39,226 bases of DNA from Candidatus Zixiibacteriota bacterium. GTDB lineage: Bacteria; Zixibacteria; MSB-5A5; WJJR01. Both the position numbers and the translations under genes were made by a program. Below the pieces are notes generated by a model. That model was not told the DNA's origin. It was given only the letters and a program-made list of their open reading frames with translations, and searched no databases. This document shows, piece by piece, positions 1 through 39,226 of the stretch. Position 1 is the first letter of the stretch. Each line of letters opens with the position of its first letter. Where the stretch lies: assembly GCA_040752595.1 (NCBI GenBank), contig JBFMGX010000048.1, forward strand, positions 1 through 39,226. Reading direction: 5' to 3'.

Positions 1-39
1 CAATAGGTCCCCTCGTACTTGGCGGCCGATGGATGTTTC

Positions 40-80
40 TCCGAAAGCAAAAGCCCATGGGGCGAATACCCCATGGGCTT
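40..80 (-). terminator. Rho-independent terminator of the dockerin-like gene
   Basis: A perfect 12-bp inverted repeat (51-62 with 69-80, loop of 6) lies just past the stop codon at 101 of the minus-strand gene. Read on the minus strand, the stem is followed by TTTTGCTTT. A GC-rich stem plus a T-tract is the standard intrinsic terminator. It probably ends the two-gene unit that starts at 2135. Confidence 0.8.
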
Positions 81-100
81 CAGCGGTCGTGAAGTTTCGC

Positions 101-631
101 TCACTGACAGGGGTCGCAGAACTCGGTGGCCTTGCTCGCGCCCCGGAAGGCGACGTTCACGACCTTCACCACGTCCTGCACCGTGGAGACGCCGTCGCAG
201 TTGACATCCGTGCGCTCCTTGGGGCAGTTGGGATCGAAGACCGGTGCCGCACCACGGAACGCCACGTTCACTGTCTGGACGACGTCCTGCACATTCGGTA
301 TGCCGTCGCATTGCGGGTCACCATGGCATGGGCAGGAGCATCCATCGGCACTTGCGCCGTGCCAGAACCCGATGTTCAGCTCGAAACTCGCGGACGTCCG
401 CTCCCCGGCGGCCGATTGTCCAAGCGAAAGTCCCAGTTCGAAGCTCGGCGATGATGTAGCGATCTTGCCGCCATCGTTGACCGAATACCAGTTCAGCTCG
501 AAATTCGGCGCCTGCGCGGAGGCCGGAGTGGGTGGGCCGGGCGCCAGCGTGTCGGCGGACCCCGCACCGATGAGGACGAGCGCCAGAGTCGCCGCCGCAA
601 GCGGTACTCTCAATGCACGATTGCGTCCCAT
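101..631 (-). CDS. Secreted dockerin-like repeat protein
   Basis: A short exported protein of 176 residues. The ATG at 631 is chosen because AAGGAG lies about 8 nt upstream; a longer reading frame has no such site. Residues 1 to about 28 form a signal peptide (charged start, then an Ala/Leu core). The middle holds two similar 'F-E-L' segments (NFELNWYS, SFELNIGFW). The C-terminal half holds two dockerin-like halves, each with an Asp/Asn-rich loop (CDGIPNVQDVV, CDGVSTVQDVV) followed by VNVAFRGA. Dockerin type I domains bind calcium through such paired loops, so Ca-dependent folding or protein docking outside the cell is likely; the partner is unknown. The gene starts 1 nt after the stop of the upstream secreted-protein gene, so the two are probably co-transcribed. 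A broken relative of its last part lies at 12315-12416. Confidence 0.75.
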   Translation of the reverse strand: MGRNRALRVPLAAATLALVLIGAGSADTLAPGPPTPASAQAPNFELNWYSVNDGGKIATSSPSFELGLSLGQSAAGERTSASFELNIGFWHGASADGCSCPCHGDPQCDGIPNVQDVVQTVNVAFRGAAPVFDPNCPKERTDVNCDGVSTVQDVVKVVNVAFRGASKATEFCDPCQ

Positions 632-632
632 C

Positions 633-2135
633 TTAGCGGTCTCCTTCACGTGTGCGCCGGGCTGATTCCTCCGTGCGCAACCTCTCACTCAACGCTTCGA
701 CTTCTTCCCGCAGCGTCGCCAACTCCCGCTCGATTCGCGCGGTGTTGAAGCGCTCGGCCTCAGCTTGTTCTGTGACGATGTCCTGGGCGCTCAACCCAGA
801 CGATGTCACAGTTTCCCTTTCAGATCCACCCGGCTCCCCGGCCGCAACGGGGGGAGTCACCGTGCCATACGCCGTGGGGAAGTAAACGACCGTCAGATGT
901 GTTCCATAGACGCTGACCGTGCCTGAGGCCTCCATGCCCAAGAGATAGAATGAAGAGAAGCCGCCACCGACAGGGAACAGCCCGTGAACGCTGATGACCT
1001 GCTCGAAGATTCCGCTCGGTACAGAGCTGGCGATCGAGTGATAGAACATCTGGCTTGCGGGGAACGAGCCGGCCTGGTCGGACACACCAAAGCGGGCATA
1101 GTCGTTCACACCGTTCGAATGCATGAATTGGGCGGTGAGTGCCCCCATGACAAGGACATAGCCCGGCCCCGGCGCGGTGATACTACGAGATAGCAGGTTC
1201 CTTACGTTGACATCCAGAGCGACCAGCGCTCCGGCGTTGTCGCCCGCCACTCCCGGTTCGTCGAGCACTTCCGGGGCGGAGATGGCATCGTTCGGCAGAA
1301 TGGCGGCGGTGTTATCGGACATATCCGCGTCAAAGCTGATTGTCGCCGAACCGGCGGCGTCACGCATGGACAGCGTGGCACCATCCACGGTCGATCCGCC
1401 CTTAAGCAGCATTCCGCTCATGCCATCCTGTTTATTCAGGGCCAGTTGGCCACCGAGGCTTGACGTCGCACTGAGAATCGCGGTCAGGTCCCCAGTGAGG
1501 TCCCGGAGTTCCAACCTCCCGTAATCCTGCCCGTACAGACTTGACCTTGGCGAGCCGCCATTGAGCAGAAAGAGATTGGCCGCATCCTCTGCGGCCACGA
1601 CGTCAATCAGTGCGTCGAGCGTGCCGTCGTTGTCGCCGTCAAAGCTGAGACTGCCGACGACGGTATCGCCGTCCCGAGCCAGGTATTCCCAACCGGTCTT
1701 GCCGTTCAACTGCGCCGCCTCCAACGCAAATGGAGCGGAGGCGAGCTTCACGCGGCCGAACGTCTCCAGGGTCACGCTACCGGGCGGCAGGACGGTTACT
1801 TGCAGCCAGCGCGCGGTGTCGTCAACCAGGTCCCGGTGAATCGGGTAGAGTTCCCCCAAGTACGCAGTCCACAGACCGTCACTCTGAAGGCCAATCAGAT
1901 GACCCTCCACATTGACCCCGGGCCATACGTTTGTTCCATTGACTGCGGCGTCCCAAATGCTGAAGGTGAAGAAGTATTCACCGGGGGGAATTGGTGTACC
2001 ACCGCTGCCGGTCAGTTTTCCCTGAACGGTCACCGTCATCGGCGCCCCCTGGGGGTCGGGAACAATCGCCCAGCTCGTCGCCGCGAGCAGGATCAGCATC
2101 GCGGCTAACGGTGCCCATAGTCTTCTTGTGCTCAT
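633..2135 (-). CDS. Secreted protein with C-terminal coiled coil
   Basis: A 500-residue exported protein of unknown function. Residues 1-23 are a clear signal peptide. Residues 30-140 resemble the N-terminal region of large extracellular proteins that mention a 'GKLTGSGGTPIPPGEY' type of motif, followed by a stretch rich in Gly, Asp and Ser that looks beta-structured (LSFDGDNDGTLDALIDV). The last 65 residues are charged and heptad-like (ERFNTARIERELATLREEV), which predicts a coiled coil. This layout is common in tail-fibre-like surface proteins, but I see no S74 chaperone motif. The start is well supported by AAAGGAGG about 10 nt upstream. It lies directly upstream of the dockerin-like gene and probably shares its transcript and terminator. 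Confidence 0.65.
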   Translation of the reverse strand: MSTRRLWAPLAAMLILLAATSWAIVPDPQGAPMTVTVQGKLTGSGGTPIPPGEYFFTFSIWDAAVNGTNVWPGVNVEGHLIGLQSDGLWTAYLGELYPIHRDLVDDTARWLQVTVLPPGSVTLETFGRVKLASAPFALEAAQLNGKTGWEYLARDGDTVVGSLSFDGDNDGTLDALIDVVAAEDAANLFLLNGGSPRSSLYGQDYGRLELRDLTGDLTAILSATSSLGGQLALNKQDGMSGMLLKGGSTVDGATLSMRDAAGSATISFDADMSDNTAAILPNDAISAPEVLDEPGVAGDNAGALVALDVNVRNLLSRSITAPGPGYVLVMGALTAQFMHSNGVNDYARFGVSDQAGSFPASQMFYHSIASSVPSGIFEQVISVHGLFPVGGGFSSFYLLGMEASGTVSVYGTHLTVVYFPTAYGTVTPPVAAGEPGGSERETVTSSGLSAQDIVTEQAEAERFNTARIERELATLREEVEALSERLRTEESARRTREGDR

Positions 2136-2466
2136 CGGAGAATGCCTCCTTTACCTCGGTTCAGGTGTAATGCGCTTTGATTACGAACGCTGTTCGTCAC
2201 CTTCCCTTCCCGACACCGCGACAGGAGCGTCGCCTGGCAATCGCCGACGGATGCCGGCGACCCCGCGTCGCAGTCGCTCGATGATTGTTGCAGGAGCTCC
2301 TCCATTTCTGCCCGCCGCATCCGATGGCCGTCGTTGGTGCGGTGTTGTGTTCGATTACCTCGATCGGTGGGCCGTCAATCGACCACAGTCGGCAGACTGC
2401 ACATCCTCTCCGTTCTCATTATGCAACCGGCCATGTCCGGTGCTTTCCGATGTCTATGAAGCGCTT

Positions 2467-2600
2467 GCCGTAACCGGCTCTTGCCGGATCGGCGTCCCCA
2501 TTGCCGTCCAGATCGGCGGCAGACACGGGGCGGGGCGCCGCCGCGTCGAAACACAACACCCGACTGTTCGCGCGGAACGTGGGCGACAGGACAGTCATGA
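2467..2600 (-). pseudogene. Possible remnant of a VCBS/FG-GAP repeat protein
   Basis: In one minus-strand frame the translation contains PVSAADLDGNGDADPARAG, preceded by FMTVLSPTFRANSR. VCBS/FG-GAP repeats have this shape: a short 'VxVLLNxxxGTF' strand, then 'P.SVxxADLDGDGDxDLAVA'. The match is short, the neighbouring residues are not repeat-like, and no start or full-length frame exists. It reads as decayed coding DNA rather than a gene. A chance match cannot be ruled out. Confidence 0.3.
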
Positions 2601-3155
2601 AGGCGCGGTAAGACATCACGACCGCTTGAGATCCCGGTGGGGATCTCCTCATGGGGTGCGCACCCGCTGAGAACAGGTACAGGAAGGAACAGACCTGTTG
2701 CCGGATTGGGGTCATTCACCGACGGTCGGCCCCCGGCGCCTCGACGCCGGTGGCGGCTCCCGCCGCGGGCTGCTACTATATCACAAGAAAGTTCGCCGGC
2801 TAACGGCGGATTGTCAAGGAGTTTGTGAACCCGGCCACGAAGGATCGCCGGAGGGTTCTGCGCGCTCACCGACCGGCAGCCCCGTACCACACCGGAAGAC
2901 CTCGGCCCCCGGTCGAGTCGAGAGGTGAGGTCCACATCGAACCGGACCTCAAAGGCCGCCGATCAAACCGATTGCATCCAGATCGGAGCCGGCGACCAAG
3001 TGAGGATCATTCCCGGCCGAGCGACCCCGATCGCTTCGCAAGATGCGTCAATGACAAAGCACCTGGTAGTTCACCCTCGATGCCCGTCTCAGGCCACTCT
3101 GCGGTCGGGAACCTACCATCGGTTGCATGACGCCGATGGAGATACGGACGCGGGT

Positions 3156-3227
3156 GTGCCACGGGACTTCAGACCCGTGATTTCCCGAAATACACGTATC
3201 GAGCACGAATCCAAAGACCCGTGGCAC
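3156..3227. repeat. Palindrome unit bounded by GTGCCAC and GTGGCAC
   Basis: The unit opens with GTGCCAC (3156-3162) running into a small hairpin (CACGGG at 3160-3165 with CCCGTG at 3174-3179). After a spacer of about 40 nt it closes with AAAGACCCGTGGCAC, ending at 3227. The two outer ends are inverted copies of each other. The same CACGGGTC core recurs at 21649-21672 and 28098-28113. Confidence 0.7.
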
Positions 3228-3301
3228 CGTCTTTGACGGGAGTTGTGCAGCCGATCCTACGACCGTTTGACCGAGAGGTAGTGCTGCCCGCCCGCGCAGC
3301 G

Positions 3302-6300
3302 TCAGCGCACGATGACCAGCCGCCGGCTTGCCGAATGTTCCGCAGTGGTGATCCGCAGAAAGTAGATCCCCGATGCGAGAGCGCGCCCCCGCGCATCGGT
3401 GGCGTCCCACCACAGCATATGCAGTCCGGCGCCCCGATAGTCGTTAACTATCGTTGTCACTACACGTCCGAGAATATCACAAACATCCAGACGTACGCGC
3501 GCGGCGGCAGGCAGAGAGAACCGCAGGACAGTACCGGAGTTGAATGGGTTCGGATAGTTCTGCGCCAGATGGAAGCCCGTGGGCGTCGGCTCGACAAGGT
3601 GTTCATTCTCCCCGAGAAGACGCATGAGGCCTGCCCGCGTTCCTTCCGAGATCCTGTCGCATTGCTGCAGCGCGCGGGCCAGCGCCTCGCGCAGATCCGG
3701 GTTGAGCCCGGTCAGCCGCATGAGCTTGGGAGTGGCGAGGATCGCGACCGCACCAGAGTCGAAGAACTCGGCGACCGGACAGATGTCGTCGGCGTCGACG
3801 CGCGTATCGCTGTTGCAGTCAGCACGGGCCGCCTCCCGGGGTTCCCAACCGAGCGCGGGTAGGAACTCCCATTCACCGGACTCCCAGCCGCGGGACGGCC
3901 CAGACAGCCCCCAGAAACGGGCAATAGACAGAATGTCGGCTTCATTGACGATGCTGTCACCGTTTGCATCACCGGGCCAAACGCCCAGCGCGGTGGTAAA
4001 CGTGAGCGCGTAATCGTCGCCTGGGACACCGTTCTCACAGAGCCCGTCCCCGTTACCATCGAGGCAGTGACCCGCACGGTCGGTGATTGTCGCGGCCAGG
4101 ACGATTGTGATATCATCATCCGGGGGCCAACCGGAGGGCGGCGGACTCACGGTCAGACACGCGGATGGGTCGTCATAGCGAACCGTGATGCCGGTCAAAG
4201 GACCGCGTCGGTTCGAGCGCGCACTCACCGCATCCGGACCGACGATGACCGGCTCCGAAAAACAGAACACCGCAGTGCGATCCCAGAACGCGTCCCGTGC
4301 CGGGGGGCTTGGTTGAGCCGATGCGACTTGGGGCGGGTCGGGTGGCAGAACGACAATCACAATGGTGCAGGTGCCGGACGCACCATGGTCGTCGCTGACA
4401 GCAAAGGTGATCCGGTGCACTCCGACCTGACCGGGATCAGGGGTCCACGAGAACGTGGAAGTCACGTCGTGGGCAGGGCCGGAACGTGGCAGCGGCGGGT
4501 TCATTCCCGCCGCGGCCGGCAAGCTCGACGACGACAGTGTCACCACGTCGCCCACATCGGGGTCGGTGACCGTCACTGTAAAGGCAACGTCGGCACCCGA
4601 CTCCACGGCGACGGTATCGGGCGACGTGAGAGCGCAGGCGGGCGCAACGTTGAAGGCAACGTCGACACAGAACGTGTCGATACAGGTATTACCGCAGGGG
4701 TCGGTGCATTGGAGTTGGACACAGACTTGTCCGGTGTCCGTCATCAGGCCGCACCACTGATTCCCAACCAGTGATCCTGGACCGGAGCGAATCACGCATC
4801 CGACTGGGTCCCCGTCGGCGTCGGACGCCTGGAAGGTGCGGCAAATCGTAGTTGGGGCAGGGAGAACCACCGCGGTGTCGGGGGGCGCGGCGCACGTCGG
4901 TGGCTGATTAACTCTGAAGATTACGTTGAACGTCGAGACACACTCCGCGTCACAGAGGTCGCGACAGCGCACACTCACGTTCGCCGTCTGGCTGACGGAT
5001 GGTGTATAGCACCATTGACCGCCTGAGATCTCGCCCGGCCCGGCAAGGAGTTCGCAGCCGACGAGATTGCCATCGGGGTCGGAGGCGGCGAACGGCAGAC
5101 AAACACGCTCCGGGGCGCACAGATCGATGGTCGTGTCATTCGGTGGCGCGCAGGACGGCGGCCGATTGATATCGAAGGTGACATTGAACGTCTTCTCGCA
5201 CGACCGGCCCAGGGTGTCGGTGCACGCTGTCGTGACGACCACCGTGCCGCTCCCCGTGGGCGTGTAAACCCATACGTTGCCGTCCAAGGAACCCGGGCCG
5301 GCCACCAGCGTACAGGGGATCAAACCCCCCATGTAGTCATAGCCGAGGACCGGGACGCGGACCTCTTCGGCGGCGCAGAGAACGATAGTCGTGTCGCCCC
5401 GTTCGCAGCGCGGCGGCCCGGCGACGGTGATGTCGACGCAGAACGTGTCGACGCAGGTCGCGCCGCACGGATCGGTGCAGACGAGCGGGACGCAAAACTG
5501 TTCGTTTCCGTGTACGTCATAGCACCACGCGTTCTTGGTCACGGTCCCGGGTCCGCCGGGCGCCACTGTGCAAATGACCTTGCGGCTCTCCGGGTCGGTG
5601 GCGGCAAACGAGCGGCAGATCAGCGTGTCGCGCGGCAACACGTATGAAGTGTCCGGCAAAGCGGGACAGATCGGCGGCTGGTTGACCATAAAGGTCACGG
5701 TGAACGTCTCGACGCATAAGGCGCCGCAGGCGTCACGGCAACGGACGGTGACGGAAACGCTCTCGCTTCGGGTGACACTGTAGCACCATTGGCCATTTGC
5801 GAGAGCTCCCTTGCTGCCGACCAGCACGCACGTCACGGGCTCGCCGTCGGGATCGGTGCCGGTGACGGGCAGGCATACAGTGCCCGGCGCACAAAGGACG
5901 ATCGTCGTATCGTTCGGCACATGGCAAGTGGGCGGTCTGTTGAAGGTGAACCACACTCGGAACGGCGATTCACAGAAGAGTCCTGCGCTGTCGGTGCAAC
6001 GCACGCTCACATCGACCCGTGTGTCGCCCCCCGGCGGCGTGTACACCCACTCGTTGCCAATGAGTGCCCCCGGGCCGCTCACGATGGCACAGGCAGCGGG
6101 AGCCCCCTTGCAGTCGAAGGCTTGGACGGGTACGCGCACTTGTGCCGGCGCGCACAGGAAGAAGGCGGTGTCACGCACGACGCAAGTGGGCGGACACGGC
6201 GGCGGGGCTGTCGTATCCACGACGGTGACTTGGAACGTGCAGTCCCCCAGATTGCCGGCAACGTCGAAGGCCTCGCAGCGGACGATCGAGGTCCCGATCG

Positions 6301-8062
6301 GAAAGTACGAACCCGAAGGAGGAACACAGGTCGCTTCGATCCGGATTTGGCCCGCCAGTTCGGCGAGAATGGACCCCCACGCCGTAGTGAAGTCAAGCTG
6401 CGTTCCACCCGTCGAATCCGACAGAGCGGAATACCCGGCACTGTCGCTGAAACTGATGACGGTGTGGATGGCTGCACCCGAGGACACAAGGGCGGGGAAG
6501 AGAATGCTGAATTGGTCGATGTCGTCCGCATCCTCATCGGTCACCAGAACCAGCGCCCGCCGGCAGTCGGCCCGGTAGGGATACCACGCCAGAGCGCTCT
6601 GCAGGGCAGTCAGGCCGTTTTCAGTGCTGGATCCGAAATGACCCACCGCCGTCACCATGGTCTGGAAACTACCACGTTCTTTGGTGAATTCTCCCGTGCC
6701 CGGTCCGCCGGGCTTGTAGGCGCCGCTCGTACTGAGCGGGTTGGCGACGTCGGTGAACGCCAACACGCCGAGGCGCGCATCGACCCCTCCCAATCCCACG
6801 AAGAAGGAACCGGCGTTGGCGGCGATCGCCGCCTGATCGTCACCCATGGATCCGGACGCATCGATGACGAAGACGATGTCGACACAACTCCCGCCGCAAT
6901 TCTCGCTCACGGTCGGGCGCGGGAAGCTGACGTATGCGCCTGACAGACCCGGACTGCTCGGGACCGTGGTGTCCGGCGGACAGGATACGACAGGCGCGAT
7001 GTTATCGATGACCGTCACGGTGGCGGTGCAGGAATCCGCAAGACCACCGTCATCGCTGACGATGAGGGTGACGTTCGTGATGCCCGGCGGGTAGGGGCCC
7101 GGCGGCTCCTGCACAAACGTCAGGGGATCCCCGTTGGGGTCGTACGAACCATTGTCGATGCTGCCCAATGCGGTGCAGGCGGCGTCCGCGATGAGCGTGA
7201 GGTCCCGACACAGTGCGACCGGCGGATCATTGGCGCCGGAACAACGCCAACCAGGGTCGTCCGGCGTGTACCCTTCAGAGTAGAGACGGAGGTTCGTGCT
7301 GAAGGAGACATCCCCCACGAGGTCATACCAGCCGTCGCCCCAATTGTTGAAGGTCCGGCAGGAGATTGCCGGGATCGGCCCATAATCGGCGCCGCCGTCG
7401 GTGATCACATCAACGCCGCTGGTCAGATATGGGAGAAGAACGCCGGCAAAGTACGGCGAGTCGACGCAGCAGGCCCCGGGCAACGGTAGCGTCAGGACAT
7501 AGACTCCAGGTGAGGGGAACTGGACCGTCTGCGTGGCCCCGGCACACAGCACATTTCCGGGTCGTGGACATAGTATGTCAGCCATGTCGGCCTCGTAGAT
7601 CACCGGGACCACCGTCATCGAGTCCGGAGCAATGTCGACAAAGACCTCCCAGGTCACGGCCGCGACGTCAAACGGATATCGAGTCACTGGTCCACAGATG
7701 CCGAACGAATGGGCATAGGTCGTGTCGGGATCCTGGAACACGGCATACGTCTCCTGTCCCGTCAGCCAGCCCGATACATAGAAAGTCGTTGGTCCCTGCC
7801 ACTCGCCGGCGCAGTAGTCAGTCGCGGAGCCGGGTGTGAGACGCGGGGATGGATCCGGCAGCAGCTTCCCGGGAAGAGGCACAGCCGGGGTTGCGGTTTT
7901 CGATCGGCCCGAGCCGTGCGGCAGGGCGGCGAGTGCATGTGCCGCCGCCTTGGGCGGCGACAGGGCCAGGTCCGACCCGCGCTCGGAATTCGCCCCCGAT
8001 GTGGGGAGGAATTGTGCGATCAGAAAAGTGCAGAGCAACAGATGCCTGGGTTTGATACCCAC
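3302..8062 (-). CDS. Giant secreted VWA/HYR/Ig-repeat protein with FlgD/T9SS-type C-terminal domain
   Basis: A 1586-residue exported, probably surface-attached protein. I start it at the GTG at 8062: GGAGGT lies 6 nt upstream and a classic signal peptide (GIKPRHLLLCTFLIAQ) follows at once. An ATG at 8098 (also with a GGAGGGAG site) would add 12 residues that spoil the signal peptide. Domains: Cys-containing N-terminal region about 80-275; cadherin-like segment about 280-355; HYR domain about 356-616 interrupted by a von Willebrand A domain (about 393-574, MIDAS DASGSM at 401-406); six Cys-rich Ig-like repeats of 85-87 residues at 624-1139; an Ig-like and an SbsA-like Ig domain; a dockerin-like segment (PGDANGDSIVNEADI); and a C-terminal sorting domain beginning NYPNPFN. 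VWA MIDAS sites bind metal and ligand, so adhesion is the likely role. T9SS-type tails direct secretion and anchoring in FCB bacteria; no secretion genes are present here. Confidence 0.85.
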   Translation of the reverse strand: MGIKPRHLLLCTFLIAQFLPTSGANSERGSDLALSPPKAAAHALAALPHGSGRSKTATPAVPLPGKLLPDPSPRLTPGSATDYCAGEWQGPTTFYVSGWLTGQETYAVFQDPDTTYAHSFGICGPVTRYPFDVAAVTWEVFVDIAPDSMTVVPVIYEADMADILCPRPGNVLCAGATQTVQFPSPGVYVLTLPLPGACCVDSPYFAGVLLPYLTSGVDVITDGGADYGPIPAISCRTFNNWGDGWYDLVGDVSFSTNLRLYSEGYTPDDPGWRCSGANDPPVALCRDLTLIADAACTALGSIDNGSYDPNGDPLTFVQEPPGPYPPGITNVTLIVSDDGGLADSCTATVTVIDNIAPVVSCPPDTTVPSSPGLSGAYVSFPRPTVSENCGGSCVDIVFVIDASGSMGDDQAAIAANAGSFFVGLGGVDARLGVLAFTDVANPLSTSGAYKPGGPGTGEFTKERGSFQTMVTAVGHFGSSTENGLTALQSALAWYPYRADCRRALVLVTDEDADDIDQFSILFPALVSSGAAIHTVISFSDSAGYSALSDSTGGTQLDFTTAWGSILAELAGQIRIEATCVPPSGSYFPIGTSIVRCEAFDVAGNLGDCTFQVTVVDTTAPPPCPPTCVVRDTAFFLCAPAQVRVPVQAFDCKGAPAACAIVSGPGALIGNEWVYTPPGGDTRVDVSVRCTDSAGLFCESPFRVWFTFNRPPTCHVPNDTTIVLCAPGTVCLPVTGTDPDGEPVTCVLVGSKGALANGQWCYSVTRSESVSVTVRCRDACGALCVETFTVTFMVNQPPICPALPDTSYVLPRDTLICRSFAATDPESRKVICTVAPGGPGTVTKNAWCYDVHGNEQFCVPLVCTDPCGATCVDTFCVDITVAGPPRCERGDTTIVLCAAEEVRVPVLGYDYMGGLIPCTLVAGPGSLDGNVWVYTPTGSGTVVVTTACTDTLGRSCEKTFNVTFDINRPPSCAPPNDTTIDLCAPERVCLPFAASDPDGNLVGCELLAGPGEISGGQWCYTPSVSQTANVSVRCRDLCDAECVSTFNVIFRVNQPPTCAAPPDTAVVLPAPTTICRTFQASDADGDPVGCVIRSGPGSLVGNQWCGLMTDTGQVCVQLQCTDPCGNTCIDTFCVDVAFNVAPACALTSPDTVAVESGADVAFTVTVTDPDVGDVVTLSSSSLPAAAGMNPPLPRSGPAHDVTSTFSWTPDPGQVGVHRITFAVSDDHGASGTCTIVIVVLPPDPPQVASAQPSPPARDAFWDRTAVFCFSEPVIVGPDAVSARSNRRGPLTGITVRYDDPSACLTVSPPPSGWPPDDDITIVLAATITDRAGHCLDGNGDGLCENGVPGDDYALTFTTALGVWPGDANGDSIVNEADILSIARFWGLSGPSRGWESGEWEFLPALGWEPREAARADCNSDTRVDADDICPVAEFFDSGAVAILATPKLMRLTGLNPDLREALARALQQCDRISEGTRAGLMRLLGENEHLVEPTPTGFHLAQNYPNPFNSGTVLRFSLPAAARVRLDVCDILGRVVTTIVNDYRGAGLHMLWWDATDARGRALASGIYFLRITTAEHSASRRLVIVR
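4646..6193 (-). repeat. Six tandem Ig-like repeats (two triplets) inside the giant gene
   Basis: Six in-frame repeats of about 258 bp encode modules that begin PPxC, contain DTTIVLCAP or a variant, and end in a 'C.DTF.V.F.VN' strand. Repeats 1 and 4 share VRVPV and WVYTP. Repeats 2 and 5 share VCLP and QWCY. Repeats 3 and 6 share ICR.F and CVDTFCVD or CIDTFCVD. The array is therefore a three-module block (5417-6193) duplicated as 4646-5416. Confidence 0.85.
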
Positions 8063-8828
8063 GGATATACCTCCTGGCAACACATTCTTGCGAGGCATGG
8101 GAGCATTCTCCCTCCGGACCGGAACGTGCTCCCACGATGGGAGCCCCGGCACATCTTGCCGGCGCCTTTTGGGAGCAGACTCTCTTTTTACAAAATACTA
8201 TCAGCCCTGTATCTCGGCAAGAGGAAAGCGGCTCCGAGACCAAGAGCGTCAAACAGAATGAGATGTTCAACGTGCGATTTGGCTTCGGCATGTGCCAAGC
8301 ACCGGCAACAACCCCTCACCCCTTCGACTTCCCTCGACTTCGCTCTGGACAAGTCGCTCAGGGCAAACCTGCCCCCTCCCCAGAGGGGAGAGGGAAGTCT
8401 AACCTCTCCCCCCGGCTTGCCCCGAGCTGAGTCGAGGGGGAGAGGTCGATCCCTGCCTGCCGGCAGGCACGGCGCCGCAGGCGGATCGGGTGAGGGAATC
8501 GTCTTCTTGGCTCATTGTGTTAGAGGCTCTAACAGGTTGCTGAAGAACCATCCAACGCTGTCATTCTGAACCCCGCCGCTCTTCGGCGGGGTGAAGAATC
8601 TGCTGTCTCTCATAGGGTGGGGAAAGCAGATGCTTCGCTTCGCAGTCTGGCACGGTTGTCCCTTCCTCAGCCAGAGGGCAGCGGGATGCGCGATGAAGTC
8701 ACGCGGTCGCCGTTCCAGGCCCGGCTGGGGTCGAATACGAGAATGGCTGTCACAATCTCTCCCCCACCGATTGCCCGCCCGCGAACAGCTACGTAGATAT
8801 CACGGGGCGCAGCCCGGAAAGGACTCCC
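8063..8828. other. 766-bp spacer with dispersed repeats
   Basis: No gene is supported. It holds the upstream region of the minus-strand giant gene (8063-8240), a repeat copy at about 8245-8400 that also occurs inverted at 10476-10612, further CCCTCACC/CTCTCCC-type repeat DNA to about 8500, and a hairpin CCCCGCCG/CGGCGGGG (8571-8591) flanked by CATTCTGAA and GTGAAGAATCTG. The last 60 nt lead into the radical SAM gene. Confidence 0.6.
8245..8400 (-). repeat. Dispersed repeat element, copy 1 (inverted relative to copy at 10476)
   Basis: Read on the minus strand, this stretch runs from GGGGAGG through TGCCCTGAGCGACTTGTCC, GAGCGAAGTCGAGGGAA and GAGGGGTTGT to CTCATTCTGTTTGACGCTCTT. The plus strand at 10476-10612 has the same blocks in the same order with scattered differences. 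Similarity extends over roughly 140-150 nt, so this is a true repeat copy and not just a shared hairpin. Confidence 0.7.
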
Positions 8829-9611
8829 ATGACACTACCATTGAAGCAGGGAATCATCTATGGCCCGGTGAACTCGCGCCGGTATGGCCGTTCGCTGGGG
8901 ATTAACCTGATGCCCTGCACTGGGAAGCTGTGTTCCTTCAATTGCGTGTACTGCCACTACGGCTGGACCAAGAAGCATGTGCTGGATGCCGGTCGCTTTG
9001 CCTCCGAGATGCCGGCCTACGAGGAAGTCGTCCGGGCGGTTGAGCAGAAAGTCACATCGCCGGTCGAATTCGACCTGATCACCTTCTCCGGCAATGGCGA
9101 GCCCACGCTCTATCCCTGGTTTGCCGATCTCGTTGGGGCCGTCGTCCGGCTGCGCAACCGCCACCGTCCCACGGCACGCGTGGCGTTGCTCTCCAATGCG
9201 ACGGGATTGAAGAGCGACGCAGTGCGGCGCAGCATCACGCAGATCGACCTACCGGTGTTCAAGCTCGATGCCGGTACGGCGAAGTCTTTCAATGCCATCA
9301 ATCGTCCCGTGCGCGGCATCATGTGGCAGGGGATTGTCGATCAATTGACGGAGATGAGCGATGGCATCTGTCTGCAAACGGTCTTCCTCGATGGAACACC
9401 GGGCAATACCACCCCGGATGACCTCGCCGCCTGGCAGGAAACCATTGCGCGCATCCGTCCGCGCGAAGTCCATATTTACTCGATCGACCGGCCGGTCCCG
9501 GAGACGCGCCTGCGTCTGGTCCCGCCGGCGCGACTGAAACAGATCGCCCGCGACACCGAGTCAAAGACCGGCATCCCCGTCCGGGCATTCCATCCACGCA
9601 GCACGGGTTGA
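8829..9611 (+). CDS. Radical SAM protein (COG0731/TYW1-like group)
   Basis: A 260-residue radical SAM enzyme. The Fe-S/SAM motif is C35-SFN-C39-VY-C42 (CX3CX2C), with one more cysteine at 30. The N-terminal YGPVNSRRYGRSLGINLMP stretch and the following FSGNGEPTLYP (SAM-binding GGEP-like) fit the small family related to the wyosine-synthesis enzyme TYW1 and often annotated simply as 'radical SAM protein'. Substrate unknown. A GGAAAGGA site lies about 7 nt before the ATG. It stands alone between repeat-rich spacers. It is probably not AmrS, the radical SAM partner of Memo/AMMECR1 proteins: the signature and length differ, although a Memo-AMMECR1 gene lies 3 kb downstream. Confidence 0.8.
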   Translation: MTLPLKQGIIYGPVNSRRYGRSLGINLMPCTGKLCSFNCVYCHYGWTKKHVLDAGRFASEMPAYEEVVRAVEQKVTSPVEFDLITFSGNGEPTLYPWFADLVGAVVRLRNRHRPTARVALLSNATGLKSDAVRRSITQIDLPVFKLDAGTAKSFNAINRPVRGIMWQGIVDQLTEMSDGICLQTVFLDGTPGNTTPDDLAAWQETIARIRPREVHIYSIDRPVPETRLRLVPPARLKQIARDTESKTGIPVRAFHPRSTG

Positions 9612-9636
9612 TCCTGTCAGAGTTTCAAAGGTGGAT

Positions 9637-9745
9637 AACCTCTCCCTTTGGCTTGCCCTGAGCGACTTGTCCCGAGCGAAGTCGAGGGAAGTCGAAGGGG
9701 AGAGGTTGGTCCGGCCGCAGGACGGACCGGGTGAGGGATTCAATC
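9637..9745 (+). repeat. Dispersed GACTTGTCCCGAGCGAAGTCGAG-type repeat
   Basis: Contains CTTGCCCTGAGCGACTTGT, CCGAGCGAAGTCGAGGGAAG and flanking CTCTCCC/GGGGAGAGG arms that can pair, ending in GGGTGAGGGATT. Same family as the copies at 8245, 10476, 15975, 21571 and 24500, but without the CATTCTGTT end. Confidence 0.65.
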
Positions 9746-9764
9746 CTCAGAACTGCGAGGTCCC

Positions 9765-9983
9765 TCAGACCCGTGATGTCTTGCCCGACCGCTTGGCGCC
9801 TCCAAGAACGCGGGACGGCAGGAGGAGAATCGTGCGCAGCAGTTCAAAGATCGCCGAGAACGTGATCCCGATCAATCGGAACGGCAGCGACAACAGCCAC
9901 ACGAAGGGATAGAGCACGAGGGCCAATAGCGCCAACGGCCAACAGAGCAGGAACAACAGACACCACAGCAGAAACGCCACCAT
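9765..9983 (-). CDS. Small two-span membrane protein, unknown
   Basis: A 72-residue, very hydrophobic protein. A leucine-rich first segment (about 2-26) and a second (about 28-52) suggest two membrane spans or one re-entrant hairpin, followed by a basic tail (GAKRSGKTSRV) that would stay in the cytoplasm. The start is well supported: GGAGGT lies 8 nt before the ATG. I recognise no family. It is divergent from the Smr-domain gene, with 116 bp between the starts. Confidence 0.55.
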   Translation of the reverse strand: MVAFLLWCLLFLLCWPLALLALVLYPFVWLLSLPFRLIGITFSAIFELLRTILLLPSRVLGGAKRSGKTSRV

Positions 9984-10099
9984 CGGTCAGACCTCCGCTT
10001 ACAGTTCCCACATCCCTACGTGATTCCACGGCCAAAGTTGCACCTCGGGCGCGACGTGCGGACTTGCGCCAGAGTACGCGCCAGAGCCATCTTCCCGTC

Positions 10100-10387
10100 A
10101 TGAACGGTGATCCGTTTCAACTGCCGATCGATGGCACGCTCGATCTGCACGCTTTCTCGCCGTCCGAGGCCAAGTCATTGATCCGGGAGTACATCGATGT
10201 CTGCCGCGCGCACGGCATCCTGCAACTGCGCATTATTCACGGCAAGGGGACAGGGACGCTGCGCCGCATTGTTCACGCCTCTCTCGCCAGGCATCCCGCG
10301 GTGATGGCCTATCGCACGGGGGACGAATCCGGCGGCTCTTGGGGCGCGACCCTCGTCGATCTGCAACCCCTCCCTGAGAACATTTGA
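10100..10387 (+). CDS. Small Smr-domain protein
   Basis: A 95-residue protein that is almost entirely an Smr domain: LDLHAFSP (the LDLHG-type motif, here with Ala), then RIIHGKGTGTLR, the conserved HGxGxG loop. Smr domains of MutS2 and stand-alone proteins nick or cleave nucleic acids or act on collided ribosomes. Stand-alone bacterial members of this length are common and mostly uncharacterised. I take the ATG at 10100 because homologues usually begin shortly before 'PIDGTLDLH'; a TTG at 10064 would add 12 basic residues. No strong ribosome-binding site is visible for either. Confidence 0.8.
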   Translation: MNGDPFQLPIDGTLDLHAFSPSEAKSLIREYIDVCRAHGILQLRIIHGKGTGTLRRIVHASLARHPAVMAYRTGDESGGSWGATLVDLQPLPENI

Positions 10388-10817
10388 CACAATGGAATGG
10401 AGCTGTCCAAGACCCTCACCCCAGCCCTCTCCCTGGAAGGGAGAGGGGGATTGGATTCTTCCCCTTTCCCCTATGGGGAGCGGGTAGGCTTGCCCTGAGC
10501 GACTTGTCCCGAGCGAAGTCGAGGGAAACCGAAGGAATGAGGGGTTGTCACCGGCGCATCACACATGCTAAAGCCACAGCGCACCTTGAGTTTCTCATTC
10601 TGTTGGACGCTCTTAAGAACTTCTAACACAAAGAGAATCGTAATCGATCCCGTTGATAGGCGAGGAAGGGTGATACGATATCCGACATGTCCGATTCCCC
10701 GATCGGCCTATCGGCGGATCGACCCCTCTCGGGGGGGAGAGGCTACTCTTCCCCCTCTCTGCGCGGGAGAGGATCGGGATCCGGGATCAGCCGGATAAGT
10801 CATAGGGCGCAATCTGA
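10388..10817. other. 430-bp spacer with repeats
   Basis: No gene is supported. The first 90 nt hold CCCTCACCCCAGCCC and CTCTCCC arms, then repeat copy 2 (10476-10612). After 10620 comes AT-richer sequence and a second run of GGGGGGAGAGG/CCCCTCTC arms (about 10726-10775), then the leader of the dehydratase gene. Confidence 0.55.
10476..10612 (+). repeat. Dispersed repeat element, copy 2
   Basis: Shares block order with the minus strand of 8245-8400: CTTGCCCTGAGCGACTTGT, CCGAGCGAAGTCGAGGGAA, GAGGGGTTGT, then a terminal CTCATTCTGTTGGACGCTCTT-like end. The two copies are about 2.1 kb apart in opposite orientation and bracket the radical SAM, small membrane and Smr genes. Confidence 0.7.
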
Positions 10818-11141
10818 ATGACCGAGTTGTCTCAGAAGAGCTGCATTCCCTGTCGCGGGGGCGTGCCGCCGCTACGCGGGGCGGAGTTGGCGGCACTCGC
10901 CGCGCAGGTCAAGGACTGGACGGTGGCGGATGAGCACGACATCCGCCGGGAATTCCGCTTCCCGGACTTTGCTTCAGCCCTGGCCTTCGTCAATCGCGTC
11001 GGCGCGCTGGCCGAACAGCAGGGGCATCATCCCGACATCTATCTGGCGTGGGGAAAAGTCGAAATCCGCATCTGGACCCACAAGATCGACGGGCTGACCG
11101 AGAGCGACTTCATTCTCGCCGCCAAGATTGATCGACTCTGA
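10818..11141 (+). CDS. phhB: 4a-hydroxytetrahydrobiopterin dehydratase (pterin-4-alpha-carbinolamine dehydratase)
   Basis: A 107-residue PCD/DCoH-family enzyme, which dehydrates 4a-hydroxytetrahydropterin and so recycles the pterin used by aromatic amino-acid hydroxylases. The family signature is clear: H70-H71-P72 followed by H88 in WTHKIDGLTESDF. The N-terminal CIPCRGGVPPL stretch is typical of bacterial members. Length is normal. No phenylalanine hydroxylase gene lies nearby, so the pterin substrate in this organism is open; many bacteria have the enzyme without the hydroxylase. It is followed by a repeat-rich gap and a convergent ferritin-like gene. Confidence 0.9.
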   Translation: MTELSQKSCIPCRGGVPPLRGAELAALAAQVKDWTVADEHDIRREFRFPDFASALAFVNRVGALAEQQGHHPDIYLAWGKVEIRIWTHKIDGLTESDFILAAKIDRL

Positions 11142-11189
11142 GATCATCAATCGAAATGCGAACTCGTGAGGGAGATTCCGCGGGTCTGA

Positions 11190-11300
11190 TCTGAAATGCC
11201 CCGCCCCTCACCCTCCCCCGTTGACGGGGGAGTCAGGGGGGATCTTCCCCCACCCCAGCCCTCCCCGCCAGCGGGGAGGGGGCAGGGTCGATGGGGAGGT
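11190..11300. repeat. CCCTCACC/GGGGAGGG-type repeat
   Basis: A run of short self-pairing blocks: CCCCCGTTGACGGGGG, then CCCTCCCCGCCAGCGGGGAG. Same style as the repeats at 8.4, 10.4 and 18.2 kb. It lies between the convergent dehydratase and ferritin-like genes and might also stop transcription, but no T-tract follows. Confidence 0.5.
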
Positions 11301-11360
11301 CAACCACGTCGTCTCCTGGGCCGACGATCGCGCGTCAGGCCGGGGTGGGTCGCCGTGATA

Positions 11361-11792
11361 CTACTCGCCGAGCAGGTTCTCGAGTTCGTCGACGGCGCGC
11401 ATCTCATCCATCATGATGTGCATCAGGTCGTGCTTGATGACCGGATGGTCGCCGACCAGGGGAAGCGCCTTCTGGTATTGCTGTGCCGCGGCAGTCTCGG
11501 TCTTGAGCGCCTCGGCGAGCATGTCACGGACACCGGCGGTGTGCACGATCGGTGTCGCATCACGGTTGGTCACTGCCTGTCCGCCCAACAGGGCGATGAT
11601 CTCCCGCACTTTGGCGGCGTGGCCGAATGACTCCTTGGCCTCTTCCTCAAAGTGCGACTTCAGTTGAACGGCCGAGAGGCCGCCGACATAGACGGAATAG
11701 TGCGCGTACATCGCTTCGGCCCGCAACTCCCAGCCGAGCGCCTTGTTCAGCTCGCTTACGAGCTTCTTCTTGTCTTTGACTTTACCAAACAT
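11361..11792 (-). CDS. Ferritin-like protein with altered diiron site
   Basis: A 143-residue four-helix protein of the bacterioferritin/ferritin-like superfamily. Aligned by eye with bacterioferritin, the metal positions E18, E51, H54, E94, E127 and H130 correspond to E22, S55, H58, E99, E130 and A133. One glutamate and one histidine are thus missing, though E54 sits next to S55. The haem-ligand Met52 position is F56. Either the ferroxidase site is rebuilt from other residues (His121 and His125 are near) or the protein is non-catalytic. The start is firm (AAGGAG 7 nt upstream). It is transcribed alone, facing the dehydratase gene. 'Iron storage' should not be assumed. Confidence 0.75.
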   Translation of the reverse strand: MFGKVKDKKKLVSELNKALGWELRAEAMYAHYSVYVGGLSAVQLKSHFEEEAKESFGHAAKVREIIALLGGQAVTNRDATPIVHTAGVRDMLAEALKTETAAAQQYQKALPLVGDHPVIKHDLMHIMMDEMRAVDELENLLGE

Positions 11793-12086
11793 GGTCTCTC
11801 CTTCGCGTGTCGGGTTACAACAGTCTGATTCACATCGGTCTGGTCAAATTCGCATTATACGAACCGAGAAGTCAACTGTTTGTGTCCGGTTTATGGGATC
11901 AGGGGGCGAAAGCCCCTTGTTGGCCATGCTGTGATCTGGCCCACGCGGCGAGGTCTCCGCGCTCGCCGAAGTAGGCGATCCTTGTGATCGCCCACGTTTC
12001 GTCCCACACGCCCCCCTGTCATCCCGGGCGGAGTCCTGTCCCACCGACAGGACGGAGAGAGGGCCGCTGTTTTCTGTTTACTGCGG

Positions 12087-12208
12087 GTGCCACTCGTGGT
12101 GAACTCGTGGTGAACCATGCACAAGCATCCTGACGTGCAATGTCAGGATGCTTGTGCGTGCATCTCATCCCCAAACAGGACACGCACAAACAGGTTTGTG
12201 CGTGGCAC
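12087..12208. repeat. Palindrome unit U1 with two different hairpins
   Basis: Opens with GTGCCAC (12087-12093) and closes with GTGGCAC (12202-12208). Inside are two strong hairpins: a perfect 15-bp stem CACAAGCATCCTGAC/GTCAGGATGCTTGTG (12120-12134 with 12142-12156, loop 7), and a perfect 10-bp stem CACGCACAAA/TTTGTGCGTG (12181-12190 with 12195-12204, loop 4). Confidence 0.75.
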
Positions 12209-12232
12209 CCGGACGCCGCGCCGCGACGACTT

Positions 12233-12293
12233 GTGCCACTGACCTTGGTCAGTGACAACTGTGACAAGAACCACTGACCGAGGTCAGTGGCAC
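12233..12293. repeat. Palindrome unit U2 (paired CACTGACC palindromes)
   Basis: GTGCCAC at 12233-12239 runs into CACTGACCTTGGTCAGTG (12237-12254). A 16-nt spacer follows, then CCACTGACCGAGGTCAGTGG (12271-12290), running into GTGGCAC ending at 12293. The ends are inverted copies of one another. Confidence 0.8.
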
Positions 12294-12314
12294 ACAGGCA
12301 CTCGGTGCTCCGGC

Positions 12315-12416
12315 CTACGGGCATTCCCGCGGCAGCGGCGGCGGAGTCTCGCAAGGTCCGCAGAACTCCGTCGCCGGATCGGCCCCGCGGAATGCCACGT
12401 TCACCATCTTCACGGC
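12315..12416 (-). pseudogene. 3' fragment of a dockerin-like gene
   Basis: The minus-strand frame ending at the TAG at 12315-12317 reads AVKMVNVAFRGADPATEFC followed by GPC and a Pro-rich tail. The intact protein at 101-631 ends VVKVVNVAFRGASKATEFC, then DPC. The match covers about 20 residues with few changes. Upstream of it the reading frame runs straight into palindrome unit U3, so the 5' part is gone. The nucleotide match (for example ATGCCACGTTCACCATCTTCA against the intact gene's equivalent) is also close. This is a decayed paralogue or a fragment carried in with the flanking palindromes. Confidence 0.75.
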
Positions 12417-12418
12417 GG

Positions 12419-12471
12419 GTGGCACTGACCGTGGTCAGTGATGCGGACCCACTGACCGAGGTCAGTGGCAC
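12419..12471. repeat. Palindrome unit U3 (paired CACTGACC palindromes)
   Basis: CACTGACCGTGGTCAGTG (12423-12440), an 8-nt spacer, then CCACTGACCGAGGTCAGTGG (12449-12468) running into GTGGCAC ending at 12471. The left edge also reads GTGGCAC (12419-12425), so here the outer 7-mers are direct rather than inverted. It abuts the broken end of the dockerin fragment. Confidence 0.8.
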
Positions 12472-12484
12472 GTGCAGCCGGCGT

Positions 12485-12504
12485 CAAGGGGCTGAAGCCC
12501 CTTG
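12485..12504. repeat. CAAGGGGCT hairpin, family copy
   Basis: CAAGGGGCT-GA-AGCCCCTTG followed by TCCTC. Relatives occur at 11900, 19256, 22249 and 25662. Three of the five share the downstream flank TGTCCTC. Confidence 0.75.
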
Positions 12505-12617
12505 TCCTCATGGGATGGGGCGGGATTGCCTCTGCGGAGGCGGCGGAGTTTGTGTATACTACCGGATGTGAGTGAGGAGACCGCCGTATGAGAGTCGTCG
12601 GGTAGCCTGTGCGTACG

Positions 12618-14132
12618 ATGTCCGATCCGAAAAAGATCCGTCTGCCGCACTTTGCGGAGAAGGACGGATTCTATACGAATGACCCGGTGGCGCTGACCAA
12701 GCAGATTGCCCAGTTCTTTGCCGCGGCCAAGCGACACACCGATATCCGTCAGGAGGGGATTGCCGCGCTGGTCTGTCCGCACGCGGGGTATGTCTACTCC
12801 GGTGCGGTGGCGGCGGAGGGATACAAGCAACTGGAGGGTCTGTCATTCGACACGGTGGTCGTGATCGCGCCGTCGCACCGGGCGTTCTTTCGCGGGGGTT
12901 CGGTCTATTCCGGCGGCGCCTATCGCACGCCGCTGGGTGATGTCCCCCTCGATCTCGATTTCTGCGAGCGTTTGACATCGGTTGATCCGTCGGTGGCACT
13001 GGCGGATATCGGCCATGATGCGACCGGGGGCGGTTATGAACACGCGCTCGAAGTCCATCTGCCGTTCCTGCAGATTGTTCTCGGGAGTTTTGCTTTGGTC
13101 CCGGTGGTGATGGGGGATCAGGAGTTCACCACGGCGCGGACATTGGGCGAACTGATCGCCCGGCATGCGCGCTTGGGACGCACATTGGTGGTCGCCTCCT
13201 CCGATCTGGCACACGGTCATGACTATCCAACCACGCAACGGCTGGATGACACGGCGGCCGCCGCGATTGAGCGGTATTCGTCGGGCGATCTCTATGATCA
13301 GTTCTCCTCGGGGGCGTTCGAGGCCTGCGGCGGCGGACCGATCACCGCCGCGATGATCGCCGCACAGGGGATGGGCGCCGACACCGCCACCGTGGTCTGC
13401 AAACGCAATTCCGCCGATGTGACCGGATCGAGGCGGGGATACATCGTCGGGTATCTGTCAGCGGTGTTTCACCGCGCAGGGGGGGACAATCCGGACCGTG
13501 CACACGCTCAAAGGCGCTCAGCCTCCAGTGTCCATGATGATCACGCGAGCACGGCCAGTGGTCCGCGCGCAACCAGGGGAACCCTGGTGTCCGATGAAAC
13601 TCTCGATCCGCACGAGCGAGAGCTGTTGCGGACCACGGCTCGCCGCTCGCTGGAGCGCGCGGTCAAAGGCGCGCGTCTCGAATGTCCCGAGGCGCCGACC
13701 ACGCGTCTGCGCGAGAAACGCGGCGTCTTCGTCACGCTCAAGCGCGATGGGCACCTGCGCGGCTGCATCGGATATGTCCGCCCGTACAAGCCCTTGATCG
13801 AGGCAGTCTGGGAGATGGCCGAATCGGCCGCCTTGCGCGATCACCGCTTCCTCCCGGTCGAGCCATCGGAAGTGGACGATCTCGAAATCGAAATCACGGT
13901 CTTATCGCCGCTGCAGAAGGTCGATTCGCCCGATGATGTTCTGGTCGGGCGTCATGGATTGATCATCGCACGCGGTCACCGCGCGGGAGTGCTGCTGCCA
14001 CAGGTGCCCATCGAGCAGGACTGGGATCGGGAGATGTTTCTCTCGCAGACATGCCTGAAGGCGGGGCTCGATCCCGATGCCTGGAAGGAGCCGGGCACGG
14101 TGATCGAAGTGTTCACGGCGGAGGTGTTCTGA
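12618..14132 (+). CDS. Memo-AMMECR1 fusion protein (AmmeMemoRadiSam proteins B and A in one chain)
   Basis: A 504-residue fusion. Residues about 1-275 are a Memo domain, a class III extradiol dioxygenase-like fold: CPHAGYVYSG, APSHRAFFRG, GYEHALEVHLPFLQ and ASSDLAHGHDY are all present, as is the FEACGGGPI cysteine. In human MEMO1 the equivalent His, His and Cys bind metal. Residues about 310-504 are an AMMECR1 domain with the signature LRGCIGY. The two are normally separate or fused partners of a radical SAM enzyme (AmrS). AmrS is not adjacent here. Cellular role unknown. The ATG at 12618 is preferred to an in-frame GTG at 12609; neither has a strong ribosome-binding site. The linker between domains (about 280-310) is low-complexity and polar. 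Confidence 0.85.
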   Translation: MSDPKKIRLPHFAEKDGFYTNDPVALTKQIAQFFAAAKRHTDIRQEGIAALVCPHAGYVYSGAVAAEGYKQLEGLSFDTVVVIAPSHRAFFRGGSVYSGGAYRTPLGDVPLDLDFCERLTSVDPSVALADIGHDATGGGYEHALEVHLPFLQIVLGSFALVPVVMGDQEFTTARTLGELIARHARLGRTLVVASSDLAHGHDYPTTQRLDDTAAAAIERYSSGDLYDQFSSGAFEACGGGPITAAMIAAQGMGADTATVVCKRNSADVTGSRRGYIVGYLSAVFHRAGGDNPDRAHAQRRSASSVHDDHASTASGPRATRGTLVSDETLDPHERELLRTTARRSLERAVKGARLECPEAPTTRLREKRGVFVTLKRDGHLRGCIGYVRPYKPLIEAVWEMAESAALRDHRFLPVEPSEVDDLEIEITVLSPLQKVDSPDDVLVGRHGLIIARGHRAGVLLPQVPIEQDWDREMFLSQTCLKAGLDPDAWKEPGTVIEVFTAEVF

Positions 14133-14149
14133 GAACATCCCGCAGGATG

Positions 14150-14215
14150 AGTGAAAGAAACCACTCCCGATCCGCCTGCGGCGGATCGACCTCTCCCGGA
14201 GGGAGAGGCAGTTCT
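14150..14215. repeat. CTCTCCC/GGGAGAGG repeat with CCGCCTGCGGCGG core
   Basis: GATCCGCCTGCGGCGGATC (14169-14187) is a perfect short palindrome, followed by CTCTCCCGGAGGGAGAG. The same pair of blocks recurs near 18238-18276. It lies between the Memo-AMMECR1 gene and the ComF-like gene. Confidence 0.55.
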
Positions 14216-14331
14216 TTTCCGCAACAGCGCCATTCCAGCCGTCGCCGACCATGTCGCCGCGTTCGACACATGTGATCTCATGGATGCGCCGAAGCGCCGG
14301 ACGGATCGTGAATCGTCATCTTCTTGGTTTG

Positions 14332-14916
14332 ATGACTGATCCTGATTGCCGGCCCGAGCCGCATGATGTTGCTGCATTACGCGTTCCTGAAGGGGTCGAT
14401 CACGGGGATCTGATGAGTTCCACGTGGTCGTTGGATCATGAGTTCGCACAAGGTTGGCCGCGACGCCGCACCGTGATCGGTGCGCAGGCGTATCGATTTG
14501 CACGCAACGAGGAATACGATTGCGCCTGGCGATTGGCGGACGTGGCAGCGCGGTTCCTGCTGGGCAAATCGTCGGATCGTCGCATTGACGAGGTCGCGCT
14601 CATTCCACCGCCTGCGATCTACGCCCCTGTCCCCGTCCTGGAATGGCTCGGGAAACGGTTGGCAGAGCGACTGAACGCGAGATTCCGCCGGTCCCTGATT
14701 GCCGCCGTCGCGCCTTTGGGAGCACACGCGGATGTGGAACCGCACCTGCCGGTGCCGCTTGGCGAGTTATACCGTGTCGACGCATCGGCGCCGATCCAGG
14801 GCAAGACCATCATGTTGGTGGATTGGCGCTGGCATCAGGGGCGGACGCTGCGTACGGTGGCGGCGATGTTGCGGCGAGGCGGCGCCGACGTCGTTGGTTT
14901 CACCTGGCTGCTATGA
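14332..14916 (+). CDS. ComF-like phosphoribosyltransferase homologue with altered PRPP loop
   Basis: A 194-residue protein, identified from its last third: KTIMLVDWRWHQGRTLRTVAAML has the shape of the PRPP-binding loop of type I phosphoribosyltransferases (usually VLVDDVxTTGxTL), and VALIPPPAIYAPVPVLEWLGKRLAERL matches the preceding ComF/PRTase substrate segment. Two key changes are visible: the second Asp of the DD pair is Trp, and the TTG turn is HQG. PRPP catalysis is therefore doubtful. Its stop overlaps the next gene's start as ATGA, so it is translationally coupled to dprA. ComF and DprA both act in natural transformation, which supports a DNA-uptake role. The start is uncertain: ATG at 14332, with ATG at 14413 also possible. 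Confidence 0.65.
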   Translation: MTDPDCRPEPHDVAALRVPEGVDHGDLMSSTWSLDHEFAQGWPRRRTVIGAQAYRFARNEEYDCAWRLADVAARFLLGKSSDRRIDEVALIPPPAIYAPVPVLEWLGKRLAERLNARFRRSLIAAVAPLGAHADVEPHLPVPLGELYRVDASAPIQGKTIMLVDWRWHQGRTLRTVAAMLRRGGADVVGFTWLL

Positions 14917-15797
14917 CGACCGAATCGGTCACCATCGACCTGACGATCCTGTATGCCCTCTCGACCGAGGCGCAATTGGGGCCGAAGACTGTGGCGGCGT
15001 TGCTGGCGCATTTCGGCGACCCGGCGGCGATTTGGGACAGCGGCATCGATGATGTGGCGCGCGTGGCCCGTCTGACAAAGGATGGGATGGAGCGACTGGC
15101 GACGGCGCGCGGCTTGACCGACGCCCTGGCCGAGGACTTGACGCTGATTGTCGCCTCTGGTACGGCACCGATCGGTATTCATGATCCGCGGTACCCGCAC
15201 CGTCTGACGCGCCTGCCCGACCCGCCGACGATTCTCTATGTGCGCGGGACGATTCCCGACGAAAGTGCCACCGCCATCGCGGTGGTCGGATCGCATGAAG
15301 CCGATGCCGAGGGGATCGCCGAGGCGGTGGCTTGGGGGAAGGGGCTGGCGGAACGCGATGTCACGGTTGTGTCCGGCTTGGCGCGCGGGATCGATGGCGG
15401 CGCGCATGCCGGCGCCCTGGCTGGCGGCGGTCGGACGGTGGCGGTGCTGGGAGCGGGATTCGAACATATCTATCCGCCCGAACATGGCACGTTGGCAGAC
15501 GAGATCGAGCGCCAGGGCGCGCTGGTCTCCGAGTATTCTCCGCGTGAGCCCCTGACCAAGGGGCGGCTGATCTATCGCAATCGACTGATCGCGGCCTTGG
15601 CCGACGCGGTCGTTGTGGTGCGCCTCCGTGCCAATGCGCGCGGCTCGATGGAGGTGATTCGTCGCGCACGCGATCTGGCCTGCCCGGTCTTCTTGGTCGC
15701 AACCGACACGGGGAGCGAGTCCCAGCAGGCGGTCGCCGATGGGGCGATCCCGATGGGGCAACGGCCGGATTTTGATCTGGTGTTGAAGTATCTGTGA
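14913..15797 (+). CDS. dprA: DprA-like DNA-processing protein, divergent
   Basis: A 294-residue member of the DprA/Smf family, which loads RecA onto incoming single-stranded DNA during transformation. Residues about 1-90 form an HhH/SAM-like N-terminal region. The Rossmann-like domain shows AVVGSHEA (usually VGSR), VVSGLARGIDGGAH, TVAVLGAGFEHIYPPEH and YRNRLIAALADAVVVV, all in family order. Divergent points: VGSH for VGSR, and ARGSMEVIRRA where most members have a 'SGSLITAxxA' stretch. It starts at the ATG overlapping the previous stop (ATGA). The C-terminal winged-helix domain seen in many DprA proteins is absent. Confidence 0.75.
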   Translation: MTTESVTIDLTILYALSTEAQLGPKTVAALLAHFGDPAAIWDSGIDDVARVARLTKDGMERLATARGLTDALAEDLTLIVASGTAPIGIHDPRYPHRLTRLPDPPTILYVRGTIPDESATAIAVVGSHEADAEGIAEAVAWGKGLAERDVTVVSGLARGIDGGAHAGALAGGGRTVAVLGAGFEHIYPPEHGTLADEIERQGALVSEYSPREPLTKGRLIYRNRLIAALADAVVVVRLRANARGSMEVIRRARDLACPVFLVATDTGSESQQAVADGAIPMGQRPDFDLVLKYL

Positions 15798-16161
15798 GTC
15801 CGCGATGGGGTGTTTCGTTTCTGCGGGTTTCGACCAGTCGCGTAGGGTGCGTTCTCTGCTTGTGGCGAGCAAAGCCGAGCCGAACGCACCGCCTTTCTTC
15901 ATTGCGGTGCGTGCGAAGCACGCACCCTACCAATCTACCGAGAAGACGAAACGGAAGGCCATCGTAGACGAAGAAACAGGTTCCTCGCTTCCTTCACTTC
16001 GTTCGGGACAAGTCGCTCGGAACGACAATACCGCCTCGGAGATCAGAAATCCCCCCCGTCACCCCGAGCGGAGCGAGGGGTCTGCTTTTTCTGGTGAATC
16101 CTCATTACCTTGGAAGCTATAGGGGAATGACCGGAGGATTGATCTCACAAGGAGGTGTAGG
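15798..16161. other. 364-bp spacer made of repeats
   Basis: No gene. It contains an inverted repeat GTAGGGTGCG/CGCACCCTAC (15842-15851 with 15921-15930) enclosing a second GTGCG-rich arm pair, a copy of the TTCGGGACAAGTCGCTCGG repeat (about 15985-16022), and GTCACCCCGAGCGGAGCGAG (16059-16078). The last 20 nt are the leader of a small gene, with AAGGAGGT at 16149-16156. Confidence 0.6.
15842..15930. repeat. Inverted repeat GTAGGGTGCG...CGCACCCTAC
   Basis: A perfect 10-bp terminal inverted repeat around an 89-nt element with internal pairing (GAACGCACC, GGTGCGTGCGAAGCACGCACC). It has the look of a small non-autonomous repeat. Only this copy is present in the window. Confidence 0.55.
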
Positions 16162-16326
16162 ATGGGAAAGAACTGGTATGGGCTGGGCGTGGTGCTGTTG
16201 ATCCTGTCGCTGGTTGACATCGCGTTTCTCGACTACAGGGATCACACGGCGTACGGCACATTGGTGGCGATCTGGGGTGTGGTCTGCTTCGTGATGGGTC
16301 TGCGGGGGGAATTGAAGGGGAAGTAG
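16162..16326 (+). CDS. 54-residue membrane protein, unknown
   Basis: A small gene with a textbook start: AAGGAGGT lies 5 nt before the ATG. The product begins MGKNWYGLGVVLLILSLVD and has two hydrophobic segments (about 6-22 and 31-47) separated by FLDYRDHTAYG, ending in the basic tail ELKGK. Two membrane spans with both ends in the cytoplasm is the simplest reading. I recognise no family. It lies 220 bp upstream of the sigma-factor gene; a perfect 28-nt palindrome (16400-16427) sits between them. Confidence 0.6.
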   Translation: MGKNWYGLGVVLLILSLVDIAFLDYRDHTAYGTLVAIWGVVCFVMGLRGELKGK

Positions 16327-16399
16327 CCCGATTGGCTGATCGTTCGGCGGGCAGCCGGTCCTGAGCTGGCCGAGGGAAGCCCGCCCTCATGGTGGATCT

Positions 16400-16427
16400 G
16401 TAGGGGCGTATGGCCATACGCCCCTAC
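16400..16427. repeat. Perfect 28-nt palindrome
   Basis: GTAGGGGCGTATGG followed by its exact reverse complement CCATACGCCCCTAC, with no loop. It lies between the small membrane gene and the sigma gene and might form a cruciform or a terminator stem; no T-tract follows. Confidence 0.75.
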
Positions 16428-16502
16428 GTCTTGCGCGCCACGCGGTCTCGGGGGCGCGCGGTTTTCTTGTTGGCTGCAGCGAAGTTCACTACCGGATTGT
16501 CA

Positions 16503-16508
16503 TATAAT
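16503..16508 (+). promoter_or_regulatory. Candidate -10 box of the sigma/anti-sigma unit
   Basis: A perfect TATAAT, 38 nt before the sigma-factor ATG. No good TTGACA lies 16-18 nt upstream (GAAGTTCACT is the nearest sequence), so the call rests on the -10 alone. Confidence 0.4.
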
Positions 16509-16546
16509 CAGAGACAGCCAAAGGGCTGAAGGGGACAGATCGCTCC

Positions 16547-17142
16547 ATGGAACTCAACCGAACAGTGCGCTTCGAGACGCTCCTGGAGCCGGTGCATCAG
16601 TCCGCGACGCGGTTCTGTCTGCGTTTGTGCACGACGCGGGCGGACGCCGAGGACCTCTACCATGATGCCCTGCTGGCGGCCTGGCACGGTTTACCCGGTC
16701 TGAAGGACGATGGGCGGTTCAGACCATGGTTGTTCCGCATCATCGTCAACACCTTCCGCAACCGCGAGCGTCGCAAGCGCTGGCGACGCTGGCTGTCGTG
16801 GGAGGGTAATCAGGAATCCGGGGGGAAGAGTTGGGCTCCGGGGCGGCGGCGGTGGATCCCCGTGGCCGTCTCGACGCCCGGCGCTGGGTGGCGCGTGCCT
16901 TGAATGTGCTGTCGGCGGAGGATCGTTCGCTCGTGGTGCTGTTTGAGCTCGAACAGTACACGGCGGCGGAGTTGGCAGTGATTTGGAATTCCCCTGAAGG
17001 GACGATCCGTTCGCGTCTGTCCCGGGCCCGGGCGAAGATGCGCGCGGCGATTGAGGTACACCTGCCGGGGGACAGCGCGGCGATCGTGAGTCAACGAGAG
17101 GTGGAGTATGAACTGCAGCGAACTCAAACGGCGACTGAGTGA
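16547..17142 (+). CDS. ECF-type sigma factor gene, split by a -1 frame change
   Basis: Sigma-70 family regulator of the extracytoplasmic-function group. The first frame (from ATG 16547) encodes region 2: ATRFCLRLCTTRADAEDLYHDALLAAW, then RFRPWLFRIIVNTFRNRERR. Region 4 lies in the -1 frame downstream: ALNVLSAEDRSLVVLFELEQ, then YTAAELAVIWNSPEGTIRSR, a normal helix-turn-helix. The first frame ends at 16903; the second is open from upstream of 16831 to 17142. The two join smoothly if one G is removed from the GGGGGG run at 16820-16825, giving about 198 residues, a normal ECF length. Ribosomal or transcriptional slippage, a real mutation, and a sequencing error are all possible. The end overlaps the anti-sigma gene by 35 nt. 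Confidence 0.75.
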
Positions 17143-18142
17143 CCCGATTGGGTTTCACTCTCCCGATGCGGCGGCGCACATCCGTGCCTGCCCGGAGTGC
17201 CGTCGTGTCTGGGAGGCGGAGCGCCTCCTGCGCGATGGCTTGGCGGCGGCGCGTACGGATGGGGATGCCGTGCATGCGATGGGGATCGCGTCGGCCTGGG
17301 TGAAAGCGGTGGTCGAGCCGGAAAGGAGACATCCGATGAAATCGTTTGTGAAGAACCCGTTGGCATCGGCGCGGCGCCGTTGGAGTGTGAGCTTGGCGGC
17401 GGCCGCGGTGGTGCTGGCGTTTCTGGTGTTGGTGCCGTTCTCCTATGAGCACACGGTGGGGACGCGCCTGTTGATGACCTCCGCTGATCCCGAGATGGCG
17501 CAGGTGGACCTGAATGCGCTCACGGAACGGCTGGCGGCCTCCGGATTGGGCGCGGTGAATGTCGCCTGGTCGAATGAGGCCGGTGGCCGGGCGCTGGCCT
17601 ACTATGTCCATGGTTCTTCGTCCGATGCGATGGCGGCCTTCGCGGCGACGCGCGATTTGATTCCGGCGGAGGTGGGCAATGTGATGATCGCGCCTTGGCG
17701 GGTGCGTGAATCGGGGAGTCTCTTGGCCCAAATCGGCTCACGGGTGGTGGAGATCAGTGTCTCCGGCGAGGGGAAGACCGAGGATGAGATGGCCGCGGAA
17801 GTCCGTCAGCAACTGGAAGCACAAGGAATACAGGCGGCGAATGTGACGGTCCGAAAGAGCCAGAGCGATTCCTGCACGACCGTCCAGATCGGACTGAGCG
17901 GCGATGCCGGTGAAGGTTCTGTGGAGGCGCAACTGAAGTGCGTCGTCAACGGTGCCGAGCCGGGGATGGGTGCAGACGGTACGATCGCGGCGAAGGTCGT
18001 CCTGCCCGATTCCACCCTGACCGATGACGAGAAGATCGCCGAGATCAAGCGGCAGTTGGCGGCCCAAGGAGTGCAGGACGCCACCGTGACCATCGAGAAT
18101 GGCATGATCAAGGTGGAGTGCAATTCCAAGATCGTGAAGTAG
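17108..18142 (+). CDS. Anti-sigma factor-like zinc-finger membrane protein
   Basis: A 344-residue protein. Residues 1-45 contain HIRACPEC, the H-x3-C-x2-C zinc-binding motif of anti-sigma (ZAS) domains. Residues about 94-110 form one membrane span (VSLAAAAVVLAFLVLV). The remainder is outside the cytoplasm and carries three related segments ending in a G-x-x-x-A-x-V-x-V strand: LTERLAASGLGAVNVAW, VRQQLEAQGIQAANVTV and IKRQLAAQGVQDATVTI. The gene overlaps the sigma gene, the usual arrangement for a sigma/anti-sigma pair: the zinc domain would hold the sigma factor at the membrane until a signal reaches the outer domain. A second start (ATG 17336, MKSFVKNP) has AAAGGAG 8 nt upstream, better than the first start's site, and would make a form lacking the zinc finger. 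Confidence 0.75.
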   Translation: MNCSELKRRLSDPIGFHSPDAAAHIRACPECRRVWEAERLLRDGLAAARTDGDAVHAMGIASAWVKAVVEPERRHPMKSFVKNPLASARRRWSVSLAAAAVVLAFLVLVPFSYEHTVGTRLLMTSADPEMAQVDLNALTERLAASGLGAVNVAWSNEAGGRALAYYVHGSSSDAMAAFAATRDLIPAEVGNVMIAPWRVRESGSLLAQIGSRVVEISVSGEGKTEDEMAAEVRQQLEAQGIQAANVTVRKSQSDSCTTVQIGLSGDAGEGSVEAQLKCVVNGAEPGMGADGTIAAKVVLPDSTLTDDEKIAEIKRQLAAQGVQDATVTIENGMIKVECNSKIVK

Positions 18143-18163
18143 CGATTAGCGGCGCAATACGGC

Positions 18164-18196
18164 AACGGCGCATCCGTCCGCAACGGATGCGCCGTT
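18164..18196 (+). terminator. Terminator hairpin after the anti-sigma gene
   Basis: A perfect 14-bp stem AACGGCGCATCCGT/ACGGATGCGCCGTT with loop CCGCA lies 22 nt past the stop codon. The following CGTCTCTCC is only weakly T-rich, but position and stability fit a transcription stop. Confidence 0.65.
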
Positions 18197-18231
18197 CGTC
18201 TCTCCCTGCCCCTGACCTCGGTTCTATCTTC

Positions 18232-18370
18232 CCTCACCCGCCCGCCTGCGGCGGGCGACCTCTCCCGGAGGGAGGGGTTATCAACACCCGACTGTAGGTC
18301 AGGAGCCCTGCTTGCAGCGAACGAAGTCGAGCTGCGCTCCTGACATGAGTTCCGCGATCGGAGATCGCGG
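18232..18370. repeat. Repeat cluster between convergent genes
   Basis: Contains CCCGCCTGCGGCGGGCGACC, then CTCTCCCGGAGGGAGG, an inverted pair GTCAGGAGC/GCTCCTGAC (about 18298-18343), and CCGCGATC-GGA-GATCGCGG (18352-18370). It fills the gap between the anti-sigma gene and the convergent barrel gene. Confidence 0.55.
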
Positions 18371-18383
18371 GCACGCGAAGGTG

Positions 18384-19046
18384 CTACAGACGGAACCGCA
18401 GGCCGAACTGCACGCGGCCCGAGGTGATCGCGATGTCGTCGGCCAACTCATAGTCGTCGTCGTTGATCACCCGGGTGTCGAGCTGCCCGGAGAGCATCCC
18501 CACCTCGGCAAAGAGCGCCGTGCGCCGGCCGATGAACTTGTCGATTCCCAATGCCAGCCCGACCGAGGGGCCAAAGTACCCGTTGTCGTCCTCGTGGCGA
18601 TGGCGCATCGCATAGCGGGTCTGGTCCTCCCAGAGGAAGACGCCGCCGAACGAGACCTTGCCGTACGGCTGCCACAGGTGGCGATAGCCGCTGTTGGGGG
18701 CATACTTGATCCCGAAGTGGCCATAGCCAAAGGTCATGTCGCCCTGTGGCGTGTTGTGCTCCGAGCCGTTCCCCTCGAAGAAGAGCGAGATGCTACGGTC
18801 GATGCCGAGCGCCAGCCCGAAGAAGAATGAACCGTCGGAGTCGAGTTCATCGAGGTAGTCGTAGTCATCGTCATCGATCGTGTAGCTCTGGCCGCCGAGG
18901 CCGGCATAGATCTGAAATCCCTTCTGGGTGTAGTCCATGTTGGGATCTCGCAGGTCGCGGTAGCGGATGCGGGCATCGGCGGTGGCGGAGGTCAACGTGA
19001 CCATCGCCACGGCGATCCACCAGATGTGTGACTTCTTGGCTGACAT
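18384..19046 (-). CDS. Outer-membrane beta-barrel protein
   Basis: A 220-residue exported protein. It starts at the ATG at 19046, which has AGGAGG 7 nt upstream and leads straight into a signal peptide (KKSHIWWIAVAMVTLTSATADA). The mature part alternates polar and hydrophobic residues in strands (FQIYAGLGGQSYTI, GSFFFGLALGIDRSISLFFEG, TALFAEVGMLSGQL) with acidic turns such as DDDDYDYLDE. It ends FGLRFRL, close to the C-terminal strand that barrel-assembly machinery recognises. No specific family or ligand can be named. Length suggests an 8- to 10-strand barrel of the OmpW/OmpA-like type. Confidence 0.7.
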   Translation of the reverse strand: MSAKKSHIWWIAVAMVTLTSATADARIRYRDLRDPNMDYTQKGFQIYAGLGGQSYTIDDDDYDYLDELDSDGSFFFGLALGIDRSISLFFEGNGSEHNTPQGDMTFGYGHFGIKYAPNSGYRHLWQPYGKVSFGGVFLWEDQTRYAMRHRHEDDNGYFGPSVGLALGIDKFIGRRTALFAEVGMLSGQLDTRVINDDDYELADDIAITSGRVQFGLRFRL

Positions 19047-19255
19047 GTTGTGCCTCCTGGATCTCTGGTGCAGCGTTTGTTGCGCTCGCCGTTGTCGACC
19101 CGGTATTGTGCGTCGCACCGGGTCGTTCACGCACTCAGCAAGGCCCGTGCCGAAACATGGCTACTCATTGAATGGCAACAAGTTCACCCGCCAGGGTCGG
19201 TGGTCGACCAGGCGGTATGCACAAGTTCCGGGCGGCAATCAGAACGTAGACAGAA

Positions 19256-19276
19256 CAGGGGGCTGAAAGCCCCCTG
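19256..19276. repeat. CAGGGGGCT hairpin, family copy
   Basis: CAGGGGGCT-GAA-AGCCCCCTG followed by TCCTCGA. It lies 29 nt past the stop of the minus-strand DUF4234 gene, so it may also act as its terminator stem. Confidence 0.7.
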
Positions 19277-19305
19277 TCCTCGATGCCGGGTGGTGGGACC
19301 GGATC

Positions 19306-19632
19306 TCACACCGTCGTCGCGCGGCGGTTGAGCTCGGTCTGGACGATGAACCAAATCGCCGGGCAGAAGACGATCCAGAGGATGAAGATGATCCAACGGT
19401 TCAGTTTCTCGCTGGAGACCTTCTCGAAGAGTTCGGCGTACTTGTAGACGGCGTACAGGTTGATGAACGGGATGAACATGAGCACGGTCCACAGCCCGGG
19501 GCTGGCGGCGGCGTCATTGGCGAGGAACTTTAGTTCGCAGGCGGTCTGGTAGAACCAGTAGATGCCATAGATGCCCAGCGTGATGATCATCAGGAACACT
19601 TGCGCGACCATGTTGCGGTTTTTCACGGCCAT
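19306..19632 (-). CDS. DUF4234-type membrane protein
   Basis: A 108-residue membrane protein of the DUF4234 type: MVAQVFLMIITLGIYGIYWFY with the characteristic 'TLGIYxIYWFY' turn, a second span PGLWTVLMFIPFINLYAVYKY and a third WIIFILWIVFCPAIWFIVQ. Function of the family is unknown. The start is well supported by GAGGAGGT about 9 nt upstream. It is followed on the same strand by the barrel gene after a 259-bp gap; they are probably separate units because a hairpin lies between. Confidence 0.75.
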   Translation of the reverse strand: MAVKNRNMVAQVFLMIITLGIYGIYWFYQTACELKFLANDAAASPGLWTVLMFIPFINLYAVYKYAELFEKVSSEKLNRWIIFILWIVFCPAIWFIVQTELNRRATTV

Positions 19633-19703
19633 GGGATTCTACCTCCTCTCCCTCTGTGGGGACGACGTAAGGTATATACCGACAACATTCGTCCGCAATG
19701 ATT

Positions 19704-21542
19704 TCACACCGCCAATCGCTGGACCACGTACTGGGCCACGTCCTCCACGACAACATCCTCGCCGCGGCCGAGGTCGTTGGTGGCGTCGCGGATCATGATC
19801 TGACAGAAGGGGCAGGCGACGGCGATCTTGTTGGCCCCGGTGCGCAGGAGCTCCTCGGTGCGTTCGTGGTTGATCCGTTTGCCTTTGGTCTCCTCGGCGA
19901 AGATCATCGCGCCGCCGGCTCCGCAACAGAAGGAGCGTTCACGGGTCCGCTGCGGTTCCAGGTGCGAACCGACAGATTGGGCCAGCAGACGGCGCGGATT
20001 CTCGATGTCGCCCTTCTCGCCATAGCGCGACAGATAACAGGGGTCGTGATAGACGGTCCGTGCCGGATCGCCATCGGCGGTGAGTTCCAACTTCCCGGTG
20101 GCGACCAGATCATTGATCAGGCGCGAGTGATGGATGATCTCAACAGTGGGATCAAGACCGAAGTCCTTGTATTCGGTCAGCGTGCGGATGCAGTGCGGGC
20201 AGGTCGAGACGATCTTCTTGACGCCTGCCGCCTTCAGCAACTCCACATTGGCGGTCGCCAGTTCAGTGAACAAGTACTCGTTGCCGGCGCGACGGGCGGC
20301 ATCGCCGGTGCATTGCTCATCGGGGAGAACGCCATACGACACGCCGGCGGCGTCGAGAATCTGCTTGAATGCCAGCGAGACCTTGCGATACTGGACATCG
20401 AAGCGCGCCACGCATCCCATCCAATAGAGCCACTCGTGGCCATCATATGTCGGATAGTTGTGTTCCTGGAGAAACTCGTGCGCCTGTGGTGTCGGATAGG
20501 CCCAGGGATTCTGCAAACGTTCCAGATTGCCGAAGAAGGTGTTGAACGTGTGCGGGACATTCCCCTCGGCGGTGAGGCCGCGACGGGTCTCCAGGATCGG
20601 AATCACCTGATCGATCCCGACCGGGCACTGGTAGGTGCAGGCGCCGCACGTGGTGCACTGCCAGAGGATTTCTTCCGGGATGGTGGCGCCGACGATGGCC
20701 TGCTGTGGGTCTTTCAGAAATCCGGCGCGCAGATCGAGCATCAGTTGTTTGGGATCGAGCAGTTTCCCCGTGCCGCGCGCCGGGCAATGATCATAACAGC
20801 GGCCGCATTCGACACAGGTAAAGGCGCCGAGCGCCGTGTGCGATGACAGATCGGTCAGCTTGGCGGCGCCGAATTGCTCTTTCTCAAAGTCGAGCGGGCG
20901 CAGCTTCGCCAGCTCGAAGTCCTTCAGGAAGGTGGTCACCGGCGAGAGCACCAGATGCAGGTGCTTCGAACGGGGGATCAGCCACATAAAGGCGAGGATG
21001 GCGAGCGCATGGAGCCACCAGTTGACACGGGCTGTCGCCGTGCTGCGATCGATCAGGACATAGAGGTCGAGGAGATATGTGACCATCAAGAAGGCGATCA
21101 AGAACGCCACGATTCCCGATTCGATCTTGACAGTACCCAACGCCGCCGGGCGCCAGGCAAAGCGACGGATCGCCAACGCCATGATGCCGATCAAGACCGC
21201 GACCGCGAAGACCGCGACGATCGTCGCCACAACGGTCCGCAGGACGCCATGCCCCAGGATTGTCCCGCCATACCCGTGAGCAAAATGATCGAGCGTGACT
21301 GGGATGAATGTCAAGAAACCCCAGAAGACCAGAGCGTGCATGAATCCAGCGAAGGGGCGCTGGGTGATCACCTTGCCTTGGAGAATGACCTCCCAGACGA
21401 ATCGCATCAGCCGTCGCGGCACCCGGTCGATGCGAAACGGCCCGGTGGCCTGCGCGATACGGCGGAGGCGATAGAGCACGGGCTGGATGAAACCATAGAG
21501 CCCGAGCAGGATCGCGACGGTGAGAAACGACTTCTCAATCAT
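19704..21542 (-). CDS. Membrane Fe-S oxidoreductase with CCG domains (HdrD/EMO-like)
   Basis: A 612-residue respiratory protein. Residues 1 to about 200 hold five or six membrane spans of NarI-like type, with several candidate haem His residues (for example 69, 86, 178). Two [4Fe-4S] sites follow: C243/C246/C249/C253 (CVECGRCYDHCP) and C296/C299/C302/C306 (CTTCGACTYQCP). The C-terminal half has two CCG-type modules: one degenerate (QCTGD... CPHC), one canonical (DPCYL... FCCGAGG... CPFC). The layout matches the heterodisulfide-reductase D/GlpC superfamily and the membrane 'EtfAB:menaquinone oxidoreductase' (EMO) described in fatty-acid-oxidising anaerobes. That role is an inference: no etfAB genes lie here. 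Upstream of the ATG there is repeat DNA and no clear ribosome-binding site. Confidence 0.8.
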   Translation of the reverse strand: MIEKSFLTVAILLGLYGFIQPVLYRLRRIAQATGPFRIDRVPRRLMRFVWEVILQGKVITQRPFAGFMHALVFWGFLTFIPVTLDHFAHGYGGTILGHGVLRTVVATIVAVFAVAVLIGIMALAIRRFAWRPAALGTVKIESGIVAFLIAFLMVTYLLDLYVLIDRSTATARVNWWLHALAILAFMWLIPRSKHLHLVLSPVTTFLKDFELAKLRPLDFEKEQFGAAKLTDLSSHTALGAFTCVECGRCYDHCPARGTGKLLDPKQLMLDLRAGFLKDPQQAIVGATIPEEILWQCTTCGACTYQCPVGIDQVIPILETRRGLTAEGNVPHTFNTFFGNLERLQNPWAYPTPQAHEFLQEHNYPTYDGHEWLYWMGCVARFDVQYRKVSLAFKQILDAAGVSYGVLPDEQCTGDAARRAGNEYLFTELATANVELLKAAGVKKIVSTCPHCIRTLTEYKDFGLDPTVEIIHHSRLINDLVATGKLELTADGDPARTVYHDPCYLSRYGEKGDIENPRRLLAQSVGSHLEPQRTRERSFCCGAGGAMIFAEETKGKRINHERTEELLRTGANKIAVACPFCQIMIRDATNDLGRGEDVVVEDVAQYVVQRLAV

Positions 21543-21570
21543 GATGCCACATGATGACGGCAGGCGGCTT

Positions 21571-21632
21571 GTCCCGAGCGACTTGTCCTGAGCGGAGTCG
21601 AAGGAAGTCGAGGGGTGCCCACCCTACGTCCG
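21571..21632. repeat. GACTTGTCCTGAGCG-type repeat
   Basis: CTTGTCCCGAGCGACTTGTC, then CTGAGCGGAGTCGAAGGAAG. It lies just upstream of the Fe-S oxidoreductase start and may have replaced its original leader. Confidence 0.6.
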
Positions 21633-21648
21633 CAATGACAACGGCTGT

Positions 21649-21672
21649 GTGCCACGGGTCTTCAGACCCGTG
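21649..21672. repeat. GTGCCAC palindrome half-unit
   Basis: GTGCCAC runs into CACGGGTC-TTCA-GACCCGTG (21653-21672). It has the same core as the unit at 3156-3227 but no closing GTGGCAC nearby. Confidence 0.7.
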
Positions 21673-21694
21673 AAGGACAGGCGATGTGCCCGCC

Positions 21695-21949
21695 CTACTC
21701 TTCTTCTTCCTTCTCCACGACAATCGTCAGCTTCGAGGCCAGCGCGCCAATGATCCCGACCGCGGCGAGGACCGGCGCCACGGCGGCGCCGATCACGCCG
21801 ACGGTGAGCGGGATCTTGCCCAGCATCTTGCCCTCATCGTTCTTGACGATGATGCTGCGGATGTTGCCCTGGTGGATCAGCTCTTCAATCTTGTCGCGAA
21901 GCTTCCCGCCGGTGATGCGCAGCTCCTCGGTCACGGTTCTGGCGGCCAT
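21695..21949 (-). CDS. DUF4342 protein
   Basis: An 84-residue protein of the DUF4342 family: VTEELRITGGKLRDKIEELI, then QGNIRSIIVKNDEGKMLGKI and a hydrophobic Val/Ala/Gly segment (about 49-72), ending in acidic residues. The family is small, unstudied and often encoded near stress or ribosome-related genes. GGAGGGAGGG lies about 5 nt upstream of the ATG. It starts 15 nt after the dodecin stop, so the two form an operon. Confidence 0.8.
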   Translation of the reverse strand: MAARTVTEELRITGGKLRDKIEELIHQGNIRSIIVKNDEGKMLGKIPLTVGVIGAAVAPVLAAVGIIGALASKLTIVVEKEEEE

Positions 21950-21964
21950 GATACCCTCCCTCCG

Positions 21965-22174
21965 TTAATCTTCAATCAGCCGAAATCCGATGCGGACCAG
22001 CACCTGGTATTCGGCGATCTTGCCGTCCTTGAAGCCGCCCCGGATCTCCTTCACTTCAAACCAGGCCAGGCCTTTGAGCGTCCGGCTGGCTTCTTTCACG
22101 GCGTTCTCCACTGCCTCTTCGATCTTGGTTGGTGAACATCCGACGACTTCGACGATCTTGTAGACTTTTTCCAT
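21965..22174 (-). CDS. Dodecin
   Basis: A 69-residue dodecin-family protein, a small dodecamer that binds flavins (or, in some bacteria, CoA/FMN). The start at 22174 is set by GGAGGT 7 nt upstream; the longer frame lacks a site. The sequence has the family layout: MEKVYKIVEVVGCSPTKIEE, a helix EAVENAVKEASRTL, then LAWFEVKEIRGGF with the conserved Trp that stacks on the flavin, and AEYQVLVRIGF with the Gln contacting it. First gene of an operon with DUF4342. Confidence 0.9.
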   Translation of the reverse strand: MEKVYKIVEVVGCSPTKIEEAVENAVKEASRTLKGLAWFEVKEIRGGFKDGKIAEYQVLVRIGFRLIED

Positions 22175-22248
22175 GGTTTGACCTCCGGTTGCGACGATAA
22201 GGTAGGAGGTTTCGGAAATGCCGACAAGTGGGAACACATCGAATGGGT

Positions 22249-22274
22249 AAACAAGGGGCTTCAGCCCCTTGTTT
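22249..22274. repeat. AAACAAGGGGCT hairpin
   Basis: An inverted repeat of 12 bp with a TC centre, the longest member of the CAAGGGGCT family. It lies between the dodecin start and the end of the minus-strand thioredoxin-domain gene. Read on the minus strand it is followed by TTTACCC, so it may end that transcript. Confidence 0.7.
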
Positions 22275-22306
22275 GCCGATGTCACGGCGGTCTCGGTCGT
22301 GTTTGC

Positions 22307-24415
22307 TTAGCCGCTGCGGCCGAATGTGGCGATGGTCTTTGCCAATTTTTCGGGATCGTCAGTGGGGAGCGCGCAGGTTTCGCCGGCGCAGAAGTATGCC
22401 CGTGTCTGCCCCGAGGCGATCATGCCGCGCATCTCGGGAGGAAGCGGCACCTGATCGGCTGCCGTGGTGTCGGTCGTGATACGACGGAGTGACTTGTATG
22501 GTCGGAAGACACGCCGGGCCGTGGACCACAACTCCTCGGCGCGGGGATCACCGGCAGGTCCGACAACAACCGCTGTGGCCGGGCCGCGCAGGAAACGATC
22601 GAGGGTTGAGAAGTACGACCCGCCGAAGATGCCGAGGCCTCCGGCAGTCATGGCGAAAGCGGTCAGCAACTGCTCGGCGTGATCGCGATATCTGTCTTCG
22701 CCGGTCAGTTCGCTGAGGCGAAGCATGAGCTCCGCGGCAACGGCGTTGGCCGAAGGCGTTGGGGAATCCTGAATCGGCTTGCGCGACTGGGCCAGAAGCC
22801 CCGGGGCAGCAGTGTCCGGTTCACGATCAAAGAAGCCGCCTGACTCTCCATCCCACAGGCGCCGCAGGAGATCGTCGTTGATCCGACGGGCTGTATCCAA
22901 GTAGGCCGACTGTCCCGTGCGTTCATAGGCGTCGAGGAATGCCCGTCCCAGGAACGCACCATCTTCCAGAAGGCCGGACGGGTTGTCGGCTCCCAGCGCG
23001 TGACGTACCCGACCGTCGGGTAGAACAGCCCCGGCGCACAGACGGTCCAGCGAGCGCAGGGCGAATCGCTCGGCGTTGGCGATATCGAGGAAGTCTGCGG
23101 CCAGCAGAATGGCGGAGATCGCCAGGCCGTTCCAGCCGGTATAGACCGATGAGTCAACGAAGGGTAAAGGGCGTCGCCTTCGGGCGTCCCGCAGTTTCAT
23201 GATGCCTGATTGGAGCAACGCTTGCACCTGCGCATCGGTCTTGTTGCTCTTGGCGGCGATAACATCGACATCGGCCGCGACCAACAGGACATTCTTGGCG
23301 GGATTGTGGCGCATTTCGCCATGGGGACGGATGTCGAACCGCTCGGCCAGGACCGCCGCTTCATCGGCTGAGCAAGCCGCTTGCACTTCGTCGAGCGTCC
23401 AGGTGAAGTAGTCGCCGTCGTCGTGCAGGCCGACATCGGCGTCTTGAGAGGCATAGAAACCGCCGCGTTCTGAATCGCCGAGGACGCCGGTCAAGAAGTC
23501 AATGATGCCGCGGGCGGTTTCGGCGAAGAGCGGATCGCCGAAGTGCCCGCCGGCCATGGCGTAGTTGCGCAGAAGCTCGCTGTTGTCATAGATCATCTTC
23601 TCGAAGTGCGGCACGATCCATTGGGCATCGGTCGAGTACCGGTGAAACCCGCCGCCGAGCTGGTCATGGACACCGCCGCGCGCCATCCGGATCAGCGTTC
23701 GTCGAATCACATGGTCCAGAGACGGAGACGGAGAGAAGAAGTGCTGTGCCAAGATCAACTCCATGGCGGAGGCATGGGGGAACTTCGGCGCGCCGCCAAA
23801 ACCGCCATGGACCGGGTCGAAGCTGGCGGTGATCTGCGCAACCCCCTGGGTAATCAGCGCGCGGCTGATCGCGCCGGAGCGGTCATGATCGCGGTGCTGC
23901 GCCAGCGCTCCAGCGAGCGACTCGGCCCGGGTCCGGGCGTCGCTCCTGTGGCTGCGATAATATTCCGCGACCGCGAGCAGCACATCGGGGAATGCCCTGC
24001 GTCCATGATGATCGGTCGGGGGAAAGTAAGTGCCGCCGAAAAAGACCAGACCCTCGGGCGTCAGGAAGGCGGTCAGCGGCCAGCCGCCCTGGCCGGTGAG
24101 CGCGGAGACCGCTTCCTGATAGCGACGGTCGACGTCCGGGTGCTCGTCGCGATCGACCTTGATGGCGATGAAATGGTCGTTGATGATTTGCGCGGTCTTC
24201 GGATTCTCATACGATTCGCCGTCCATGACATGGCACCAGTGGCACCAGACGGCGCCAATATCGAGGAGGATCGGACGGTCGAGTTGCCGGGCGCGAGTGA
24301 AGGCGGCATCGCCCCACGGATGCCAATGCACCGGTTGATGCGCCGCGGAGCGCAGGTAGGCGCTGTTTGCTTGGGCGAGGTCCTCTTGTGCAGGCGCGCT
24401 GATTCTGTCATTCAT
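22307..24415 (-). CDS. yyaL: YyaL-type thioredoxin-domain protein (DUF255)
   Basis: A 702-residue protein with an N-terminal thioredoxin-like domain (DUF255; C58-HW-C61 in GAVWCHWCHVM), the motifs AYLRSAAHQPVHWHPWG and FGGTYFPP, and a long helical C-terminal region resembling a six-hairpin glycosidase fold. The family includes bacterial YyaL and mammalian SPATA20. Its reaction is not established. GQGGWPLTAFLTPEGL and GGAPKFPHASAMELIL are family hallmarks. Length is normal and the frame is intact. A GGAGGA site lies about 12 nt upstream of the ATG. It is divergent from tadA across a 220-bp gap that holds a dispersed repeat. Confidence 0.9.
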   Translation of the reverse strand: MNDRISAPAQEDLAQANSAYLRSAAHQPVHWHPWGDAAFTRARQLDRPILLDIGAVWCHWCHVMDGESYENPKTAQIINDHFIAIKVDRDEHPDVDRRYQEAVSALTGQGGWPLTAFLTPEGLVFFGGTYFPPTDHHGRRAFPDVLLAVAEYYRSHRSDARTRAESLAGALAQHRDHDRSGAISRALITQGVAQITASFDPVHGGFGGAPKFPHASAMELILAQHFFSPSPSLDHVIRRTLIRMARGGVHDQLGGGFHRYSTDAQWIVPHFEKMIYDNSELLRNYAMAGGHFGDPLFAETARGIIDFLTGVLGDSERGGFYASQDADVGLHDDGDYFTWTLDEVQAACSADEAAVLAERFDIRPHGEMRHNPAKNVLLVAADVDVIAAKSNKTDAQVQALLQSGIMKLRDARRRRPLPFVDSSVYTGWNGLAISAILLAADFLDIANAERFALRSLDRLCAGAVLPDGRVRHALGADNPSGLLEDGAFLGRAFLDAYERTGQSAYLDTARRINDDLLRRLWDGESGGFFDREPDTAAPGLLAQSRKPIQDSPTPSANAVAAELMLRLSELTGEDRYRDHAEQLLTAFAMTAGGLGIFGGSYFSTLDRFLRGPATAVVVGPAGDPRAEELWSTARRVFRPYKSLRRITTDTTAADQVPLPPEMRGMIASGQTRAYFCAGETCALPTDDPEKLAKTIATFGRSG

Positions 24416-24494
24416 GCCGTCAGTTCCTCCGGGTGCTGAAGTTCATCGGCCTTATACGCAATGGAGAGTCTCCGATGGAATGACATTCTCTGAG

Positions 24495-24555
24495 AAAAGG
24501 CGGACCCTCGCTTCCCTCGCTTCGCTCGGGACAAGTCGCTCGGGGTGACAGGGAG
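24495..24555. repeat. TTCGCTCGGGACAAGTCGCTC repeat
   Basis: CTCGCTTCCCTCGCTTCGCT followed by CGGGACAAGTCGCTCGGGGT. It is a copy of the dispersed family seen at 8.3, 9.6, 10.5, 16.0 and 21.6 kb, here between the divergent yyaL-type and tadA genes. Confidence 0.65.
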
Positions 24556-24635
24556 ACTCCCGGTCACACTGTTCGATTGCCTGTCTCTGAACGGCATCGT
24601 AGCTTACTTTGGGCGGGGCATGATCCCCGGCGGTG

Positions 24636-25121
24636 ATGATCGTGTTTCCCGAGCATTCCGATTACGAGCGTGCCGAGTATTTCATGCGGCAGGCGCTGCG
24701 CGAAGCGGAATCGGCCTTTGAGGAGGACGAAGTGCCGGTCGGCGCTGTCGTCGTCAAGGATGGTTTGATCGTCGGGCGCGGCCACAATCAGATGGAACGT
24801 CTGGGGGACCCGACGGCGCACGCGGAGATTCTGGCGATCGGCGCCGCCTCATCCCACTTTGAATCATGGCGGTTGCTCGGTGCGACTTTGTACTCCACGA
24901 TTGAGCCATGTGTCATGTGCGCCGGCGCCGGCGTCATGGCGCGCATCGACCGCATCGTCTATGGCGCGGCCGACCCGAAGTTCGGCGGGTGCGGTTCGAT
25001 CTTCCGCATTCCCTCCGATCCGCGCCTGAACCATCGTGTCGAGATCATCGGTGGGGTGATGGCGGATGAGGCGGCGGCGCTCATGCGACGGTTCTTTGCC
25101 AAGCGCCGGGAAGAGGCATGA
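24636..25121 (+). CDS. tadA: tRNA-specific adenosine deaminase TadA
   Basis: A 161-residue zinc deaminase that converts adenosine 34 of tRNA-Arg(ACG) to inosine. The catalytic set is complete: H62-A-E64 (THAE-type motif, here PTAHAEI), and P-C92-VM-C95. EVPVGAVVV near the N-terminus and the length fit TadA rather than a guanine or cytosine deaminase. A GTG directly before the ATG at 24636 is an alternative start. The end overlaps the next gene's ATG (ATGA), so the two are translationally coupled. Confidence 0.9.
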   Translation: MIVFPEHSDYERAEYFMRQALREAESAFEEDEVPVGAVVVKDGLIVGRGHNQMERLGDPTAHAEILAIGAASSHFESWRLLGATLYSTIEPCVMCAGAGVMARIDRIVYGAADPKFGGCGSIFRIPSDPRLNHRVEIIGGVMADEAAALMRRFFAKRREEA

Positions 25122-25618
25122 CGTTGCCTATGACTGACATGGCGACGAGATTCGACTGTGGGCGGATGGCCGAACGTGCCGTGCGTCGCGGGATGATCAT
25201 CCAACTACTGGCGCCGGGCGTGCTGGTTCTTCTGGTGTTCGTGGTGCGTAAACGGGGAATCGGGATTGATGAATCCCAGGCGCCGGTGTGGCTGCCGACC
25301 CTATTCTATGTCCTTCTGGGGCTGGCCGTGGCCGATCTGTTGGCTGCGTTCACGCTGCGACGGATTCTCTTGGCGCCGCTACGGCTGAGGAATGTGCTGG
25401 GCGATACCGCAGCGGTCGAGCGGATCGTGATGAGCGCGACGACCGTGACATTCGCCTTGGGGGCCTCGCCGGTCGTCTATGGCGTGGTCCTCTATCTTCT
25501 CGGCGGCACCATGCAGCAGGTCGCGGTTCTTGCCATCATCAGTCTGCTCTCGTTTCGATTCCTGCGGCCGGACGTGAAGTTCCTGGAGGAAGTTCTGGGA
25601 GAGGCGGCACGCGGCTGA
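25118..25618 (+). CDS. Membrane protein coupled to tadA, unknown
   Basis: A 166-residue integral membrane protein with four likely spans: about 26-44 (IIQLLAPGVLVLLVFVV), 56-80, 105-127 and 130-147 (VAVLAIISLLSFRFL). It starts at the ATG that overlaps the tadA stop. The first 25 residues are soluble (TDMATRFDCGRMAERAVRRG) and would lie in the cytoplasm. I recognise no family. The tight coupling suggests shared expression, not necessarily a shared pathway. Later in-frame ATGs (for example MATRFDC) are possible starts. Confidence 0.6.
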   Translation: MTLPMTDMATRFDCGRMAERAVRRGMIIQLLAPGVLVLLVFVVRKRGIGIDESQAPVWLPTLFYVLLGLAVADLLAAFTLRRILLAPLRLRNVLGDTAAVERIVMSATTVTFALGASPVVYGVVLYLLGGTMQQVAVLAIISLLSFRFLRPDVKFLEEVLGEAARG

Positions 25619-25661
25619 CTTCCGGCGTGTGCTCGGGCGGAGCCGGGCCGCGCCGATCCTC

Positions 25662-25682
25662 AAGGGGCTGAAAGCCCCTTGT
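25662..25682. repeat. CAAGGGGCT hairpin after the tadA unit
   Basis: CAAGGGGCT-GAA-AGCCCCTTG followed by TCCTCGA, 43 nt past the last stop. Same family and same flank as the copies at 12485 and 19256. It may end tadA-unit transcription. Confidence 0.7.
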
Positions 25683-25723
25683 CCTCGAGCAACTTTTGTG
25701 TCTGAATCGGCACAGGAAAACCG

Positions 25724-25753
25724 CTGACAAATGCCGCCTCGGCCGCCTATATT
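25724..25753 (+). promoter_or_regulatory. Promoter of tRNA-Ser
   Basis: CTGACA (25724-25729) and TATATT (25748-25753) are spaced by 18 nt. The mature tRNA begins 7 nt after the -10 box, so transcription would start at or next to its 5' end. This is the clearest sigma-70-type promoter in the window. Confidence 0.65.
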
Positions 25754-25759
25754 CGCGCC

Positions 25760-25846
25760 GGAGAGGTGCCAGAGTGGTTGATCGGGGCGGTCTCGAAAAC
25801 CGTTGACCTTACACGAGGTCCGGGGGTTCGAATCCCCCCCTCTCCG
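25760..25846 (+). tRNA. tRNA-Ser (anticodon CGA)
   Basis: An 87-nt tRNA with the long variable arm of a class II tRNA. The acceptor stem GGAGAGG pairs with CCTCTCC. The anticodon loop CTCGAAA gives CGA, which reads UCG serine codons. The T arm carries GGTTCGAATCC. The discriminator base is G, followed by CAT, so the CCA end is not encoded and must be added by tRNA nucleotidyltransferase. Confidence 0.93.
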
Positions 25847-25934
25847 CATTGGGCCGCATTCCACATCGATTCCTCAGGACAGATTCGGAGCGCCGTCTCA
25901 TAAATGGGCATGTACACACAACAAGGAGAGTCGT

Positions 25935-28043
25935 ATGACGATCACGACAACGCCGACACGGGGTAGGAAGGCAGGATGGATCCGGTTTCTGGCAACCGTG
26001 CTATCCTGTCTATGGATCGCCGCCAGCACGGTGTACGCGGCGAATGGGCTCACGCCCCAAGACGTCGCCCGCATCCGGGGCGTCACCTCGGCGGTCATCT
26101 CCCCGGATGGGAGCCGGATCGCCTACACCTTGGGCGTGCCGCGCGACTTGAAGGACCAAGACAACGGCGCCTCGTGGACCGAGTTGCACATGATCGAGTC
26201 CGATGGGTCATCCCACCCCTATGTCACCGGCAAGGTGAACGTGGGCGGTGTCCGATGGACGCCGGATGGAACCGGACTGTCGTTCCTGTCCAAGCGCGGT
26301 GACGATGAGAACCGGGCGCTGTATGTGATCCCGCTGACCGGCGGCGAGGCACGCAAGATCGTCCAACACGACGCCGACATTTCGTCCTACTCCTGGAGCC
26401 CCGATGGGAAGCGCGTTGCCTTCCTGGCGACGGAGGCGGAACCGAAGTCGAAGAAGGATGCCAAGAAGAAGGGGTTCAATCAGGAGATCTACGAAGAAGA
26501 GAAACCATTTGTCCGTGTGTGGGTACATGACATGCGGACCGACGATACCGCGGCGACGATGCTGGCACTGGAGGGCTCGGCGTCGGGATTGCACTTCGGT
26601 CCCGACGGCCGGCGTCTGGCGCTGGCCCTGGCGCCGACGCCCTTGGTCGATGACGGCTACATGGAGCGCCGCGTGCGCGTGGTCGATGCCGAGACCGGGG
26701 CGATTCTGGCGCGTATCGACAATCCGGGGAAGCTGGGGGAGATCGAATGGAGCCCGGACGGTGCGCATATCGCCTTCATCGCCGGGACCGACGCGCACGA
26801 TCCGTCGGCGGGACGACTGATGCTGGCACCCGCCGGCGGGGGGGCGATGCGTGATCTGCTGCCGAACTTCGAAGGCAACATCCGCAGCTTCGCGTGGCGT
26901 GACCCGCAGACAATCACTTTCATCGCCGATCAGGGAGTGTGGAGCTACATCGATCAGGTGGGGCTGGATGCCAACGAAGTTCGGATCTTCCCGGCGCCCC
27001 AAGGTCTCGGAAGCGATCGCGCGGCTCCCATTGGCGCGCCTGAAGACGGGGCGGTGTACAGTGACATCAGTCTGTCGCGCGACGGCTCCAAGGCCGCCTT
27101 CACCGGCAACAGTTGGCGACACCCCACGGAAGTCTACCGTCGCGATCCGGGCGATCCGGCACCGCGTCGTCTGACCGAGAGCAATCCCTGGCTGGCCGAC
27201 GTGTCCTTCGGGGTGCAGGAAGTCGTGCGCTACCGTGCCCGCGACGGACTCGATCTGGAGGGGATTCTGATTCGTCCGCTGGATGAGAAACCGGGGCAGC
27301 GGTATCCGCTCATCCTGACCGTGCATGGGGGACCGGAGTCGCATTACCGCAACGGGTGGATGACGGCGTATTCCAGCCCGGGGCAGGTGGCCGCGACGCA
27401 GGGCTTTGCCGTGTTCTATCCCAACTACCGCGGCAGCACCGGGCGGGGCGTGGCCTTCTCGAAACTGAGCCAGGGCGATCCGGCGGGGAAGGAATTCGAC
27501 GACTTCGTCGACGGAGTCGATCACCTGGTCGCACAGGGGCTGGTGGAGAAGAGCAAGGTTGGTATTACCGGTGGTTCCTATGGCGGATACGCTTCGGCGT
27601 GGGGAGCGACGTACTACTCGGATCGCTTCGCCGCGAGCGTCATGAGCTTCGGCATCGCCGACAAGATCTCCAAGCTGGGGACCACGGACATTCCCAAAGA
27701 GGAGATCGCCGTACACGCGCTGCACCCGATCTGGGAGAACTGGCAATTCGCCCTTGAGCGCAGCCCGATCTACTATGCCGACCGCAACCGGACGCCGACG
27801 CTGATCTTCGCAGGCAAGGATGATCCCCGCGTCCACCCGGGGCAGTCCATGGAGCTCTATCGTCACCTGAAGATGCGCGGCAAAGCGCCCGTACGGTTGG
27901 TGTTCTATCCGGGCGAGGGACACGGCAACAGCAAGGCGGCGGCGCGGCTGGACTACAACCTGCGCCTGATGCAGTGGATGGAGTACTACTTGAAAGGTCC
28001 GGGTGGCGAGCCGCCGGCGTATGAGTTGAAGTACGATGAGTAG
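25935..28043 (+). CDS. Exported S9-family peptidase (prolyl oligopeptidase/acylaminoacyl type)
   Basis: A 702-residue serine peptidase. The ATG at 25935 has AAGGAG 7 nt upstream and opens a signal peptide (RKAGWIRFLATVLSCLWIAA, cut near VYA-AN). Residues about 40-430 form a beta-propeller with WD40-like-TolB motifs (SPDGSRIAY, SPDGKRVAFLA, SPDGAHIAFIA). The C-terminal alpha/beta hydrolase carries the catalytic triad: Ser548 in GGSYGG, Asp630 in GKDDPRV and His663 in GEGHG. Such enzymes release dipeptides or acylated residues from short peptides, here probably in the periplasm. A Lys-rich insert (EPKSKKDAKKKG) sits between propeller blades, as in many bacterial relatives. It lies just downstream of the tRNA and upstream of a serpin gene. 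Confidence 0.9.
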   Translation: MTITTTPTRGRKAGWIRFLATVLSCLWIAASTVYAANGLTPQDVARIRGVTSAVISPDGSRIAYTLGVPRDLKDQDNGASWTELHMIESDGSSHPYVTGKVNVGGVRWTPDGTGLSFLSKRGDDENRALYVIPLTGGEARKIVQHDADISSYSWSPDGKRVAFLATEAEPKSKKDAKKKGFNQEIYEEEKPFVRVWVHDMRTDDTAATMLALEGSASGLHFGPDGRRLALALAPTPLVDDGYMERRVRVVDAETGAILARIDNPGKLGEIEWSPDGAHIAFIAGTDAHDPSAGRLMLAPAGGGAMRDLLPNFEGNIRSFAWRDPQTITFIADQGVWSYIDQVGLDANEVRIFPAPQGLGSDRAAPIGAPEDGAVYSDISLSRDGSKAAFTGNSWRHPTEVYRRDPGDPAPRRLTESNPWLADVSFGVQEVVRYRARDGLDLEGILIRPLDEKPGQRYPLILTVHGGPESHYRNGWMTAYSSPGQVAATQGFAVFYPNYRGSTGRGVAFSKLSQGDPAGKEFDDFVDGVDHLVAQGLVEKSKVGITGGSYGGYASAWGATYYSDRFAASVMSFGIADKISKLGTTDIPKEEIAVHALHPIWENWQFALERSPIYYADRNRTPTLIFAGKDDPRVHPGQSMELYRHLKMRGKAPVRLVFYPGEGHGNSKAAARLDYNLRLMQWMEYYLKGPGGEPPAYELKYDE

Positions 28044-28097
28044 GGTGTCCGGCGGGGAGCCTCTTGGGCCGCACAGGGGTGCTTTTTCAACATGCCC

Positions 28098-28113
28098 TGA
28101 AGACCCGTGGCAC
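28098..28113. repeat. GTGGCAC palindrome half-unit
   Basis: TGAAGACCCGTGGCAC is the right half of the unit seen at 3156-3227 and complements the left half at 21649. The left half is missing here. Confidence 0.6.
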
Positions 28114-28239
28114 CCGTTGGGTCGAGGGGGATCTTTGATCGGTTGTACCGTGAGCGGGAATAAACCGGCTCACGGGGTGTATTGGCTGATCAGAGGGGCT
28201 GCGGCGGGCTCTCCGCCTGCATTTGCACAGGGGGTCGCG

Positions 28240-29466
28240 ATGGTTCGCTACGCTATTCTTCTTATCGGTGTCTGCACGCTGTTCGCCTGCCAGGAGAACG
28301 CGACCGACGCGGAGTCGCATCGGGGTTCACCCAAGCCGGTGACTCAGATCGACAATCGCCTCGTGGACGCGGACAACCGTTTTGGGTTTGAGTTGCTCTC
28401 GGAGTTGACCCGGCCGGACGCGACAGAGAACGTCTTCATCTCCTCGGCCAGCGTGGCTCTGGCATTGACGATGACTTACAACGGCGCCTCCGGGGAGACG
28501 CAGACGGCGATGGCCGATGCACTCGAGCTTTCGGGCATGCCGCGCGATGAGATCAACGCCGCCAATGCCGACCTGTTGTCGCTGTTGGCCGATCCCGATC
28601 CGGATGTCCGGCTGGCGGTCGCCAACTCGTTGTGGGCGCGCAAAGGGATCGACTTTGATGCGGGGTTCCTGGCACGCAATCAGGAGTTCTTCGCCGCGGA
28701 AATCCGTGCCTTGGATTTCACGAATCCTTCAGCGGCCGACACGATTAACGCCTGGGTTAGTGAGAAGACAAGGGAGCGGATCCCGGAGATCGTGAGCCCG
28801 CCGATCAGTCGGGCCACCGTCCTGTTCCTGATCAACGCGATCCACTTCAAGGGAATGTGGACCTATCAGTTTGACGAGAGCCAGACACGCGACGGAGTCT
28901 TCCACCTCGCCGACGGGCGCAGCAAGTCTGCTCGGTTCATGATGCAGTCGGGCGATTTTCGGTATCTGGTAGACCCCTCCTTCCGGGCCATCTGTCTTCC
29001 CTACGGTTCCGGGCGGTGGGGAATGTACATCTTCCTTCCCAATCGCGAGTCGACGCTCGCCGACTTCCTCGCCCGGCTCGACTATGACCAATGGCAGAAG
29101 TGGATGACAGGTTTTCGTTCAGGCGAGGCGAGGATCTTGATTCCGCGTTTTCGTCTGGAGTATGAGGCATCGCTGGTGGAACCGCTGCAGGCGCTCGGGA
29201 TGGGCGTCGCCTTTTCTGGTGAAGCGGACTTCTCCGCCATGACTCCATCGCCGCACCTGCCCCTGATGATCTCAAATGTCAAGCACAAGACGTTTCTGGA
29301 AGTGAATGAAGAAGGAACCGAGGCGGCGGCGGCAACTTCGGTCGAGATCAGCCTAACCTCCTTGGGCCCGTTCGTCATGAATGTCGATCATCCCTTCTTC
29401 TGCGCGATTCGAGACGACAGCACCGGCGTGGTACTGTTTATGGGAGCGGTCAATGAGCCGATGTAA
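28240..29466 (+). CDS. Serpin, predicted lipoprotein
   Basis: A 408-residue serine-protease inhibitor of the serpin family, intact and of normal length. The start at 28240 gives a lipoprotein signal peptide (MVRYAILLIGVCTLFAC; lipobox LFAC, lipidated Cys17). Serpin hallmarks: NVFISSASVALALTMTYNGA, NAIHFKGMWTYQF, and the hinge EEGTEAAAAT that inhibitory serpins need for loop insertion. Counting from the hinge places P1-P1' at Thr-Ser (SVEIS-L-T|S-L), so an elastase-like or papain-like target is more likely than a trypsin-like one; this is an estimate. A membrane-anchored serpin would protect the cell surface from foreign or own proteases. It follows the S9 peptidase gene on the same strand after a 196-bp gap, and ends 11 bp from the convergent menE stop. 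Confidence 0.9.
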   Translation: MVRYAILLIGVCTLFACQENATDAESHRGSPKPVTQIDNRLVDADNRFGFELLSELTRPDATENVFISSASVALALTMTYNGASGETQTAMADALELSGMPRDEINAANADLLSLLADPDPDVRLAVANSLWARKGIDFDAGFLARNQEFFAAEIRALDFTNPSAADTINAWVSEKTRERIPEIVSPPISRATVLFLINAIHFKGMWTYQFDESQTRDGVFHLADGRSKSARFMMQSGDFRYLVDPSFRAICLPYGSGRWGMYIFLPNRESTLADFLARLDYDQWQKWMTGFRSGEARILIPRFRLEYEASLVEPLQALGMGVAFSGEADFSAMTPSPHLPLMISNVKHKTFLEVNEEGTEAAAATSVEISLTSLGPFVMNVDHPFFCAIRDDSTGVVLFMGAVNEPM

Positions 29467-29477
29467 GACGACCACGT

Positions 29478-30971
29478 CTACAATTGGCCAGCCGCCGTAG
29501 AGTGAACAGAGGCCAGTTTCCGGCGGTCAATCTTCCCGGCCGCGGTCAATGGTATCTGATCGACCGGCACTAACACCTTCGGAATCTTGAACGTTTCCAA
29601 GCGACGGCGCAAGTCTGCACGAAGTGCGTCCGGATCGCATACGACTCCGGGCGCCATCTCGATCAAAGCGACGACCTTCCGGCCCCACTGGTGGTCTTCG
29701 AACCCCAACACGGCGGCTCGGGCGACGCCCTCGCATTGCTCCAGAGCCGCCTCGACTTCTTCCGCCGCCACTTTTTCTCCGCCGGTGATGATCACGTTGT
29801 CACGGCGACCGTGTACGATAAGGTAGCCGTCGTCATCGAGACAACCGATGTCGTTCGTTACGAACCAGCCGTTGGTCGCCACCGGTTCGATCCGGCCGGG
29901 GGCGATCCAGTATCCCGGGGACAACATCGGCGAGCGAACACAGATTGTACCGTCGCTTCCATGCGGCAGAGTTGTGCCTTCGTCATCACGAATCTCGACG
30001 TCGCACATCGCCAACGGGCGTCCGACAGTGTGCAACTTCGCCAAGTCCGCACCCAATGCCAGCGTGGCGACCTGTGAGGCGGTCTCGGTCATGCCATAGG
30101 TCGGCAGGACCGGCAGGCCAAGTGATCGAGCGTTCCGCAAGAGATCCAAACCGGTCGGCCCGCCACCAACGAGGATGGACCGCAGGTTGGGCGGGACGGA
30201 TTGATCGCCGCACGCATCCAAGAGACGCGACAGCGTCGTGGCCACCAGCGACAACTGTGTGACGTCGTGGCGAGCGATCACTTCCATCATCGTCACATCT
30301 TCATGCTGGCTGGGGAGGACAACGGTCGTCCCATAGAATGCCGCGCGCAGGATAATCGCCAGCCCGCCGACATGATGGAAGGGTAGATTGGCGAGCCAGC
30401 GGTCATCAGGGTTGATACCGAGATTCAGAGCGTTGGCCAGGGCACTGGCGAGGTGGTTCCGCATCGTCAGGCAAACGCCTTTGGGCGTGCCGCCGGTCCC
30501 GGATGTCGGCACGACCGTGTGAATGTCGGTGGCCGATATCATGTCGTTCACAGACCGGTTGGGTTCTGATGTATCGGCGTTGACGACGTCGGTGATGGGA
30601 ATGACGGGGCAGCCCGACCATCCAAACCAAGGTTGCACATGGCGGGAGGAATCATCTGTGAGAATGAGCGCCGGTGCCAGCCGTGGCAGGTACGCAGCGG
30701 CGTCGGACGGATTCGGGTGGGGATGGAGCGGGGCGAGAATCGCCCCGGCCCGGGGCAGTGCATGAGCCAGGATGATCCACTCCAGCGAATTCGCGGCGGC
30801 GACGACCACACGATCACCGGCGCGCAGGCCGACGCGTGCCAACTGCCCCATCGCGCCGCGAATGCGCTGCTCAAGCTCTCGGTACGAGACGACGAGCCCA
30901 CCGGCGATGATGGCCGGATGCCCGCCGAGCCGTTCGGCGTGCCGCACGGTCGGGTAGGCGATCTGGTCCAT
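29478..30971 (-). CDS. menE: o-Succinylbenzoate-CoA ligase MenE
   Basis: A 497-residue acyl-adenylate-forming enzyme that activates o-succinylbenzoate with ATP and CoA. ANL-family motifs are in order: TSGTGGTPKGVCLT (P-loop), LPFHHVGGL, YGMTETAS (A5), TNDIGCLDDDGYLIVHGRRDN (A7/A8 region) and LTAAGKIDRRKL with the catalytic Lys (A10). Length is normal. It is the last gene of the operon, 7 nt after the menC stop. Position inside a complete men cluster makes the substrate assignment firm. Its stop lies 11 bp from the serpin stop on the other strand, with no room for a separate terminator. Confidence 0.93.
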   Translation of the reverse strand: MDQIAYPTVRHAERLGGHPAIIAGGLVVSYRELEQRIRGAMGQLARVGLRAGDRVVVAAANSLEWIILAHALPRAGAILAPLHPHPNPSDAAAYLPRLAPALILTDDSSRHVQPWFGWSGCPVIPITDVVNADTSEPNRSVNDMISATDIHTVVPTSGTGGTPKGVCLTMRNHLASALANALNLGINPDDRWLANLPFHHVGGLAIILRAAFYGTTVVLPSQHEDVTMMEVIARHDVTQLSLVATTLSRLLDACGDQSVPPNLRSILVGGGPTGLDLLRNARSLGLPVLPTYGMTETASQVATLALGADLAKLHTVGRPLAMCDVEIRDDEGTTLPHGSDGTICVRSPMLSPGYWIAPGRIEPVATNGWFVTNDIGCLDDDGYLIVHGRRDNVIITGGEKVAAEEVEAALEQCEGVARAAVLGFEDHQWGRKVVALIEMAPGVVCDPDALRADLRRRLETFKIPKVLVPVDQIPLTAAGKIDRRKLASVHSTAAGQL

Positions 30972-30978
30972 CGTCGTG

Positions 30979-32097
30979 CTATTGCAGTTGGGGAAGGCCC
31001 GGGACCAGGTTCAGACCCAGGCCGGGAAGATCGCGAACCGCCAGTTGCCCCTGCGTAATGGCCAGCGGTTGGTCGACCAGATCAGCCCCGACCGAACCCG
31101 CAGTGGCCAATCCGGCTGCGGGAGCGCCGGATCCCTGGGCGGCGGCCAGATGCATCGTCATCGCCACGCCGACGTCGCTTTCCCACGCCGATGAGTAGAC
31201 GACGCGCACCTTACGCAACCGCGCCAGCGTCGCCAGACGGGTGCAGCCGACAATGCCGCCGATCACCATCGGTTTAAGGACGATCAGGTCGCACAGATCG
31301 GACTCGATCAGATGGCGGGCGTTGTCGAACGAGTCGGCCTCCTCGTCCAGGGCCAGCGGTACACGCGCCGTGCGCGCGAGACGTCGGGCGATGGTCGCAT
31401 AGCCGATCGGAAGCGGTTGTTCGACGAACTCGGCCCTGATGTCGGCGGCGATCTTCAAGACAGTCGCCGCCCGCGATTGGTCCCAGGCGCCGTTGGCGTC
31501 GATGCGCAGTTGCCCGCCGGGAACGGCATTGCGTACGGCGCCGATGCAGGCGATGTCGTGTTCCAATCGGCCGACACCGGCTTTGATCTTGAATGTCACG
31601 TATCCCTGGAATGCCAGTTCGCGCGCCAGTTGCCCCAATTGCGCCGGATCATCGCCGTGCAGCAGGGCGTTCACATGAACCGACGTCGCGGCCGCGGTAT
31701 TGAGCCAGCGGGCCAAAGGGAGCCGCTGCCGTCGGGCGGCCAAGTCGGCGATCGCGGTCTCCCAGGCACATTGCAGCGCGGGGAGTCCCGCGACCCACTC
31801 ACCCCACGCGGCCGCACCGGCACTGAGTTGGTGGAACGAATCTGGGACGAGCACGGCGGCGGACACGCCGGGGAGGAAGCGGTCACGCATTTCGAGGGCG
31901 CGCGCGGTCACCTGTGCCAGCGTATCGCGCGAAAATCCCGGCAGGGGAGCGGCATCGCCGACGCCAAACGCTCCGGTATCGTCGCTGACGATGAGGAGCA
32001 GGCCATTCCGATTGGCGTACGTGCCGTGTGCGGTCGTGATCGGTCGCGGGAGTGGACGATCGTAAGGAATGACAGCGAGCTTCAGGGTCTTCACCAC
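30979..32097 (-). CDS. menC: o-Succinylbenzoate synthase MenC
   Basis: A 372-residue enolase-superfamily enzyme that dehydrates SHCHC to o-succinylbenzoate. The active-site features are visible: TFKIKAG (Lys base), RIDANGAW (Asp metal ligand), FVEQPL (Glu), ALDEEAD (Asp/Glu) and LIVLKPMVIGG (second Lys). The start is GTG at 32097 or 32094, inside the last codons of menA (7-nt overlap), so the two are translationally coupled; GGCGGAG lies just upstream. Fits the long-chain MenC class rather than N-acylamino-acid racemase because of its operon. Confidence 0.92.
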   Translation of the reverse strand: MVKTLKLAVIPYDRPLPRPITTAHGTYANRNGLLLIVSDDTGAFGVGDAAPLPGFSRDTLAQVTARALEMRDRFLPGVSAAVLVPDSFHQLSAGAAAWGEWVAGLPALQCAWETAIADLAARRQRLPLARWLNTAAATSVHVNALLHGDDPAQLGQLARELAFQGYVTFKIKAGVGRLEHDIACIGAVRNAVPGGQLRIDANGAWDQSRAATVLKIAADIRAEFVEQPLPIGYATIARRLARTARVPLALDEEADSFDNARHLIESDLCDLIVLKPMVIGGIVGCTRLATLARLRKVRVVYSSAWESDVGVAMTMHLAAAQGSGAPAAGLATAGSVGADLVDQPLAITQGQLAVRDLPGLGLNLVPGLPQLQ

Positions 32098-33011
32098 ATG
32101 ACTCCGCCGGCGAACACCAACGCGTACAGCAGCTGCGAACGCGCCGTGGCCGCCAGAACCTCATTGAGTGCTACACCTTGATCCACTCTTCCGATCCGGC
32201 GGACAAGCCGGATGCCCAGAAGTGCGACCGCCGAGGCGGCCAGCACCGCCGGACCGACGGCGTCGGTTGCGTACAGGCCGATCGGTGTCAGAAACGTCAC
32301 GAGTATGAGGATGGCGTACTCCCAGACGGCGCCGCGCCGCCCGAGACGCACTGCGAGCGTGCGCTTCCCGGCCCGGCGGTCGGACTCGATATCGCGCAGG
32401 TTGTTGACGCAGAGTACAGCGGCCGCCCATGCCCCCATCGGGATGGCGGCCTGCCAGGCGGCGGATGTCGTTGTTAGTGTCTGCACGTAGTATGTGCCCA
32501 CGACCGCGACCGGCCCGAAGAAGATGAAGACAAAGATGTCCCCCAGACCGTGGTACCCGAAGGGATAGGGACCGCCGGTGTAGAGCCATGCGGCGGCCAG
32601 GGAGCAGAGGCCGATGGCGACCACCGGCCAGCCTCCGCGGAAAACAAGATAAATTCCGACGAGAAAAGCCAGCGCGAAGACGAACGCCACGGCCCGGCGC
32701 ATCTGCGCCGGGGTGACCCATCCGGCCTGGGTGGCGCGGGTCGGTCCGAGGCGATCCGTGCCATCGGCTCCGCGCAGGTGGTCGGACAGGTCATTGGCGA
32801 AGTTCGTGCCGACCTGAATCGCGATAGCGCCGACCAGCGCCGCCAGCGCGGCGGGGAGGACAAACGCATGGTCGTGCCAAGCCAGCGCCGAGCCGACGAT
32901 CACCGGTGAAATCCCGGTCCAGAGCGTCTTCGGGCGCGCCGCCAGGTACCAGATCGTCCACCATGACGGGCGTCGCAGAATGCCATCGCCCGCGTCGCGA
33001 CTGGTGTCCAT
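32091..33011 (-). CDS. menA: 1,4-Dihydroxy-2-naphthoate polyprenyltransferase MenA
   Basis: A 306-residue UbiA-superfamily membrane enzyme that attaches the prenyl tail to DHNA with loss of CO2. The two Asp-rich motifs are QVGTNFANDLSDHLRGADG (NxxxDxxxD) and NNLRDIESDRRAGKRTLAV (second DxxxD). About eight or nine membrane spans follow, as in the family. I prefer the ATG at 33011, 13 nt after the menB stop; a GTG at 33062 would overlap menB. Substrate is inferred from the operon and from WYLAARPKTLWTGISPV, typical of MenA. Confidence 0.92.
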   Translation of the reverse strand: MDTSRDAGDGILRRPSWWTIWYLAARPKTLWTGISPVIVGSALAWHDHAFVLPAALAALVGAIAIQVGTNFANDLSDHLRGADGTDRLGPTRATQAGWVTPAQMRRAVAFVFALAFLVGIYLVFRGGWPVVAIGLCSLAAAWLYTGGPYPFGYHGLGDIFVFIFFGPVAVVGTYYVQTLTTTSAAWQAAIPMGAWAAAVLCVNNLRDIESDRRAGKRTLAVRLGRRGAVWEYAILILVTFLTPIGLYATDAVGPAVLAASAVALLGIRLVRRIGRVDQGVALNEVLAATARSQLLYALVFAGGVMW

Positions 33012-33024
33012 GACTCTGTGCCCG

Positions 33025-33846
33025 CTACGGGTGCCGTGGGAACTTGGCGAAGTCCGGCTCACGTTTCTCGAGGAAGGCGTTGCGCCCCTCCTGCGCCTCC
33101 GCGGTCATATAGTACAACAGCGTGGCGTTTCCGGCCAACTCCTGAAGTCCGGCCTGACCATCGCAGTCGGCGTTGAATGCCGCCTTGAGACAACGGAGCG
33201 CCAGCGGTGAGTGGGCCAGAATGCTGCGGCACCAGGCCACCGTTTCCTCCTCCAATCGTTCGAGCGGCACCACCGCATTGACCAGGCCCATCGCCAGCGC
33301 CTCGTCCGCCGTGTATTGGCGGCACAGATACCAGATCTCACGGGCCTTCTTCTGGCCGACGATGCGAGCCAGATACGAGGCGCCGAAGCCGCCATCGAAA
33401 CTCCCGACACGCGGGCCGGTCTGGCCGAACCGGGCGTTGTCAGCGGCGATGGTCAGATCGCAGATCACATGCAGGACGTGGCCGCCACCGATGGCGTATC
33501 CCGCCACCATGGCAATGACGGGCTTGGGCAGGGAACGGATGGCGCGCTGAAGGTCAAGGACATTCAGACGGGCCACGCCGCCCTCGTCGACATATCCGCT
33601 GTCGCTCCGGATGCTCTGGTCCCCGCCCGAGCAAAAGGCGGCGGTCCCCTCACCAGTGAGAATCACGACACCGATCTGGTGATCATTGCGCGCATCATCG
33701 AAGGCAGCGGCCATGTCGACCACAGTCTGCGGCCGGAAGGCGTTGCGGACATGGGGACGGTTGATCGTGACCTTGGCGATGCCGTCGCCCTTCTCGTACT
33801 TGATGTCGGCGAACTCACCCGCCGGTTGCCATTTGGGAATGCTCAT
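33025..33846 (-). CDS. menB: 1,4-Dihydroxy-2-naphthoyl-CoA synthase MenB
   Basis: A 273-residue crotonase-family enzyme that closes the second ring, turning OSB-CoA into DHNA-CoA. The ATG at 33846 is set by GGAGGT about 10 nt upstream; a longer frame begins in the intergenic gap. Key segments: [10 protein letters not shown] (oxyanion loop), [20 protein letters not shown] and [19 protein letters not shown]. The Gly in QTGP marks the bicarbonate-dependent class; other MenB proteins have Asp there (as in mycobacteria). The C-terminal part is strikingly like E. coli MenB ([29 protein letters not shown]). Part of the men operon. Confidence 0.95.
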
Positions 33847-33874
33847 CAGGATCAGACCTCCAGTCGGTATCAAC

Positions 33875-34732
33875 TTATTCTCCACCGCATCCGGACCCGG
33901 TGGGAGCCGGTGCGGAGTGTGGACTCAGAAGAAAGGGAATCGCGGCGGACAAACATGCCGTGGGATTCTCCCAGTGCGGTGCGTGGCCGCAGCCGGAGAT
34001 GATTTCCATTCGGGCGCGGGGAATCGTCGCCGTCATGGCCGTTCCAATGGCGCGGAACTTGGCGTCCTGCTCCCCCGTCAGAATGAGTACAGGAGAACGC
34101 AGAGCGGGCAAAGAGTTTGTGAGTGGGCTCTGCGCGCCGACCCCCAGACCGCGCAACGCCGATGCCAGACCGGATGCCGTGTGCATCCGGCGCAGACGAC
34201 GGGCCAGTTCACGACGCGATTCCGGAAGCGTTTGCTGGTTCGCAAACATCGGCTGCGCCAGCCACCTCTCGATGAACTCGGGAACGCCGATCCGCACGAT
34301 CTCACAGGCCAGTGCCTCGTCATCACATTGCCGCTGCTCTCGTGCGACAGGATCGTCGATGCCGGGGGACGCACTTTCGAGAATCACATGGTCCCAGCGC
34401 CGCGGATAGGTCACAGCGAGAAGAAGCGCCAGTCGGCCTCCCATCGAATATCCCCAGAGACTCGTCTTGAGAATCCCCCGCTCATCCAGCAGATCGATCA
34501 GGTCGCAGGCGACACGCGGCATGGTGTGCGTTTCGCGTGCGTCCCGTATGCCCGTGCGGCCGTGCCCCGGGAGATCGACACGCAGGCAGTGAAACGATCC
34601 CGCCAAACCGGACACGATGTCATCCCACATCTCAACGCAACCGGTGAAGCCGTGCAAAAGGAGGATCGTCGGCCGGGTGGGATCGCCATCCTCACGGACA
34701 TGCCAATCGTATGTTCGCAGGGTGTCGCTCAC
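33875..34732 (-). CDS. menH: 2-Succinyl-6-hydroxy-2,4-cyclohexadiene-1-carboxylate synthase MenH
   Basis: A 285-residue alpha/beta hydrolase-fold enzyme that eliminates pyruvate from SEPHCHC. The nucleophile is in [10 protein letters not shown], with Asp in LTGEQDAKF and His in [18 protein letters not shown] is the oxyanion region. The start is the GTG at 34732, which overlaps the menD stop (GTGA), so translation is coupled to menD. A longer open frame extends upstream into menD but lacks support. MenD-MenH adjacency is usual. Confidence 0.9.
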
Positions 34733-36564
34733 GGCGTTTGACCAGACAGGCGTGTCTCGATCTGTTGGCACCGCGCACGGTGCCGCTTCCATGTGCGCTG
34801 GCGGTCAGAATTAACTGCAATGATCTGCGGTCCCGGTTTCGGCATCGTTTCGGTGTAGACCTCAACAAACTCTACCAATGACGACACGGGGCGCCAAGGG
34901 ATGCCGAACAGCGCTGCCGCCCGGGACAAGTCCAGTTCATGCGGCATCGCCACTAGGCGCTCCATTGTGTCTACGTGACCGGCAATGGGCAAGTGGGAAA
35001 AGATGCCGCCGCCATTGTTGTCGAGGAGAACGATCTTGAGATTCAGTCGTTCGCGGGCAAGACCCCACAGGCCGTTGAGGTCGTGCAGGAAGGCGATGTC
35101 ACCGATGACAAGAACAACCGTCCTTTTGGAAGCCGACGCCGCCCCGGCCGCGGATGAGATGAGGCCATCTATGCCATTGGCGCCGCGATTGACCAAGACG
35201 CGCGTCGTCGGGGACCGCGCCGGTGCATAGGCATCGGCCCAGCGGATCGGCATGCTGTTGGACAGATAGATGATCCCTTCCTTTGGGGCGTGGTGAAAGA
35301 CGGCGGCGACGACATCGGCTTCGAACAGTTCTCGGGGATTGAGTTGGTCACGGTCGGCGGTGATCACCGCCGCAACTGCCTCATCCGCCTCTCGCCACAA
35401 GCGCAGATAGGCGGGATCGCAGCGCGCCTCATCGGGTCCCGAGAACAGGCGTTGGAGCGCGTCGACAGGGTGACCGTGCAAACGGTGCGTGGCATAGTTA
35501 TAAGGATCAGCGAACTCATTATGTTCGTTGACAAGGACCCGCAATGGCGGCCCGAAACCGGCAAGCCATTCATTGAGGAGTCTTGAGGTCGGCAGACCGC
35601 CGAGGCGAATGACGCAATCGGGAACAGCGCGGTGCGCGAACCGGGTACAGCGGAGCGACAAGTCATAGTGAGAGATTATATTATCGGTCGGCCAGTCACT
35701 CGTGCGCCACTGGGAGGCGACGTCGGGGAGGATGGGAATGCATCGCAGCCACTCCATCCCAGTCGCGGCGATGGGACGCTCGGATTCGTCCTGGGGACCG
35801 AGTACAAGCAGCGGGCGCGACGATCGGAGGATTGCGCTACGCACGAAGTCCCACTCGGTCTGCGGTGACGATTCAGAGGGCCGCACGAGGCCGGGCGCGA
35901 CATGTTGGTGGTCGTGAGTGGCCATCTTTTGCATCACGCGTGTCGCGACCGCCGGCTCCGGGATCAACGGTTCTTCGAAGGGGACATTCAGATGCACCGG
36001 GCCGTGTGGGGAGCCCAGCGCGGCCGCATATGCCCTGGCCGCGTGATCGACCCAGACTCCCTCCACATACCCCCCCGGCTGGGGTTCCGGCAGATCGGCA
36101 TGGTAGCACGGATAGTGCGCGTACAGATTGACCTGGTTGATTGTCTGTGGTGCCCCCCGGCCTCTCAGGTCGGGTGGACGGTCGGCGGTGAGTGCGATCA
36201 GCGGTGTATGGGATTGACGCGCCTCGATGATGGCGGGATAGTAGTTTGCGGCAGCGGTTCCGGACGTGCAAATCAGCAGGGCGGGTCGGCGCAGCGCCTT
36301 GCCGATGCCCAGAGCGCGGAAGCCGGCGGCACGTTCATCAGGATGAGTGGTAATGTCAAGTCCCGGTCGGCGGCTCGCGGCGAGCACCAGTGGCGTGGAC
36401 CGCGACCCGGAGGAGATCACGACATGCCTGACTCCAAGGGCGGCGAATCTCCCGATCAGCGCCGCCGCGCAGCGCACGTTGGCGACGGCGACGGCGGATT
36501 CCGCGCCTTCTATGATCGGAGCGCCGTCAGGAACGCCAGGAGTTTGCTGTCTGTCTCGCGCCAT
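34729..36564 (-). CDS. menD: SEPHCHC synthase MenD
   Basis: A 611-residue thiamine-diphosphate enzyme that adds the succinic semialdehyde unit from 2-oxoglutarate to isochorismate. Visible motifs: VISSGSRSTPL (substrate site), HPDERAAGFRALGIGKA (catalytic Glu), STGTAAANYYPA-type TSGTAAANY, and the ThDP/Mg site GDIAFLHDLNGLW with LLDNNGGGIFSHLP. The ATG at 36564 lies inside menF, so the two genes overlap by 55 bp; a GAGAGAG site precedes it. Length is normal. It is the second gene of the operon and is translationally coupled to menH. Confidence 0.93.
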   Translation of the reverse strand: MARDRQQTPGVPDGAPIIEGAESAVAVANVRCAAALIGRFAALGVRHVVISSGSRSTPLVLAASRRPGLDITTHPDERAAGFRALGIGKALRRPALLICTSGTAAANYYPAIIEARQSHTPLIALTADRPPDLRGRGAPQTINQVNLYAHYPCYHADLPEPQPGGYVEGVWVDHAARAYAAALGSPHGPVHLNVPFEEPLIPEPAVATRVMQKMATHDHQHVAPGLVRPSESSPQTEWDFVRSAILRSSRPLLVLGPQDESERPIAATGMEWLRCIPILPDVASQWRTSDWPTDNIISHYDLSLRCTRFAHRAVPDCVIRLGGLPTSRLLNEWLAGFGPPLRVLVNEHNEFADPYNYATHRLHGHPVDALQRLFSGPDEARCDPAYLRLWREADEAVAAVITADRDQLNPRELFEADVVAAVFHHAPKEGIIYLSNSMPIRWADAYAPARSPTTRVLVNRGANGIDGLISSAAGAASASKRTVVLVIGDIAFLHDLNGLWGLARERLNLKIVLLDNNGGGIFSHLPIAGHVDTMERLVAMPHELDLSRAAALFGIPWRPVSSLVEFVEVYTETMPKPGPQIIAVNSDRQRTWKRHRARCQQIETRLSGQTP

Positions 36565-37970
36565 TCTCTCTCGGGGTCGGAGCCGGAGACCAACCCGGCT
36601 CCGGCGAAGAGCCACGCAGCACGGTCCACGATCAACGCCGAACGGATGCCGACGGCGAATTCGGCAGCGTCGGCGCCGATCCATCCCACCGGAGCGGCGT
36701 ACCAGCCGCGTGAGGACCGTTCGGCTTCGCGTATCGCCCGCAAGGCCTCTGGGCGCGGCCAGCCGCCGACGGATGGAGTCGGATGCAGATGCTTCAAGAC
36801 ATCGCCGAGGGTCACGCTCTCGTTCAGTTCCGCGGAGACCGGGGTGCGCAAGTGCTGGAGGGTGGCCAGAACGAGTAACTCCGGCTGGTCGGCAAGAGAC
36901 AATTGCCGACAGAGCGGACCGAGGGTGTCGTGCACGCCGCTGACGACGAGATCATGTTCCCGGCGATCCTTGGTCGCTGACATTAGCGCGGTCGCCAACT
37001 CACGATCGACGTCGGCACTTTCCCCCCGACCCGTCGTGCCTGCGACACACTCGCTGTCCAGTCTTCGCCCCTGGAGTCGCAAGAGGCGCTCGGGCGACGC
37101 ACCGACGAATGCATGTGAATCCCGCGGCCGGAAGCTGAACTGATAGCAGTCTGGAGTCTTGGTTCGCAGCGCCCGGAGCACAGTCCACGGGTCGATACAG
37201 GTCGCTGCGGGAGAGGTATTGTAGCGCCGGCGGCGCGACAGCACGGCCTTGTCCAAGGCGCCGCCTTCAATAAGGGCCAGGAGGCCTGATGCTGCCTCGT
37301 GCCAGCGATGACGCTCGCCGTCGGTTGCATCGTCCGTCGCCGCGAGAAGTTCGAGCGGCGGCGGCATGGGAGAGGTTTGTGCCGGTGCCGATTCAGGCCA
37401 GTAGCGGTCGTTGAGTCGCTTCAACTCCGTGGGTAGCGCCGCGGGACTGGCGTCAGGAGGAATGGCAATCGAAAGCAGGATATGCGATTCGAGGCCCCGG
37501 CGGATATAGAGAGCTTCGGGGAGAACCAACAGGGCATCGGAAAACCCGGTGTCACACCAGAGATCGTCGGGGGGTGTTTGTGGGTCGAACGAGAACCCGC
37601 CGAAGAAACGCATCTGCCGGTGCAGCGGAGCCGCTTCGGCGACCAGCCGATGGCGCAGAAAGGCGACGGCCTCATCGGCGACATTGGCTATGGCATCAGG
37701 GCCCTGCCCCTCGATGCGGCAGGCGCTCCCCGCGGCCCCATATTCCCAACCGTCGCGATCGCGCCAGTATATTGTGGGCGCGGATGATCGGCCCGCCAGC
37801 CAAGTCAACGGATCTGTGGCCGGGGCCGGAAAGCCAAGAACGAGGATGGACCTCTCACGGCTCTCACGGGCTCGCTGTGACGCGACTTCTGACAGGTGCC
37901 AAGGCGGTGTATTGTGGGCGCCTTTCGGCGTTGTCAGCGGTCGGTCGAACGGCAGGGCGTTAGAGGCCAT
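36510..37970 (-). CDS. menF: Isochorismate synthase MenF
   Basis: A 486-residue chorismate-binding enzyme that hydrates and rearranges chorismate to isochorismate, the first step of the pathway. The C-terminal catalytic half shows GALDKAVLSRRR (general-base Lys), FVGASPERLLRL, SECVAGTTGRG, HLHPTPSVGGWP and YAAPVGWIGADAAEFAVGIRS. The sequence lacks the PabB/TrpE anthranilate-synthase features. The start is uncertain: ATG 37970 or GTG 37985, both with weak ribosome-binding sites. First gene of the men operon, so its promoter should lie between 37971 and 38079, shared with the divergent ubiE/menG. Confidence 0.92.
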   Translation of the reverse strand: MASNALPFDRPLTTPKGAHNTPPWHLSEVASQRARESRERSILVLGFPAPATDPLTWLAGRSSAPTIYWRDRDGWEYGAAGSACRIEGQGPDAIANVADEAVAFLRHRLVAEAAPLHRQMRFFGGFSFDPQTPPDDLWCDTGFSDALLVLPEALYIRRGLESHILLSIAIPPDASPAALPTELKRLNDRYWPESAPAQTSPMPPPLELLAATDDATDGERHRWHEAASGLLALIEGGALDKAVLSRRRRYNTSPAATCIDPWTVLRALRTKTPDCYQFSFRPRDSHAFVGASPERLLRLQGRRLDSECVAGTTGRGESADVDRELATALMSATKDRREHDLVVSGVHDTLGPLCRQLSLADQPELLVLATLQHLRTPVSAELNESVTLGDVLKHLHPTPSVGGWPRPEALRAIREAERSSRGWYAAPVGWIGADAAEFAVGIRSALIVDRAAWLFAGAGLVSGSDPEREWRETDSKLLAFLTALRS

Positions 37971-38030
37971 CGGTACAGGCACCAAGTCTTGTGATCCCAG
38001 CGTTTTCTACCAGACGGTGGGGCTCAAGTG

Positions 38031-38040
38031 CCATAATATA
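38031..38040. promoter_or_regulatory. AT-rich core of the menF/ubiE divergent promoter region
   Basis: CCATAATATA is the only AT-rich stretch in this GC-rich divergent gap. It reads CATAAT on the plus strand and TATATT on the minus strand, either of which could be a -10 box. No convincing -35 box is visible on either side, so direction is unresolved. Confidence 0.25.
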
Positions 38041-38142
38041 CGGCTTCGGTGGGAAGTCCTTCCACCCGAATAAGGATTCGTGGACGCACCCCGATCGCGG
38101 ATTCTATCTGTAAGCGAAGGACGTCAGAGGCTCAAGTCGGCA

Positions 38143-38844
38143 ATGATGGTTGAGCGCGCGAGTATTCGAGAGATGTTCGGCGCCGTGGCGCCGGGATACG
38201 ATCGCGCCAACCAAGTTCTCTCGCTGGGGGTCCACCACTACTGGCGGCGACGCGCCGTCCGAGAGTCGGGAGCTGGGCCGGGGGAGTGGGTTCTCGACTG
38301 TGCCACCGGGACCGGAGATCTGGCTTTGGCCTTTCGAAGGGCGGTGACAGCGACCGGCAGAGTCGTCGGTCTCGATTTCGCCGGACCGATGCTCACGCTG
38401 GCGGTTGCCAAGGCGGCCAGGGCACGGGCGACGGTCGATTTTGTCTTGGGCGATGTGCTCAGACTCCCATTCTCCGATGGCACATTCGACATCGCCAGCA
38501 TCGCCTTCGGAATCCGCAACCTGGACGATCCTATTGGCGGCCTGGCGGAAATGGCTCGGGTGGTCCGACCTGGAGGGCGAGTGGTCGTGTTGGAGTTCGG
38601 TCAGCCGGAGGCACGACTGTTCGGGCGGGCATACCGCTGGTACAGCCAGGTGGCGATCCCGCGCGTCGGTGGGTGGATCACAGGCAAGCCATCGTCGTAC
38701 CGTTACTTGAGCGAGAGTGCCGCAGCGTTCCCGTCCGACAACCGGTTTGCTGAGTTGATGCGCCAAACCGGCGCGTTCCGATCCATCCGGGTCATTCCAG
38801 TCACGCTCCGGATCGCCTACATCTATGTCGGCGCGGTGGCGTAG
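38143..38844 (+). CDS. menG: Demethylmenaquinone methyltransferase UbiE/MenG
   Basis: A 233-residue class I SAM methyltransferase that makes the last step, demethylmenaquinone to menaquinone. Motif I is LDCATGTGDLALAF, motif II VVGLDFAGPMLTLA, with FVLGDVLRLPFSDGTFD and SIAFGIRNLDD; the UbiE signature RVVRPGGRVVVLEFGQP follows. KPSSYRYLSESAAAFPS and the end TLRIAYIYVG are family-typical. I take the ATG at 38143 (an ATG at 38146 is equivalent); a GTG at 38080 with AAGGA just upstream would add 21 residues. It is divergent from the men operon. A role in ubiquinone synthesis is unlikely because no ubi genes are present in the window. Confidence 0.92.
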   Translation: MMVERASIREMFGAVAPGYDRANQVLSLGVHHYWRRRAVRESGAGPGEWVLDCATGTGDLALAFRRAVTATGRVVGLDFAGPMLTLAVAKAARARATVDFVLGDVLRLPFSDGTFDIASIAFGIRNLDDPIGGLAEMARVVRPGGRVVVLEFGQPEARLFGRAYRWYSQVAIPRVGGWITGKPSSYRYLSESAAAFPSDNRFAELMRQTGAFRSIRVIPVTLRIAYIYVGAVA

Positions 38845-39010
38845 CATCCCCGACCATCGTCTCGGCAAGCCATTGCGTGAAAACGTGATGGGACGATGGG
38901 CATGTTCCTGTCACGTCGGCTTTCGATTTCGGGCAACCGCACGGCAGTTGAAACGTAAATATGGATAGAGGTTGTGCGGTTTTGGGGCTGCCAGCGAAAG
39001 GACATCACCC

Positions 39011-39217
39011 ATGGTACCAGAGAAACTGAAGCGATCGCTTCGCCGTTTTCAGCGTCGCCATGCCTCGTTCCGTCGCCGGGAGATACGGACACTCATCCGG
39101 CAAACACACCGCGCCGACGACGACTTGGCGGATGCCAACAAGCGGCAACCGACGCGTCAGGAGTTGCGTGTCGACGCCGAATTCCAGCAAGCCCTCCAGG
39201 ACACCGAGACCTCCTGA
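39011..39217 (+). CDS. Small charged protein, unknown
   Basis: A 68-residue, very basic N-terminal half (KLKRSLRRFQRRHASFRRRE) followed by a mixed-charge, helix-prone half (RQELRVDAEFQQALQDTE). No cysteines, no membrane span. It could bind nucleic acid or act as a linker or chaperone-type small protein, but no family is recognisable. The start ATG 39011 has AAAGGA 9 nt upstream. It is complete within the window, ending 9 bp from its edge; what follows is not visible. Confidence 0.5.
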   Translation: MVPEKLKRSLRRFQRRHASFRRREIRTLIRQTHRADDDLADANKRQPTRQELRVDAEFQQALQDTETS

Positions 39218-39226
39218 GACCTATTA

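Follow-up and report, generated by a model that had tools for sequence, protein, structure and literature searches.

The four paired-hairpin units described here are very probably REPINs, that is inverted pairs of REPs, which belong to three families, each of them served now or formerly by its own RAYT encoded elsewhere. We hold this reading because of the anatomy of the units, their copy number, a rule of orientation, the presence of RAYTs flanked by the same tag and hairpin, and the parallel change of REPs and RAYTs between genera. Judged from the sequences, RAYTs of the same or of related genomes most likely copy these non-coding repeats around. The analysed stretch of 39,226 nucleotides (“the window”) comes from contig C48 of the genome G000 of Candidatus Zixiibacteriota, a draft of 2.94 Mb in 50 contigs.

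An earlier note had described the units as pairs of hairpins with interchangeable cores between the fixed ends GTGCCAC and GTGGCAC, and its coordinates (12087-12208, 12233-12293, 12419-12471 and 3156-3227, here units 1 to 4) were borne out in the sequence. The idea of a fixed end holds; its extent of seven nucleotides does not. What is conserved is a tag of 4 nt, GTGC, at the hairpin foot, and the adjoining CAC represents the first three stem bases common to the families. The ends are fixed and the cores variable because several REP families have the tag GTGC in common. The variable cores are three REP families: CACGGGTC (unit 4 and a REP at 21649), CACTGACC (the core recognized earlier as common to two units, units 2 and 3) and CACGCACAA (unit 1). 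If the two 7-mers are counted as such, they occur 15 times in the window compared to 7.4 expected occurrences, and 2 out of 100 shuffles were equally high.

Unit 2 (12233-12293) consists of two CACTGACC REPs, 12233-12254 on the plus strand and 12272-12293 on the minus strand, with the GTGC tags outward; strands are given for the single hairpins, as none is assigned to the paired units. In unit 3 (12419-12471) the CACTGACC REPs lie at 12419-12440 (+, tag GTGG) and 12450-12471 (−, tag GTGC). The deviating start GTGGCAC pointed out earlier for this unit corresponds to the GTGG tag, a variant found elsewhere in that family. Unit 4 (3156-3227), a REPIN of the CACGGGTC family, is partly decayed and has its REPs at 3156-3179 (+) and 3204-3227 (−). 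Two supposed halves of this family at 21649 and 28098 differ from each other: the former is a complete single REP (21649-21672, +), whereas the latter, at approximately 28096-28113 (−), is indeed a broken half (GTGCCACGGGTCTTCAGG) that has lost its second stem arm and lies at the start of an ORF. A further single REP with the tag GTGC belongs to the CCGCGATC family (18352-18374, −), and its core is identical to that of the REPs that accompany the RAYT of contig C18.

Unit 1 (12087-12208), a REPIN of the CACGCACAA family, had been thought to hold two unrelated stems. They are actually the long and the short arm of a single family that has more copies in the genome, and they correspond to the two arms of a REPtron that lacks the RAYT gene. 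The long-arm hairpin (CATGCACAAG...CTTGTGCGTG, 12115-12161, +) has a variable tip, and its GTGC at 12087-12090 is displaced by a stretch inserted at 12091-12114. Since this CACTCGTGGTGAAC-type stretch separates the leading GTGC from the hairpin, the GTGCCAC of unit 1 is partly coincidental. The short-arm REP, GTGC-CACGCACAAACCTGTTTGTGCGTG (12181-12208, −), gave 13 pattern matches in the genome, 8 of them perfect, and partial or whole copies of the unit occur elsewhere, e.g. at C15:48469 with 89% identity. Throughout the family a short arm (CACGCACAAACnnGTTTGTGCGTG) is combined with a long one, whose tip varies between the copies yet pairs with itself: 6.7 out of 8 outer positions pair within a copy, compared to 4.4 if the arms of different copies are combined. 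The stretch at 12091-12114, CACTCGTGGTGAACTCGTGGTGAACC, is also present at REP-free places (L162, L167, L168, L172, L175), and one of these copies adjoins an integrase-like reading frame on C28.

To keep the ends from biasing the result the genome was searched with the stems alone. The CACGGGTC hairpin was found at 51 places and the CACTGACC hairpin at 36, with 0 places in the reversed-pattern controls. In the fetched stretches GTGC occurs on exactly one side in 54 out of 57 CACGGGTC hairpins (27 left, 27 right, none on both sides), and the three untagged hairpins are all degenerate. Among the 54 tagged copies, 51 have TTCA or TTTA as the loop, in one orientation relative to the tag. Beyond the tag the sequence is near random. 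As a possible cleavage-site signal neither a GA nor a GC dinucleotide is fixed beside the tags, and T before the tag alone is weakly favored (57-60% of the copies).

All 15 pairs of tagged CACGGGTC neighbours within 100 nt carry their tags outward, mostly with a spacing of 40-47 nt. Tag plus hairpin, arranged in pairs with the tags outward, is the anatomy of REPINs (PMC3116915). Single REPs account for 24 of the 54 tagged copies, which is expected for remnants and compatible with other origins also; as is usual in mobile DNA, many copies are remnants or broken. In the CACTGACC relatives CCCTGACC, tagged GTGG, and CACGGACC, tagged GTGC, the stem bases have changed in pairs. Within a CACTGACC REP cluster (G000:C4:306407-306621) two hairpins, at C4:306555 and C4:306600, carry a tag on both sides, similar to the double-foot REPs of subclass 2.4 (PMC6006769), a form that is rare here. 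Folded as single-stranded DNA, all four units were better than all 200 shuffles (z −5.6 to −7.7).

The genome possesses seven Y1_Tnp genes, none of them in the window, as stated before. All seven proteins match REP_Tyr_transpos (NCBIfam), six of them above the curated cut-off, and all keep the HUH motif and the Tyr; the protein from contig C27 matches the E. coli TnpAREP structure 4er8 (E 3.6e-6). The check proposed in the earlier note, whether a RAYT has the same ends at its flanks, was run and such a gene exists: the RAYT at C27:7512-8027 lies between GTGC-CACGGGTC REPs with the core of unit 4. The suspected likeness to BIME-type REP doublets and their RAYTs gains support from the seven genes and from this matching pair. 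Each of the seven RAYTs has a hairpin family of its own nearby. An automatic comparison of the flanks found the same GTxx tag and hairpin close on both sides in three of them (L021, L022, L024), and L025 has them on both sides as well, but at a larger distance. The sister REP GTGG-CCCTGACC stands on either side of the C3 RAYT, and CCGCGATC REPs lie beside the RAYT on C18. The probable cognate RAYT of CACGGGTC is present in the genome itself (C27), and that of CACGCACAA is known from relatives only. A RAYT exactly matching CACTGACC or CACGCACAA was not found in this 50-contig assembly; the nearest candidates for CACTGACC are the C3 RAYT and a RAYT of genus g2.

The comparison with relatives points to REPs and RAYTs changing together. 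A RAYT of genus g3 that is 54% identical to the C27 RAYT has GTGC-CACGGGCC on both sides, and the stem differs by a compensatory change, GGGTC/GACCC in G000 and GGGCC/GGCCC in g2 and g3; in genus g2, which belongs to the same family, the GGGCC/GGCCC version is the only one. The REP pattern of G000 has 46 matches in its own genome compared to 1 and 3 in two genomes of the same genus, whose nearest RAYTs are 37% and 48% identical. The g2 candidate for CACTGACC, in genome G003, has GTGC-CACTGACC just upstream and on one side only, as the contig ends before the other side. A RAYT flanked by GGGCC REPs was not seen in this fragmented assembly despite 26 GGGCC REP matches. The REPtron matching both ends of unit 1 is intact in two relatives (G005, G006), where a short arm (CACGGACAAAC) and a long one (CACGGACAAAG) enclose the RAYT, i.e. 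the layout of unit 1 plus the gene. Related CACGGACAA REPs flank RAYTs in both genomes.

Units 1-3 lie upstream of a Memo/AMMECR1 gene. In G005 (C16, L157) a CCGCGATC REPtron is found directly upstream of the same gene, and this region may attract such repeats. The Memo/AMMECR1 locus of five relatives has a different upstream region; at this locus the same-genus relatives are about 73-74% identical in DNA, and the neighbouring gene is not shared. When the joined flanks of one REPIN were searched for an unoccupied site, nothing was recovered but the flanks of that REPIN itself and weak partial arms. C29 and C32 carry identical REPINs, which we did not count as a case of movement: C32 starts inside the shared stretch, and the identity may reflect assembly.

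Strong hairpins within intergenic DNA could also be intrinsic terminators, attenuators or mRNA-stabilising hairpins that are selected for a function in the RNA and are unrelated to transposition. Within the window, none of the four units overlaps a recognised gene. However, the cluster 12087-12471 is bordered by divergently transcribed genes, a Dps/ferritin-like gene (11361-11792, −) and Memo/AMMECR1 (12609-14132, +), so that no transcript needs an end there, which is an argument against terminators. The hairpins are followed by GCAC or by non-conserved bases and not by a T run, Rfam scans gave tRNAs as the sole matches, and the same tag and hairpin flank transposase genes. We therefore regard an origin as RNA signals as very unlikely. 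A side role of the hairpins in transcription or RNA stability is possible; it leaves the link to the RAYTs unexplained.

Short elements with inverted ends in multiple copies might likewise be taken for MITEs of a DDE transposase with GTGCCAC as terminal inverted repeats. This is exceedingly improbable given that each half is itself palindromic with one tag, that singles exist, that an intact Y1 RAYT bears the same ends, and that no duplicated target bases are visible by eye in the flanks. Protein-binding or nucleoid-structuring sites, comparable to the E. coli BIMEs that serve several host proteins and with a copy number kept by host selection and not by mobility, could be envisaged in view of passages in PMC2817692 that report binding of host proteins to known REPs and BIMEs. 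The strong difference in copy number among genomes of one genus, the different cores between genera and the abundance of remnants and broken copies leave very little probability for this origin.

If the units are REPINs moved by RAYTs, the enzyme (TnpAREP, an HUH single-tyrosine enzyme) would bind the folded single strand, read the tag and the stem, and nick the DNA next to the tag. The unit would then be moved in trans, probably during replication, and end in intergenic DNA. This outline, and the nicking and the movement in trans in particular, is drawn from what is known biochemically about TnpAREP and IS608-type enzymes, where the REP tag is thought to guide the choice of the cleavage site and laboratory mutants of the tag mostly lose activity or shift the site (PMC8266576).

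The REPINs and RAYTs of Pseudomonas fluorescens SBW25 (Bertels and Rainey 2011, PMC3116915) are organized alike, with inverted doublets and a spacer, singlets as remnants, and several groups per genome, each beside its own RAYT. In contrast, the tag here is GTGC and not GTAG or GTGG, there are tens of copies and not hundreds, and the phylum is Candidatus Zixiibacteriota. TnpAREP REPtrons of group 3 and of the subclasses 2.5 and 2.7 (PMC8266576, PMC6006769) also have short palindromes, a tag at the foot and RAYTs in which HUH and Tyr are accompanied by a D where E. coli has E100, a likeness by features which implies no formal subclass; their tags are GT[AG]G, whereas here many tags are GTGC and all members of a clade of 38 have N as residue 102. 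The GTAG- and CGTC-tagged super-families (2013, PMC3733652) likewise comprise short tagged palindromes and dimers, but GTGC is not among the tags described. It is the tag of all 54 tagged CACGGGTC REPs and of 21 out of 30 CACTGACC-type REPs, the other 9 having GTGG, which sets them apart from the GTAG super-family (GTAG or GT[AG]G). The REPs of the window do not carry CGTC, and REPs here have dedicated RAYTs, which the CGTC repeats do not. In the main text of the REP literature searched, many subscription papers being outside this scope, the tags are GTAG, GTGG, CGTC and CnGA, and GTGC does not appear.

New is a clade of RAYTs with GTGC or GTGG tags, present in Candidatus Zixiibacteriota and in further genomes of the same class, with GTAG neighbours that keep an E. 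coli-like tag-reading segment. In a tree of 56 RAYTs from G000 and related genomes, with tags called without prior choice when common to both sides, a clade of 38 RAYTs (support 99/95) has GTGC at 10 loci, GTGG at 6 and GTAG at none. A separate clade of six has GTAG at 3 loci and neither GTGC nor GTGG. The segment of the E. coli RAYT with tag-contacting residues is known (PMC6006769). N occupies the position of E. coli A102 in 38 of the 38 members of the large clade; the GTAG clade keeps the segment as W-x-x-R-F-W-[DE]-H, followed by another residue. Among 40 further loci GTAG was found in all seven with an E. coli-like segment and a callable tag, and three with the N gave no callable tag. A Fisher test of tag against segment gives 2e-7, in which related genes are treated as independent and very few independent changes underlie the contrast. 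Outside both clades the picture is mixed, as L025 (GTGC) and L020 (GTGG) are without the N. Within the clade of 38, GTGG is the usual tag where residue 101 is R and GTGC where it is another residue, the exceptions being the one-sided case in G003 and L098. The RAYT L093 has its own flanking hairpins tagged GTGG and a REPIN tagged GTGC nearby.

As a tentative and rather doubtful proposal, this clade could have re-coded the guide tetranucleotide from GTAG to GTG[C/G], with N at the A102 position accompanying a G as the third tag base, and residue 101 (R vs Q, E, S or H) tending to go with G vs C as the fourth. If true, the re-coded tag would provide RAYTs with a natural code of specificity, for recognition as well as for the choice of the cleavage site, and the guide-pairing model would predict that the cleavage dinucleotide shifts from CT to GA or GC in the case of GTGC. 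Natural GTGC and GTGG RAYTs, whose tag-reading segment is altered, open the guide model to direct tests. They also add a little-studied phylum with several RAYTs per genome, many beside their own hairpin family.

We further report other repeats. Several CACGGGTC REPINs of G000 lie mid-way in a larger inverted repeat, GGTTTCATAAC...GTTATGAAACCC, at C14:63971, C4:178669, C5:93720 and C50:14111 (L065, L038, L045, L076), for which no Rfam match and no unoccupied copy was found. A further hairpin family, CAAGGGGC...GCCCCTTG, occurs in the window at 11900-11919, 12485-12504, 19256-19283, 22252-22271 and 25661-25681, and also on both sides of C49:56883 (L019), the most diverged RAYT-like gene of the genome. 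An inverted repeat of 153 nt (8242-8394 and 10462-10614, 84% complementary) represents a separate family (GACTTGTCCCGAGCGAAGTCGAGGG) with more copies in the window.
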